A stretch of DNA of 50,458 nt from Spirochaetales bacterium (lineage in GTDB: Bacteria; Spirochaetota; Spirochaetia; Treponematales; Treponemataceae). Within the stretch, counting starts at the first letter, position 1, and each line of letters opens with the position of its first letter. The notes beneath the pieces are model-generated. The model saw only the letters and a list, made by a program, of their open reading frames with translations. It did not search any database and was not told where the DNA came from. The DNA lies in the NCBI GenBank assembly GCA_003246335.1, contig QKAR01000034.1, positions 1 to 50,458 of the forward strand, given 5' to 3'. Shown one piece after another: positions 1-50,458 of this stretch. The translations under genes were made by a program, and so were the position numbers.

Positions 1-1125
1 TCGTTCGCCGTGTCCGTGCTCGTCATTTCGTGTCCGTGCGCCCTGGGACTGGCGACTCCGACGGCCATCATGGTCGGTTCTGGAAAGGGATCCCAGAACG
101 GAATACTCGTGAAAAACGCCGAGGCGCTCGAGCTCGCGAACGCGGTCGACACGGTCATATTGGACAAAACCGGGACGATTACCGAGGGAAAGCCGCGCGT
201 TACCGATATCGTGTCGGTATCCCTGCTCGACGACAACGAGTTGCTGACGTACGCGGCTTCCATCGAGGCCCGGTCCGAGCATCCGCTCGCGTTCGCTATT
301 CTCGTTGAGGCGAAGAAATCCGGCCTCGATCTCTATCCGGTGGAAGCTTTTCGCGCGTATCCGGGCGAGGGAGTTTCCGCGGATATTCGGGGGAAGACGT
401 ATTACGCGGGAAGCCCGCGGCTTTTGGAAAAAAACGGCGTGAACGTCGGCGAGCTCATGCCGGTCATCGGCCGCTTGGCGGCCGAGGGAAAATTCCCCTT
501 CTGCTTCGGCGCGCGCGGTGAAACGCTCGGCGTCATCGCCGTTTCTGACGTGATAAAGGAAGGAAGCCGCGAGGCGGTCGCGGCCTTTAAGCGCATGGGG
601 GTCGACGTCATCATGCTGACCGGGGATAACCGGTTCACGGCGGAAGGCGTGCGAACGGCCGCGGGAATCGACCGCGTCGCGGCCGGGCTCCTGCCGGAAG
701 ATAAGGCCGAGGTCGTCAAAAAACTTCGGTCCGAGGGCCGCGTCGTCGCCATGATAGGCGACGGAATCAACGACGCGCCGGCGCTCGCCGAGGCCGACAT
801 CGGGGTCGCGATCGGCTCGGGAACCGACATCGCGATTGGCTCGGCGAGCATCGTTCTGGTGCGCGACCGCCTCGACGACGCGGTCGCCGCGCTGCGCCTC
901 GGCAAGGCCGTCATCAAGAACGTTAAGGAAAATCTTTTTTGGGCGCTTTTCTATAATTGCCTGGCGATCCCGCTCGCGGCCGGCGCCCTGTATCCCGCTT
1001 TTGGCTTGCGCTTGAACCCGATGATCGCGGCCGCCGCCATGAGCCTCAGCTCGGTTTCGGTCGTGCTCAACGCGTTGCGCTTAAATAAATTTTCGAGAGG
1101 AGTCAAACATGACGAAGGAATTTAA
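1..1125 (+). CDS. copA: Copper-translocating P-type ATPase, 3' part
   Basis: Partial gene: the frame is open from base 1, so the start and N-terminal metal-binding and first membrane segments lie outside the window. It would pump Cu(I) out of the cytoplasm using ATP. Visible in order are the CPC ion-binding motif of the transmembrane core near the beginning, the phosphorylation motif DKTGT, the hinge TGDN and [10 protein letters not shown] of the ATP-binding/actuating region, then the last two membrane helices with the YN pair and the MxxSS motif typical of the Cu(I) subgroup. The stop codon overlaps the start of the copZ-like gene by 17 bases, and a csoR gene follows, so this is a copper-responsive operon. 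Substrate Cu(I) rather than Zn/Cd is supported by CPC, YN and MxxSS together. Confidence 0.95.
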
Positions 1126-1306
1126 GGTTGAGGGCATGAACTGCGGCCATTGCGCGTCGCGCGTGGAAAAGGCGGTCGTCGCCAAGGGTTTCGCCGCGAT
1201 GGTCGATTTACCGGCTAAAACGCTTTCGGTGACGGCGGACGGCCCCATCGACGACGCGGCGGTCGCGAAAGCGGTCGAGGACGCCGGCTATCGCGTCGTG
1301 CCGTGA
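1109..1306 (+). CDS. copZ: Copper chaperone, HMA domain
   Basis: Small 65-residue heavy-metal-associated domain protein. It carries the metal-binding motif GMNCGHC near residues 9-15, where the two cysteines bind Cu(I), and the usual ferredoxin-like beta-alpha-beta-beta-alpha-beta length. It would shuttle Cu(I) in the cytoplasm to the adjacent CopA ATPase. The ATG is preceded by a GAGAGG ribosome binding site that lies inside the copA reading frame; the gene overlaps copA by 17 bases and its stop codon overlaps the GTG start of the downstream regulator. Translational coupling of all three proteins is likely. Confidence 0.93.
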
Positions 1307-1575
1307 AAGAAGAAGGGGAGAAAATTTCTCGGCTCCTGCGGACCGCGCGGGGGCAGATCGACGGCATACTGAAGATGGTCGCGGAAGACCGGTATTGCGT
1401 CGATATCTCGAACCAGCTGATGGCCGCCTCGTCCATCCTGCGCAAGGCGAACGCGGAAGTGCTTCGCGCTCACCTTGAGCATTGCGTCAGCGATTCCCTG
1501 CGCCTGGACGACGCCTCGGCCCGCACGGAAAAAATCGCCGAATTCGTCGAGCTGCTGGAAAAGAACGTGCGATAA
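1303..1575 (+). CDS. csoR: CsoR-family copper-sensing repressor
   Basis: A 90-residue all-helical DUF156/CsoR protein. The Cu(I) ligand set Cys32, His57 and Cys61 has exactly the C-x24-H-x3-C spacing of CsoR, which separates it from the nickel sensor RcnR and the sulfide sensor CstR. Family knowledge: apo-CsoR binds operator DNA and Cu(I) releases it. The start is a GTG overlapping the copZ stop (GTGA). Being the last gene of the copA-copZ-csoR run it probably autoregulates the operon; the operator should lie upstream of copA and is not in this window. Confidence 0.9.
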   Translation: MKEEGEKISRLLRTARGQIDGILKMVAEDRYCVDISNQLMAASSILRKANAEVLRAHLEHCVSDSLRLDDASARTEKIAEFVELLEKNVR

Positions 1576-1583
1576 AATTACAG

Positions 1584-1612
1584 TCGACAAACGGTCGAGA
1601 CCTCGGTATACT
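1584..1612 (+). promoter_or_regulatory. Sigma70-type promoter for the GGDEF-PilZ gene
   Basis: TCGACA at 1584-1589, a 17-bp spacer, and TATACT at 1607-1612. The predicted transcription start is about 1619, giving a leader of about 22 nt before the ATG at 1641. It lies just after the csoR stop codon, so the cyclase gene probably has its own transcript. Confidence 0.6.
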
Positions 1613-1640
1613 GACGGAAAATCAAAAGTGGTGGGACACT

Positions 1641-2780
1641 ATGACAGACGTAGAATCCGCGGCTTTGCGCTCCGAAATTTTGGCGCTTCTTCGCCCGGGA
1701 GACTATTCGGCTTCGTTGGCGCCGAATGACGATTACCCGTGCGGTGATTCGTTTGCGTCCTTATTGCGATGCGTCGTTCACCTGGAATTTTCCGAGGCCG
1801 AATCGATCGCCCATTGGCGCTCAATTTTGGCCACGCTCCGGGAGCTTGAGGCCTCGGTCGGACGAAAACTCAGCGTGTACTCCGCCATAGTCGACCATTT
1901 TACCGCCAAAACATCGGCCCTTTCCAATCCATTGCTCGTCGAGGCGCTCATTTTTCGTCAAACCGAGCAAATGGCGATGGTTGATCCCCTCACGGGAGCG
2001 TTCAATCGCCGGTACATGGATCTCATCCTCAAAAAAGAATGCACGCGCTGCGAACGCTACGAAAAGTCGTTTTCCGTCTGCATTCTCGACCTTGACGATT
2101 TCAAGGCGGTAAACGACACGAAAGGCCATCTTTTTGGGGATGCCGTGCTGAAGGAATTTTCGTCTTTGTTGCTTTCCTCCGTCCGGGAGGAGGACGTGGT
2201 GTGCCGGTACGGCGGCGAGGAATTCCTCCTCGTCATGCCGGAAACCGATTCCGCCGGCGCGTATTTGTTCGCGACCCGACTGCGCGCTTTGGCGAAAGCG
2301 TCGCCGTTTTTCCGGGAAACCGGCATTACGTTTTCCGGCGGGACGGCGAGTTATCCTTCCAGCGCGCGGGATATCGAAAACCTCATTCACGCCGCCGACA
2401 CCGCCCTCTATCAGGCGAAATTCAACGGGAAGGATCGCGTGCGATCGGCTCCCGAGGATCGCAGAAAATCAAACAGGCTCGATAAATCCGTATCGTTTCG
2501 GGTGCTCGACGGACCTGCCGCGCAATCGGAAAACCGAACGCATAACATTTCCCTCGGGGGCTTTCAGTTTGAGTCCTCGGAACATTACCGCCTGCATAGC
2601 GACCTTCGCCTGATATTTCCCTCGGGCCAAACGTCCGCGGACGCGGAAGTGGAGGGTCAGATTACGTGGGTCCGGCGGCTGAAGGGCCGTAACGTGTACG
2701 GCGTGCGCTTTATGGACGAGCAAGTCGGCTTACGGGCCGAGTTGGACGAGACGCAAGGCTCGGTCGCCCAAACGCTGTAG
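1641..2780 (+). CDS. Diguanylate cyclase with C-terminal PilZ domain
   Basis: A 379-residue cytoplasmic protein with no membrane segment or signal peptide. Residues 1 to about 105 are an alpha-helical region of no recognised family. A GGDEF domain follows, with the active-site motif GGEEF at 191-195 and a complete RxxD inhibitory site (REED) five residues upstream, so it should make c-di-GMP and be product-inhibited. The C-terminus from about residue 270 is a PilZ domain: RKSNR at 275-279 fits RxxxR and N302-I-S-L-G-G fits (D/N)xSxxG. One chain therefore both makes and binds c-di-GMP. The ATG at 1641 was chosen because the frame upstream of it overlaps csoR and the promoter. Confidence 0.9.
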   Translation: MTDVESAALRSEILALLRPGDYSASLAPNDDYPCGDSFASLLRCVVHLEFSEAESIAHWRSILATLRELEASVGRKLSVYSAIVDHFTAKTSALSNPLLVEALIFRQTEQMAMVDPLTGAFNRRYMDLILKKECTRCERYEKSFSVCILDLDDFKAVNDTKGHLFGDAVLKEFSSLLLSSVREEDVVCRYGGEEFLLVMPETDSAGAYLFATRLRALAKASPFFRETGITFSGGTASYPSSARDIENLIHAADTALYQAKFNGKDRVRSAPEDRRKSNRLDKSVSFRVLDGPAAQSENRTHNISLGGFQFESSEHYRLHSDLRLIFPSGQTSADAEVEGQITWVRRLKGRNVYGVRFMDEQVGLRAELDETQGSVAQTL

Positions 2781-2792
2781 ATTAAGGTATTC

Positions 2793-3665
2793 GTGGAAAG
2801 AATATATATCGAGATCACGAATGCCTGTAATTTGGCCTGTCCGTTTTGCCCCCCGCATTCGCGCGGGTCCTCTTTCATGTCGGTAGAAAATTTTAAGGCG
2901 ATACTCCGCTCTCTGCGCGGTTCGGCCAAGCTCCTGTATTTTCACGTGAAAGGGGAGCCGTTGCTGCATCCCGATTTGCCCGCGTTTCTCGATATCGCCG
3001 CGACCGGGGGGGTCAGCGTCGCGCTGACGACGAACGGCACGAATCTAGCCGGCGCCGTGGGCGCGCTTTCCTCCCGCGCGAACTTGCGCCGGGTCAACGT
3101 GTCGCTTCAGGCCGTGGCCGGAATGGGCGAGACGATGCGCGACGCGTATCTCGCGAACGCCCTTTTGGCGGCTCGCGAGCTTTGCCGCAGCATGACCCCG
3201 TCGAATCCCGATTTCCTCGCGAGCCTGCGCCTGTGGACGAAAGAGACCGCCGAGACCGCGCGAACCGTCGCGTCCATAGAGGCGTTTTTCGGTTTGGGAT
3301 CGGGCGCACTCGCCGAGGGATTGCGGGGCAAAAACGGGTTCGTGATCGAGCCGGGAATCGCGGTTCACGCGGCCGAGACTTTCGAGTGGCCAAGCCTCGA
3401 CGCGCCCGATCGCGGCGGGCGAGGATTCTGCCGCGGGCTCCGCGACCAAGTGGGAGTTTTAGTGGACGGGACCGTCGTGCCGTGCTGTCTCGACGGCTCG
3501 GGCGTCGTCGCCCTCGGTAACGCGCTCGAAACCCCCCTCCCCGAAATTCTCTCGTCGGCGCGCGCCCGCGCGATATACGACGGCTTTTCGGCCCGACGCG
3601 TCGTTGAGCCGCTCTGCCGCCGCTGCGGCTATCGAACGCGGTTTTCCCGCCCGTCCGACCGATAA
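2793..3665 (+). CDS. Radical SAM protein with SPASM-like C-terminus
   Basis: A 290-residue radical S-adenosylmethionine protein. The N-terminus has Cys12, Cys16 and Cys19 in the CxxxCxxC arrangement that holds the 4Fe-4S cluster for SAM cleavage, followed by a GEP motif (KGEPLLHPD). The C-terminal 70 residues hold further cysteines (CRGL, VPCCLD, CRRCGY), a SPASM-like pattern that would bind one or more auxiliary Fe-S clusters. Family members modify peptides or act as maturases, but no precursor peptide or target gene is recognisable nearby, so the substrate is unknown. The start is GTG at 2793 with a weak AAGGT site, 12 bases after the preceding stop. Confidence 0.8.
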   Translation: MERIYIEITNACNLACPFCPPHSRGSSFMSVENFKAILRSLRGSAKLLYFHVKGEPLLHPDLPAFLDIAATGGVSVALTTNGTNLAGAVGALSSRANLRRVNVSLQAVAGMGETMRDAYLANALLAARELCRSMTPSNPDFLASLRLWTKETAETARTVASIEAFFGLGSGALAEGLRGKNGFVIEPGIAVHAAETFEWPSLDAPDRGGRGFCRGLRDQVGVLVDGTVVPCCLDGSGVVALGNALETPLPEILSSARARAIYDGFSARRVVEPLCRRCGYRTRFSRPSDR

Positions 3666-3729
3666 AAAATCGGGGTTTGGCAACTTTCGCGCGTTTCACG
3701 GTGTCGAATACGGCAACGAGGAGCGAGCC

Positions 3730-4428
3730 ATGAATCTTGAAAAAAGACACATAACCGTTTGGGGCGACTCAATCCTGAAGGGCGTAGTCCTTGACGAGGG
3801 GACCTCGACGTATCGCGTATGCCCCGACAACGCGGTTTCCCGATTCGCCGACGCGACGCGGGCGATAATAGCGAATCACGCGAGTTTCGGCATGACCGCC
3901 ACCAAGGCACGAGAGCGAATCCTTCGCTCGATAGAGCGCACTCCCCCACGCCCCGACGACATCGTCCTCGTCGAATTCGGCGGAAACGATTGCGACTATC
4001 ACTGGACCGACATATCCGCCCGTCCCGAGGAGCATCACGAGCCGAAAACGCCGATAGAGCTTTTTGGCAGGACACTGCAGGAGATCGTCGACGTATTTAA
4101 GAATTTCGATATTTTGCCGGTATTGATGACGCTGCCCCCGTTGGACCCGAATCGCTATCTTGATTGGGTTTCTCGCGGCCTTAACCGCGCGCGCATCCTA
4201 AAATGGCTCGACGACGTCAATAAAATTTACCGTTGGCAGGAGGCGTATAATGACATCGTGGCGGAGACTGCGCAGTCGAACGGCCTGCGGCTCATCGACG
4301 TTCGCAAGGATTTTCTCGTGAGCGAGCGGTATTCGTCCCTCATTTGCGGTGACGGCATCCATCCGAGCCCGAGCGGGCAAGAAACGATTTTTAAATCTTT
4401 CATAAATTACGCCGCGACGTCAGCCTGA
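3730..4428 (+). CDS. SGNH/GDSL-family hydrolase
   Basis: A 232-residue esterase-type hydrolase. Block I is GDS at 12-14 with nucleophile Ser14, the block III asparagine is in GGND (Asn86), and block V is D208-G-I-H211, so the catalytic set is complete. There is no signal peptide, so it should act in the cytoplasm, on an ester of unknown identity. The start ATG at 3730 has a GAGGAG ribosome site; an in-frame extension upstream would overlap the radical SAM gene and is not needed. It precedes an acyltransferase gene, which would fit lipid or acyl-ester turnover, but that link is only positional. Confidence 0.8.
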   Translation: MNLEKRHITVWGDSILKGVVLDEGTSTYRVCPDNAVSRFADATRAIIANHASFGMTATKARERILRSIERTPPRPDDIVLVEFGGNDCDYHWTDISARPEEHHEPKTPIELFGRTLQEIVDVFKNFDILPVLMTLPPLDPNRYLDWVSRGLNRARILKWLDDVNKIYRWQEAYNDIVAETAQSNGLRLIDVRKDFLVSERYSSLICGDGIHPSPSGQETIFKSFINYAATSA

Positions 4429-4443
4429 ATTCCCCCGTCGGGA

Positions 4444-4472
4444 TTTTCCAAAGCCCTTTTTTCGTGTAAAAT
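4444..4472 (+). promoter_or_regulatory. Possible promoter for the PlsC-like gene
   Basis: TTTTCC at 4444-4449, a 17-bp spacer and TAAAAT at 4467-4472, in the 65-bp gap between two same-strand genes. The -35 box is poor. The AT-rich stretch stands out from the GC-rich surroundings. Confidence 0.35.
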
Positions 4473-4493
4473 GGGGTAAACGGAGAGAAAAAC

Positions 4494-5210
4494 ATGTTCA
4501 GCACGACGAGGGCTTTTTTTAAAATCGCGGCATACTTACTGAGGACTAAAAAGTCGCTGACGCAGGCGCGGAAATTCGAGCGCGAGGGGAAAATATCCGA
4601 GCGCGACGCGATCGTCAATCAGCTCGTTCCCGATTGGGCCCGCTACGTCGTGAGCACGACCGGTTCCTCCGTCGAGATCGTCGGCGCCGAGCATGTCCCG
4701 ACGGATACGGCGGTCGTGTTCGTAGGAAACCATCAGGGCTATTTCGACATCCCGATCCTTTTGGGCTTCGTCCCGAAACCGAAAGCCTTCATCTCGAAAA
4801 TCGAGATTTTAAAAGTCCCCGTGCTTTCCGGCTGGATGGAAATGATGCAGTGCACGTTCCTCGACCGAAAAAACATGCGCCAATCGATCAAGGCGATGGA
4901 CGAGGCGGTTCAAACCGTCAAAAAGGGCTACTCGCTCGTCATTTTCCCGGAAGGTACCCGAAGCCGCGGCGGTCCCGTCGCGGAGTTCAAGGCGGGAAGC
5001 TTTAAGCTCGCGGTCAAGGCCGGCGTCCCCATCGTTCCCGTCACCATCGACGGGTCGTGGCGCATTTACGAGGGCTCAAAAAAAGTCGCGCCCGCCCACG
5101 TTCGCGTAACCCTTCACGAGCCCATCCCCACGGCGAATATTTCCCGCGAGGAGTTGCAGTCCCTCGCGGAGCGGACGCGAGCGGTCATCGTTTCTAAACT
5201 CGAGGGCTGA
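4494..5210 (+). CDS. plsC: 1-acyl-glycerol-3-phosphate acyltransferase (PlsC family)
   Basis: A 238-residue acyltransferase. It has the catalytic HxxxxD motif (His80 and Asp85, in NHQGYFD) and the phosphate-binding FPEGTRSR motif from Phe151. Family role: moves a fatty acyl group to lysophosphatidate to make phosphatidate for membrane phospholipids at the inner membrane. Length and motif spacing are typical of PlsC. The ATG follows a GGAGAG site at good spacing. The next gene, a HAD phosphatase, starts 3 bases after the stop, so the two are co-transcribed. Other lysophospholipid acyltransferases of the same superfamily cannot be excluded. Confidence 0.85.
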   Translation: MFSTTRAFFKIAAYLLRTKKSLTQARKFEREGKISERDAIVNQLVPDWARYVVSTTGSSVEIVGAEHVPTDTAVVFVGNHQGYFDIPILLGFVPKPKAFISKIEILKVPVLSGWMEMMQCTFLDRKNMRQSIKAMDEAVQTVKKGYSLVIFPEGTRSRGGPVAEFKAGSFKLAVKAGVPIVPVTIDGSWRIYEGSKKVAPAHVRVTLHEPIPTANISREELQSLAERTRAVIVSKLEG

Positions 5211-5213
5211 CGC

Positions 5214-5969
5214 ATGCCCGATGATCGATGGCTTCTCGTATGCGATATCGATCACACCATCCTCGACCCTGAGCTGCGAAATCCCGGACTCGCGGAGCTT
5301 AATAAATTTTTGGCCGATTGCCGGGACCATGTCTCCTTCGCGCTTTCTTCCGGCAGATCCCTGGACGGCATTGCGCCGATCGCCGACGGCTTCCCGATCT
5401 GCAAGCCCGATTGGATCATCGCGAACGTCGGGACTTCGCTCTACTCAGGCCTGACCGAGGACACCGAGGACGAGGTTTGGCGCGCGCGGATGACCCGCGA
5501 GTGGGGCAGGGCGGAGATTCGCGCGGCTCTCGCCGATTGTCCCGGGCTCGTCGAGCAGGAATCGTCGGCGCAAGGCTCGTGCAAACTTTCGTATTATTTT
5601 ACCGCGCCCGTGCCCGTCGTGCTGCCCGTTTTGCGCCGACGACTCATGCCGTGGATTCTTTCCAGTAAATTCGCCGTCACGCTCGATCGGTATCTCGACG
5701 TCATGCCCATCTGGGGCGGCAAAGGGGCCCCCGTCGAGTACCTCGCGCTCAAAGAGGACATTCCCCGCGATCGCGTGGTCGTGTGCGGGGATTCGGGCAA
5801 CGACCGCGACATGATTTCGCTCGGCTTCAAGTCGATCGTCGTCGCGAACCATTCCCCCGATCTCGACGACCTTCGCGTTTTCCCGAACGTGTATTTCGCC
5901 GAGCGCGACGCCGCGTTGGGCGTGCTCGAGGGGCTTTCCCATTTTTTCGTCGGGGTTTCAAAAAAATGA
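5214..5969 (+). CDS. HAD-superfamily phosphatase, sucrose-phosphatase-like
   Basis: A 251-residue HAD hydrolase of the Cof/sucrose-6-phosphatase (IIB cap) type. Motif I is D11-I-D13 with Asp11 as the expected nucleophile, and motif IV is GDSGND at 192-197. The overall size and the late GDSGND with a cap domain between resemble sucrose-phosphate or mannosyl-phosphoglycerate phosphatases. Family role: removal of phosphate from a sugar phosphate in the cytoplasm. No glycosyl-phosphate synthase gene is adjacent, so the substrate is not defined by context. The start ATG is 3 bases after the plsC-like stop. Confidence 0.75.
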   Translation: MPDDRWLLVCDIDHTILDPELRNPGLAELNKFLADCRDHVSFALSSGRSLDGIAPIADGFPICKPDWIIANVGTSLYSGLTEDTEDEVWRARMTREWGRAEIRAALADCPGLVEQESSAQGSCKLSYYFTAPVPVVLPVLRRRLMPWILSSKFAVTLDRYLDVMPIWGGKGAPVEYLALKEDIPRDRVVVCGDSGNDRDMISLGFKSIVVANHSPDLDDLRVFPNVYFAERDAALGVLEGLSHFFVGVSKK

Positions 5970-6012
5970 GGCCGTTCGCGCCGCGCGTTTCGCGGGGAGC
6001 CGTTCCGCGCCC

Positions 6013-6393
6013 ATGCTAAGGGAATTCGTCCGCGTCCGTCAGGAAGAAACCGGCTTTCGCCGACTTTTCACCGATGAGCTGTTCGATCTGTACGTGTGGT
6101 ACGAGGATAGGACGCGCGCGCGCATGATCGGCTTTCAACTCGTCTATCGGTCGGGTCTCGACGAAAAGGCCCTTACGTGGACCGAGCGCGACGGGTTCCT
6201 CCACACGAAAGTCGACGACGGCGACCGAAAGACGAACCAGTCTCCCATTCTCGTCCAAGACGGCCTTTTCGCTTACGCGGACGTGCATCGCGAGCTTTCG
6301 CTCCGCGTCGCCGACCTTGAGCCGGATGTGCGCGATTTCGTCATGGAAAAAATCGAGTCCTGCGCTGACGACGGCCGCATCGCGCTCCGATAA
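6013..6393 (+). CDS. Small protein of unknown function
   Basis: A 126-residue protein I do not recognise. It is soluble, rich in charged and aromatic residues (FDLYVWYED near residue 25, then an amphipathic pattern), without signal peptide, cysteine motif or known nucleotide-binding loop. The mixed beta-strand pattern and regular codon use like its neighbours argue for a real gene. It starts 43 bases after the HAD phosphatase and ends 93 bases before the sensor kinase. No obvious strong ribosome site precedes the ATG. Function unknown. Confidence 0.6.
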   Translation: MLREFVRVRQEETGFRRLFTDELFDLYVWYEDRTRARMIGFQLVYRSGLDEKALTWTERDGFLHTKVDDGDRKTNQSPILVQDGLFAYADVHRELSLRVADLEPDVRDFVMEKIESCADDGRIALR

Positions 6394-6449
6394 CCGGTAG
6401 AAAGGTCAATGAAGCGTAGTTTCGGCATCCCTTTCCGGGCCTCCCGTCC

Positions 6450-6479
6450 TTGACGGAAAGCCGTCCGAATTTTTATACT
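6450..6479 (+). promoter_or_regulatory. Promoter for the first YesM/YesN pair, leaderless type
   Basis: TTGACG at 6450-6455, an 18-bp spacer, and TATACT at 6474-6479. The ATG of the sensor kinase is at 6486, where transcription should begin, and no Shine-Dalgarno precedes it. A short inverted repeat GACGG-AAAG-CCGTC (6452-6465) sits between the two boxes and overlaps the -35; it could be an operator or a weak terminator of the upstream gene. Confidence 0.7.
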
Positions 6480-6485
6480 GCGGGC

Positions 6486-8309
6486 ATGGGAGAAAAACCC
6501 GAGCCGCGCCTTCCGGGCGGTTATACCATCGCGGCGCGGCACCTCGTTTCCTTCTTGTTTCTCATCGCGTTGCCCACTCTCGTCGTCATCCTGCTCACCG
6601 GCTACGCGTTTCGGGGCGAGATCGTCCGCATCACGACGGAGCAGCGGTTGGGCTCGCTCGAGCAAACGTCGGCGGGCATCGACGAGGGGGCGCAGGAATT
6701 CGCGCTCATGGCTGCCTCTCTCGTCTCCGACCGCAGCCTGACCGCGCAAACCGGCGCGTACGCCCTCGCGCGCGCGTATGACCAGCGGTACCTCATATCA
6801 CTCTCGCTCGACGAAATTTTCAATCGGTATTTCATCACGTCACGGCAACTTGGCTCCTTTTTCGTTTTTTTCAGCGACGGCAGCGGGCCCTATAAATGCA
6901 GGAATTATTCCGGCGTCGAGTTCAGCGACCGTGAGCTGCGCTCTTTTCTGTCCGAAGGCGCCGTCCGCCCCGGCTTCGTAAAATTTCTCGACACCGCCGG
7001 ACCCGCCGTTTCCTTGCCCGGCGAGACTCCCTCGATCTCTCTCGTCATAACCATGCCGCGCGAGACGTCGGCCGTTTCGGGTCTCGGGGGGCTCCTGCTC
7101 TCGTTTCGGCAATCCCAGCTCGGCGACTTTATCGCGCAGAAAAACGACGTCTCCACGGCGAACGGAAAATACCGATCGACGACGTTTCTCGTCGGGACGA
7201 ACGGCCTCGTGCTCGCCTCAAGCGACGTCTCTTTGGTAGGGGCCGATTTTGACGCGGTAAAGTCGTCTCTCGGCGGCCGGTTCGTCGTGCTCGAGCGGGG
7301 AGTCGCGACGCCGAAATGGAGGATCGCCGAGGCGATCGACATAAAAAGCCTCACCTCCCGCGTGGACGCGCTCATGCTGTACGTCTACGCGGCGCTCATC
7401 GTCATTCTCGCGCTGTCGCTCGGGTACAACACTCTTTTTTATCGGCAGATCGTATCCCCCCTGCACGCGCTCGCGCGCGAGATGGGCGCGGTGTCGACGG
7501 AAAATTTCTCCGCGCGGGTCGAGCCTTGCCGGTTCCCCGAGCTCAATAGCCTCGGCGATTCCTTTAACGTTATGGTCGCGGAAGTGGCGACGCTGACGGA
7601 TGAAATTAAGGCGGAGCAGGCCGAGCGGGTGAAAAGCGAGATCGAGGCCCTGCGGTACCAGCTCAACCCGCACTTCCTGTGCAACACGCTTAACTCGATT
7701 CGCATGATGGCCCTCATCTCGAAAAACGAGGCCATCTCGAAGATGACCGCCTCCCTCATGACGATCACCGAGGACAACCTCGGCCGCGACGACACAATTT
7801 ACCCGCTGTCGCGCGAGCTCAAGAACATCGATAGCTACGTGTACATCATGAAAGTCCGCTACGGGGACAGTTTCGAATTTTTCAAGGACGTGGACTCTTC
7901 GCTTCTCTCTCTCGGCGTCCCGTCGATGATCCTGCAGCCGCTCGTCGAGAATTCGATATTGCACGGGCTGCACGGGCTTCCCCGGCAGGGCTCGATCACC
8001 GTCGCCGCCGCGATCGAGGGCGACTCGCTTCGACTCGACGTGCGCGACAACGGCTTCGGGATGGACGAGGAGCGGCTCGAGCGAATTTTCGACCCTCAGG
8101 GTTCGGGCTCGCGGGGACTCAATCGCATCGGGCTCTACAACGTTCGCAGAAGGCTCGTTCTCCTATACGGGCCGGCTCGGGACATTCGCGTCTCCAGCTA
8201 TCCGGGAGAGGGAACTGTCGTGACGCTCATGCTTCCCATCCTCGACCCGCCCGAAGAGCCGACCGTTTCCTCCATTGGCGTCTCTCGCGAGGGTTCTGCC
8301 CATGATTGA
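6486..8309 (+). CDS. YesM-type sensor histidine kinase
   Basis: A 607-residue inner-membrane kinase. TM1 is at about residues 20-42, followed by an extracytoplasmic region of about 250 residues (Cache-like size, not proven), TM2 at about 300-320, HAMP, then the His_kinase domain with phosphoacceptor His396 in LNPHFLCNTLN and a HATPase domain with VENSILHG and DNGFGM. It would sense an extracellular sugar signal and phosphorylate the adjacent AraC-type regulator, whose gene overlaps by 8 bases. Placement directly before a sugar ABC importer and two glycosidase genes indicates control of oligosaccharide use. The ATG at 6486 lies 6 bases after the -10 box. Confidence 0.92.
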   Translation: MGEKPEPRLPGGYTIAARHLVSFLFLIALPTLVVILLTGYAFRGEIVRITTEQRLGSLEQTSAGIDEGAQEFALMAASLVSDRSLTAQTGAYALARAYDQRYLISLSLDEIFNRYFITSRQLGSFFVFFSDGSGPYKCRNYSGVEFSDRELRSFLSEGAVRPGFVKFLDTAGPAVSLPGETPSISLVITMPRETSAVSGLGGLLLSFRQSQLGDFIAQKNDVSTANGKYRSTTFLVGTNGLVLASSDVSLVGADFDAVKSSLGGRFVVLERGVATPKWRIAEAIDIKSLTSRVDALMLYVYAALIVILALSLGYNTLFYRQIVSPLHALAREMGAVSTENFSARVEPCRFPELNSLGDSFNVMVAEVATLTDEIKAEQAERVKSEIEALRYQLNPHFLCNTLNSIRMMALISKNEAISKMTASLMTITEDNLGRDDTIYPLSRELKNIDSYVYIMKVRYGDSFEFFKDVDSSLLSLGVPSMILQPLVENSILHGLHGLPRQGSITVAAAIEGDSLRLDVRDNGFGMDEERLERIFDPQGSGSRGLNRIGLYNVRRRLVLLYGPARDIRVSSYPGEGTVVTLMLPILDPPEEPTVSSIGVSREGSAHD

Positions 8310-9450
8310 CGTACTTATCGTCGACGACGAACCGCTCGTCCTCCTGACCATTCGTTCCCTATGCGATTGGAAAGTCCGGGGTATCCGGATCGTCCATGAA
8401 TGCCAAAACGGCAAGGACGCGCTCGAGTTCGTCCGGGAACACGCGGGCATCGACGTGATCGTTACCGACGTGGATATGCCGGTCATGAGCGGACTCGAGC
8501 TCGCGGAGGCCGCGCGCGCCGAGGGCGTGACGGCGGGCATCGCATTCTTGAGCGCCTACAGCAACTTTGACTACGCGAGGCGCGCGTTCAAGTCGGGCGC
8601 GAGCGATTACATCCTTAAGACGGAGCTTGACGCGGATCGGCTCGTCGCCCTTATAGAGAAATGCGCGGCGACCCGATCGATTGAGTCGGCTCCTGCGACG
8701 ACCGATTCGGCGACGGAAGGCGCCCGCGAGGAATTTTTTCGGGCGTCGTTCGATCGGCCCGACGGCGACCACTCCGGAATTTTCCCCGCGGCCGCGTTCT
8801 CCGCGGGCTTTCCCCTCTCGTTCATGATCCTTCGTCCCGGCGACATGCCCCTCGTCCGCCAGCGGTACGGCGCTAACCTCCTGGATTTTAGGCGAACCTC
8901 GGAAGACTTGCTTCGCCATTACGTGCCTTCCTCAGTCGGCGACTGCGGCGCGATATCGTTTGACCTCTATTACGTTTTCGCGTCGGACGGGGACGCGCTC
9001 GATAAAGTATACGATCTTTTTTACGAGGCAAGTTGGGCGTACCTCGACATCGGCTTCGAGCGACGGCGGGGCCCCGCCGTTTCCTGCGTCGCGGAACTTT
9101 CGCGCGCGATGGCGGATTGCGTCGCGGGGTTCGTTCCCCCGAGCCGCATCGTCGTGCGCACGCGACGCTACATACGTGAGCACTACGGGAAGCGGGACCT
9201 CGACCTGCAGGAAATCGCGGAATACAGTCAGGTGAGCAAGAACCACCTGAGCTGGGAATTCGCGCGGGAGAGCGGCGAGAACGTTTCCGATTTCATCGCG
9301 CGCACGCGGATCGCTGAGGCGAAAAAACTCCTGCTGGAAACGAACCTGAAGACGTACGAGATCGCCGAGCGCGTCGGTTACTCCAACGCGGAAACGTTCT
9401 GCCGCGCCTTTCGCAAGGCGACGGGCACGAGTCCCCGGCGTTTTTCCTGA
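8302..9450 (+). CDS. Response regulator, REC plus AraC-type DNA-binding domain (YesN family)
   Basis: A 382-residue regulator. The receiver domain has the acidic pair in IVDDE (8-10), phospho-acceptor Asp56 in VTDVDMP, and a Lys in ILKTE. A middle region of about 150 residues is poorly conserved, as in YesN proteins. The last 100 residues hold two helix-turn-helix units of the AraC family (QEIAEYSQVSKNHLS and YEIAERVGYSNAETFCRAFRK). It should be phosphorylated by the kinase just upstream and activate the promoter of the importer operon that begins at 9541. The ATG overlaps the kinase stop, so the pair is translationally coupled. Confidence 0.93.
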   Translation: MIDVLIVDDEPLVLLTIRSLCDWKVRGIRIVHECQNGKDALEFVREHAGIDVIVTDVDMPVMSGLELAEAARAEGVTAGIAFLSAYSNFDYARRAFKSGASDYILKTELDADRLVALIEKCAATRSIESAPATTDSATEGAREEFFRASFDRPDGDHSGIFPAAAFSAGFPLSFMILRPGDMPLVRQRYGANLLDFRRTSEDLLRHYVPSSVGDCGAISFDLYYVFASDGDALDKVYDLFYEASWAYLDIGFERRRGPAVSCVAELSRAMADCVAGFVPPSRIVVRTRRYIREHYGKRDLDLQEIAEYSQVSKNHLSWEFARESGENVSDFIARTRIAEAKKLLLETNLKTYEIAERVGYSNAETFCRAFRKATGTSPRRFS

Positions 9451-9480
9451 ACGAGGGTCAATCAATCGGAATATCCGTCA

Positions 9481-9509
9481 TTTACGGTCGCGCGCAGGCG
9501 GGGCATACT
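9481..9509 (+). promoter_or_regulatory. Probable promoter of the oligosaccharide import operon
   Basis: TTTACG at 9481-9486, a 17-bp spacer, and CATACT at 9504-9509 in the 90-bp gap after the response regulator gene. Both boxes are imperfect, as expected for an activator-dependent promoter. A strong ribosome site (TAAGGAGGTC) follows, 7-10 bases before the ATG at 9541. Confidence 0.5.
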
Positions 9510-9540
9510 GAACGAGGACAAGGTAAGGAGGTCCTTTCGT

Positions 9541-10839
9541 ATGAACAGGAAATTTTTTAGCGTATGCGCGTTCGCGCTGATCGCCGCGGCGTCGGTATTC
9601 GCGGGCGGCGGCTCGGATTCTTCGAAGAGCGGCGGCAAAATCGTCTTGAAGATGGGCGACAATTTGCCTGACAGGAAAAACGGTTTTGGCGCTGTCGTCG
9701 AGCAAATCAACGCCGAGTTTAAGGCGGCGCACCCCGACGTCGACATCGTCACCGAAAGCTATCAGGATCAGCCCTGGCAGGAAAAAGTAAAAATTTACGC
9801 CACGGCGAACCAGCTCCCCGACGTCATCAAGTACTGGTCGTTCCCCGGCATGATGAAGCCCCTCATCGACGCGGGCCTTCTCGAGAAAATGAATATCTCC
9901 GATTTCCGCGGCTACGGCTACATGCCCGGCGCCCTTGAGGGCAACGTTTACGACGGAAGTCTCTACGGCATCCCGATATCGGGGGATATGTGGGTCGTTT
10001 ACGTGAACAAGAGCCTTTTCGCGAAGGCCGGAGTCCCGATCCCGACGACGTGGGATGATATCATCGCGTCCGCCCCGAAATTCAAGGCGATCGGCGTCAC
10101 CCCCATGGTCACGAACGGCAAGGAAGGCTGGCCGCTCTGCGAGCTGTACGACAACATCGCCCAGCGGCTTAACGGCGACTTCACCCGCGTCGACGCGGCG
10201 CTGAAGCGTACCGCAAAATACACCGACGCCGACTTCGTCGCCGCCGCGGAATACATACAGAAAATCGTGAAGGCCGGGGTGTTCCAGGAAAACCTCTCGA
10301 CTTCCGATTACGGCGACGCCCGCAACATGTTCGGCCAGGAGCGCGCTGCGATGTACATGATGGGTTCGTGGGAGATGAACCTCGCCGGCGACGCGAACTT
10401 CTCTGAGAATTTCCGCAGCAATCTCGACGTCATTAAGTTCCCGACCGTCAAGGGCGGGAAGGGGACGGCGGACGACGTGCTCGCTTGGTTCGGCGGAAAC
10501 TATATCATCAGCTCGACGAGCAAGAATAAGGCCCTCGCCTACGAATACGCGAAATTCCTCGGAAAGCGTTTCGGCGACATTTCTTGGGAAAAGCAGGCGG
10601 GATTCCCCGCGCAAAAGGTTTCGCCCCGCGCGAGCGATTCCGACGTCGCGAAAAAGCTTTTGCAGATCGCCGCGGACGCTAAGAGCACGAGCGGGACGCC
10701 CGGGCTCGATCGGTCAGACTCGGTGTTCAAGGAAGACCATCAGGAACTTATGCGCCAACTTTGCGCCCTCATGATAACGCCGCAAGCCTTCGCGAAGACG
10801 CTCGACGCGTCGGCCGCGCGGGCCGCTTCGCAAAAATAA
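9541..10839 (+). CDS. ABC sugar importer, family 1 solute-binding protein
   Basis: A 432-residue periplasmic binding protein of the MalE/UgpB family. Residues 1-21 are a signal peptide with likely cleavage after SVFA21, leaving a mature N-terminus of GGGSDSSKSG; there is no lipobox cysteine. The body has the usual two-lobe pattern with the conserved stretch PTTWDDIIASAPKFKA. It should capture an oligosaccharide in the periplasm and pass it to the two permeases encoded downstream. The flanking glycosidases point to cello- or xylo-oligosaccharides. The gene has the strongest ribosome site of the operon and is followed by a hairpin, both consistent with high expression. Confidence 0.92.
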   Translation: MNRKFFSVCAFALIAAASVFAGGGSDSSKSGGKIVLKMGDNLPDRKNGFGAVVEQINAEFKAAHPDVDIVTESYQDQPWQEKVKIYATANQLPDVIKYWSFPGMMKPLIDAGLLEKMNISDFRGYGYMPGALEGNVYDGSLYGIPISGDMWVVYVNKSLFAKAGVPIPTTWDDIIASAPKFKAIGVTPMVTNGKEGWPLCELYDNIAQRLNGDFTRVDAALKRTAKYTDADFVAAAEYIQKIVKAGVFQENLSTSDYGDARNMFGQERAAMYMMGSWEMNLAGDANFSENFRSNLDVIKFPTVKGGKGTADDVLAWFGGNYIISSTSKNKALAYEYAKFLGKRFGDISWEKQAGFPAQKVSPRASDSDVAKKLLQIAADAKSTSGTPGLDRSDSVFKEDHQELMRQLCALMITPQAFAKTLDASAARAASQK

Positions 10840-10856
10840 CGCCGCCATCCGCGGTG

Positions 10857-10880
10857 GGCGGGCGCATGCGCCCGCCTTTT
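10857..10880 (+). terminator. Intra-operon hairpin after the binding-protein gene
   Basis: A perfect 20-bp inverted repeat (10857-10876, GGCGGGCGCA and its complement) followed by TTTT. It lies between the binding-protein stop and the first permease start on the same strand. It probably causes partial termination or protects the upstream mRNA end, giving more binding protein than permease. Confidence 0.7.
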
Positions 10881-10899
10881 CCTTGAGAGGGATAACCGA

Positions 10900-11784
10900 A
10901 TGAAATCGCTTTTTAATGATCGGAAAGTAATCGCGGCGCTCGTCCTTCCGGGACTCCTCGTGATGCTTTTCGCGATCGCGATTCCGCTATTCATCAGCGT
11001 TGGCTTGAGCTTCGTGAAGTGGGCGGGGTTCGGCCGCATGCGCTTCGTGGGCATCGACAATTACGCGCGCCTCGCGGTCGACGCGGTGTTTTGGCGCTCG
11101 CTCCTGAACGTTTTGCTGCTTATCGTCGTCACGGTTTTCGCCCAGAACGTCTTCGCGTTCGTCGTCGCCTCCGTCCTGACGAAAATACCGGAGGGGACGT
11201 CGCGCGTCCTTCGCACCGTATATTTCATACCCGCGACGCTCAGTCTCGTCGTGGTTACCAAGCTCTGGGTGAATATTTTTCACCCGACGTACGGCGCCCT
11301 GAACAAGGCGCTCGGCCTCGTCGGCCTCGACGGGCTTTCCCGCGCCTGGCTCGGCGACCCGAAGACCGCCGTGTGGGCCGTGATCTGGATCATGATTTGG
11401 CAGGGGTTCGGCTGGGCCTTGCTTTTCTTTTACGGCGGGCTCATGACCGTGCCGAAGGAATTGGAGGAGGCCGCGATCGTCGACGGCGCCAACAAGCGAC
11501 AGCTGTACTCGCACGTCGTCCTTCCGTACATGATGCCGGTCCTGCAGTCAATCATTATCATCGACGTGGTTTCGTCGCTGAAGCAGATGGAAATGATTTA
11601 CCTTTCGACCGAGGGAGGTCCGGGAAACTCGACACAGTTCATCGCGCTGTACCTGTATCAGCGTGCCTTTAAGTACGCCGAGTATGGGTACGGCAACGCG
11701 ATTTCGGTTTTGTTCGTCGTCATCGCGGTCGCGATCACCGTCGCGATTCAGCGGATGTTCAGAAAATCGGTGGAGCAGATATGA
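10900..11784 (+). CDS. ABC sugar importer permease, MalF/UgpA type
   Basis: A 294-residue inner-membrane permease with six predicted helices, the first at about residues 10-32. The cytoplasmic EAA loop that contacts the ATPase is present (EEAAIVDGANKRQLYSHVVLP, about 190-210). It pairs with the next permease, whose ATG overlaps this stop (ATGA). No ATPase gene is in the operon, which is normal for CUT1 importers that share an MsmK/UgpC-type ATPase encoded elsewhere. Ribosome site GAGAGG precedes the ATG. Confidence 0.92.
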   Translation: MKSLFNDRKVIAALVLPGLLVMLFAIAIPLFISVGLSFVKWAGFGRMRFVGIDNYARLAVDAVFWRSLLNVLLLIVVTVFAQNVFAFVVASVLTKIPEGTSRVLRTVYFIPATLSLVVVTKLWVNIFHPTYGALNKALGLVGLDGLSRAWLGDPKTAVWAVIWIMIWQGFGWALLFFYGGLMTVPKELEEAAIVDGANKRQLYSHVVLPYMMPVLQSIIIIDVVSSLKQMEMIYLSTEGGPGNSTQFIALYLYQRAFKYAEYGYGNAISVLFVVIAVAITVAIQRMFRKSVEQI

Positions 11785-12638
11785 GCCTAATCGACAGCGA
11801 AAAATACGAGACGCGCAGAAAATACGCGAAGGCCGCGATCGTCGTTTTTTTGGTCCTTCTCGCGCTTGCGCAGATATTCCCCCTGGTGTGGATATTTTCC
11901 TACTCGATAAAGAAGTCCGGCGACCTATTCGGTCCCGAGCTGATCTCGTTCCCCGCGCACCCGAAGTGGGATAACTACTATCGCGCCTTTATCGACGGAA
12001 AGATCCCGCTCTATCTTTCGAACACGCTGCGGATCGTGATCCCTTCGGTCGCGTTCGGAACGATTCTCCCGTTTTTCCTCGCCTACGCCTGCGCGCGCAT
12101 GGAATGGCGGCTTAAGGGACTCGTGTGGGCGATCGTCATCGTTGGCCTGACGATCCCGATCCATACGACGCTCTTGCCGAATTTCATTTGGTACCGCACG
12201 TTCCATCTCATCGATACGCGCGTCGGACTCGTTATTTCGTACGTCGCGTTCTCGATGTCGTTTAACACGATCGTCTTCTCCGGCTTACTCGCGGGCATCC
12301 CGAAGTCAATGGAGGAATCTGCGTTCATCGACGGCGCGGGCTATCATCTCATTCTCGGGAAAATAATCGCGCCGATGTCCGTCACGGGGTTCGCGACGGT
12401 CGGCGTGCAGACATTCTTAAGCCACTGGAACGAGTTCATCATGGCGAACACCTACCTTTCGACGGAACTGAAGCGCACGCTCCCGTTCTCGATCATCCTG
12501 TTCGCCGGTCAGTACGTGTCGGATTACGCGGTTCAGTTCGCGTGCATGACGCTCGTGGCGCTGCCGCCGCTCGTGCTGTATTTCGTGTTCAATAAATGGA
12601 TTCTCGCGGGAGTGACCGCGGGCGCCGTTAAGGGGTAA
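11781..12638 (+). CDS. ABC sugar importer permease, MalG/UgpE type
   Basis: A 285-residue inner-membrane permease with six predicted helices and the EAA loop EESAFIDGAGYHLILGKIIAP at about 175-195. It forms the second half of the membrane channel with the MalF-like protein. Start overlaps the preceding stop by 4 bases. The beta-glucosidase gene begins 6 bases after its stop, so uptake and hydrolysis are encoded on one message. Confidence 0.92.
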   Translation: MSLIDSEKYETRRKYAKAAIVVFLVLLALAQIFPLVWIFSYSIKKSGDLFGPELISFPAHPKWDNYYRAFIDGKIPLYLSNTLRIVIPSVAFGTILPFFLAYACARMEWRLKGLVWAIVIVGLTIPIHTTLLPNFIWYRTFHLIDTRVGLVISYVAFSMSFNTIVFSGLLAGIPKSMEESAFIDGAGYHLILGKIIAPMSVTGFATVGVQTFLSHWNEFIMANTYLSTELKRTLPFSIILFAGQYVSDYAVQFACMTLVALPPLVLYFVFNKWILAGVTAGAVKG

Positions 12639-12644
12639 CTCATC

Positions 12645-14003
12645 ATGTACAGCGAAAAACTTTCGTTCCCGAATGAATTCGCCTGGGGCGTCTCAACCGC
12701 CGCGTATCAGATCGAGGGCGGCGCCGACGCCGACGGCAAGGGCCGAAGCGTGTGGGACGCCTTCTCCCATCAAAGCGAGAAAATCGCCGACGGAAAAAAC
12801 GGGGACGTGACCTGCGATCATTACCATCGATATCCCGAGGACGTCGCGCTTATGCGATCGATCGGCATACGAAATTACCGGATGTCGCTCGCGTGGACTC
12901 GGCTGATCCCGGAAGGGGCCGGCGCGGTAAACGAAAAGGGCCTCGCCTTCTACGACCGCCTGATCGACTCGCTTTTGGAATCTGGAGTTCAGCCATGGGT
13001 AACGCTGTTCCATTGGGACCTGCCCGAGGCTTTGCAAAAAAAAGGCGGATTCGCGAATCGCGATACCGTCGACCGTTTCGTCGAATACGCCGATCTCGCG
13101 ACGCGTCGCTACGGCGACCGAGTGAAAAATTGGATGACGTTCAACGAGCCGTGGGTTTACTCGTTTTGCGGTCACTTGTACGGCGTTCACGCGCCGGGAT
13201 TAAAGGACCTCAAGACGACGCTCGCGGTAGCCCATCATATACTGCTCTCCCATGGAAAATCGGTTCCCGTTATCAGGGCGAACTGCCCGGGCGCGAAAGT
13301 CGGCATCGTGAATAATCTCGCGTGGATAGAAAGCGCCACCGAGCGGCCCGAGGACGTGGCCGCGGCCCGCCGCTGGGATCTCGCGTTTAATAAGTGGTTC
13401 ATGGACCCGCTGTTTGGCCGGGGATACCCGGAGGATATGGTTCGGCATTACGGCGCGGCCGGGCCCGACGTCAGGCCCGGCGATTTCGACGCGATCGCGA
13501 CGAAAACGGATTTTCTCGGGATCAATTATTACACGCGCCGGCTCGTCGAGCACGATCCATCGGACCCGCATATTCAGGCCCGGCAAACGTACCGGGCGCA
13601 CCTTCCGCGCGCGGATTTCGAGGAGTGGGAGATTAATCCCGAGGCCCTGTACCTCTTGCTCCGGGACGTGAAAAAAACGTACGGGGATATCCAGATTTAT
13701 ATCTCTGAAAACGGCGCGAGCGGCGCGGACTCAATCGGCTCCGACGGCTGCGTGCACGACCCCGTGCGCGTGGAGTACCTTCGCCGTCATTTCGCCGCCG
13801 CTTGGCAGGCGATACGCGAGGGCTGCGACGTCCGCGGTTACTTCGTATGGTCGTTCTACGACAATTACGAATGGGGATTCGGTTTCACGAAGCGCTTCGG
13901 CGTCGTCTATATTGATTACGAGCGCGGCCTTCGCCGAATCGTCAAGGATAGCGGCCACTACCTCTCCGAGGTGATCGCCGAAAACGGCGTGACGGTCGAC
14001 TAG
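12645..14003 (+). CDS. bgl: GH1 beta-glucosidase
   Basis: A 452-residue family 1 glycoside hydrolase. The N-terminal signature FAWGVSTAAYQIEGG is present, the acid/base is Glu168 in TFNEPW, and the nucleophile is Glu355 in YISENGAS. Length and motif spacing match retaining beta-glucosidases of the TIM-barrel clan A. There is no signal peptide, so it acts in the cytoplasm on oligosaccharides brought in by the importer just upstream, releasing glucose from cellobiose-like or other beta-glucosides. A 6-phospho-beta-glucosidase is less likely because uptake here is by ABC transport rather than a PTS. Confidence 0.93.
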   Translation: MYSEKLSFPNEFAWGVSTAAYQIEGGADADGKGRSVWDAFSHQSEKIADGKNGDVTCDHYHRYPEDVALMRSIGIRNYRMSLAWTRLIPEGAGAVNEKGLAFYDRLIDSLLESGVQPWVTLFHWDLPEALQKKGGFANRDTVDRFVEYADLATRRYGDRVKNWMTFNEPWVYSFCGHLYGVHAPGLKDLKTTLAVAHHILLSHGKSVPVIRANCPGAKVGIVNNLAWIESATERPEDVAAARRWDLAFNKWFMDPLFGRGYPEDMVRHYGAAGPDVRPGDFDAIATKTDFLGINYYTRRLVEHDPSDPHIQARQTYRAHLPRADFEEWEINPEALYLLLRDVKKTYGDIQIYISENGASGADSIGSDGCVHDPVRVEYLRRHFAAAWQAIREGCDVRGYFVWSFYDNYEWGFGFTKRFGVVYIDYERGLRRIVKDSGHYLSEVIAENGVTVD

Positions 14004-14017
14004 ACGCAAGGCGATCC

Positions 14018-15664
14018 ATGATAAAAAACCCGATACTGCCCGGCTTCAATCCGGACCCTTGCATTATTCGCAAAGGCGATGACTACTATATCGCTACGTC
14101 TACTTTCGAATGGTTTCCCGGCGTCGCGATATATCACTCTCGGGATTTGGAGCGATGGTCACTTTTGACGCACGCGCTCACCGACGAGGAAACCCTCGAC
14201 CTTCGCATGCTGCCGTCTGCCAAGGGCGTTTGGGCCCCGTGCCTGACGTGGTGCGAGCGAGACGGTTTGTTCTACCTGCTCTACACGCGGATGATCTCCC
14301 ATAACGCGCGCTTTTTCGACATGGATAATTTTCTCGTCACGGCGCCGGATATTCTTGGGCCCTGGAGCGAACCGACGTACCTGCACTCGATCGGTTTCGA
14401 TCCTTCGCTCTTCCACGACGACGGCGGGAAAAAATACGTCGTCTCGCTCGAATGGGAAACGCGCGACGGATACGAGAAGCCCGGCGTTATCGCGCTGCAG
14501 GAATACGATCCCGTTCGGAAGGAAGTCGTCGGTTTCGCGCGCCGCATATGGACCGGAGGCACCGACCGGGGCTGCATCGAGGGCCCGCATATTTATAAGC
14601 GGAACGGATTCTATTACATTATGACCGCCGAGGGAGGTACGGGGTATGGGCACGCGGTCGCGGTCGGAAGGTCGAGTTCTATATGGGGACCGTACGAGCG
14701 CGATCCCCAGAATCCCATCCTTTCTGCCGCAGGCGATTTTTACGGCAGGGACGACGACGGTTTCCTCAAGAGCGAGCTCTATAACGGCGCGTCGCCGCTT
14801 CAAAAAACCGGCCATGGCTCCCTCGTGGAGACTCGCGACGGTCGGTGGTATCTCGCGCACCTGTGCGCGCGGCCTTTCTTGCCGGAACTGCGGTGCACGC
14901 TGGGGCGCGAGACGGCCTTACAGGAAATGAAGTGGACGGACGACGGTTGGATTCGGCTCGCTTCCGGCGGCAACAGGCCATCGCTTGAAGCCCCTTCGCC
15001 GGGTCTTCCTCCCGCGCAAGTGCCGGATATTCCCGTTCGGCAGGATTTCGATTCGGGCTGGGATCCTCAGTATATTGCGCCTCGGACAGACTGGAAAAAA
15101 TGGTCGTCGATGACCGAGAGAAAGGGATTCTTGCGGATTCACGGACAGCAGTCTCTCTGCTCGCTTGATCGCGTAAGCTTGATCGCGCGCCGCTTGACGT
15201 CTCTCAACGCGAGTTTCAGCGCGTCGATGGAATTTGAGCCCTCGGTATGGCAGCAGTCTGCGGGAATGGTCGCGTATTACGACAACATGAATTGGATTTT
15301 TCTGCGCGTGTACCTGAGCGAAAGGCTTGGTTCGCGCGTCCTCGACTTGATGCGCGTCGAAAACGGCGAACGGAGGGAGTTGCCAGAAACGGCGGCATCA
15401 CTGCCGAACGGCGCGAATATTTTCTTACGGTGCACCGTGAAAGATCGGTCTACGCGTTTTTGGTATTCGCTTTCTGATCCGGGACCAGATGTTGACGCTT
15501 TTGAATGGACGTCGATCGGTCCCGATTGGGACACGTCGCTACTGTCGGACGAGTACTGCAAGTACGGGGAATTTACCGGAACGTTCGTTGGCGTTTGCTG
15601 CGTGGACTCGAACCGGCGCGACGGTTACGCCGATTTCGATTGGGTCGAATATCGCGATAACTGA
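14018..15664 (+). CDS. xynB: GH43 beta-xylosidase
   Basis: A 548-residue family 43 glycoside hydrolase. The five-bladed propeller carries the catalytic base Asp13 (GFNPDPC), the pKa-modulating Asp128 (FDPSLF) and the general acid Glu188 (IEGPH). The C-terminal 200 residues form the beta-sandwich seen in the XynB/XynD-type subgroup, where it shapes the active site. No signal peptide, so it should hydrolyse xylo-oligosaccharides, possibly also arabinose-substituted ones, in the cytoplasm. Last gene of the operon; a hairpin follows. With the GH1 enzyme it indicates plant-cell-wall oligosaccharides as the substrate of this locus. Confidence 0.92.
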   Translation: MIKNPILPGFNPDPCIIRKGDDYYIATSTFEWFPGVAIYHSRDLERWSLLTHALTDEETLDLRMLPSAKGVWAPCLTWCERDGLFYLLYTRMISHNARFFDMDNFLVTAPDILGPWSEPTYLHSIGFDPSLFHDDGGKKYVVSLEWETRDGYEKPGVIALQEYDPVRKEVVGFARRIWTGGTDRGCIEGPHIYKRNGFYYIMTAEGGTGYGHAVAVGRSSSIWGPYERDPQNPILSAAGDFYGRDDDGFLKSELYNGASPLQKTGHGSLVETRDGRWYLAHLCARPFLPELRCTLGRETALQEMKWTDDGWIRLASGGNRPSLEAPSPGLPPAQVPDIPVRQDFDSGWDPQYIAPRTDWKKWSSMTERKGFLRIHGQQSLCSLDRVSLIARRLTSLNASFSASMEFEPSVWQQSAGMVAYYDNMNWIFLRVYLSERLGSRVLDLMRVENGERRELPETAASLPNGANIFLRCTVKDRSTRFWYSLSDPGPDVDAFEWTSIGPDWDTSLLSDEYCKYGEFTGTFVGVCCVDSNRRDGYADFDWVEYRDN

Positions 15665-15699
15665 CCGCGCGGTATTTCCCGCGCGGCATTTTCGGTTTT
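15665..15699. terminator. Terminator between convergent genes
   Basis: CCGCGCGG at 15665-15672 and again at 15679-15686 form a perfect 8-bp stem with a 6-base loop, followed by a T-rich tail (ATTTTCGGTTTTC). It begins directly after the xylosidase stop. The symmetrical stem may also serve the MCP gene that ends at 15701 on the other strand. Confidence 0.75.
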
Positions 15700-15700
15700 C

Positions 15701-17263
15701 TTATACGGTGAAATGGCCCGTGTTCGCGATGAGTGCCGCGGCCTCCTCGTTTAAATTTTGAGCTGAGGCGCTGAGTTCCTCCGCGGCGGCCGCGTTTTTC
15801 TGCACGACTCCGTCGAGCGTGGTCATTGCCTCGGCGATTTGGTCCGCGCCGACGCGCTGTTCCCCGCTCGCCGCGCTTATCTCGGCGACGAGCTCAGCCG
15901 TCCTCGAAATATCCGGGCCCAATCCCGAAAGTACCGCGCCCGCGCGCTCGGCAAGATCGGTCGTCGCGGCTGATATCGTCTTTATCTCGGCGGCCGACTT
16001 TCCGCTCCGCTCCGCGAGTTTCCTGATCTCTCCCGCGACGACGGCGAAGCCCTTTCCCGCCTCTCCGGCCCGCGCCGCCTCGATTGCGGCGTTCAGGGCG
16101 AGAAGGTTCGTCTGGCTCGCGATTTCCTCGATGACGGCGATTTTTTCCGCGATGCGGCGTACCGCCTCGACGGCCTCGGTTACCGCCTTCGAACCTTCGG
16201 TCGCGTCTTTCGCCGCCTTGCGCGCGATGCGTTCCGTCTCCGCGGAGTTGTCGGCGTTCTGCCGAATCGTCGCGACCATTTCTTCTATGGATGCCGAGAT
16301 TTCCTCGGTCGAGGACGCCTGCTCGGACGCGCCGACGGAGACGTCTTCCGCCGTTCGGGAGACTTCCTTCGCTCCCGAGCCGATTTTTTCCGAGATAGAA
16401 ATAATGTCGCCCATGAGGCTCGCGAGGTTTTGCTTCATTTCCCCGAGGGACCTGAGCAGCTGTCCGGTCTCGTCCTTGCTGACCGAGAATTTTTCGTCCA
16501 CTTTCGCGGTTAAGTCGCCTGACGCCACGATCGACGTTTGCTCGGAAGCATGAATGAGCGGGCGGGCAATTTTCCTTCCGACGGAGACTGAAAGGATTAT
16601 CCCGAAAGCCGCGACTATGACGAAGGCCGCTATCGTGATGACGATGGAACGCGCCATGGCGGCGTACGCGGCGGCTTTTTTCTCGGCGACGAGCACGTCG
16701 ATGTCGTCCGTATAGGTTCCGGTCCCGACGAGCCAGTTCAAGGATTTCGAAAGGGCGCTATAGCTGCGCTTTGGCAAGGGAACGTCGGTTCCCGCTTTCG
16801 GAAACCAGTAATCGGTATAGCCGCCCCCGTCTTGCAGGCCGTTTTTTATCATGTTTTCCATTATGGGGTATCCGTTAACGTCCTTGAGCCCGATGCGGTT
16901 CGTTCCCTCGGACGGCCCCCCAAGCAGAACTTTGTTGAGGCCTTCGGGGGTATCCGCCCAAAAATAGAGGTCTTTATCGTATCTGATATCCCTTAGAAGG
17001 CGTTTGGCGATTTCTTCGGTTTGCGCGCTTCCGATGATTCCCTCAGACTCGAGCTTGCGCACGCGCTCGAGCATCGACGTGGCCGTTTGCACTTGCCAAC
17101 GCATTGATCGGTCGAAATCTTCGCGTAACGTGGTATCAAGCAGCGTAACCTGCGTCGTGACCATGTTCCGAAACGCCACGGTGAACACGGTTAAGAGAAC
17201 AAGCGCGACGAATAGGGAAATTCCCGACGTTAAGGCGATGATTTTCGACGTAATGCTTTTCAA
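15701..17263 (-). CDS. Methyl-accepting chemotaxis protein with Cache sensor
   Basis: A 520-residue chemoreceptor. TM1 is at about residues 8-29, followed by a periplasmic single Cache (sCache_2-type) domain with the typical [20 protein letters not shown] start and a WFPKAGTD-containing strand, TM2 at about 203-225, HAMP, and a methyl-accepting domain whose hairpin tip has [21 protein letters not shown]. There is no C-terminal pentapeptide tether for CheR/CheB. The start is TTG at 17263 with GGAGG 8 bases upstream. sCache_2 domains usually bind small carboxylates; here the sugar-locus location could suggest another ligand, which is speculative. Confidence 0.93.
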
Positions 17264-17298
17264 TGTAAGCCTCCAAATAACGACATTGTCTTAGGTCA

Positions 17299-17327
17299 AG
17301 TATAGATTACTATCGGTCAATACGCAA
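17299..17327 (-). promoter_or_regulatory. Promoter of the MCP gene
   Basis: On the minus strand TTGCGT (17327-17322), a 17-bp spacer and TATACT (17304-17299). An ACCGATAG string inside the spacer resembles the -10 of sigma28 flagellar promoters (GCCGATAA), but no matching TAAA box is found at the right distance. Confidence 0.55.
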
Positions 17328-17362
17328 AATGGAAAGTTTCGGGCGGCGTCCCCGCTTCGCGC

Positions 17363-17392
17363 TTGGCAACGCGGCGAAACTGGGCCTATACT
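17363..17392 (+). promoter_or_regulatory. Promoter of the sugar-sensing operon, leaderless type
   Basis: TTGGCA at 17363-17368, an 18-bp spacer and TATACT at 17387-17392. The GTG start codon is at 17400, only 7 bases after the -10 box, and there is no Shine-Dalgarno. Same architecture as the promoter at 6450-6479. Confidence 0.7.
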
Positions 17393-17399
17393 GGGTGGC

Positions 17400-18389
17400 G
17401 TGAAGTTGTTCCCCAAAGTCGCGCTTGCCGCGTCAGGCCTCCTCGCGGTGTTTTCGCTCGGAATGTCGGTATTCCTCGCGCGCGATCTCCTCGCGAAGGT
17501 TCCCCAAAAAGACTCGACTCAGAAATTGCGGCTTCACTTTGGCCTTTATTTGCCGGAGTCCCGGAACGCGTATTTCGCCGAGCTCGCGGATGGCGCTCGC
17601 CGCGGGGCCGCGAAAAGCGAGGCGGCCCTATCCGTCCATTACGTCGATTTTCACGGCAAAACGCTCGGAATAGCCGCCGGCACCGGCGTCGACGGCATCG
17701 TCGTCTGTCCCGACCTCGCCGATGACAGCGTGCTGGAGAATCTCGCGCAGCTTCGTGCGGAGGGGCTCGCGATCGTCCTCGCGGACCACAATATCGCGGC
17801 GACCCAGCCGTGGCCCTTCGTCGGTACGAACAATTTCGACTTCGGCAAAAAAGCCGGCGGGGTCGTCGCGCGGGAATGCTCCCGATCGGTCTCCATCGCC
17901 GTCGTCTATACCGACAAGAACCCGTCACTCTACGCGGAGCGAGAGCTCGTCGAGATGGGCGTGAGCGCCGCGTTTCGGAACCTCCCGTACAGCGCGTCGG
18001 TTATGGGAATGAAAACCGACTCGAACCCGCGGGCCGCCGAGGAACTCGTGTATCAACTCGTCCGCTCGCGCGAGCTTCCGTCCGCGATCGTTTTCACCGA
18101 CGAGGACGACACGATCGCCGGGACGCAGACGCTCATCGACCTCAATCTCGTCGGCAAGGTTCAAATCGTCGGTTTCGGCCGATCGCCCGAAATTTTTTCC
18201 CTCATCCGGAAGGGGGTCATTTCCGCGACGCTCGGCGTTCGGCCCGAGCTCATAGGGTACGACGCGGTAACCGCGCTCGCCGAGCTTTGCGAAACCGGGT
18301 ACACGTCCAATTCGGTGGACGTCGACATCGACGTGATTACCGCGGCGGAAATTTCTTCGGCGTCGGGCTCGGACGGTGGCCAACCATGA
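17400..18389 (+). CDS. Membrane-anchored periplasmic sugar-binding protein (RbsB type), sensor partner
   Basis: A 329-residue type I periplasmic binding protein. Residues 5-28 are one hydrophobic helix after a short basic start; no lipobox and no clear signal-peptidase site are seen, so it may stay anchored in the inner membrane. The two lobes fit the RbsB/LacI fold, with a YVDFHG strand and FGRSPEIFSLI late. Its stop overlaps the start of a YesM-type kinase (ATGA). Known parallel: in clostridia the XylFII-LytS-YesN system uses a binding protein beside the kinase to sense xylose. By analogy this protein would present a sugar to the kinase. GTG start supported by the helix beginning right after it. 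Confidence 0.82.
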   Translation: MKLFPKVALAASGLLAVFSLGMSVFLARDLLAKVPQKDSTQKLRLHFGLYLPESRNAYFAELADGARRGAAKSEAALSVHYVDFHGKTLGIAAGTGVDGIVVCPDLADDSVLENLAQLRAEGLAIVLADHNIAATQPWPFVGTNNFDFGKKAGGVVARECSRSVSIAVVYTDKNPSLYAERELVEMGVSAAFRNLPYSASVMGMKTDSNPRAAEELVYQLVRSRELPSAIVFTDEDDTIAGTQTLIDLNLVGKVQIVGFGRSPEIFSLIRKGVISATLGVRPELIGYDAVTALAELCETGYTSNSVDVDIDVITAAEISSASGSDGGQP

Positions 18390-19900
18390 GGGGCAAGACA
18401 CGGGATCTTTTAACGTCGTTTCGCGTGCAGATGCTCGGAACTTTCCTCGTCGTGCTCGCGCTGCTCGTGTCTTCCGCGGCCTACATACTGTACTCGACGA
18501 CGAAAATACAGGAATTCGCGAACGCCGCTTTCGAGCAGCAGAGGAGCATGCGCGACGTTCGCGACGCCCTCTCCCTTTTCCAAAAGCCCCTCCTGGAGTA
18601 CCTTTCCTCGAAATCGTCGAACGCGCTTTCCGAATTCCTCATCCGCTCCCAGCGCCTGCGGACTTTGCTTCCGACTTCCGGAGCCATCCCCTCGGACGAG
18701 ACGAGCCTGCGCGAACTTGAGGTATACGCGCTCGTCTCTCGCGTTCTTGACCTCGCTGACCTCGCCGTCGAGGAAAAGCGCGGCATGAACATCGAGCAAT
18801 ACACCCGCCATTACGCCGAGATCCAAACGATATTCGAGTACGCCGAGTCCGAGATCGAGGACATCGCGGCGAGCAAATTCTCCGACCAATACGCCGACTA
18901 CGGGGCGTTCATCGCGCAGTCGCGCCGCATTCAGGCCTGGAATTTCACCTTCATGCTTTTCGTCTCGATCTTTTCGCTCATACTCATTTTCCGCGCGATA
19001 GAGAAAATTCACGGGCCGCTCGCGAACCTTTCGCGGACGGCGGTCGAGATATCCTCCGGAAACTTCGAGACTGACGACGTCGCGCGGTCGGGCCTCCGCG
19101 AGATCGACCGGGTGATCGACGCCTTTAACCGCATGAAACGCGACATTTACGCGAACATCGAGGAACTCAAGTGGCAGCGGCACGTCGAGCGCGATTTCAT
19201 GCGCGAGCGGGTCAAGAACATGCGCATGGAGGAATCCCTTCGCCGGATGGAGCTGTATACGATGCAGGCGCAAATGAACCCTCATTTCCTGTTCAACACG
19301 CTCAACACCGGCATACAGCTCGCGATCGTCGAGGGCGCCGACCGGACCGGCGAGTTCATGGACCATCTCGCCAAGCTCTTGCGGCACAACCTTCGTGAAA
19401 AAGACGTAGTCATCCCGCTGCGGCGCGAGATCGAGGGCCTCGAATCCTATTTTTACATTCTTGGGGTGCGGTTCCCGAAAAACCTCGAGCTTACGCTCGA
19501 TTGTCCCGAGCCGCTGCTCGACGCCTATCGCGTTCCCGCCTACATCCTGCAGCCCCTCGTCGAGAACTGCGTCGTGCACGGCTTTAAGGACGCCTCTCCC
19601 CGAGGCGAGGCCGCGCGAAACTCGATCGCGGTTCGCGCCTATCTCGACGGCCCCCGACTTTGCCTTTCCGTGGCGGATAACGGAGTCGGCATGTCGGGCG
19701 ACCGCGTCGCCTCCCTGTTGCGCCGCGCCGCGCCCGACGAGCCGCCCGCGAAAGTCATGGGCCTGGAAAACGTCATTCAGCGCCTGTACTTTTTCTTCCC
19801 GGACGATCCTCTCGTCGTGTCGATCGATTCCGCCGCGGGGAAGGGTACGGAGATAACCGTCAGAATCGACACGGAGAAAGAATTATGTACAAAGTATTGA
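18386..19900 (+). CDS. YesM/LytS-type sensor histidine kinase
   Basis: A 504-residue membrane kinase. TM1 is at about residues 14-36, a helical periplasmic segment of about 150 residues follows (no Cache fold evident), TM2 at about 188-212, then HAMP, phospho-acceptor His300 in MNPHFLFNTLN and a HATPase domain with VENCVVHG and DNGVGM. The helical, short periplasmic part fits a kinase that reads a partner binding protein rather than binding the ligand itself. Start ATG overlaps the preceding gene; the downstream regulator overlaps by 16 bases. A much longer in-frame extension upstream exists but lies inside the binding-protein gene in another frame and is rejected. Confidence 0.92.
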   Translation: MRGKTRDLLTSFRVQMLGTFLVVLALLVSSAAYILYSTTKIQEFANAAFEQQRSMRDVRDALSLFQKPLLEYLSSKSSNALSEFLIRSQRLRTLLPTSGAIPSDETSLRELEVYALVSRVLDLADLAVEEKRGMNIEQYTRHYAEIQTIFEYAESEIEDIAASKFSDQYADYGAFIAQSRRIQAWNFTFMLFVSIFSLILIFRAIEKIHGPLANLSRTAVEISSGNFETDDVARSGLREIDRVIDAFNRMKRDIYANIEELKWQRHVERDFMRERVKNMRMEESLRRMELYTMQAQMNPHFLFNTLNTGIQLAIVEGADRTGEFMDHLAKLLRHNLREKDVVIPLRREIEGLESYFYILGVRFPKNLELTLDCPEPLLDAYRVPAYILQPLVENCVVHGFKDASPRGEAARNSIAVRAYLDGPRLCLSVADNGVGMSGDRVASLLRRAAPDEPPAKVMGLENVIQRLYFFFPDDPLVVSIDSAAGKGTEITVRIDTEKELCTKY

Positions 19901-21372
19901 TCGTCGACGACGAGGAACCCGTGCTTGATAGTTTCGCGTTCATGCTCGATTCCGGAGTCGAGGATTTCGCGCTCGCCGGCAAGGCACGTTCGGGCTACGA
20001 GGCGATAAAGCTCATATACGAGCTTCGGCCGGACGTCGTTTTCATGGACATCAACATGCCGGGAATCGACGGCCTCGAGACGATCGCCGAAGTGCACGAA
20101 AAATTCCCCGATACCGCATTCATCCTCTCCACGGCCTATGAGCGGTTCGATCTCGCGCGCCGGGCGATTCCGCTCGGCGTGTTCGCTTATTTAGTGAAGC
20201 CGGTGACGAAGTCGACGTTTTTCTCGACCCTTGACGACGTACGCGACTCCTTTCGCAAGCGGCGTTCAGCGCGCGCGGACGGGCCGACCGACGCGGCGCT
20301 GCGGCGTTTCCTCGCGGAGGAAGTATGGAAGGAAATCGATCCGGGGCGCTGGGATGAGCTGAAAGCCCTGTTCTCCCTCGATTCGGACCGCGGCTTACTC
20401 GCCTTCGCGCGCGTTGACCTCGATTGCTCGGCCGCGTTCCCCTTGATTAACGAGGCGCTGAGCCTTCGGTTCCGCTTTCTTTTCGCCGTTCACCTCGGGC
20501 TCGGCATGTATTTTTTCCCCGGGGACGTCGACTGCGCGGGGTTATCCTCCGCCTTGGACGAAATTTTCTCCTCGCGGCTCCCGACGGGGACGGCGGCGAT
20601 GTTCTCGCTCGGTTCCGTTCGCGTCGGCCCATCCCTGCATCTTTCGTGCGCCGAGGCTTTTTCCGAAATCGAGCGAAAGCGCGATTCCGCCGAGGCTCTC
20701 ATATCGGAGCGAATGCGCATCATCGAGCTGCGCCGGAAAATCGGCCTCGCGCCGTTCGATGAAGTCTCTTCGCTTTTCGCGGCGTTTCGGGCCGAATCCT
20801 TCGCGGCCCACGGTCTCGAGGTCGCGCGCGCGAAGCTCATCGCGGTCTTCACCCTCCTCGTCGACGACTGCTCGACGTGCTGGCAGTCGCACGCGGGGGA
20901 CCCTCCGCCGTTTCTGCCCGCGGACGAGCTCGGTATCTTGGGCGATTGGGAGTCTTGCGAGCGTTGGTCGCTGACGGCCTTCAGCCGCCTGTATCAGCTC
21001 GCGCGCTCCGTTCGAGAGGGAAAATTTCCCGTGCCGTTGGTTAAGGCTCTTTCGTTCATCGACGGGAATTTCGACCGGCAAATCCAGCTCTCCGACGCCG
21101 CCGACGCGGCGGGCGTGTCCTCCGCGTACTTAAGCCGCCTATTCGGCGAGCACATGGAATCGACGTTCGTCGATTACGTGACGGACATGAGAATCGAGCG
21201 CGCCGAGAAGCTCATTCGGGAAAGGCGGATGGCGGTAAAGGAAGTTTCCTTCGCCGTGGGATACGCTGACCCGAACTATTTCAGCAAGATATTCCGGAAG
21301 GTCGTGGGCGTTTCGCCGAGCATGTACGCGGGCCGAGGCCCGTGCGCGGGAGGCGGCGATGTCCCTAAATAG
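19885..21372 (+). CDS. Response regulator, REC plus AraC-type DNA-binding domain (YesN family)
   Basis: A 495-residue regulator. The receiver has IVDDEE at 6-11, phospho-acceptor Asp55 in FMDINMP and Lys in YLVKP. A long central region of about 270 residues has no recognised fold. The C-terminal AraC domain carries the helix-turn-helix stretches LSDAADAAGVSSAYLSRLF and VKEVSFAVGYADPNYFSKIFRK. It should take phosphate from the kinase upstream and activate the promoter of the ChvE-like importer at 22577. It overlaps both the kinase gene and the next lipoprotein gene, so all four proteins are made from one transcript. Confidence 0.93.
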   Translation: MYKVLIVDDEEPVLDSFAFMLDSGVEDFALAGKARSGYEAIKLIYELRPDVVFMDINMPGIDGLETIAEVHEKFPDTAFILSTAYERFDLARRAIPLGVFAYLVKPVTKSTFFSTLDDVRDSFRKRRSARADGPTDAALRRFLAEEVWKEIDPGRWDELKALFSLDSDRGLLAFARVDLDCSAAFPLINEALSLRFRFLFAVHLGLGMYFFPGDVDCAGLSSALDEIFSSRLPTGTAAMFSLGSVRVGPSLHLSCAEAFSEIERKRDSAEALISERMRIIELRRKIGLAPFDEVSSLFAAFRAESFAAHGLEVARAKLIAVFTLLVDDCSTCWQSHAGDPPPFLPADELGILGDWESCERWSLTAFSRLYQLARSVREGKFPVPLVKALSFIDGNFDRQIQLSDAADAAGVSSAYLSRLFGEHMESTFVDYVTDMRIERAEKLIRERRMAVKEVSFAVGYADPNYFSKIFRKVVGVSPSMYAGRGPCAGGGDVPK

Positions 21373-22435
21373 AGTTATCCGCCCGGTTTCGTTCGCGTGC
21401 GCCGTCGCCCTCGCCGTCGCGCTCTGCGGGTGCTCGCGGTCCTCTTCGCGCGCCGCTGCCGGGGGCGGAGAGGCGCGTCGCGTCGTCATCGGCTTCTCGA
21501 TCGCGACGGATACCTTCATCCTGGAACGCTGGAACAAGGACCTGAAGATATTCACCGGCGCGGCGAGCGATCTCGGGGCCGACGTCATCGTCCAACTTTC
21601 CGCCGGCGGCGCGAAGGAGCAGATCGCGCAGATCAATTTCCTCCTGACGCGCGGCATCGACGTGCTCGTCGTCGTCGCGCACGACACCGACATGCTCTCG
21701 GGCGTCGTGAAAAAGGCGCGCGACGCGAAAATACCGGTCATCGCGTACGACCGCCTTATCATGGGAACCCCCATCGACGCGTACGTTTCGTTCAATAACC
21801 GAGAGGTCGGCCGACTCATGGCCTCGGCCCTTCTGAGCGCCGTCCCGCGCGGGCGTTACCTTATCGTGAACGGTTCCCTGCGGGACAACAACAGCTATGA
21901 GGTAAGCGCCGGCGTCCACGAGGTTCTCGACTCGCGGATCGAGCGGGGCGACGTGCGCGTCGTCGACGAAATTTGGCTCGACGAGTGGAGCTCGGACGAG
22001 GCGCTTTCCCGCATCGGGAAGGTCCTGGAGACGACCGAGGATATCGACGCGATTTCCTGCGCGAACGACCAAATCGCGGGCGCGGCGATCCAGCTGCTCG
22101 CCGAGCATCGCCTCGCCGGCAAAGTCGCCGTCGTGGGGCAGGACGCGGACATCGGGGCCTGCCAAAAAATCGTCGAGGGCATTCAGCTCATGACCGTCTA
22201 TAAGCCGATCGAGCGCCTCGCCACGAAGGCCGCCTCGCTCGCGGTTTCCGTCGCGAACGGGAACGCGCCCGCATCCGGCGTGACGATCGATAACAGAAGC
22301 GGCGCGGAAATTCCCTTCGTTCGGGAGGAGCCTATCCCCGTGTTCGCCTCGAGCATGGACGACACGATCATCCGCGACGGTTTCCACTCCGCCGAGGACG
22401 TGTACCGCAACGTTCCCGGAAGGGTAAAAAAATAG
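21359..22435 (+). CDS. Lipoprotein sugar-binding protein (RbsB/XylF type)
   Basis: A 358-residue type I periplasmic binding protein. The N-terminal hydrophobic stretch ends in LCGC, with the second cysteine (Cys25) as a somewhat unusual lipobox. The mature part has the same landmarks as the ChvE-like protein two genes on (ERWNKDLKIF, VIAYDRLIMG, GQDADIG), so it is a paralogue. It overlaps the end of the response regulator gene by 14 bases, which separates it from the transporter promoter and ties its expression to the sensor operon. It may act as a second sensor or as a scavenging binding protein for the importer. Confidence 0.85.
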   Translation: MSLNRVIRPVSFACAVALAVALCGCSRSSSRAAAGGGEARRVVIGFSIATDTFILERWNKDLKIFTGAASDLGADVIVQLSAGGAKEQIAQINFLLTRGIDVLVVVAHDTDMLSGVVKKARDAKIPVIAYDRLIMGTPIDAYVSFNNREVGRLMASALLSAVPRGRYLIVNGSLRDNNSYEVSAGVHEVLDSRIERGDVRVVDEIWLDEWSSDEALSRIGKVLETTEDIDAISCANDQIAGAAIQLLAEHRLAGKVAVVGQDADIGACQKIVEGIQLMTVYKPIERLATKAASLAVSVANGNAPASGVTIDNRSGAEIPFVREEPIPVFASSMDDTIIRDGFHSAEDVYRNVPGRVKK

Positions 22436-22444
22436 CGTAACAAA

Positions 22445-22518
22445 ATTCCCTTTCGGGGGTAGTATCCGGTACCCGATAAAAAATAATCCCTCCTTTTGTA
22501 AAAACATTCCCGTTTCGG
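22445..22518 (+). promoter_or_regulatory. Candidate regulator-binding sites upstream of the ChvE-like gene
   Basis: Two direct repeats, ATTCCC-TTTCGG at 22445-22456 and ATTCCC-G-TTTCGG at 22506-22518, lie 61 bp apart; the second abuts the position of the -35 box. Direct repeats next to a poor -35 are the usual arrangement for AraC-type activators. Between them is a near-perfect palindrome TATC-C-GGTACC-C-GATA (22463-22478). Confidence 0.45.
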
Positions 22519-22542
22519 CCTTGCGCGCGGCGGGCGTATACT
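22514..22542 (+). promoter_or_regulatory. Activator-dependent promoter of the ChvE-like importer operon
   Basis: A good -10 box TATACT at 22537-22542 with only TTCGGC at the -35 position (22514-22519, 17-bp spacer). Weak -35 plus strong -10 suggests need for an activator, presumably the response regulator encoded upstream. Strong ribosome site AAGGAGG precedes the ATG at 22577. Confidence 0.55.
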
Positions 22543-22576
22543 GCACCAGTTCGAATTTCCTTAAGGAGGAAGAGTA

Positions 22577-23671
22577 ATGAAAAAGATGCTATTGACCGCG
22601 ACCGTCGCCGTCGCCGCGGCGGGAATCGTCCTGTCAGGCTGCGCGAAGAAAGACACGACCAAGATGATCGGTATCGCGATGCCGGAGACCCACGTCGAGC
22701 GCTGGCAGAAAGACGGCGCGGCCCTGCTCGAGGACGCAACCTCGAAAGGCTACAAGGCCGAAGTCGCGTACGGCGACGCGGATCAGGGAAAGCAAAATCA
22801 GCAAATTCAGGACTTCCTGACCAAGGGCGCGAAGCTCTTAGTCGTCGGCTCGGTGAACGAGGGCGTCGTGTCCGCGGTTTCCGACGCGGCGAAAGATAAC
22901 GTCGTCGTCATCGCCTACGACCGCCTCATCACCGGCTCGTCCGACTACGACTATTACATCACCTTCGATAACTACAAAGTCGGCCAGTTCCAGGGCAAGG
23001 CGATCGAGACCGCCCTCGACCTTCCGTCCGCGACGAAGGCGAAACCCAAGTACATCACCCTGTTCGCCGGATCCCCGACGGACAACAACGCGAAAGTGTT
23101 CTTCGACGGAGCGATGGACATCCTTCGCCCGTACGTCGCGAGCGGCGCTGTCGCCCTCGTCGGGCCCGCGCCCCAGAAGTCGTCGGATCCCGACTTCACG
23201 AAGATCACCACCGAGAACTGGAAGGCCGACATCGCGAAGACCCGCATGGAAAACCTCCTGAACAACGACGCGGCGAAAGTCACCCTCGACGCGATCCTCG
23301 CCCCGAACGACACGCTCGCGCGCGCCATCATCGAGGCCTGCTCCGCCGACGATAAGTACACCTCCAAGCTCCCGGTCGTCACCGGCCAGGACGGCGAAGT
23401 CGCCTCCATCGCGGCCATCCGCGACGGCAAGCAGACCATGACGGTGTTCAAGGACACCCGCAGCCTCGCGAAGGCGACCATCGAGCTCGCCGACGCCATC
23501 CTCAAGGGCGAAACCCCGAACATCGCGGGCGCGCGCTTCAGCGACACCGAGTACGATACCGGCAAAAAACTCGTGAAGGCCTACCTTCTCGAGCCGGTCA
23601 TCGTCACGAAGGACAACTACAAAGCGGTCATGATCGATTCCGGCTACTACAAGGAAAGCGATATCAAGTAA
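22577..23671 (+). CDS. chvE: Monosaccharide-binding lipoprotein, ChvE/XylF-like
   Basis: A 364-residue binding protein. The signal peptide ends in a canonical lipobox LSGC with Cys22 as the lipidated residue. The sequence closely follows ChvE of Agrobacterium as I remember it, including IGIAMPETHVERW, VIAYDRLITG, TGQDGEVASI, FKDTRSLAKATIELADAI and the ending YLLEP...GYYKESDIK. ChvE-type proteins bind several monosaccharides (glucose, galactose, xylose, arabinose). It feeds the GguA/GguB-like ATPase and permease downstream. A terminator-like hairpin directly after its stop would favour excess binding protein. Gene symbol by similarity only. Confidence 0.9.
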   Translation: MKKMLLTATVAVAAAGIVLSGCAKKDTTKMIGIAMPETHVERWQKDGAALLEDATSKGYKAEVAYGDADQGKQNQQIQDFLTKGAKLLVVGSVNEGVVSAVSDAAKDNVVVIAYDRLITGSSDYDYYITFDNYKVGQFQGKAIETALDLPSATKAKPKYITLFAGSPTDNNAKVFFDGAMDILRPYVASGAVALVGPAPQKSSDPDFTKITTENWKADIAKTRMENLLNNDAAKVTLDAILAPNDTLARAIIEACSADDKYTSKLPVVTGQDGEVASIAAIRDGKQTMTVFKDTRSLAKATIELADAILKGETPNIAGARFSDTEYDTGKKLVKAYLLEPVIVTKDNYKAVMIDSGYYKESDIK

Positions 23672-23676
23672 TTGAG

Positions 23677-23702
23677 CGGGGACCTCGGTCCCCGAGTTTT
23701 TT
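23677..23702 (+). terminator. Hairpin with T-run after the binding-protein gene
   Basis: CGGGGAC at 23677-23683 pairs with GTCCCCG at 23688-23694 around a CTCG tetraloop, followed by six T at 23697-23702. It has the form of an intrinsic terminator yet lies within the operon, before the ATPase gene at 23787. Partial read-through is expected. Confidence 0.8.
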
Positions 23703-23786
23703 CGATGCGGAGGCCGTCCAACCGTTCGCGGAACGTTTGGGCAGTCTCCCTCTCATTTCCGGTTGCCAGAACCAGAGGAAGACGAT

Positions 23787-25361
23787 GTGAGCGAGTACAT
23801 ACTGGAAATACAGAATTTGACGAAGGAATTCCCGGGCGTTCGGGCGCTGGACTCGGTGAACCTCAAAGTCCGCAAAGGCGAGATCCACTCGATATGCGGC
23901 GAGAACGGGGCCGGCAAGTCGACGCTCATGAGCGTCATTTCGGGCGTGTACCCGAAAGGCTCGTACGAGGGAAAGGTTTTTTACAAGGGAAAGGAGACGC
24001 ATTACACAAGCGTCAAGGACAGCGAAAAAGAGGGGCTCGCGATCATCCATCAGGAGCTCGCCTTGAGCCCGTATCTTTCAATTTACGAAAATATGTTCCT
24101 CGGCCACATGAAAACCCGCTTCGGGATCATTAACTGGGACAAATACATAGTCGAGTCGAAAAAATACCTGAATCAGGTGGGCCTTCGAGAAAAGCCCGAG
24201 ACCGTCGTCAGCAAGCTCGGCGTCGGCAAGCAGCAGCTCGTCGAGATCGCGCGCGCCCTCTCGAAGAACGTCGAGCTCCTCATTTTCGACGAGCCGACGT
24301 CCTCGCTGAACGACGACGAAAGCGATAAGCTGCTTAAGCTCATGCTCGAGCTGAAGGATCAGGGGATCACCTGCCTCATGATCTCGCATAAACTCAAGGA
24401 AGTCCTCAAGATCGCCGACACCGTCACCATTATCCGAGACGGGCGCTCGATCTCCTCCTACGACGTGAAGAGGGATTCGCTGACGGAAGCGGTCATCATC
24501 CGCGACATGGTCGGCCGCGAGCTCGCCAATCAATACGCGAAGCACCCCGTCGCGCTCGGGGACAAAGTGTTCGAGGTGAATAACTGGTCGGTGTACCATC
24601 CCGACTACCACGCGATGAAAGTCGTCGACGACGTTTCGTTTTACCTGCGGAAGGGCGAGATCCTCGCTTTCTGCGGGCCGATGGGCGCCGGCAGGACCGA
24701 GCTCATGATGAGCGTGTTCGGCCAATCGTACGGGTTTCGCAGCGAGGGCGAGGTGCTGTTGAACGGCGAGCCCGTCGACGTGTCGACCCCGCGCAAGGCG
24801 CTCAACGCAGGAATCGGCTACGTGTCCGAGGACCGCAAGAGCCTCGGACTCATTCTCCTCCAGGATATCAAGACGAACATTTCGTCGTCGAGCCTGGGGA
24901 AAATGTCGACCCTCGGCGTCATCAACGAGCAGGAGGAAATAATCGCGGCGGAGAAATACCGCGCGTCCCTGCGGATCAAGACGCCGTCGATCAACCAGCT
25001 GACGCGGAACCTTTCCGGCGGCAATCAGCAGAAAGTCGTTCTGAGCCGCAGTCTCTTGGCCGACCCGGAAGTTTTCATCGTCGACGAGCCGACGAGAGGA
25101 ATCGACGTCGGCGCGAAGTATGAGATTTACTCGATCCTGTCGGACCTCGTGAAACAGGGCAAGAGCGTCATCATGGTGACGTCCGAGATGCCCGAGGCGC
25201 TCGGCATGGCCGACCGGATTTACGTCATGAACGAGGGAAAAATCAAGGGCATGCTCATGCGCGAGGAAGCCACGCAGGAAGAGATCATGAGGATCGCGAT
25301 CAGCGGCCAGGGCGCAGCGGGCGCTGCCGAGCAACATAAGGACAAGGAGAACGCGAAATGA
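23787..25361 (+). CDS. gguA: Monosaccharide ABC importer ATPase, GguA/XylG type
   Basis: A 524-residue ATPase with two ABC domains in tandem, as in the CUT2 sugar importers. Domain 1 has Walker A GENGAGKST, a signature LGVGKQQLVEIARAL and Walker B LLIFDEPTSSL. Domain 2 has a degenerate Walker A (GPMGAGRTE), signature LSGGNQQKVVLSRSL and Walker B VFIVDEPTRGID, the normal asymmetry of this family. The GTG at 23787 was chosen: AGAGGA lies 7 bases before it and it gives the family start xxYILEIQNLTKEFPGV. The ATG two bases earlier is followed at once by a stop. Its own stop overlaps the permease ATG. Confidence 0.92.
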   Translation: MSEYILEIQNLTKEFPGVRALDSVNLKVRKGEIHSICGENGAGKSTLMSVISGVYPKGSYEGKVFYKGKETHYTSVKDSEKEGLAIIHQELALSPYLSIYENMFLGHMKTRFGIINWDKYIVESKKYLNQVGLREKPETVVSKLGVGKQQLVEIARALSKNVELLIFDEPTSSLNDDESDKLLKLMLELKDQGITCLMISHKLKEVLKIADTVTIIRDGRSISSYDVKRDSLTEAVIIRDMVGRELANQYAKHPVALGDKVFEVNNWSVYHPDYHAMKVVDDVSFYLRKGEILAFCGPMGAGRTELMMSVFGQSYGFRSEGEVLLNGEPVDVSTPRKALNAGIGYVSEDRKSLGLILLQDIKTNISSSSLGKMSTLGVINEQEEIIAAEKYRASLRIKTPSINQLTRNLSGGNQQKVVLSRSLLADPEVFIVDEPTRGIDVGAKYEIYSILSDLVKQGKSVIMVTSEMPEALGMADRIYVMNEGKIKGMLMREEATQEEIMRIAISGQGAAGAAEQHKDKENAK

Positions 25362-26548
25362 GCGATAAGAAACCGAGGACGAATTCCCTTCGTTCCCTGA
25401 TTAAGGCGAATATGCGCAATTACTCGATGGTAATCATGCTCGCCGTGATAATGATAATTTTCGCCATTTTGACGAACGGCGTAAACCTCAATTCCCGGAA
25501 CATAACGAACATTTTCATGCAGAACTGCCACATTCTGCTGCTCGCGACGACGATGATCCTGCTCATCATCACCACGAACATCGACCTTTCGTGCCCGGCG
25601 ACGTGCGCGTTCATCGGCGCGGTCAGCGCGATGCTCTATAACACCGGAATCGGCATGGTGCCCACCGTGGTCATCAGCATCCTGTTCAGCATGGCGATCT
25701 ACGCCGTCGAGGGGTATCTCGTCGCGTACCTGAAAATGCCGGCGTTCATCGTCACGCTCGGCTTCCTGCTCCTGTTCCGCGGTCTCGTGTATATCATCAC
25801 GAACGTGACCCCGATCGCGCTCGTTGACGATAATTTCAAGAAAATCGCGTCGGGCATGGTCGACATCCCCGCGCTCACCGTTAACCGCGTGCATTATACG
25901 GCTCTCGCCGTCGGCGCCGTTCTGTTCGCGATTTTCGTCGTCGTCGACATTCTCTCGCGGAGGAAGAAAATCAGCTATGGCTTCGAGGTGATTCCCCCGT
26001 TCGCCTTCGCCGGCAAGCTCGTCGTCGTCGGCGCGCTCATCGGCGCGATTAGCTGGAAGTTCGCGACTTATCGGGGTATCCCGATCGCGGTCGTCGTCCT
26101 CGGGTGCACGGTCGCCGTGTTCACCTTCATCACGCGGAACACCGTCATGGGGCGCTACATTTACGCGGTCGGCGGAAACGCCCGCTCGGCTAAGCTCTCC
26201 GGCATTAACTCCGAGCTCGTCGTCTTCATCGTGTTCCTGATGATGGGCGCGGTCGCGGGGCTCGCGGGCGTCATGTTCACCGGCTACATGAACTCGGCGC
26301 TTCCCCAGGCCGGCAACATGTTCGACATGGACTCGATCGCGGCTTGCTATATCGGCGGCGCCTCCGCCACCGGGGGAATCGGCTCGGTCGTCGGCGCGAT
26401 CATCGGCGGACTCGTCATGGCCGGCATCAACAACGGTATGTCGCTGATGAATATCGCCGCGCAGTGGCAATACGTGGTGAAGGCCTGCATCCTCCTACTC
26501 GCCGTGTTCTACGATATTTACACCCGGCGCAAATCGGGATTGGGTTGA
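25358..26548 (+). CDS. gguB: Monosaccharide ABC importer permease, GguB/XylH type
   Basis: A 396-residue inner-membrane permease of the CUT2 (BPD_transp_2) family with about ten to eleven helices. The length is greater than RbsC-type permeases and fits GguB/XylH; the conserved late stretch AACYIGGASATGGIGSVVGAIIGG is present. It is a homodimer in this family and works with the two-domain ATPase and the ChvE-like lipoprotein. AAGGAG precedes the ATG, which overlaps the ATPase stop. Two strong terminators follow. Confidence 0.93.
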   Translation: MSDKKPRTNSLRSLIKANMRNYSMVIMLAVIMIIFAILTNGVNLNSRNITNIFMQNCHILLLATTMILLIITTNIDLSCPATCAFIGAVSAMLYNTGIGMVPTVVISILFSMAIYAVEGYLVAYLKMPAFIVTLGFLLLFRGLVYIITNVTPIALVDDNFKKIASGMVDIPALTVNRVHYTALAVGAVLFAIFVVVDILSRRKKISYGFEVIPPFAFAGKLVVVGALIGAISWKFATYRGIPIAVVVLGCTVAVFTFITRNTVMGRYIYAVGGNARSAKLSGINSELVVFIVFLMMGAVAGLAGVMFTGYMNSALPQAGNMFDMDSIAACYIGGASATGGIGSVVGAIIGGLVMAGINNGMSLMNIAAQWQYVVKACILLLAVFYDIYTRRKSGLG

Positions 26549-26555
26549 TTTTAAG

Positions 26556-26587
26556 AAAACCGCGCGTTCCTTCCGCGCGGTTTTTTT
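26556..26587 (+). terminator. Intrinsic terminator of the importer operon
   Basis: AAAACCGCGCG (26556-26566) pairs with CGCGCGGTTTT (26574-26584) over a 7-base loop, running into a T tract. A second perfect hairpin without a T tract (26588-26609, CGCGCGAA and complement) follows at once. Confidence 0.85.
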
Positions 26588-26616
26588 CGCGCGAAGGCTC
26601 TTTCGCGCGTCGCCCT

Positions 26617-26683
26617 CCGGCATTCGTCCCCTAACGGACCCGCGCTTTTTTTGCGCGGAGGGGAACGGATGCCGGTTTTTTTT
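26617..26683 (+). terminator. Large hairpin terminator before the trp promoter
   Basis: CCGGCATTCGTCCCC (26617-26631) pairs, with small bulges, with GGGGAACGGATGCCGG (26660-26675); an inner stem CCGCGC/GCGCGG (26640-26658) closes on seven T. Eight T follow at 26676-26683. It ends 2 bases before the first trp operator and insulates the trp operon from upstream reading. Confidence 0.8.
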
Positions 26684-26684
26684 C

Positions 26685-26702
26685 GTTTCTATTGACAGAA
26701 AC
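26685..26702 (+). promoter_or_regulatory. Candidate trp operator 1
   Basis: Palindrome GTTTCT-ATTGAC-AGAAAC whose spacer and right arm contain the -35 box TTGACA. A bound protein would block RNA polymerase. Confidence 0.6.
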
Positions 26703-26720
26703 AAATCCTCCTGGTATGGT
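26692..26720 (+). promoter_or_regulatory. Strong trp operon promoter
   Basis: Perfect -35 TTGACA at 26692-26697, 17-bp spacer, -10 TATGGT at 26715-26720. Predicted transcription start near 26727, inside operator 2. The leader to trpE is only about 43 nt, too short for a leader peptide and attenuator of the E. coli type. Confidence 0.85.
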
Positions 26721-26726
26721 GAAAGT

Positions 26727-26744
26727 GTTACTATTTATAGAAAC
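26727..26744 (+). promoter_or_regulatory. Candidate trp operator 2
   Basis: GTTACT-ATTTAT-AGAAAC, identical to operator 1 at 15 of 18 positions and centred exactly 42 bp (four helical turns) downstream of it. It covers the expected transcription start. Confidence 0.6.
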
Positions 26745-26769
26745 GACCCATCCTAGAGGAGTAGCTTCG

Positions 26770-28218
26770 ATGAACGGAACCCAAAGCAAACGTGCGGACG
26801 CGGTGAGCGCCACCATCCCCGGCGATCGCTACAATCCCTTCGCACTCGCGAAAAAGCTCGGCGCGCTCGCCATGCTCGAGTCCGCGTCGTTTACGAGAGG
26901 TCGCGAGCGGTATTCGATTCTTTTGGCCCGCGAGGCCTTTCGCGTGCGGGAAGACGGCGCGGGCGTGAGTTTTAGGATTGACGGGCGCGACGAGCGTTTC
27001 AAGGGCGGGGATATCCTCGACGCGCTTTCCGCAGTCGCCGCGCAAAACGAGCCGCGCCGCGACGGCATTCCGGTGCCGGGCGCCGGGATCGGCTATCTTG
27101 GGTATGAGTTCTGCGCCCGTTGCGATACCATTCATCTGTCGCCCCAGGCCGACGCGCTCGGTATCCCCGAGTCCGAGTTCATCGTCGGGCACGTCTATCT
27201 CGTTTTCGATCACTTCACCGACACGATCCACATTTTCGGCCTGAATTACGAACAGCATCAAATCGACCTCGCCGCGGCCGTCGCCGAAATCCGCGCGCGA
27301 CTCGAAGATCTCGATTTCTCGTATTTGGCGGCTCCCCCGAGCACGGCGGAAAGTCGCGTCGTCGAGGAAGAATCGACGAGCAAGGAAGCGTACGTCGCGG
27401 GCGTCGAAGCCATCAAGGATCACATCGTGCGCGGCAATCTCCTGCAGTGCGTCATGTCGCGCCGGCTGACGCTCGAGTCCGAGGAATCCGCGCTTGAGGC
27501 GTACCGGCGGCTTCGGTCGAAAAGCCCGTCTCCCTATCTCTTCTATCTCGATTTCGGCACGCATCAGCTCGTCGGCGCCTCTCCCGAGAGCCTCGTGCGC
27601 GTGCGCGACTCGGTCGCCTCGATACGTCCGATCGCGGGAACTCGCCGGCGCGGCAAAAACGCCGCCGAGGACGAGGTGCTGAGCGCCGAACTGCTCGCCG
27701 ACCCCAAGGAGCGCGCGGAGCATCTCATGCTCGTCGACCTCGCGCGAAACGACCTCGGCAGGGTGTGCGCGCCGGGCTCGGTGCGCCTCACCCGCAATAT
27801 GGAAGTTGAGTATTTCAGCCATGTCATGCATATCGTCTCCGACGTCGTCGGGAAAATGGGCTCTGGAGAGGATTCTTCTCGGCCGCCCGCGCGCGGCGTC
27901 GACGCGCTTCGCGCCGCGTTTCCGGCCGGTACGGTTTCCGGCGCGCCGAAAATCCGCGCGATCGAGATATTGTCGGGCCTCGAGCCGGAAAAGCGCTCCT
28001 TTTACGCCGGCGCGGTCGGCTATATCGACCCTGACGGCGACCTCGATTTCTGCATCGCGATCCGTTGCGCGCTCAAAAAAGGAAACCGATGGACGCTCCA
28101 GGCGGGCGCCGGCATCGTGCACGCCTCGGTTCCCGAGCGCGAATGGGAAGAAACGAACGAAAAACTGCGGGCCATGCGCCTCGTGCTCGAGGGCGAGCGA
28201 AAAGGAGCGGAAAAATGA
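26770..28218 (+). CDS. trpE: Anthranilate synthase component I
   Basis: A 482-residue chorismate-binding enzyme making anthranilate from chorismate and ammonia or glutamine-derived ammonia. The C-terminal half has the family landmarks CVMSRRL, PSPYLFYLDFG, SPESLVRV, PIAGTRRRG, EHLMLVDLARNDLGRVC, TVSGAPKIRA and the GAGIV ending. MLESAS at 35-40 corresponds to the LLES tryptophan-binding element, so feedback inhibition by tryptophan is likely. Start ATG at 26770 has GAGGAG 8 bases upstream; an in-frame extension upstream would begin inside the promoter. First gene of the trp operon. Confidence 0.96.
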   Translation: MNGTQSKRADAVSATIPGDRYNPFALAKKLGALAMLESASFTRGRERYSILLAREAFRVREDGAGVSFRIDGRDERFKGGDILDALSAVAAQNEPRRDGIPVPGAGIGYLGYEFCARCDTIHLSPQADALGIPESEFIVGHVYLVFDHFTDTIHIFGLNYEQHQIDLAAAVAEIRARLEDLDFSYLAAPPSTAESRVVEEESTSKEAYVAGVEAIKDHIVRGNLLQCVMSRRLTLESEESALEAYRRLRSKSPSPYLFYLDFGTHQLVGASPESLVRVRDSVASIRPIAGTRRRGKNAAEDEVLSAELLADPKERAEHLMLVDLARNDLGRVCAPGSVRLTRNMEVEYFSHVMHIVSDVVGKMGSGEDSSRPPARGVDALRAAFPAGTVSGAPKIRAIEILSGLEPEKRSFYAGAVGYIDPDGDLDFCIAIRCALKKGNRWTLQAGAGIVHASVPEREWEETNEKLRAMRLVLEGERKGAEK

Positions 28219-29807
28219 TCGTGCTCATCGATAACTACGATTCGTTCACGTATAACGTCTATCAAAGCCTCGCTCGCCTTTCGGACGAGCCGGTCACCGT
28301 CGTGCGGAACGACGCGGTCACGATCGAGGAGATCGAGGCGATGAAGCCTTCCCGCATCGTCGTTTCCCCCGGCCCCGGCAGGCCCGAGGAAGCGGGCGTC
28401 AGTGTCGAGGCGATTCGCCGTTTCGCCGGCGTCGTCCCGATTCTCGGCGTGTGCCTCGGCCACCAGGCGATCGGCTACGCCTTCGGCGGAACAATCGTCG
28501 GCGCGAAATTCATTAAGCACGGCATCGCCGAGGAAATGACCCTCGACGGCCGCGGGCTTTTCCGCACGATTGGAACGAAGGGAACCTTCACGCGCTATCA
28601 CAGCCTCGTCATCGAGGAATCGAGCATGCCCGACTGCCTTGAGGTGACCGCGCGCGCGGCCGACGGCGACGTGATGGGCGTTCGGCACAAGACGCTCCCG
28701 ATCGAGGGCATTCAGTTTCACCCCGAGTCCATCGCGTCGGCGCAAGGGGACGCGGCGCTTCGGTCCTTCCTCAATTATCGCCGCGACGGTTTCCCGGTCG
28801 GCAAAGTCCTCGCGTCGCTCGTCGCGGGCAAGGACATGGACCGCGCGACCGCCGAGCTCTTCATGGAAGACTTGACCGAAGGGTCCCTCGACGAGCGGCA
28901 GATGGCGGCGATCCTTACCGCCCTCGCGGCGAAGGGCCCCTCGGCCGCCGAGATCGCCGGCTGCGCGTCGGTGCTGTGCCGCAAGAAAAAAAACGTGCCG
29001 CTGTCGGGAAACCTTACCGACGTCGTCGGGACCGGCGGCGACGGCATCGGGAGCTTCAACATCAGCTCGATGGCCGCCCTCGTCGCTGCGGCGTGCGGCG
29101 TCGCCATCGCCAAGCACGGAAACCGCGCCGTCTCGAGCAAGTCGGGCTCGGCTGACTTTTACGAGGCGCTCGGCGTCAAGATCGACGTGAGCCCCGCGAA
29201 GGCGGCCGAAATCGTCCAAAAGACCGGCTTCGGCTTTCTGTTCGCGCCGGTGTATCACGGGGCGATGCGGCACGCCGCGCCGGTTCGCAAGGCGCTTGGC
29301 ATTAAGACGATCATGAATCTCGTCGGCCCGCTGTCGAATCCCGCCGGGGCCGAATTCCAGATGCTCGGCGTCTACGAAAAATCCCTGATGCTGCCGGTCG
29401 CCGAGGCGTCGAAAATGCTCGGCTCCAAACGAGTGATGGTGGTGTGCAGCAGGGACGGGATGGACGAGATTTCACCGTGCGCGCCGACCGACGCGATCGA
29501 GATTCGCGAGGACGGCAAGGTTCGCGAGTTTTCCATCGATCCCGCCGACTTTGGCATTTCCGGCCGTTCCATCGACGAGCTGCTCGGCGGCGACGCTCGC
29601 TCGAACGTCGCGCTCGCGCAGGCCGTTCTGGACGGCTCGGGTCGGCCGGGCATTACGGCGGCGGTCGCGCTCAACGCGGCCGCGACGATGTACGTTTCCG
29701 GCAATGCCGAAAATCTCGCGGACGGGTACGCGCGCGCGGTCGCTTCCCTTTCCGACGGGTCCGTCGCGAGGAAAATCGAAGAGGTGAGGGAGGCGAGCCG
29801 TGCCTGA
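28215..29807 (+). CDS. trpGD: Anthranilate synthase glutamine amidotransferase fused to anthranilate phosphoribosyltransferase
   Basis: A 530-residue fusion. Residues 1 to about 190 are the TrpG amidotransferase with the triad Cys80 (GVCLGHQ), His169 and Glu171 (FHPES). From about residue 195 the TrpD domain carries the phosphoribosyl-binding loop GTGGDG at 272-277 and the KHGNRAVSS motif. It supplies ammonia to TrpE and then attaches phosphoribosyl to anthranilate. The same fusion order occurs in enterobacteria. The ATG overlaps the trpE stop (ATGA), favouring equimolar TrpE and TrpG. Confidence 0.96.
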   Translation: MIVLIDNYDSFTYNVYQSLARLSDEPVTVVRNDAVTIEEIEAMKPSRIVVSPGPGRPEEAGVSVEAIRRFAGVVPILGVCLGHQAIGYAFGGTIVGAKFIKHGIAEEMTLDGRGLFRTIGTKGTFTRYHSLVIEESSMPDCLEVTARAADGDVMGVRHKTLPIEGIQFHPESIASAQGDAALRSFLNYRRDGFPVGKVLASLVAGKDMDRATAELFMEDLTEGSLDERQMAAILTALAAKGPSAAEIAGCASVLCRKKKNVPLSGNLTDVVGTGGDGIGSFNISSMAALVAAACGVAIAKHGNRAVSSKSGSADFYEALGVKIDVSPAKAAEIVQKTGFGFLFAPVYHGAMRHAAPVRKALGIKTIMNLVGPLSNPAGAEFQMLGVYEKSLMLPVAEASKMLGSKRVMVVCSRDGMDEISPCAPTDAIEIREDGKVREFSIDPADFGISGRSIDELLGGDARSNVALAQAVLDGSGRPGITAAVALNAAATMYVSGNAENLADGYARAVASLSDGSVARKIEEVREASRA

Positions 29808-31353
29808 CGTGCTAGAGCGCATCGTCGAAGCGCGCCGCCGCGACTTCGAGCGGTTGGGGCCGGCGTTCGGCTCGAACGTGCCCGTTCGCCGCCGACGCCC
29901 CATCGTGCCGTTTATCGCGGAGCCCGGCGCCATTCTCGAAATTAAACGGGCTTCGCCCTCCAAGGGAGACATCGCGCCGAACCTTAATCCGGCGGATCTC
30001 GCCGCCCAATATGCCGCCGCCGGGGCGAAAAACGTTTCCGTCCTGACGGAGCGGAATTTCTTTAAGGGCTCCCTCGACGATCTCGTCGCCGCGAGCGACG
30101 CCTGCCCCGAACTCTCGTTTTTGCGAAAGGACTTTCTCCTGTTCGACGACGATATCGAAATCGCCTATCGCTGTGGGGCCGACGCGGTTTTGCTCATCGC
30201 GCGGATTCTCGACGAGGCAACCTTGCTGCGGCTGGCGTCTTCCGCGCGCTCGTTCGGCATGACGCCGTTTATCGAGGTTCGCGACGAGGCCGACGTGTCG
30301 AAGTTTTCGGCCGCCTCGAAGGCAGGTCTCGTTTTTGCCGGGGTCAACGCGCGCGACCTCGCGACGTTCCGCGTCGATCCGCTCGTTCCGGCCGCGCTGC
30401 GGTCCGCCTTACCGGGCGCTTCTTCGACTCCATCGTCGCGCGCGTCCGGGCGCCCGATTCCGCAATGCCGGGTCGTGTTCGAGTCCGGGGCCTCGACGCC
30501 GGGCGCTTGCCGTTTCGCGCGGAAGCTCGGTTTCGACGGCATCCTGATCGGCGAGGCCGCCGCGCGCGATCCCTCGGGAGCGGCGCGTCTCGTGAGCGCG
30601 TTCGCGGAAAGCAAGCCCGATTGGTCAGGCCAGTTTTGGCGCGCGATCGGGAAAAAAACGGCGGCGCGAGTCAACCAAAAAAAACCGCTCGTCAAAATCT
30701 GCGGCCTTACCGACGTTGGCGACGCGCTGTTCGCCGCCGAGCTTGGGGCGGACTTTCTCGGTTTCGTTTTCGCGTCAAGTCCCCGCGCAGCCTCATCGGC
30801 TTGCGTTCGCGCCGTCGCCGACGCCTTGCGCGCCCGCTCGGGCGACGTTTCATTGGCCGATCGGCGACCCCTGCTCGTCGGCGTCATCACCGATCCGGAG
30901 AGCCCTGCGGGGAAAGAGGCGCTTGCGCTCGCGCTCGCCGGAACGCTCGACGCCATTCAGTATCACGGCGTGGGCGAGCGGGGGATAGAACCGCTCGACG
31001 CGCTTTCCGGCCCGTCAGGCGTCGGACGCTACGGCGCGCTCAGGCTCGGGACCCGGGACGATCTCGATTCGCTCGCGAACATAGTTAAGGACGGCGAGCC
31101 GCGCGTACTCATCGACGCGCGGGTTGAGGGCCTCGCGGGGGGGACGGGAAAAGCGATTCCCGCAGAGCTCGTTCGAGCGGCGTCTGGCTTGGCGCCGCTG
31201 TGGCTTTCCGGCGGCCTTGGCCCGCGGAATATTCGCGTCGCGCTCGAAGCGTACGAGCCCGAACTCGTCGACGCATCGAGCGGTCTTGAGTCGTCGCCGG
31301 GAATGAAAGACCGCGCGGCGCTGGAAGCATTTTTTAAGGAGATTAACGCATGA
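29800..31353 (+). CDS. trpCF: Indole-3-glycerol phosphate synthase fused to phosphoribosylanthranilate isomerase
   Basis: A 517-residue bifunctional enzyme for two successive steps. The IGPS barrel (about 1-265) has LEIKRASPSKG, FLRKDFLL, FIEVRDE, GVNARDL and FESGAS, keeping the expected catalytic Lys and Glu residues. A Ser/Pro/Gly-rich stretch of about 20 residues is inserted between the GVNARDL helix and the FESG strand, and the usual GESLM phosphate loop reads GEAAAR. The PRAI barrel begins near 296 with KICG (Cys301) and has LIDARVEG for the catalytic Asp. GTG start overlaps the trpGD stop by 8 bases. Confidence 0.94.
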   Translation: MPDVLERIVEARRRDFERLGPAFGSNVPVRRRRPIVPFIAEPGAILEIKRASPSKGDIAPNLNPADLAAQYAAAGAKNVSVLTERNFFKGSLDDLVAASDACPELSFLRKDFLLFDDDIEIAYRCGADAVLLIARILDEATLLRLASSARSFGMTPFIEVRDEADVSKFSAASKAGLVFAGVNARDLATFRVDPLVPAALRSALPGASSTPSSRASGRPIPQCRVVFESGASTPGACRFARKLGFDGILIGEAAARDPSGAARLVSAFAESKPDWSGQFWRAIGKKTAARVNQKKPLVKICGLTDVGDALFAAELGADFLGFVFASSPRAASSACVRAVADALRARSGDVSLADRRPLLVGVITDPESPAGKEALALALAGTLDAIQYHGVGERGIEPLDALSGPSGVGRYGALRLGTRDDLDSLANIVKDGEPRVLIDARVEGLAGGTGKAIPAELVRAASGLAPLWLSGGLGPRNIRVALEAYEPELVDASSGLESSPGMKDRAALEAFFKEINA

Positions 31354-32609
31354 GCGATCACGGGTATTTTGACCGATTCGGCGGGAAGTACGTCGCCGAG
31401 GTTTTGCGGCGACCCCTCGACGAGCTCGAGGCCGCGTTCGCCGAGGCGATGGCCGACGCCAAGTTTTTGGCCGAGCTCGCGGCCGTGCGCGACGATTTTA
31501 TCGGTCGCCCGACGCCGCTTTTGTTCGCGGAAAACGCGACGCGGGAAATCGGCGGGGCGAAAATTTACGTGAAGATGGAAGGTCTCGCGCATACCGGCGC
31601 CCATAAAATCAACAACGCGATCGGGCAAGTCCTCCTCGCGAAGCGCATGGGAAAGACGCGAATCGTCGCGGAGACGGGGGCCGGCCAGCACGGGCTCGCG
31701 ACCGCATCGGCCTGCGCCCGGCTCGGCCTTGAGTGCGTCGTGTACATGGGCGAGGTCGACGTCCGCCGCCAGCAGCCGAACGTGGCCGCGATGGAGCTCT
31801 ACGGCGCGACCGTCGTCCCGGTGACCGCCGGCTCGCGCACGCTCAAGGACGCGATAAACGAGGCGTACCGCGATTGGTCGGCGAGTTTTCCGACGACCCA
31901 TTACGTCATCGGTTCCGCCCTCGGGCCCGCGCCGTATCCGGACATCGTGCGGGAATTCCAGTCGGTGATCGGGCGAGAGACGCGCGATCAGGCGGCTTCC
32001 CGCGGCATCGAGATCGAGGCTTTGTGCGCCTGCGTCGGCGGCGGCTCGAACGCGATCGGGTTTTTCTCCCCGTTTATCGATCGGTCCCATCCTCGCCTTA
32101 TCGCGGCGGAGGCCGGCGGCATCGGTCCCGGAGTCGGCGAGAATTCCGTCCGGATGGGCGGGGCGGCCTCGAGCGACGGCATCGTCCATGGCTATAAAAG
32201 CCGTTTCCTCGTCGACGCGGACGGCCAACTTGCGGAAACCCGCTCGATTTCCGCCGGTCTCGACTATCCCGGCATCGGACCCCAGCTCGCCGCCCTCGGC
32301 GAGAACGGCAGGATCGAGTTTTGCGCCGTCGGCGACGCCGAGGCGCTCGACGCGGTGCGGTTTTTCGCGCGGACCGAAGGCGTCCTTTTCGCGCTTGAGA
32401 GCGCGCACGGCGGAGCGGCGGCCATGCGCCTCGCGCGGGAATTGCCGCGCGATACATCCGTTATCGTGAATATGTCCGGCCGCGGCGATAAGGATATTTT
32501 CATCACGTCCCCGATATTTCGCCCATCCGAATGGAGGGAATTCCTTCGGGATGAACTCGCCCGCCTGGAGTCGGGCGTCGAAATTCACGCCTTTGGAGGC
32601 GAAAAATGA
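31350..32609 (+). CDS. trpB: Tryptophan synthase beta chain
   Basis: A 419-residue PLP enzyme of the TrpB1 type that joins indole and serine. Lys86 in GAHKINN is the PLP-binding residue, ETGAGQHG is the carboxylate loop, and GGGSNAIGFF binds the cofactor phosphate. It works with TrpA as an alpha2-beta2 complex, indole passing through an internal tunnel. Its ATG overlaps the trpCF stop and its stop overlaps the trpA start. Confidence 0.97.
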   Translation: MSDHGYFDRFGGKYVAEVLRRPLDELEAAFAEAMADAKFLAELAAVRDDFIGRPTPLLFAENATREIGGAKIYVKMEGLAHTGAHKINNAIGQVLLAKRMGKTRIVAETGAGQHGLATASACARLGLECVVYMGEVDVRRQQPNVAAMELYGATVVPVTAGSRTLKDAINEAYRDWSASFPTTHYVIGSALGPAPYPDIVREFQSVIGRETRDQAASRGIEIEALCACVGGGSNAIGFFSPFIDRSHPRLIAAEAGGIGPGVGENSVRMGGAASSDGIVHGYKSRFLVDADGQLAETRSISAGLDYPGIGPQLAALGENGRIEFCAVGDAEALDAVRFFARTEGVLFALESAHGGAAAMRLARELPRDTSVIVNMSGRGDKDIFITSPIFRPSEWREFLRDELARLESGVEIHAFGGEK

Positions 32610-33361
32610 AAATAACGGTAATGGCCCATCTCGTGGCCGGCTACACCACGCGCGAAATAGCCCTCGCGGCGGCGCGCGGCCTCGCCGCTGGCGGCGTTTC
32701 GTACTTCGAGGTTCAGTTTCCGTTCAGCGACCCGAGCGCCGACGGAAAGGCGATCCAAACGGCCTGCTCGACCGTTCTCTCGGGCGGCCACGCGCTCGCG
32801 GATTGTTTCGCTTTCGCGCGGGCGCTTCGCTCGGAATTTCCCTCCATCCCCGTTTTCGCGATGACCTACGCGAATCTCGCGTATCGCGGCGGCGTCGAGC
32901 GTTTCGTCGCGCGAGCGGCCGACTCGGGAATCTCCGGTCTCATCGTTCCCGATCTCCCGTTCGACCGGGATGAGGGCCTTGACGCCGCGTGTCGCGCGCG
33001 CGGTCTCGTCTCCGTTCCCGTCGCGGCGCCGTCGATGGCGAGCGAACGCCTCTCGGTGCTTGCCCATCTCGGGCGCCCGTACGTATACGCGGCCCTTCGC
33101 GCGGGAATAACCGGCAGCCAAACGGTCATCGACGAGTCGACTAAGGATTTCCTCCGCGCCGCGGGGGCCGGCGGGGCGAAAATTCTCGGGGGCTTCGGAA
33201 TTCGAAACGGCGAACAGTCGGCAACGCTCGCGCCGCTCGTGCACGCCGTGGTCGCGGGTTCGGTGTTCGTCGATCTCATTCGGGAAAATGCCCCGCGCGG
33301 CGCGGACGCGGTACGGTCCGCCGTCGAGGCGAAAGCCGCTGAACTGTGCCGGGGACGGTGA
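32606..33361 (+). CDS. trpA: Tryptophan synthase alpha chain
   Basis: A 251-residue TIM-barrel enzyme cleaving indole-3-glycerol phosphate to indole. Catalytic residues Glu35 and Asp46 (FEVQFPFSDPSADG) have the same 11-residue spacing as Glu49 and Asp60 of the E. coli enzyme. The chain begins at the first barrel strand, so the N-terminal helix (about 14 residues in E. coli) is missing. No upstream in-frame start can supply it without entering trpB. GGAGG precedes the ATG. Last gene of the trp operon. Confidence 0.94.
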   Translation: MKITVMAHLVAGYTTREIALAAARGLAAGGVSYFEVQFPFSDPSADGKAIQTACSTVLSGGHALADCFAFARALRSEFPSIPVFAMTYANLAYRGGVERFVARAADSGISGLIVPDLPFDRDEGLDAACRARGLVSVPVAAPSMASERLSVLAHLGRPYVYAALRAGITGSQTVIDESTKDFLRAAGAGGAKILGGFGIRNGEQSATLAPLVHAVVAGSVFVDLIRENAPRGADAVRSAVEAKAAELCRGR

Positions 33362-33365
33362 GGGT

Positions 33366-33391
33366 TCGCCGTCGCGGCGCACGGACGGCGA
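33366..33391 (+). other. Hairpin after the trp operon, no T tract
   Basis: TCGCCGTC (33366-33373) pairs with GACGGCGA (33384-33391). There is no T run after it, so it is not a standard intrinsic terminator; it may stabilise the mRNA 3' end or assist Rho-dependent termination. Confidence 0.5.
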
Positions 33392-33417
33392 CGATCCTTC
33401 GCGACCGTTTCCGTCCG

Positions 33418-33447
33418 TTGAATAGGATCGGGGAGATGATCTATACT
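33418..33447 (+). promoter_or_regulatory. Promoter of the SemiSWEET gene
   Basis: TTGAAT at 33418-33423, an 18-bp spacer, TATACT at 33442-33447. Predicted start near 33454, leader about 40 nt. Confidence 0.65.
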
Positions 33448-33494
33448 ACCGGCGATTCCGCGCCTTGCCGGATCAAAGGATTGTACCCCCCGCC

Positions 33495-33767
33495 ATGATT
33501 TTTACCGTCATTAGTTATTGCGCCGCCTTTCTTACCACGATCTCGTTTTTGCCCCAGGCCGTCAAAACGGTCAAGACGCGCGACACTTCGAGCATTTCCC
33601 TCGGCATGTACGCGCTGTTTACCGTCGGCGTGATTTGCTGGATGCTCTATGGTCTCGCGACGCTGCAATGGTCGATCGTTATATCGAATTTCATTACCGC
33701 CATTTTTGCGGTGGTTATCCTCTCGTTCAAGATAGCGGGCCTTCGCGCCGAAAAAAAAGAGCGGTAA
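33495..33767 (+). CDS. SemiSWEET/PQ-loop sugar transporter
   Basis: A 90-residue membrane protein with three helices (about 3-22, 36-56, 62-82) and the PQ-loop motif SFLPQAVKTVKTRDTSSIS after helix 1. This is the size and topology of bacterial SemiSWEETs, which dimerise and let sugars pass down their gradient. Substrate cannot be read from sequence. ATG at 33495 gives a full first helix; the closest purine-rich site (AAAGGA) is 14 bases away, longer than usual. It has its own promoter and is followed by another one for the hybrid kinase. Confidence 0.85.
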   Translation: MIFTVISYCAAFLTTISFLPQAVKTVKTRDTSSISLGMYALFTVGVICWMLYGLATLQWSIVISNFITAIFAVVILSFKIAGLRAEKKER

Positions 33768-33834
33768 CCGTACCGTCCTGAATCGATCCCGCGACGGACT
33801 CGAAACTAACGACGGAATAACGCGGCCTTTCCGT

Positions 33835-33863
33835 TTGATAAAGGCGTTTCAGTGTCGTATAAT
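33835..33863 (+). promoter_or_regulatory. Promoter of the hybrid kinase gene
   Basis: TTGATA at 33835-33840, 17-bp spacer, perfect TATAAT at 33858-33863. It excludes any start codon upstream of about 33870 for the next gene. Confidence 0.85.
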
Positions 33864-33918
33864 CCTTTCGGGACGACGCGCTTTATCCCGTAGACCGATT
33901 TCGCCACTAGGAAGAAAG

Positions 33919-35694
33919 TTGAAAAAAAAGACCGTCGTAATCCTATCGTCGCTGGGCATCGCCGCGGTGTTGCTCTGCGTGTACGTATTTCTGCACCTCC
34001 TTTTTACCGCCATTAAACCCTGCGGCGATTTGGGGGAAATTTGCACGCCGGGCCGCATTGTCCTGCATTTCCTGTTTTTCGCGATTGCCATCTTTTCGCT
34101 CGTCGTCGCCCTTCTCGTCGCGTTAAGAAAGACAGCCCGCGACCTCGATCGCCGCGAGAGCATGTTCGGCGTGTATTTATCGCTGCTGTCCAATCTCGAG
34201 ACGGGCGTCCTTATCATCGATCAGGACAGAAAAATCCGTTTCGCGAACCAGCGAGCGGCCGAGCTTTTGCGCGTCCCTCCGGGCGCGGTTCTCGTCGATC
34301 GCTTTTACACCGATTTTATCTCGCCGCTTCTGGAGCCGATTGAGGATCGAATTTCCGGGGCGATGGCGCGAAACGAGGAGTTTTCCCGCGAATTTCGCGT
34401 GTACTTGAACGAGGGCGTGCAGTGCGTGCGTTGCGGGCTGTACGGTCTTCGGGGCGGCGATGACGCGCTTTTTTACGCGCTGACCATCGACGACAAAACG
34501 CGCGAGGACACGATTCGGCACAAACTGTCCGCCCAGCTCGAGGAAACGCACCGTTACTCCCAGGCGAAAGATAATTTTTTCGCGAACATGAGCCACGAGA
34601 TTCGCACCCCCATCAACGCGATTTTAGGCATGACCTATTTCGTGAAAACGGTTGTTTCGGAGCCGAAAGCGCTCGAGTACATCCACAAAATCGAAAGCGC
34701 CTCGGAAATCTTGATCGGAGTCGTCAACGACATTCTCGACTTTTCTAAAATGCAGGAGAACAAATTCTCCCTGAAGCCCGAAAACTTTAACCTAAGCGAC
34801 GTCAAAAAAATCCTCGCGGACTTATTTTCCCTCAAATCCGAGCAAAAGGGACTGCGCCTGGAGATCGATTTCGACTGCCCGGATGTATTTCTCGTGTACG
34901 GGGATCAGTTCCGCATCACCCAGGTATTCATGAACCTCGTCAGCAACGCGGTTAAATTCACCGATCGCGGTTTCGTCGCCGTTTCCCTTAACCACGAGAC
35001 GGTCGCCAACGACGTCATCCTTCGCTGTACCGTCAGGGACACCGGCTGCGGGCTCTCCGAGGACGATATTTCGCGTCTCTTCACCGATTTCGAGCAATTC
35101 GGCCAAGTTCTCGTCAAAAACCAGGAAGGGACGGGCCTCGGCCTCGCGATTAGCAAGCGGCTCGTGGAAATGATGCACGGCGTCATTTGGGTCGATAGCG
35201 AACTGGGCAAGGGTTCGTCGTTTCATTTCGTCATCGTCGTCAAAAAACCCGAAGCGTCCCTCGCCCGCGGGTCGTCCGCCGCGCTTCCCCGCGTCGTGCG
35301 CGTCACGAACCGCGTGCTCGTGGTCGAGGATAACGAGATAAACGGGGAAATCGCGCAAAATCTCCTGGGCGAAATCGGCTTGACCGTGGATCTCGCCGAG
35401 GACGGCTTTGCGGCGATCGACCTGTGCCGAACGAACGCTCCCGACGCCTATGATTTAGTCTTGATGGATATTCACATGCCCCGCATGAACGGGTATGATA
35501 CGGCGCGGGTTCTCAAAAAGGAGCTCAAGCTTTCCTGTCCGATAATCGCCGTTACCGCGACGAGCGAGCCAGCCGAGGTTATCGAGGCGAATCGGGACGT
35601 GATGGCGGGAGCCATTTTGAAGCCCTATAACCCGGGGATTTTTAAGATGCTTTTCGGTTCCTGTACCGACGATATCGCCCCGCCCCGGGGTTAA
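33919..35694 (+). CDS. Hybrid sensor histidine kinase with receiver domain
   Basis: A 591-residue membrane kinase. Two helices at about residues 6-28 and 52-74 enclose a very short periplasmic loop, followed by a PAS-like region (about 90-205), HisKA with phospho-acceptor His226 in FANMSHEIRTP, HATPase with the N box (NLVSNAVKFTD), DTGCGL and GTGLGLAI, and a C-terminal receiver with Asp517 in VLMDIHMP. With such a short external loop it probably senses a membrane or cytoplasmic cue. No separate output protein is encoded beside it, so a phosphotransfer partner must lie elsewhere. TTG start at 33919 chosen from the AGGAAG site and the promoter position. Confidence 0.88.
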   Translation: MKKKTVVILSSLGIAAVLLCVYVFLHLLFTAIKPCGDLGEICTPGRIVLHFLFFAIAIFSLVVALLVALRKTARDLDRRESMFGVYLSLLSNLETGVLIIDQDRKIRFANQRAAELLRVPPGAVLVDRFYTDFISPLLEPIEDRISGAMARNEEFSREFRVYLNEGVQCVRCGLYGLRGGDDALFYALTIDDKTREDTIRHKLSAQLEETHRYSQAKDNFFANMSHEIRTPINAILGMTYFVKTVVSEPKALEYIHKIESASEILIGVVNDILDFSKMQENKFSLKPENFNLSDVKKILADLFSLKSEQKGLRLEIDFDCPDVFLVYGDQFRITQVFMNLVSNAVKFTDRGFVAVSLNHETVANDVILRCTVRDTGCGLSEDDISRLFTDFEQFGQVLVKNQEGTGLGLAISKRLVEMMHGVIWVDSELGKGSSFHFVIVVKKPEASLARGSSAALPRVVRVTNRVLVVEDNEINGEIAQNLLGEIGLTVDLAEDGFAAIDLCRTNAPDAYDLVLMDIHMPRMNGYDTARVLKKELKLSCPIIAVTATSEPAEVIEANRDVMAGAILKPYNPGIFKMLFGSCTDDIAPPRG

Positions 35695-35713
35695 CCGCAG
35701 CAGGGAGGTTTTT

Positions 35714-36100
35714 GTGGATACCTACACCATGGTGCGTACCGAGCACCTCAATCATCACGGGAAACTATTCGGCGGCCAGCTTTTGAAGTGGGTCGATGAG
35801 TATGCCTGGCTCGCGGCCGCGCGCGATTTTTGCGGCTGCGTGCTCGTGACGCGCGCGATGGAAAATAGCGAATTCCGCCATTCCGTCCCCAATGGATCGA
35901 TTTTGCGCTTTCACGTCGAGCAATGCCATGTCGGCACGACCAGCGCCCTTTATTCCGTCGACGTCTACGCCGACGCCCCGGGGGCGCCCGACGAGGAACT
36001 CATTTTCTCGAACCGCGTGACTTTCGTCGCCGTCGACGAGCACGGAAACAAAACGCCGCTGGAGCCGAAAGGGTATTGCCGCCGGAGACCCGCCGAATGA
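35714..36100 (+). CDS. Hotdog-fold acyl-CoA thioesterase
   Basis: A 128-residue single-hotdog thioesterase of the YciA/ACOT type. The N-terminal pattern NHHGKLFGGQLLKWVDEYAWLAA is the family signature, with the Gly-Gly and the Asp of the WVDE helix at the active site. It hydrolyses acyl-CoA in the cytoplasm; chain length not predictable. GTG start with GGGAGG 5 bases upstream. Its stop overlaps the aroA start (ATGA), a coupling with no clear metabolic reason. Confidence 0.88.
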   Translation: MDTYTMVRTEHLNHHGKLFGGQLLKWVDEYAWLAAARDFCGCVLVTRAMENSEFRHSVPNGSILRFHVEQCHVGTTSALYSVDVYADAPGAPDEELIFSNRVTFVAVDEHGNKTPLEPKGYCRRRPAE

Positions 36101-37437
36101 TCGTCACTTCCAAGAAAAAAAAGCTCTCCGGGGCCTTAACCGTGCCCGGCTCGAAAAGCCACACGATTCGGGCCGGCATATTCGCCGCCCTCGCATCCGG
36201 GACGTCGACGATCCGCAATCCCCTTCCGAGCGCCGATTGCCTTTCCTGCATGGACGCGATAACCGCCTTCGGCGCGACGGTCGAGCTTTCGCCCGGCGTT
36301 TGGCGGGTGACCGCCCCCGCGGGCGGCTTGCGCTTGCCTTCCCGCGTCGTCGACGTCGGCGATTCGGGTTCCGTACTCTATTTTATGTCCCCGATCGCCG
36401 CCACGCTGCCCGGCTGGACCGTTATGACCGGCGACGAGTCTATATGTACCCGTCCCATCGGCGGCCTGCTTGATGCGCTGAAGGCGCTCGGCGCCGACGG
36501 TTTTACGACTCGCCCCGGTGTCGACGCGCCGCCGGCCGTCATTCACGGGCCCTTTACTCCCGGCCGCGTGGTCATGGAGGGGAACCTCTCGCAGCAAGTT
36601 TCGGGCCTCCTGATGGCCGCCCCGCGACTTGCCGGCACCACGATCATCGACTTGCGCGCGCCGAAGGAAAAACCTTTCCTAAAAATGACGTGCGACTGGC
36701 TCGAATCGGTGGGCATACGTGTTACATATGACGCGTCCTCGCTCGCCCACTTTGAGGTTACCGGCCCGCAAACTTATCGCCCGTTCGAGCGGACCATTCC
36801 GTCCGACTGGGAAGGCGTCGCGTTTCCCCTCGTCGCGGCGGTGATAACCGGTTCCCGCGTCGCCATCGAGCACGTCGATTGCTCGGGTAGCCAAGGCGAC
36901 GCGGCCATCGTCGATATTTTGCGCGATATGGGCGCGGACATAGAGCTCGACGTCGGGAACGAGACGCTTTTCGTGAATCGAAACCGGCCCGACGGCGCGC
37001 CGCCGGAACTCCGGGGCGGTTCGTACGACTGTTCCGGGTTCCCCGACGCGGTGCCCTCTCTGGCCGTCGCGGCGTGCTTCGCCTCGGGCGACACGACGTT
37101 GACCGACATCGGGGTCTGCCGGCTCAAGGAGACTGACCGCATCAGCCTCATGCGGAAAGAGCTCGGCAAGCTCGGGGCAAAACTCGACGAGGGCCCCGAT
37201 TGGCTCGCCATCCACGGAACGCGGGGACAGGGGCTTTCCGGCGGCGAGGTCGAAAGCTACGACGATCACCGCATCGCGATGTCGCTCGCGGTCGCGGGCT
37301 TGGCGATTCCCGGCGAGGGTGTTCGCGTTTCCGACGCCGAATGCTGCGCCGTTTCTTTTCCGGGGTTTTACGACCAGATGAACGCCATCGGCGCCGGTTT
37401 CGAGTATACTGATATGAAAGGAGATTTACGCTCGTGA
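36097..37437 (+). CDS. aroA: 3-phosphoshikimate 1-carboxyvinyltransferase (EPSP synthase), variant
   Basis: A 446-residue enzyme of the shikimate pathway, joining PEP to shikimate-3-phosphate on the way to chorismate, the substrate of TrpE. Conserved: GSKSHTIR (substrate Lys, Ser, Arg), the catalytic Asp in DAVPSLAV, LKETDR and DDHRIAMS. Altered: the GNAGTxxR/GNSGTTxR loop reads GDSGSVLYF, so the arginine that grips PEP in E. coli (Arg124) appears replaced. The overall order and length still fit AroA better than MurA. ATG at 36097 overlaps the thioesterase stop; the GTG of the next gene overlaps its own stop. Confidence 0.87.
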   Translation: MIVTSKKKKLSGALTVPGSKSHTIRAGIFAALASGTSTIRNPLPSADCLSCMDAITAFGATVELSPGVWRVTAPAGGLRLPSRVVDVGDSGSVLYFMSPIAATLPGWTVMTGDESICTRPIGGLLDALKALGADGFTTRPGVDAPPAVIHGPFTPGRVVMEGNLSQQVSGLLMAAPRLAGTTIIDLRAPKEKPFLKMTCDWLESVGIRVTYDASSLAHFEVTGPQTYRPFERTIPSDWEGVAFPLVAAVITGSRVAIEHVDCSGSQGDAAIVDILRDMGADIELDVGNETLFVNRNRPDGAPPELRGGSYDCSGFPDAVPSLAVAACFASGDTTLTDIGVCRLKETDRISLMRKELGKLGAKLDEGPDWLAIHGTRGQGLSGGEVESYDDHRIAMSLAVAGLAIPGEGVRVSDAECCAVSFPGFYDQMNAIGAGFEYTDMKGDLRS

Positions 37438-37796
37438 AAATGAAAAGCGTCGTGATACGGACTACCGACATCCAAAAATCCATCGAGTTCTACGAGAAAG
37501 TCCTCGGATTTTCGTTCGATTCCATGATTTCCGCCGCCCCGGGAAAGCGCATCGCATTCCTTTCGGATAAAGAAACCTGCGGCCAGCTTGAGCTGTTATA
37601 TAACGAACGGTCGAAATCGATCGATCATTCCGGCATGTCCTTGACCTTCGTGGTGGACCAAATCGGCGAGGCCGAGAAAAAACTGGTCGCGAATGGCGTA
37701 CGCATCGTATCGCCGCCCAAAACCGTCAAGGACGGAAAGAAAATAATGACGGCGATCGACCCGAACGGGGTTGAGCTCGATTTTATCGAGGAATAA
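37434..37796 (+). CDS. VOC/glyoxalase-family protein
   Basis: A 120-residue vicinal-oxygen-chelate fold protein with two beta-alpha-beta-beta-beta repeats. The start VVIRTTDIQKSIEFYEKVLGF and the ending DPNGVELDFIEE are typical and carry the usual metal-ligand Glu near the C-terminus; the first His ligand is replaced by Arg, so lactoylglutathione lyase activity is doubtful. It may be a dioxygenase-like or resistance protein or a non-catalytic relative. GTG start with AAAGGAG upstream, overlapping aroA by 4 bases. Confidence 0.8.
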   Translation: MKMKSVVIRTTDIQKSIEFYEKVLGFSFDSMISAAPGKRIAFLSDKETCGQLELLYNERSKSIDHSGMSLTFVVDQIGEAEKKLVANGVRIVSPPKTVKDGKKIMTAIDPNGVELDFIEE

Positions 37797-37833
37797 GGCC
37801 GCGTTCGGCGATATTTTCCGTAAGGAATAACAA

Positions 37834-37839
37834 TATAAC
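37834..37839 (+). promoter_or_regulatory. Possible -10 box of the lipoprotein operon
   Basis: TATAAC in an AT-rich 68-bp gap, 25 bases before the ATG of the LpoB-like gene. No convincing -35 at 16-18 bp. A strong GAGGAGG ribosome site follows. Confidence 0.35.
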
Positions 37840-37864
37840 TGAATTAGGATTGAGGAGGACTGGT

Positions 37865-38476
37865 ATGAAAATTCGTGTAATGATGATCATCGCTTCCCTG
37901 AGCGCGCTCGCGCTGTTCTTCGGCTGTTCATCGACCCCGAAGGTCTCTCGGGTTGACGCCGATACGCAAACCGACCTTTCTGGATACTGGAACGATACCG
38001 ACGTGCGCATCGTGTGCGAAAGTCTCATAAACGACTGCCTCGGCTCGGCCCGGGTCGCCCAGTTTCAAACCCAAAAAGGCCGCATTCCGGTCGTGATCGT
38101 CGGCACGTTCAAGAACGACAGCGACGAGCACATCGATACGTCCATCATCACCAAAAAAATGGAGACCGCCATCCTCAATAGCGGCAAAGCCGACTTCGTC
38201 GCGAGTAAGTCCGAGCGGACCGAGTTGCGCGACGAGCGCCAGGAACAGCAGGCTTTCGCGAGCGAGGAGACCGCCAAGGCCCTGGCGAACGAAACCGGCG
38301 CGGACTTCATGATGATCGGCTCCGTTAAAACCATCGTCGACAAGGCCGGAAAGACGGCGACCCGGACTTACTTCGTCTACGGAGAGCTCGTCGACCTCGA
38401 GTCCAACCGGAAAATCTGGATGGGCGAGAACAGCGAAATCAAGAAAGTCATCAAGACCCCGTCCGCGAAGCTGTAA
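37865..38476 (+). CDS. lpoB: LpoB-like penicillin-binding-protein activator lipoprotein
   Basis: A 203-residue lipoprotein. Signal peptide with lipobox FFGC (Cys21). The mature part matches the LpoB/PF13036 pattern: ALINDCL-type helix (ESLINDCLGSARV), PVVIVGTFKNDSDEHIDTSIITKKME, then ANETGADFMMIGSVKTIV and YGELVDLESNRKIWMGE. In enterobacteria LpoB is an outer-membrane lipoprotein that reaches the peptidoglycan synthase PBP1B; the N-terminal linker here is short. No PBP gene is in the window. First gene of a three-lipoprotein operon. Confidence 0.88.
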   Translation: MKIRVMMIIASLSALALFFGCSSTPKVSRVDADTQTDLSGYWNDTDVRIVCESLINDCLGSARVAQFQTQKGRIPVVIVGTFKNDSDEHIDTSIITKKMETAILNSGKADFVASKSERTELRDERQEQQAFASEETAKALANETGADFMMIGSVKTIVDKAGKTATRTYFVYGELVDLESNRKIWMGENSEIKKVIKTPSAKL

Positions 38477-38490
38477 TCGCGAGCGCCTAC

Positions 38491-39825
38491 ATGAAACTGC
38501 TTTCACCAGCGACGGCGCTGGCGCTATCCGCCGCCCTCGCCGTCACGGCCCTTTCGGGTTGCTCGTCGGTCGCCCATTACGCCGACATCGACGCGGCGGT
38601 CATGCGCGGCGACTATCAGGACGGGCTCGCGAAAGTACGGGCGGCGAAGGATGACTCCTACGGAAAAAACGACCGCGTGCTCTATTACCTCGACGAGGGC
38701 ATGATCGCCCATTACGCCGGGGAATTCGGCGAGTCGTCGGCGTCTCTCGGCGAGGCCGAGCGAGCGATCGAGTCGGCCTACACGAAGAGCGTCACGCTCG
38801 CCGCGTCCTCATTCCTCGTCAACGACAACGTGCTCGAGTATCCCGGCGAGGATTACGAGGACCTATATCTTAACGCGTTCAATTCCCTCAACTATTACCG
38901 GGCCGGCGACCTTGAGGGAGCCCTCGTCGAGATTCGCCGCGTCGACAATAAGCTGAAGTTCCTCTCGACGAAGTACGGGACCGCGATTTCGAACGCGCAG
39001 TCCGCCGTCCTCGAGAAGACGAGCGACGAGATACCGTATGACAGCGAGGAAGCTCGCGTCGAGTTCACGAACTCCGCGCTCGGCCGGTACTTAAGCATGC
39101 TGTTTTACCGAGGCGAGGGAAAGTGGGACGACGCGCGCATCGACTCCGACCAGATCAGGCTCGCGTTCGCGAATCAGCCCCGCGTCTACGCGTTCGCGCC
39201 GCCGGCTTCCCTTCCCGACGAGCTTTCGGTTCCCGCCGGTAAGGCGCGGCTTAACGTCGTCAGCTTTTCCGGCCTCTCCCCGATTAAAACCGAAAACACC
39301 ACGAGAATTCAGCTTGGCTCCTCGAATTGGCTCAAGATTTCGCTTCCCGTCATGACTCAGCGCCCGTCGCGCGTCGCGCGCACCGAGGTCGTGTTGGACT
39401 CGGGGGAGAGCTTCGACCTTGAGCTCATCGAGGATATCGGCGCCGTCGCCACCGAGACCTTCCGGCAGAAAGCCGCGCTCATTTACTTCAAGACGATCGC
39501 GCGTTCCCTCGTGAAAACGTCCTCGTCGATCGCGCTAAAGGAGCAGTCGCGGCAAACGGACGATTCCGGCGCGTCGCTCCTTTTGGGAGTGCTGAGCTTA
39601 GGAACCCAGCTCTACGCCGAGGCGAGCGAGCAGGCCGACTTGCGGCTATCGCGGTATTTTCCCTCGAAAGCCTACGTCGGCGGTATCACGATCGACCCCG
39701 GCGCGTGTTCCTTTAGCGTGCGCTACTACGACGGCTCTGGCGATATCATTCGCGAGCAGCGGTTCGAGAACGTCGACGTGCGCGCGAATCGGCTGAATTT
39801 AACGGAGGCGATATGCATAAATTGA
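38491..39825 (+). CDS. COG3014-like lipoprotein
   Basis: A 444-residue lipoprotein. Signal peptide and lipobox LSGC with Cys24. The first 170 mature residues are helical and repeat-like, with TPR-type spacing (DYQDGLAKVRAAKDD, GMIAHYAGEFGESSASLGEAE, NYYRAGDLEGALVEIRRVDNK). The second half is richer in beta strand and ends with a domain around GGITIDPGACSFSVRYYDGSG. I recall this as the COG3014 family, uncharacterised, often next to LpoB and LPP20 genes in vibrios. A scaffold role in the periplasm is suggested by the TPR-like part. It overlaps the next gene by 13 bases. Confidence 0.72.
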   Translation: MKLLSPATALALSAALAVTALSGCSSVAHYADIDAAVMRGDYQDGLAKVRAAKDDSYGKNDRVLYYLDEGMIAHYAGEFGESSASLGEAERAIESAYTKSVTLAASSFLVNDNVLEYPGEDYEDLYLNAFNSLNYYRAGDLEGALVEIRRVDNKLKFLSTKYGTAISNAQSAVLEKTSDEIPYDSEEARVEFTNSALGRYLSMLFYRGEGKWDDARIDSDQIRLAFANQPRVYAFAPPASLPDELSVPAGKARLNVVSFSGLSPIKTENTTRIQLGSSNWLKISLPVMTQRPSRVARTEVVLDSGESFDLELIEDIGAVATETFRQKAALIYFKTIARSLVKTSSSIALKEQSRQTDDSGASLLLGVLSLGTQLYAEASEQADLRLSRYFPSKAYVGGITIDPGACSFSVRYYDGSGDIIREQRFENVDVRANRLNLTEAICIN

Positions 39826-40874
39826 CGGTTATCCTCGGCGCCGCGGGCTTGGCCTTAAGCCTCGCGTCGTGCGCCACGACCTCATCGAGCGAAAAAGGCG
39901 GCTCCGCCCCGAAGGCAGAGCCCTCATGGGTCTCAAACCCGCGCTCATCGTATCCCGAAGCCCAATACGTCGCGGCGACCGGCTACGGCGAGGATCGGGG
40001 CACGGCGGAAAAAGACGCGCTCGGTTCCCTCATTTCGATTTTCGGGCAAAAAATAACCGGCGAGACGACGGTGAGTTCCCGCTATTCCGAGGCCGTCAAG
40101 AGCGGCCAAGTGCGCGTATCGGAAGATTCCGACGTGAATCGCGCGGTCGCGAGCTCGTTCGACCTTGAGTCCGTCGTCGGCGCTGAAATTAAGGACACGT
40201 GGTTCGACGGAAAGACTTACTACGCGGTAGCGGTGATGGATAAGGCGAAAGCCTCCTTGACTTACGCCAAGCTGATCGAGGACGACGAGGATACGATCCG
40301 GTCCCTGCTCGATATTCCTTCCTCTGATAGGTCGACGCTCGACGCCTATGCCCGGTATGACTTGGCCGCGACGATCGCTGACGCGAACGCGCGTTTTTTG
40401 AACGTTCTTTCCGTGCTGAGCCCGGCTCAAGCTTCCGCGAAGCGCGCTTCCGTGAGTAACGGCGATTCGCTTCGGGTTGAATGCCTGAAAATCGCGCAGG
40501 GCATCCCAATCGGCATTGACGTCGCCGGCGACCGCGACGGCCGTATCGCGGCCGCGTTCGCGTCGGTCGTCTCTGCCGCGGGCTTTAAGAGCGGCGGTAA
40601 AGACTCCCGCTACGTCATCAAGGCAAACGTCTCGTTCTCCGAAGTCGTGCTTAACGGGAACCCCAATAAGTTCATTCGGTACCTCGTTGACGCGAAGCTG
40701 ACCGATACCGCGACGGGCTCCGTGCTCGTGCCGTATTCGACGAACGGACGCGAAGGGCACGTCACCGCCTCCGAGGCGGAAGTGCGCGCCTTGCGCGCGG
40801 CGGAAACGAAAATTAAGGACGATTACGGGGCCGCGTTCGCGGAGTACCTTTCCCGCCTAACGGCGAAAAAATAG
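39813..40874 (+). CDS. LPP20-family lipoprotein
   Basis: A 353-residue lipoprotein with lipobox LASC (Cys20). The region PSWVSNPRSSYPEAQYVAATGYGEDRGTAEKDALGSLISIFGQKI is typical of LPP20/FlgP-type proteins, followed by TWFDGKTYYAVAVMDKAKA. The second half is a separate domain with a VIKANVSFSEVVLNGNPNKFIRYLVDAKL strand pair, resembling the outer-membrane assembly folds of the same family. Function unknown; relatives are outer-membrane lipoproteins, some tied to flagellar sheath or motility. Last gene of the lipoprotein operon; GGAGG precedes its ATG. Confidence 0.78.
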   Translation: MHKLTVILGAAGLALSLASCATTSSSEKGGSAPKAEPSWVSNPRSSYPEAQYVAATGYGEDRGTAEKDALGSLISIFGQKITGETTVSSRYSEAVKSGQVRVSEDSDVNRAVASSFDLESVVGAEIKDTWFDGKTYYAVAVMDKAKASLTYAKLIEDDEDTIRSLLDIPSSDRSTLDAYARYDLAATIADANARFLNVLSVLSPAQASAKRASVSNGDSLRVECLKIAQGIPIGIDVAGDRDGRIAAAFASVVSAAGFKSGGKDSRYVIKANVSFSEVVLNGNPNKFIRYLVDAKLTDTATGSVLVPYSTNGREGHVTASEAEVRALRAAETKIKDDYGAAFAEYLSRLTAKK

Positions 40875-40880
40875 CGTTCC

Positions 40881-40895
40881 CCCGCAATCGGGTTT
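40881..40895 (+). terminator. Weak terminator between convergent genes
   Basis: CCCG-CAAT-CGGG followed by TTT in the 26-bp gap between the LPP20-like gene and the minus-strand barrel gene. Only a 4-bp stem. Confidence 0.3.
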
Positions 40896-40900
40896 CTCCG

Positions 40901-41974
40901 TCAGAACCGGGCGACGAAACCGATCGTTACGTCGACGGGATGCGCCCCTTCGCGGGAATTTTCCGGCAACAGCGTCGATGCGAGGGCCGTCAGCTCAAGG
41001 CCCTGTCGCGCTTGCCACGAGGCCCCGAGCGCGGTCGTTTTATTTTCGCACGCGAGGAAGGCCTGCGCGCCGACGGTTAGGGTATCGGTGATGCTTGCCT
41101 CTACCGAAGGATACCAAAGCCATTCGTCATGGCGCGGGTAGAGGAGAAATTCGCATCGCGCGGCGATCGGCGTCCGGTCGATCAGCCTGAAAAGCCTGAA
41201 AATTCCGCCCGAAACCCCGAACTCGGCTTCGCCGGATTTCCCCCGCGCGGGAACGTCGGCCGAAGCCGCCGCGTACCAATCGAAAAAAAGCGAGCCGTCG
41301 ATCGCGACGAAGGGCTTATGCGCGGCGTCCCTTTCATACAGATACCCCGCTTCCGCGGAATGGAAAAACCGTGCGGCGGGAGTGACCGCGATTCGCGCGC
41401 CGGACCTGAGCCATTCAGTATCGCCGCCGTCCGGTATCGGCGGAAGGGCGACGGCCTCGGCGAAGCTAAAGTCCCCGAGCGGCGCGTAGGCGACCGCCAT
41501 CCAATCGGCGTCGACCCGATAGGCGCCGGTCGAAAGCCGTTCCACGTCCGGTATCGCGGCGAAAATGGGATCCCCCGCGTTGAAGAGAAACCCCTTGCCC
41601 CAGGCGAGCGGGGCTTTCCCGAGCGTGAGCCGAAACGCTGTATCCTCGACGATCCACGGGAATCTGACTTTCGCGTAGGCTCGATCGATGGCGGGCGACG
41701 CATCCTCCGTGACCGTCACGAGCGCGCTCCCCTTGAAGTCCCCGTTTTTGTCCGCGTCGACCCCAATGCGAAACCCGGCGGCGTAATAGTCGCCGTTTTC
41801 CTCGACGCCTGCCGAGCCGACGGCCGCCGTTCCCGACGCGAAAACTTCTCCCGTCGGGACGACGTTCGCGTAAGCGCCGGTCTCGACCGCTAAAAAAACG
41901 AGCGCCGCTACCGAGAGCGGGCCAAGCGACGCGAAAGGCCGCCTCGGGCGCGCCGACGCTCGGCGCGTTACCAC
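40901..41974 (-). CDS. Predicted outer-membrane beta-barrel protein
   Basis: A 357-residue protein. A long basic signal peptide (cleavage likely after GAYA, about residue 36) is followed by alternating polar/aromatic strands through the whole length and a C-terminal strand ending VTIGFVARF, with the terminal Phe recognised by the Bam machinery. It lacks homology I can name. Its GTG start overlaps the stop of the LolA-like gene, placing it last in a five-gene operon with an FtsX-type ABC transporter. It could be the outer-membrane exit or acceptor of that system. Barrel call rests on strand pattern and end residue. Confidence 0.72.
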   Translation of the reverse strand: MVTRRASARPRRPFASLGPLSVAALVFLAVETGAYANVVPTGEVFASGTAAVGSAGVEENGDYYAAGFRIGVDADKNGDFKGSALVTVTEDASPAIDRAYAKVRFPWIVEDTAFRLTLGKAPLAWGKGFLFNAGDPIFAAIPDVERLSTGAYRVDADWMAVAYAPLGDFSFAEAVALPPIPDGGDTEWLRSGARIAVTPAARFFHSAEAGYLYERDAAHKPFVAIDGSLFFDWYAAASADVPARGKSGEAEFGVSGGIFRLFRLIDRTPIAARCEFLLYPRHDEWLWYPSVEASITDTLTVGAQAFLACENKTTALGASWQARQGLELTALASTLLPENSREGAHPVDVTIGFVARF

Positions 41975-42699
41975 GAAAGTTCCTCGCGGTTAAAGTAAGA
42001 GTTCGGGATTTCGACGCCGAGCTCGACACGCGTGAGCGTCAATTCCGACGTCGTGTTTTTTTTCAGCAAGTCGCGCATTACGCTCGAAAAGGGAATGTAT
42101 TTCCCCGAAACCTCGCGCACGTCGGCGCATGACATTTCCCGAATAGCCTTTCCCGACGCGCTGAAAAATATCCCGTGGACGGCGACGTAGGAGCGCCTGT
42201 CGACGAGCAGCTCTTGGCGGGCGTAGGCCTCGTTTCGCGTTTTCGCCGTGAGCGCGATTTTCCAGCAGGGCGCCCCGACGTAGGTTTCCTCGCCGAGAAG
42301 CGCGGCGTCGTAGCGACTCAGGATCGTTCCGTCGTCGGTGAGGTCTTCGTACGAAAAATCCGAGCCCATCATCGAGTCCTTCAGGGCGCTTCCTTTCAGC
42401 CAAATGACCTCTTCCGCGTCGGGATAGTAGAGATACACGCTATCTTTTTGACGAAGGACTTTCTGTCCCCGATCGGGGCCGGCGGTGACGACGACGAGGG
42501 TATCGCCGCCCGATCGAGAATAGGCGGTAAATGAGCTTTCCGTCACGCCGAGCCGGTTTCGCGCGACGAGTTTCGCGTCCATCGACGAGGCGTCATACGT
42601 TTGGTTTCGCTCGACGCGCCGCACGATATCGGTGACGTCCTCCGCGCGCGCGAGGCATCCGAGCGACACAAACACAAACGCGGCGATTGCCTTGTTCAT
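41968..42699 (-). CDS. LolA-like periplasmic lipoprotein-sorting protein
   Basis: A 243-residue exported protein with signal peptide cleaved after ARA (about residue 19). The mature chain follows the outer-membrane lipoprotein-sorting (LolA/LolB-fold, PF17131-type) pattern: IVRRVERNQTYDASSMDAKLV at the start, then DSVYLYYPDAEEVIWLKGSALKDSMMGSDFSYEDL and a late VDRRSYVAVHGIFFS strand. Such proteins hold acyl chains in a half-barrel and carry them over the periplasm. Located between two FtsX-type permeases and a barrel protein, it is probably the shuttle of that system. GGAGG precedes the ATG. Confidence 0.86.
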   Translation of the reverse strand: MNKAIAAFVFVSLGCLARAEDVTDIVRRVERNQTYDASSMDAKLVARNRLGVTESSFTAYSRSGGDTLVVVTAGPDRGQKVLRQKDSVYLYYPDAEEVIWLKGSALKDSMMGSDFSYEDLTDDGTILSRYDAALLGEETYVGAPCWKIALTAKTRNEAYARQELLVDRRSYVAVHGIFFSASGKAIREMSCADVREVSGKYIPFSSVMRDLLKKNTTSELTLTRVELGVEIPNSYFNREELSW

Positions 42700-42724
42700 G
42701 CGTTCCTCCTTCGGGCCAAGGCCC

Positions 42725-43960
42725 TCAGCGATCGGCCAACGCGTCGGCGGGTTCTACGCGCGCCGCCAAGCGGGCGGGGAAGAGACAGGCGACCGCCGAA
42801 ACCGCGACGCCGGTCACGAAAATCTGGGCGTATTGCCGGGCAAGAAGGGCGGGGTAGACGATCTTCGAGTATCCGGTCCCGCTCATGTCTTTCCCGTACA
42901 TCGCCTCAATGTCGAATCCCGCGCGTCCCCATAGCGCGACGAGGGTACCCCCCGCGACGAGTCCCGCGACGGCGCCGAGTATCGCGATGAGCGCGGACTC
43001 AGCGAGGAAAAGTCGCGAGATGGCCCCTTTTCCCATGCCGAGGGCGGCAAGCGTCCCGATCTCGCGCTTTCTCTCGAGGACGGACATCATGGTGGTATTG
43101 AAGACTACCGTGCTCGCGAGCAGATAAAACACGACGCCGTATATCGCGTACACTATGTCGGCCATTTCCAGAAAACCGTAAAGTCCGCCGATTTTATACC
43201 AAGGAATGATTTGCATCCTTTGGGCGCGCTCGCCGAGAGCGGCTCCGGTCGAGGCGAGCCCTTCGTCCATCCGCTTCGGGTTCGAGAGGAATACCTGTAT
43301 TTGCAAGGCGCCGTCGCCCATGCGGAGAAAATCCGCGACCGTTTCCCAATCGGCGAAGAACACGCGCTCGGAAAGGCTTGCGTCGGCGAATGAGGCGATT
43401 CCCGCCACGGTGAAGGTCTTTCCGTTCGTTCCCGATATCGCCGTTCGCGCGAGCACCGTGATTTTGTCGCCCGGCTTGAGGTTAAGCTCGTCGGCGAGAC
43501 CCTTCGCGACGAGGATTCCCGAGGATAGCGAGCCGGGGACGTGCCCGGAAACGACGCGGTCGTTAACGCCGGTAAGGAGCGGCGCCCGCGCGAAATCGAC
43601 CCCGACCATGCGGCACGGCACGCGGTCGCCGGTTCGGTAGATAGCGACCGTCGTTTCCGTCCTTGGGACGGCGAGCGCTATTCCGGGCGCGCTTTCGAGC
43701 CGCTTCGCCGTTTCGCGCGCGTTTTCGACGGAGAATTGCAGGGGCGCGACGCGCTCGCTTTTCGCGTAACGCGCGTCCATCACCCTGATGTCGCCGGTGA
43801 CGTGATTTTTCACGTTCGATTTCATGTCGTCGACGTACGCGGTCTCGAGCGAAAGAATGATGCACATCACGACGGTGCTCGCGAGGATGGCGGTTCCCGA
43901 AAGGACGGTTCGGCCCCGGTTTCTCCACATGTTTCGCCAAGCCGCGCGCGCGACGTTCAT
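42725..43960 (-). CDS. ABC transporter permease, FtsX/MacB type (second)
   Basis: A 411-residue permease. One N-terminal helix (about 15-40), a periplasmic core of about 230 residues, then three helices of the FtsX domain (about 265-290, 315-345, 370-395), the topology of LolC/LolE and MacB. This class moves lipoproteins or drives periplasmic work instead of classical transport. It follows its sister permease after a 9-base gap. ATG at 43960 is preferred to a GTG two codons earlier because the GGGGG ribosome site lies too close to the GTG. Confidence 0.88.
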   Translation of the reverse strand: MNVARAAWRNMWRNRGRTVLSGTAILASTVVMCIILSLETAYVDDMKSNVKNHVTGDIRVMDARYAKSERVAPLQFSVENARETAKRLESAPGIALAVPRTETTVAIYRTGDRVPCRMVGVDFARAPLLTGVNDRVVSGHVPGSLSSGILVAKGLADELNLKPGDKITVLARTAISGTNGKTFTVAGIASFADASLSERVFFADWETVADFLRMGDGALQIQVFLSNPKRMDEGLASTGAALGERAQRMQIIPWYKIGGLYGFLEMADIVYAIYGVVFYLLASTVVFNTTMMSVLERKREIGTLAALGMGKGAISRLFLAESALIAILGAVAGLVAGGTLVALWGRAGFDIEAMYGKDMSGTGYSKIVYPALLARQYAQIFVTGVAVSAVACLFPARLAARVEPADALADR

Positions 43961-43969
43961 GCCCACCCC

Positions 43970-45214
43970 CTATTTTCTCAAAATATCGGCGACTTCCCGC
44001 TTGAGCGTTTTGCCCGAGGGAAACCAGGCGACGAACGTCGAGATCGCGAGCGCGCCGATGCCGATGCGCGCGATGCCGGCCACGTTCCACGCCGAGCGGA
44101 TGACTCCGGTCGACCGGTACCCGATATCCGTGTCCCGCAGCATGCCCGACAAATCGAAGCCGTGGCGAACCATAAAGGCGTTCGCGCAACAGCCCAAGAG
44201 GATGCCCGCGACCGCTCCGATAAGGCCGATGCAAAACCCCTCGGCGAGGAACAGCGCCCGTATGGATATTTTCTGGAAACCGAGCGCGCGTAGCATCCCG
44301 ATCTCGTTTTTTCGCTCCATGACCGCCATGAGCATCGTATTCGTCACGCCGACGGCCGCGATCACGAAAATGAAAAAGAGAAAAACCGCGCTTTCCCGTT
44401 CCTGTCCTTTCAGGAGCCGGAGCGTCGAGTCCGCTATGGCGCGCCAATCTCGGAATTCGTAGCCTCGCTCGGCGGACTCCTCGTCCGGGGCACGCTCGCG
44501 GGCGGCCGCCAATTTCGCGGGCGAATCCGCCCGCAGCGCGTACTCGGTGACCGCGCCGTCGAGGGCGAGCAAGTCGTCGGCGAGGGCGAGCTCCATGAAG
44601 ACGGCGTCCCGATTCACTATCGGGTCGTCGGTCGTGGCGATGCCGACGACGCGGGCGTCGAACGTTTGGTAAAAACCACCGCGCCCTCGGCATTCGACGG
44701 TCACGACTGTACCGACCGTGGCGCCGATATCCTCGGCGAGCCAGCTTCCGACGACGATTCCCTCGTCTTCGAGCGCGAGCCATCTTCCGGAACTGATCGA
44801 ATTCGCCGATCGGAATACCTCGCCGTCGCGAGAAGCGTCGACCGCGTAGACGGTCGCGGTGAGGGATCCCGCGACGGCGAAGGAATCTTCCGCGAAATAC
44901 AGTTCCGCCGCAAAAACGGCGCGGGGCGCGATTCTGTATCCCTCGTAGTCGCGCTCGATCCGTTTTGCCTGATCGCGCTCAATGAATCGGTCGAAAGGGA
45001 GAAATTCCCGGTCGGCGAAATAACCCGCCGGGTAAATTTTACCTTCCCCGGTCTCAAAGTCCCGCACGTTTCTGACCGTCTCGCTTTCCGATCCGGCGAT
45101 GAATCCGTCCATCGCGATCGTGAACATGACGCCGACGGCGATGGCCGACGCGGTGATGACCGTTCGCCTGCGATAGCGAAAAACGTTTAAGGCGGCCATC
45201 TTGAGGCCGATCAC
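43970..45214 (-). CDS. ABC transporter permease, FtsX/MacB type (first)
   Basis: A 414-residue permease of the same 1+3 helix design as the next gene, with the FtsX C-terminal domain (ITNTMLMAVMERKNEIGMLRALGF-type stretch) that carries the coupling element contacting the ATPase. The two permeases are similar but not identical, as for LolC and LolE. GTG start overlapping the ATPase stop (GTGA). A heterodimer with the second permease and the LolD-like ATPase is expected. Confidence 0.88.
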   Translation of the reverse strand: MIGLKMAALNVFRYRRRTVITASAIAVGVMFTIAMDGFIAGSESETVRNVRDFETGEGKIYPAGYFADREFLPFDRFIERDQAKRIERDYEGYRIAPRAVFAAELYFAEDSFAVAGSLTATVYAVDASRDGEVFRSANSISSGRWLALEDEGIVVGSWLAEDIGATVGTVVTVECRGRGGFYQTFDARVVGIATTDDPIVNRDAVFMELALADDLLALDGAVTEYALRADSPAKLAAARERAPDEESAERGYEFRDWRAIADSTLRLLKGQERESAVFLFFIFVIAAVGVTNTMLMAVMERKNEIGMLRALGFQKISIRALFLAEGFCIGLIGAVAGILLGCCANAFMVRHGFDLSGMLRDTDIGYRSTGVIRSAWNVAGIARIGIGALAISTFVAWFPSGKTLKREVADILRK

Positions 45215-45897
45215 GGCGCTACCCCCGAATCGGCCACGATTTTGCCGTCGTGAAGCGACACGACGCGGCGTGCTCGCGCCATCACCATGCGATCGTGCGT
45301 GGAAAAAACGAAGGTAACCCCGAGTTCCCGGTTGAGGCGATCCATGAGCGCGAGAATTTCCTCGCCGGTTTTCGAGTCAAGGTTCGCGGTCGGCTCGTCG
45401 GCGAGGATGACCGGCGGTTTTTTCACGAGGGCGCGCGCAATCGAGACGCGTTGCTGTTGCCCGCCGGAAAGCTCAGTCGGGCGTCTTTTCTCCAATCCGG
45501 AAAGGCCTACCTCGGCGAGCATGGCGTCGGCTCGCTCGATTATGTCTCTCTCCCGCAAGTCCCCGAACAGCTCGAGCGCGAGGGCGACGTTTTCCCGCGC
45601 GGTGAGGACCGGTATGAGGTTGTAACTTTGGAACACGAAGCCGATCTTTTCCTTCCGGATCCGGTTTCGCTCTTTGGGGTTGAGTTTTGAAAGAGGGATT
45701 CCGTCGACCGTGATTTCGCCGGAACCGATGGAGTCGAGGCAGCCGATAAGGTTGAGGAGCGTCGTCTTACCCGAGCCGGAAGGGCCGCTGAGCGCGAGAA
45801 ATTCGCCCTTGTCGACGCGCATCGTGACGCCGTTTAGCGCCTCGACGCGAACCGACCCGGTTTGGTAAGTTTTTGTCACCCCAAGCACTTCGATCAT
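45211..45897 (-). CDS. LolD/MacB-type ABC ATPase
   Basis: A 228-residue single-domain ATPase. Walker [10 protein letters not shown] at 38-46, Q-loop [24 protein letters not shown] (the LolD-type form), signature LSGGQQQR and Walker [14 protein letters not shown] are complete. It powers the two FtsX-type permeases encoded directly downstream. First gene of the operon, with a strong promoter and a perfect palindrome in the leader. Confidence 0.92.
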
Positions 45898-45913
45898 CCG
45901 TTCTCCTCACGCC

Positions 45914-45927
45914 GCGTCGATCGACGC
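45914..45927 (-). promoter_or_regulatory. Palindrome in the leader of the LolD-like operon
   Basis: Perfect 14-bp palindrome GCGTCGATCGACGC, spanning about +2 to +15 relative to the predicted transcription start. Position suits a repressor operator. Confidence 0.45.
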
Positions 45928-45935
45928 TTAAGGAA

Positions 45936-45964
45936 AACATAGTGCCGCCGCCGCCCGCCGTCAA
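45936..45964 (-). promoter_or_regulatory. Promoter of the LolD-like operon
   Basis: Minus strand TTGACG (45964-45959), 17-bp spacer, TATGTT (45941-45936). Predicted start near 45929. Confidence 0.75.
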
Positions 45965-45994
45965 TGCCGAACGGCGCGGGAGGGCGGAAACGGG

Positions 45995-47053
45995 TCAGCG
46001 AATCTTGAAAAACACTCCCATGACGCCGAGGGTGATGAGCACCTGGATTATCATGAACTTCAGCAAGACTTGCGTCGGGGACCACGATCGATTTTTTCTC
46101 ATGTGGTCGTGGAGGGGAAATCGGATGTTATGGAGAATTTTAATCTTAAAGAATCGGAGCAGGGCGACTTTCAGCAAGCCCGTCCCGCCGTTAATGAGGA
46201 TCATCGCGCTCGTCATCAGCAGGAGAAACGGGTTTCCCGAGACGATGACGCACACGCCGATGAAAAAGCCGAGGGCGCGCGATCCCGCGTCGCCCATGAG
46301 TACCTTGCTCGGGAACGCGTTATGCCAGAGATAGCCCATTAAGACGCCCGCGAGGGCGAACACGATGGTCGCCCACTGCGCGCCATCGATGAGATGCGGC
46401 ACGAGCAGGTACGCGGCGACCCGGGCGTGGCCGAGGACGAAGTAAAAGACGATGCCGAGCGAGACGAGCGCGAGCAAAACGAGCGTGCCCGAAAGGCCGT
46501 CGACCCCGTCGGTGCAATTCGTCGTGTTGATCGACACCCATAGGATGAGCGTTGAAATCGCGACGAAAACGGCGGGATGCACGTGGACGTGGGCGCTCAT
46601 GAACGGAAGCCAATAAAAAATTTCGCCGTGGAAATACAGGAAGAGCAGGGCGAGCGACGCCGCGAGCGAAAGCGCGAGGTCCATGGCTCCCTTTAAGTAT
46701 TCTCCCCACGAGACCTTCGCTCGGTCGTCGAGGAATCCCGTCATCATGACGAGCCAGGTGAAGACGAGCATCGAGGCGTGGGTGAGGCTGACGGGCGCGA
46801 GAACGAGCGAGATCAGCACGAAAATCGTTATGAAAACGCTTCCGGCCCCGGTCGGCTTTCCCATCGCGGCCTCGGCGGCCACGGTAAATTCCCGGCCTCG
46901 GTCTTTGGGGAGAAAACGGTAGGCTTTCGGAAGGAATAAAACGGTGAGAAAAAAACCGGCGTAGAGCGCGATGATGATGAGCACCGCGAACGATTGCAAA
47001 AGTCGGAACGGCCCAAAGGACGTTTGAAGCACGGACGCAAGGTAATACAGCAT
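45995..47053 (-). CDS. mraY: Phospho-N-acetylmuramoyl-pentapeptide transferase
   Basis: A 352-residue polytopic enzyme that makes lipid I from UDP-MurNAc-pentapeptide and undecaprenyl phosphate. Conserved acidic residues are present: Asp109-Asp110 (GFLDDR), Asp182 and Asp185 (NCTDGVDGL) and Asp255 (GDAGS). The usual PxHHHxE loop is altered to PLHDHMRK (His315, Asp316, His317), a difference worth noting. Ten helices fit the family. It stands apart from a mur/fts cluster. The ATG lies 6 bases after a -10 box and has no ribosome site. Confidence 0.92.
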   Translation of the reverse strand: MLYYLASVLQTSFGPFRLLQSFAVLIIIALYAGFFLTVLFLPKAYRFLPKDRGREFTVAAEAAMGKPTGAGSVFITIFVLISLVLAPVSLTHASMLVFTWLVMMTGFLDDRAKVSWGEYLKGAMDLALSLAASLALLFLYFHGEIFYWLPFMSAHVHVHPAVFVAISTLILWVSINTTNCTDGVDGLSGTLVLLALVSLGIVFYFVLGHARVAAYLLVPHLIDGAQWATIVFALAGVLMGYLWHNAFPSKVLMGDAGSRALGFFIGVCVIVSGNPFLLLMTSAMILINGGTGLLKVALLRFFKIKILHNIRFPLHDHMRKNRSWSPTQVLLKFMIIQVLITLGVMGVFFKIR

Positions 47054-47059
47054 TTTTTC

Positions 47060-47088
47060 AGTCTATCTCGGGCGCGGACCTTCATCAA
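47060..47088 (-). promoter_or_regulatory. Promoter of mraY, leaderless type
   Basis: Minus strand TTGATG (47088-47083), 17-bp spacer, TAGACT (47065-47060), then GAAAAA and the ATG at 47053. No Shine-Dalgarno. Confidence 0.65.
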
Positions 47089-47105
47089 GACCCGCGTCGA
47101 AGTTC

Positions 47106-48272
47106 CTAACGGTTATAGGAGTTTCGGTATCGCCTCTCGGGCTGCACGACTTTGTCGAGGCTCAGGAGTTTGTCGACGCGCATGAGAAATTGGTCTCCGT
47201 TCAGTCCTTCCTCGGGGATGTAGGGCGCGGCCCCGAGACTGACGAGTATTTTCCACGGTTTGCCGGATTTTTCGTTCCATCGGTCCACCGCGTCCTGTAT
47301 GTCGTCGAGGGTGCTCGTAATGTCATGGATTGATTCGAGCGCGACGAGCGCCGCGAATTCGTCTCCCCCGTACCGCGCGACGAATCCCCGCTTGCGGAAA
47401 AAGCCCATGAGAATCCCCGCGAGGGCGATAAGCGCCTCGTCGCCCGACCTGCGCCCGAAACGGTCGTTTATCGAGCGAAAGTTGTCGATGTCCACGAGCA
47501 AGAGCGCGAAGGGCGTCGCAAGGTCCGCCCCGGCGATTTTGCGGTTGAGCTCGAAATCGAGGCTGATGCGGCTATTTACGCCGGTGAGGTAATCGCGGAT
47601 CAAAAGGTCGTTTTGCAGGGCGAGGTAAATGAGCAGAAGGGATATCGCCGCGCCGGGCCAAATGAGGGATACTCCGTAAAAGAGCGTTTGCACGACGCCG
47701 CCGATCGCCGGAGGCACGGCGAAAATGAGGAGAGCCCGAAAATGTTGGCGTGAAAGGTTCGCCCGATGCCGCAAAACCAGCGCGTATCCCGTCGCGACGT
47801 AGAGATAGCTTACCCCAACCTCAATCGGGAAAAGCGGCCCACGATGATAGGCGTTTGACCCGTCGAGGGAGAAAAACCATCCCGTGAACGGGCTCGCCGC
47901 GGCCAGAACGACGCAGACGACCGCGGGGATGGCTTGGAGTCGCGAGATTTCTTTCCGTATCGGCTTGTTGGGAAGCACGATTATCCGCGCGTACCAAAAC
48001 CAGCAGAGGCAAATGGCCGCTTGGAGGGAGAATCCGAAAATATTCGCCCCGTAGAGCAGCATGCGGACGGGAAATCCGTCGATCCCGTCGAAAAGAATCG
48101 TCAGCGCGTCGGCGACGTTAATGAGCAGGTTAAAGGCGATCAATGCCGCGAAAGCCTTTCCTCTGGTCGTTCCGCTCGAGGGGCTTCCCCTCGTCTTGCA
48201 AGCGACTATCGTCAGAACGACGAGAGAAAAACAATATACGTCGAGCGACTTTATGACGCTTATGGCCATCAT
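47106..48272 (-). CDS. Membrane diguanylate cyclase
   Basis: A 388-residue protein. Residues 1 to about 215 form six to seven membrane helices of no named sensor family. A GGDEF domain follows with intact RYGGDEF, but the RxxD inhibitory site at the usual place reads RKRG, so it should make c-di-GMP without that product control. The ATG overlaps the ccdA stop (ATGA), so it is co-expressed with a thiol-redox pair, perhaps linking envelope redox or respiration to c-di-GMP. Confidence 0.88.
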   Translation of the reverse strand: MMAISVIKSLDVYCFSLVVLTIVACKTRGSPSSGTTRGKAFAALIAFNLLINVADALTILFDGIDGFPVRMLLYGANIFGFSLQAAICLCWFWYARIIVLPNKPIRKEISRLQAIPAVVCVVLAAASPFTGWFFSLDGSNAYHRGPLFPIEVGVSYLYVATGYALVLRHRANLSRQHFRALLIFAVPPAIGGVVQTLFYGVSLIWPGAAISLLLIYLALQNDLLIRDYLTGVNSRISLDFELNRKIAGADLATPFALLLVDIDNFRSINDRFGRRSGDEALIALAGILMGFFRKRGFVARYGGDEFAALVALESIHDITSTLDDIQDAVDRWNEKSGKPWKILVSLGAAPYIPEEGLNGDQFLMRVDKLLSLDKVVQPERRYRNSYNR

Positions 48273-49018
48273 TTGGGAATTATATTAGCAATTGATGAAA
48301 AAAGCGATTGGATGAGGGCTCTGGGCGTGATGCCGACGACGAGCGGTACCGCGAGCACGATCAGGAGACCGGCGGTCGCGATTTTTATCGCCCCCAGTTG
48401 GCGTTTTGCCGCGGCGAGGAACGGCAGCAATCTATCGAGGAAAAGGCCCGCGGCGACGAAAGGTATGCCGAGTCCGAGTGAATACGCCGAGAGCAAGGCC
48501 GCAGATCGCGCGACGTCTCCCGAACTTCCGGCGTAAAGCAAAATGGACGATAAAATCGGGCCGACGCAGGGCGTCCAACCCGTCGCGAAGGCCATGCCCA
48601 TGAGCGCCGAAGCAAGGGGAGACGCGGCCTGCCGCTCGCCGCCGTTTTTTTGCGATCCCTCGGCGGGTCGCCAATCCCTGCGCAAAAAAGGGATAAAGTC
48701 GAAAATCATGTTGAGGGCGAGGACTATCATCAGGATGCCGCCGATTTTCTCGACGATTTTGAGCGCCCGATTCCCGGCGAAACTCATTCCCCCGCCGAAC
48801 GCGATGGCCAGCACCACGAAAACGAGGGAGAATCCGAGCACGAATAGGATTGATCGGGCGAACACGAAAGCCCTTGACGCCCGGCCCTCCTTGAGCGCGG
48901 ATACCGATTCCCCGGTCACGAGCGAAAGGTAGACGGGAATAAGGGGGAGGACGCAGGGGCTGAGGAACGAAAGCGATCCCGCCGCGAAGGCGGCGAGTAG
49001 GCCCGGAGCGTCGCTCAT
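48269..49018 (-). CDS. ccdA: CcdA-type thiol-disulfide electron transporter
   Basis: A 249-residue inner-membrane protein with six helices. The two redox cysteines are in SPCVLPL of helix 1 and WTPCVGP of helix 4. Family role: passes electrons from cytoplasmic thioredoxin to periplasmic thioredoxin-like proteins. It starts inside the last codons of the TlpA-like gene (4-base overlap), which supplies a periplasmic partner. Confidence 0.93.
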   Translation of the reverse strand: MSDAPGLLAAFAAGSLSFLSPCVLPLIPVYLSLVTGESVSALKEGRASRAFVFARSILFVLGFSLVFVVLAIAFGGGMSFAGNRALKIVEKIGGILMIVLALNMIFDFIPFLRRDWRPAEGSQKNGGERQAASPLASALMGMAFATGWTPCVGPILSSILLYAGSSGDVARSAALLSAYSLGLGIPFVAAGLFLDRLLPFLAAAKRQLGAIKIATAGLLIVLAVPLVVGITPRALIQSLFSSIANIIPK

Positions 49019-49650
49019 CGGGCGGCGAGTTCCTTCAACGCGGCGACCAGTTCCGGCTCATCGTATTCCCTCGCGCCGACCGTTCCCGCGATCGCGCGCC
49101 CGTCGGCGTCAAGGATATAGGTGGTCGGTATGCCCTGTGACGCGAAAATCTGGCCGGCGACTCCCTTTTCGTCGAGATAGACGGGAAAGGTGAAGCCCCG
49201 GTCGGCGATAAAGGCGGAAACGGTGTCTTTCGCCTCGCCAACGCTGATCGCCACGATTTTGAAGCTTTCGCCTTTCATCGCCTCATGGAGTTTTTCGATG
49301 GAAGGCATTTCCTGCTTGCAGGGCGGGCACCAGGTCGCCCAAAAATTGAGGAGGGTCGCGCTGCCCGCGAGCGTTTTTTCGGAGAGCGCGGCATCGCCCG
49401 CGAGCGGCGTCACGGAAAACGCGGGAAGCGGCTGCGGGGAGGCGAACACCTGAAAGCCGAGCTTCGCGAGCCTCGATTCGACGCTCGTCGCGTCTTGCGA
49501 GACGGGCGTCTTCGCCGCGGATTGGCCCTCGCTTCCGGCCGTTGGCGCGCTCGTGTCTGAGCTCGCCCTGGAATCCGCTTTGCAGGACATCGCGAGCAAA
49601 GCCCCCGCGAACGCGACGACGAAAATTACGGTCCGGTTTAAGGTTTTCAT
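49015..49650 (-). CDS. TlpA/ResA-type thioredoxin lipoprotein
   Basis: A 211-residue lipoprotein. ATG at 49650 gives a signal peptide with lipobox AMSC (Cys23); a longer in-frame start 20 codons upstream would include the promoter. After a Ser/Ala-rich linker a thioredoxin fold begins, with active site WCPPC and the cis-Pro in GIPTTYI. It reduces disulfides or peroxides outside the cytoplasm, recharged by CcdA next door. Cytochrome c maturation is possible, but no other ccm/res genes are visible. Confidence 0.92.
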   Translation of the reverse strand: MKTLNRTVIFVVAFAGALLAMSCKADSRASSDTSAPTAGSEGQSAAKTPVSQDATSVESRLAKLGFQVFASPQPLPAFSVTPLAGDAALSEKTLAGSATLLNFWATWCPPCKQEMPSIEKLHEAMKGESFKIVAISVGEAKDTVSAFIADRGFTFPVYLDEKGVAGQIFASQGIPTTYILDADGRAIAGTVGAREYDEPELVAALKELAAR

Positions 49651-49656
49651 ACCGTT

Positions 49657-49662
49657 ATGATA
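49657..49662 (-). promoter_or_regulatory. -10 box of the tlpA-ccdA operon, leaderless type
   Basis: Minus strand TATCAT at 49662-49657, 6 bases before the ATG. No ribosome site and no good -35; instead a small palindrome CGTGA-TTCGG-TCACG (49685-49699) lies at the -35 region and could hold an activator. Confidence 0.45.
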
Positions 49663-49709
49663 CCGATTGTTCCCGCTCCGCGTCCGTGATTCGGTCACGA
49701 AAGTTTTCA

Positions 49710-50458
49710 TCAGTGCTTAAAGTGGCGCACGCCGGTGAACACCATGGCGACGCCGAGCTTGTTCGCCGCGTCGATCGAAAGTTGGTCGTTCATCGAGCCG
49801 CCGGGCTGCACGATCGCGGTGATGCCGTACTTCGCGGCCATCTCGACGCAGTCGGGGAAGGGGAAAAACGCGTCCGACGCCATTACGGTCGCGCCGGCGG
49901 TCGAGACCGTTCCGTCGAGGCAGGGAAGACCCGCGTCCGTGATCGCCTTCGCGCGCGCGAGCGACTGCTCAGTCGGCCAAATGCGGTTCACCTGTCCGCC
50001 CGCGAGCCCGACGGCCACGCGGTCTTTCACGACGACGATCGCGTTCGATTTGACGAATAGGGCCATCGTCATGCCGAAGGCCATTTCCGCCGCCTCGTCG
50101 GCCGTCGGCGCGCGGTTCGTCACGACTTTCCATTCGGAGAACAGCTTGTCGTCGCGCGTCTGGACGAGAACGCCGCCGTCTACCGCCATGGAATCGGCGA
50201 TCGTCGCCGGCTTCACGTCGGCCTTGATGAGCCGGAGGTTTTTCTTTTTCGAGAGCACTTCGAGGGCGTCCGCGTCGAAGTCCGGCGCGACGATCACCTC
50301 AAGGAAAATTTTCACCATTTCCTCGGCGACGGCCTTATCGACTTTCACGTTAAAGCCGACGATCCCGCCGTAGATGGACACGGGATCGACGAGATAGGTT
50401 CGCTTGTACGCCTCAAGGGCCGTGTGCCCGAGGGCGGCCCCGCAGGGCGTATTGTGCT
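49710..50458 (-). CDS. purH: Bifunctional AICAR formyltransferase/IMP cyclohydrolase, C-terminal part
   Basis: Partial gene running off the right end. The frame remains open to the last base; the visible 249 residues begin in the AICAR formyltransferase domain with [11 protein letters not shown] and include [17 protein letters not shown] and the C-terminal RHFKH. The enzyme performs the last two steps of IMP synthesis in the cytoplasm. The IMP cyclohydrolase part and the start lie outside the window. No standard terminator follows; the palindrome at 49685-49699 is near its end. Confidence 0.95.

Follow-up and report, generated by a model that had tools for sequence, protein, structure and literature searches.

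A compact run of five genes on the reverse strand of a Spirochaetales contig raises the question of what a LolCDE-related ABC transporter does beside its own LolA-like protein and a putative outer-membrane barrel. The original prediction read the locus as a variant of the Lol pathway, or a carrier of some other lipidic cargo, in which one unit encodes the path from inner to outer membrane. We analyzed a window of 50,458 nucleotides, the whole stretch of DNA under study, and located all five genes, overlapping or nearly so as had been predicted:

45211..45897, minus strand: gene for a LolD/DevA/MacB-like ABC ATPase, opening the unit (PF00005, 7.8e-36)
43970..45214, minus strand: permease 1, type VII (FtsX and MacB_PCD by Pfam), 4-nt overlap with the ATPase gene
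42725..43966, minus strand: permease 2, type VII (FtsX and MacB_PCD by Pfam), 24% identity to permease 1
41968..42699, minus strand: exported periplasmic LolA-fold shuttle of the LolA3/DUF1329-like subgroup (PF17131, 1e-43; structure model; fold match)
40901..41974, minus strand: predicted outer-membrane barrel gene, GTG start (18 predicted strands, signal peptide, C-terminal Phe)
41968..41974, minus strand: 7-nt LolA/barrel overlap GTGGTAA, read as Trp-stop and Met-Val in two frames and recurring in relatives
41561..41620, minus strand: conserved barrel motif GK..L.WG.G..FNAGD..F, residues 119-138, the most conserved stretch of the barrel
45936..45964, minus strand: weak promoter-like site TTGACG-17-TATGTT, 9/12 positions, no better than chance

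Neighboring gene ends overlap by 4 or 7 nt or are separated by gaps of 3 or 25 nt. The further claim that one promoter serves all five genes is not established, as the single promoter-like site (45964-45936) is no better than chance would provide.

The first three genes encode a type VII ABC transporter (MacB/LolCDE/FtsEX superfamily): both permeases carry FtsX (2e-17 and 4e-16) together with a MacB-like periplasmic core, and the ATPase is MacB/LolD-like. Among NCBIfam models, the ATPase scored best against DevA (229.9 bits), ahead of LolD (TIGR02211; 215.8 bits, cut-off 307.75), both under cut-off. The permeases reached 110.6 and 91.9 bits against the lolCE model TIGR02212; separate Lol-like permeases of the same genome scored higher (220.7 and 177.6 bits), likewise under its cut-off of 362. 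The solved structures closest to permease 1 are LolF (3e-31), LolE (3e-24), and YtrF (8e-23). In every shuttle-operon permease, the hairpin that aligns with the presumed LolA-docking hook of LolC/LolF is shorter by four residues than its counterpart in the genome's Lol-like permeases.

The fourth gene product has the LolA fold and is exported, as anticipated, but it is not a LolA orthologue. It matches PF17131 (LolA_like) at 149.6 bits, against a gathering score of 30 bits, as do all members of the shuttle alignment (36/36); no Pfam match to PF03548 (LolA) was obtained, and a PDB search with the shuttle profile retrieved no LolA. The folds nearest to its structure model (pLDDT 88.9) are P. gingivalis LolA3 (9tp6, Z 25.4) and a DUF1329 protein (4z48, Z 25.1), and the shuttle belongs with these PF17131/DUF1329-like proteins of the LolA3 type. 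LolA3 binds LolB only weakly, and the accessible part of its report presents no partner transporter or barrel (PMC13103446).

Structure prediction upholds an integral barrel as the final product of the unit, yielding 18 strands (pLDDT 87.5), enough for a closed barrel; a signal peptide, judged by eye, and the aromatic C-terminal residue are likewise typical of outer-membrane β-barrels. At Z 19-21 the model aligns with the barrels of OprD/Occ, MOMP, AlgE, and Wzi, 18-stranded porins and exporters; that it resembles general porins as much as exporters counts against the export reading favored below. The gene matched no Pfam family, and its product had no match in the PDB up to E 10. The conserved motif sits in the loop after strand 5 of the model, which by topology would be L3, the pore loop of porins. 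We rejected a DUF1302 (PF06980) identity: the window barrel has no Pfam match to it, and one relative came in at E 0.011, below the cut-off.

The order ATPase-permease 1-permease 2-LolA-barrel is kept in 45 of 78 loci from public genomes, bearing out the expected synteny, and the 7-nt overlap is usual among loci with this order. When only loci with enough flanking sequence are counted, partner genes are present in 69/74, 67/69, 59/62, and 46/57. Co-conservation of the five genes is far above chance, and, as judged from sequence and predicted structure, the ATPase, two permeases, exported LolA-fold protein, and putative 18-stranded barrel form one unit, conserved across many genera. The proposal of an undescribed spirochaetal pathway does not hold in that form: the unit is found outside spirochaetes too, in WOR-3, Stahlbacteria, WOR-1, Elusimicrobia, and others, and a published study describes a related cluster in Borrelia (PMC13078400). 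A Cloacimonadota match was excluded from the independent count; it groups inside Sphaerochaetales shuttles, which could reflect mis-binning of the contig or a transfer. A literature search by T. pallidum locus names found no papers.

The genome carries a separate lolC-lolD-lolE-like set, and its sole PF03548 LolA lies on contig C112. We therefore rejected the five-gene unit as the housekeeping Lol system, and the separate set favors another lipidic cargo rather than that route. The unit shares with LolCDE-LolA(-LolB) an ATPase, two FtsX permeases, a LolA-fold carrier, and LolF/LolE as nearest solved permeases; it differs in falling well under the LolCE/LolD equivalog cut-offs, in a carrier from another subgroup, and in an added barrel with no LolB. 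What stands of the Lol-variant reading is the single unit spanning inner to outer membrane, the barrel at its end, and co-conservation, but not the identification of the shuttle as LolA or a restriction to spirochaetes. A second, specialized Lol pathway, in which some lipoproteins would be extracted by the ABC complex and carried by the LolA-like protein, and the barrel, as receptor in place of LolB, would insert or flip them at the outer membrane, seems unlikely to us, considering the canonical Lol set elsewhere, a shuttle outside PF03548 whose profile retrieves no LolA, the shorter hairpin at the presumed hook, the weak LolB binding of LolA3, the nearest fold, and a unit containing no lipoprotein gene. 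It draws support nonetheless from the LolF- and LolE-like permeases, the LolA fold of the shuttle, the many surface lipoproteins of spirochaetes, which have no known LolB (PMC11784454), and the proposal by the authors of the 2026 Borrelia BBJ23-29 study of a non-polar cargo, possibly lipoproteins (PMC13078400).

We lean instead toward a dedicated, ATP-driven trans-envelope exporter, distinct from the housekeeping lipoprotein route, whose path for a lipidic or hydrophobic cargo finishes at a barrel of its own. Powered by the ATPase, the permeases would draw such a molecule out of the inner membrane (compare LolCDE and YbbAP); the LolA-like protein would take it into a greasy groove and ferry it across the periplasm; and the co-translated barrel would accept the cargo and let it go, either into the outer membrane or across it. 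In this scheme, we infer both the direction of transport and the contact between shuttle and barrel.

The closest working parallel to such an exporter is the RND-LolA-like-barrel module. RND (HAE3)-LolA-like/DUF1329-DUF1302 barrel exporters likewise combine an inner-membrane energizer, a periplasmic protein of the LolA superfamily, and an outer-membrane barrel in a single cluster; they differ in being proton-driven, whereas the window unit has ABC genes in place of any RND (MMPL) energizer, and their shuttles form a separate clade. The same genome has an RND-PF17131-barrel cluster of its own. Barrels of the two lines are homologous by profile (hhalign score 124.7, E 6e-16; controls: reversed 18, shuffles <20, FadL 33), as are the shuttles (hhalign E 9e-37), which separate by energizer in a single change (98/98, against a mean of 15.7 when shuffled). 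At the level of profiles, then, the ABC unit appears as the ATP-driven sister of the RND exporters, and the link suggests a single general design with two power sources. We count the association of RND relatives with hydrophobic compounds in favor of a lipidic or hydrophobic cargo for the ABC unit: deletion of AmeABCD in Castellaniella defragrans, a system with one additional periplasmic protein, lowers monoterpene tolerance (PMC6394551), and in T. oleivorans growth on C28 alkane induces an MMPL/LolA-like protein and a predicted porin next to it (PMC6304351).

Loci in relatives carry GntR, TetR, or winged-helix (HTH_34) regulators, often with a stomatin gene, which we also count toward the exporter; in these relatives the unit is probably induced by its own substrate or by envelope stress. 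No regulator gene adjoins the window copy, which speaks against the exporter. The same regulators, the MacB_PCD domains, and the presence of YtrF among the closest solved permeases would suit a MacAB- or Ytr-style efflux pump for toxic amphiphiles, with the barrel as a mere exit pore and the LolA-like protein as an adaptor, but we hold this to be improbable: the unit contains no MacA or TolC homologue, and the genome has a separate MacA-MacB-TolC cluster on contig C16. Efflux of this kind overlaps with the lipidic exporter, the main difference being where the cargo originates.

Borrelia BBJ23-29 offers the exporter that we favor a partial precedent, though its barrel is of another kind. This seven-gene cluster, reported in Borrelia only, shares an ABC ATPase, a type VII permease, and a LolA-like protein with the unit; it has a proposed Omp85-type barrel, one permease, and two TPR proteins (PMC13078400). 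BBJ27 is homologous to the window permease (101 bits), and BBJ28 matches weakly (12 bits). An Omp85-type barrel like BBJ25 was rejected for the window, since a profile comparison between BBJ25 and the barrel encoded here showed no similarity (score 16). Omp85 structures are not among the top fold-search matches listed, though they may rank further down. BBJ29, encoded 3' of the LolA-like gene, was likewise rejected as the equivalent (7.1 bits, hhalign score 22) and stays a weak candidate. YbbAP-TesA, a type VII precedent that we also count for the exporter, probably pulls out hydrophobic molecules and passes them to a periplasmic partner, but the partner is a hydrolase, and shuttle and barrel are absent (PMC12646458).

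The unit bears on how lipids and lipoproteins pass to and across the outer membrane in bacteria lacking LolB, spirochaetes included. It might, tentatively, represent a class of ATP-driven lipid-delivery system, widespread but so far without a name, whose terminal acceptor is an integral 18-stranded barrel instead of a LolB-like lipoprotein. Were this so, the ABC and RND lines would constitute one "shuttle-and-barrel" exporter family with two kinds of energizer, and diderms without LolB would have a second way to deliver lipids or lipoproteins to the outer membrane or the cell surface. The profile link to the RND modules also gives context to proteins whose present annotation is just "outer membrane lipoprotein-sorting protein" or "hypothetical protein," possibly including BBJ29. 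Because energizer, carrier, and outer-membrane protein share one compact, conserved operon, deletion or reconstitution can take the whole set at once, making the question directly testable. Uptake, with the barrel admitting a hydrophobic nutrient and the LolA-like protein taking it inward, would accord with the porin-like fold and with an alkane growth substrate inducing the RND/LolA-like protein in T. oleivorans (PMC6304351), but it is very unlikely, as known cargo-moving type VII ABC systems act outward or extract from the inner membrane and AmeABCD acts like an exporter (PMC6394551).

In two genomes of the same genus the barrel search came back empty, and the orthologous permease was missing too, which we count for the exporter; against it, in another genome the locus keeps the ATPase and barrel genes without the permeases and LolA-like gene. 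Vibrio and Plesiomonas have a single-permease form, and the Vibrio barrel was rejected as a member of the window family, its match being at motif level only (hhalign 41). A further point for the exporter is that in three WOR-3/Stahlbacteria loci that had been counted as barrel-less, the barrel gene lies upstream, still adjoining the ATPase gene.

The five-gene arrangement proposed for this stretch in the original prediction was confirmed: an ATPase, two FtsX-type permeases, a LolA-fold exported protein and a barrel protein follow one another on one strand.

45211-45897, minus strand: ABC ATPase, first gene transcribed (Pfam ABC_tran)
43970-45214, minus strand: permease 1, ~414 residues (Pfam FtsX and MacB_PCD)
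42725-43966, minus strand: permease 2, ~414 residues (Pfam FtsX and MacB_PCD)
41968-42699, minus strand: LolA-like exported protein, 243 residues (Pfam PF17131 LolA_like, 1e-43)
40901-41974, minus strand: barrel protein, 357 residues, with a signal peptide and a C-terminal Phe (no Pfam or NCBIfam family)

Between adjacent genes there are overlaps of 4 or 7 nt or gaps of 3 or 25 nt. A promoter-like site lies upstream, though such sites are no more frequent than in shuffled sequence. Convergent with the barrel gene are three exported or lipoprotein genes (37850-40874: LpoB-like, a 444-residue lipoprotein and LPP20-like); similar genes are also convergent with it at two related loci (L022 and L025).

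The same genome encodes a separate permease-ATPase-permease set that scores better against TIGR02212 (220.7 and 177.6, versus 110.6 and 91.9 for the window permeases), as well as a LolA with a PF03548 match, encoded 3' of an ftsH-like gene; together these indicate a housekeeping-like Lol set, whose presence the original prediction had proposed to check. This permease-ATPase-permease order, seen here in a spirochaete (L008:6213-9614, contig C60 of the window's genome), has been described as confined to a subset of gammaproteobacteria (PMC11784454). A MacA-MacB-TolC cluster is present too.

The original prediction held that the barrel might replace LolB, or that a different lipidic cargo might be moved. 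This interpretation is supported in part, the separate Lol-like set favouring a different cargo over the housekeeping route; the shuttle itself, however, is a member of a LolA-fold subgroup and not a LolA orthologue. Its model (pLDDT 88.9) lies nearest to P. gingivalis LolA3 (9tp6, Z 25.4), the DUF1329 protein 4z48 (25.1), 3bk5 (24.3) and 3buu (21.3), and clearly farther from LolB (Z 15.7) and LolA (Z ~13); searched against PDB sequences, a profile of its relatives significantly matched only those first four. Binding of LolA3 to the LolB of P. gingivalis is reportedly only weak, and a separate function is suggested for it (PMC13103446). The closest solved structures to the permeases are LolF, LolE and YtrF. 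In the hairpin that aligns with the presumed hook for LolA docking, all shuttle-operon permeases examined, Borrelia BBJ27 and the Vibrio one included, fall 4 residues short of the genome's Lol-like permeases, which at the sequence level would fit a different carrier.

The barrel nature of the last protein was borne out by structure prediction (AlphaFold2, alignment of 49 relatives), which gave 18 strands at a mean pLDDT of 87.5. OccK/OprD porins, Campylobacter MOMP, AlgE and Wzi match the model at Z 19-21 over ~280 residues (Foldseek E 1e-9 to 1e-6); because these scores are tied, the model points to a typical 18-stranded porin/exporter fold without specific assignment. Conservation is highest in the motif GK..L.WG.G..FNAGD..F, which comes after strand 5; from the usual topology this would be L3, the pore-lining loop of porins.

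The full gene order is intact in seven genomes drawn from the genus, its family and two further families of the order, and in 45 of the 78 loci recovered by scanning GTDB genomes with a permease-1 profile. Among loci with enough flank, the ATPase is present in 69/74, permease 2 in 67/69, the LolA-like gene in 59/62 and the barrel in 46/57; in three WOR-3/Stahlbacteria loci counted as barrel-less, the barrel (hhalign 98.4%, E 5e-15) is encoded 5' of the ATPase gene. In WOR-1, in Elusimicrobia and at two further loci from outside the spirochaetes, it lies immediately 3' of the LolA-like gene. An overlap of these two genes recurs as ATGGTAA or GTGGTAA, and this recurrence suggests translational coupling. 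In two same-genus genomes the barrel search was empty and the orthologous permease is missing too; one genome (G121, L025:7216-9343) retains the ATPase and barrel at a locus lacking both permeases and the LolA-like gene. In a variant order at four loci (L112, L115, L123, L126), a permease-1-type permease separates the LolA-like gene from the barrel. The shuttle of L122, on a contig labelled Cloacimonadota, nests among Sphaerochaetales and may be mis-binned or transferred.

The window's genome also contains an RND (MMPL)-PF17131-barrel cluster (L010:2205-7342, contig C1). PF17131 occurs in 288/294 genomes of the order, and most best-scoring cases examined sit within RND-LolA-like-barrel clusters. 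Such modules differ from the window unit in their energiser, RND instead of ABC, whereas shuttle and barrel are homologous. Profiles of the ABC-unit barrels and of the RND-unit barrels from the same order can be aligned along their whole length (score 124.7, E 6e-16; 100.8 without non-spirochaete rows), compared with <20 for reversed and shuffled profiles and 33 for spirochaetal FadL barrels. The shuttles match at E 9e-37, and in a tree of 63 of them one branch (98/98) parts ABC from RND partners, where shuffled labels required 15.7 changes. On these results, shuttle and barrel of the two module types have a common ancestry, each type having kept its own energiser. For the RND relative AmeABCD of Castellaniella defragrans, experiments indicate a hydrophobic cargo (PMC6394551), as does C28-alkane induction of an MMPL/LolA-like protein with a neighbouring predicted porin (PMC6304351).

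Most likely, then, the unit is an ATP-driven exporter of lipidic or hydrophobic cargo, in which the transporter would load the LolA-like shuttle and a dedicated barrel would be the end point; we infer the cargo, direction and shuttle-barrel contact. Alternatively, it could be a specialised lipoprotein route.

The varied local regulators would suit an exporter induced by substrate or stress. An SPFH/stomatin gene lies close to the unit in 38 loci and a GntR-type regulator in 32, in nearly all of these cases immediately 5' of the ATPase; a TetR regulator occurs in five loci, and a winged-helix HTH_34 regulator accompanies the unit in one same-genus relative and one Treponema. The window copy has no adjacent regulator, its upstream neighbour being a glycosyltransferase-4 family gene.

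Borrelia carries an ABC and LolA-like cluster, BBJ23-29, in which BBJ25 was proposed as an Omp85 barrel (PMC13078400). Of its proteins, BBJ27 is a homologue of the two permeases in the window (101 bits) and BBJ28 a weak one of the shuttle, whereas BBJ25 shows no homology to the barrel. BBJ29 (L178:8008-9009, lp38), following BBJ28, contains a stretch, GRQ..Y.GNG..EN, that is similar to the barrel motif; its match is weak (7.1 bits), and it is a weak candidate for the barrel's counterpart. Vibrio and Plesiomonas plasmid operons (L147:4078-9863, L149:3916-9909) encode an ATPase, a single permease, a LolA-like protein and a barrel-like hypothetical protein that carries the motif GK..L.WG.G; genes for a histidine kinase and a LytTR regulator come next.
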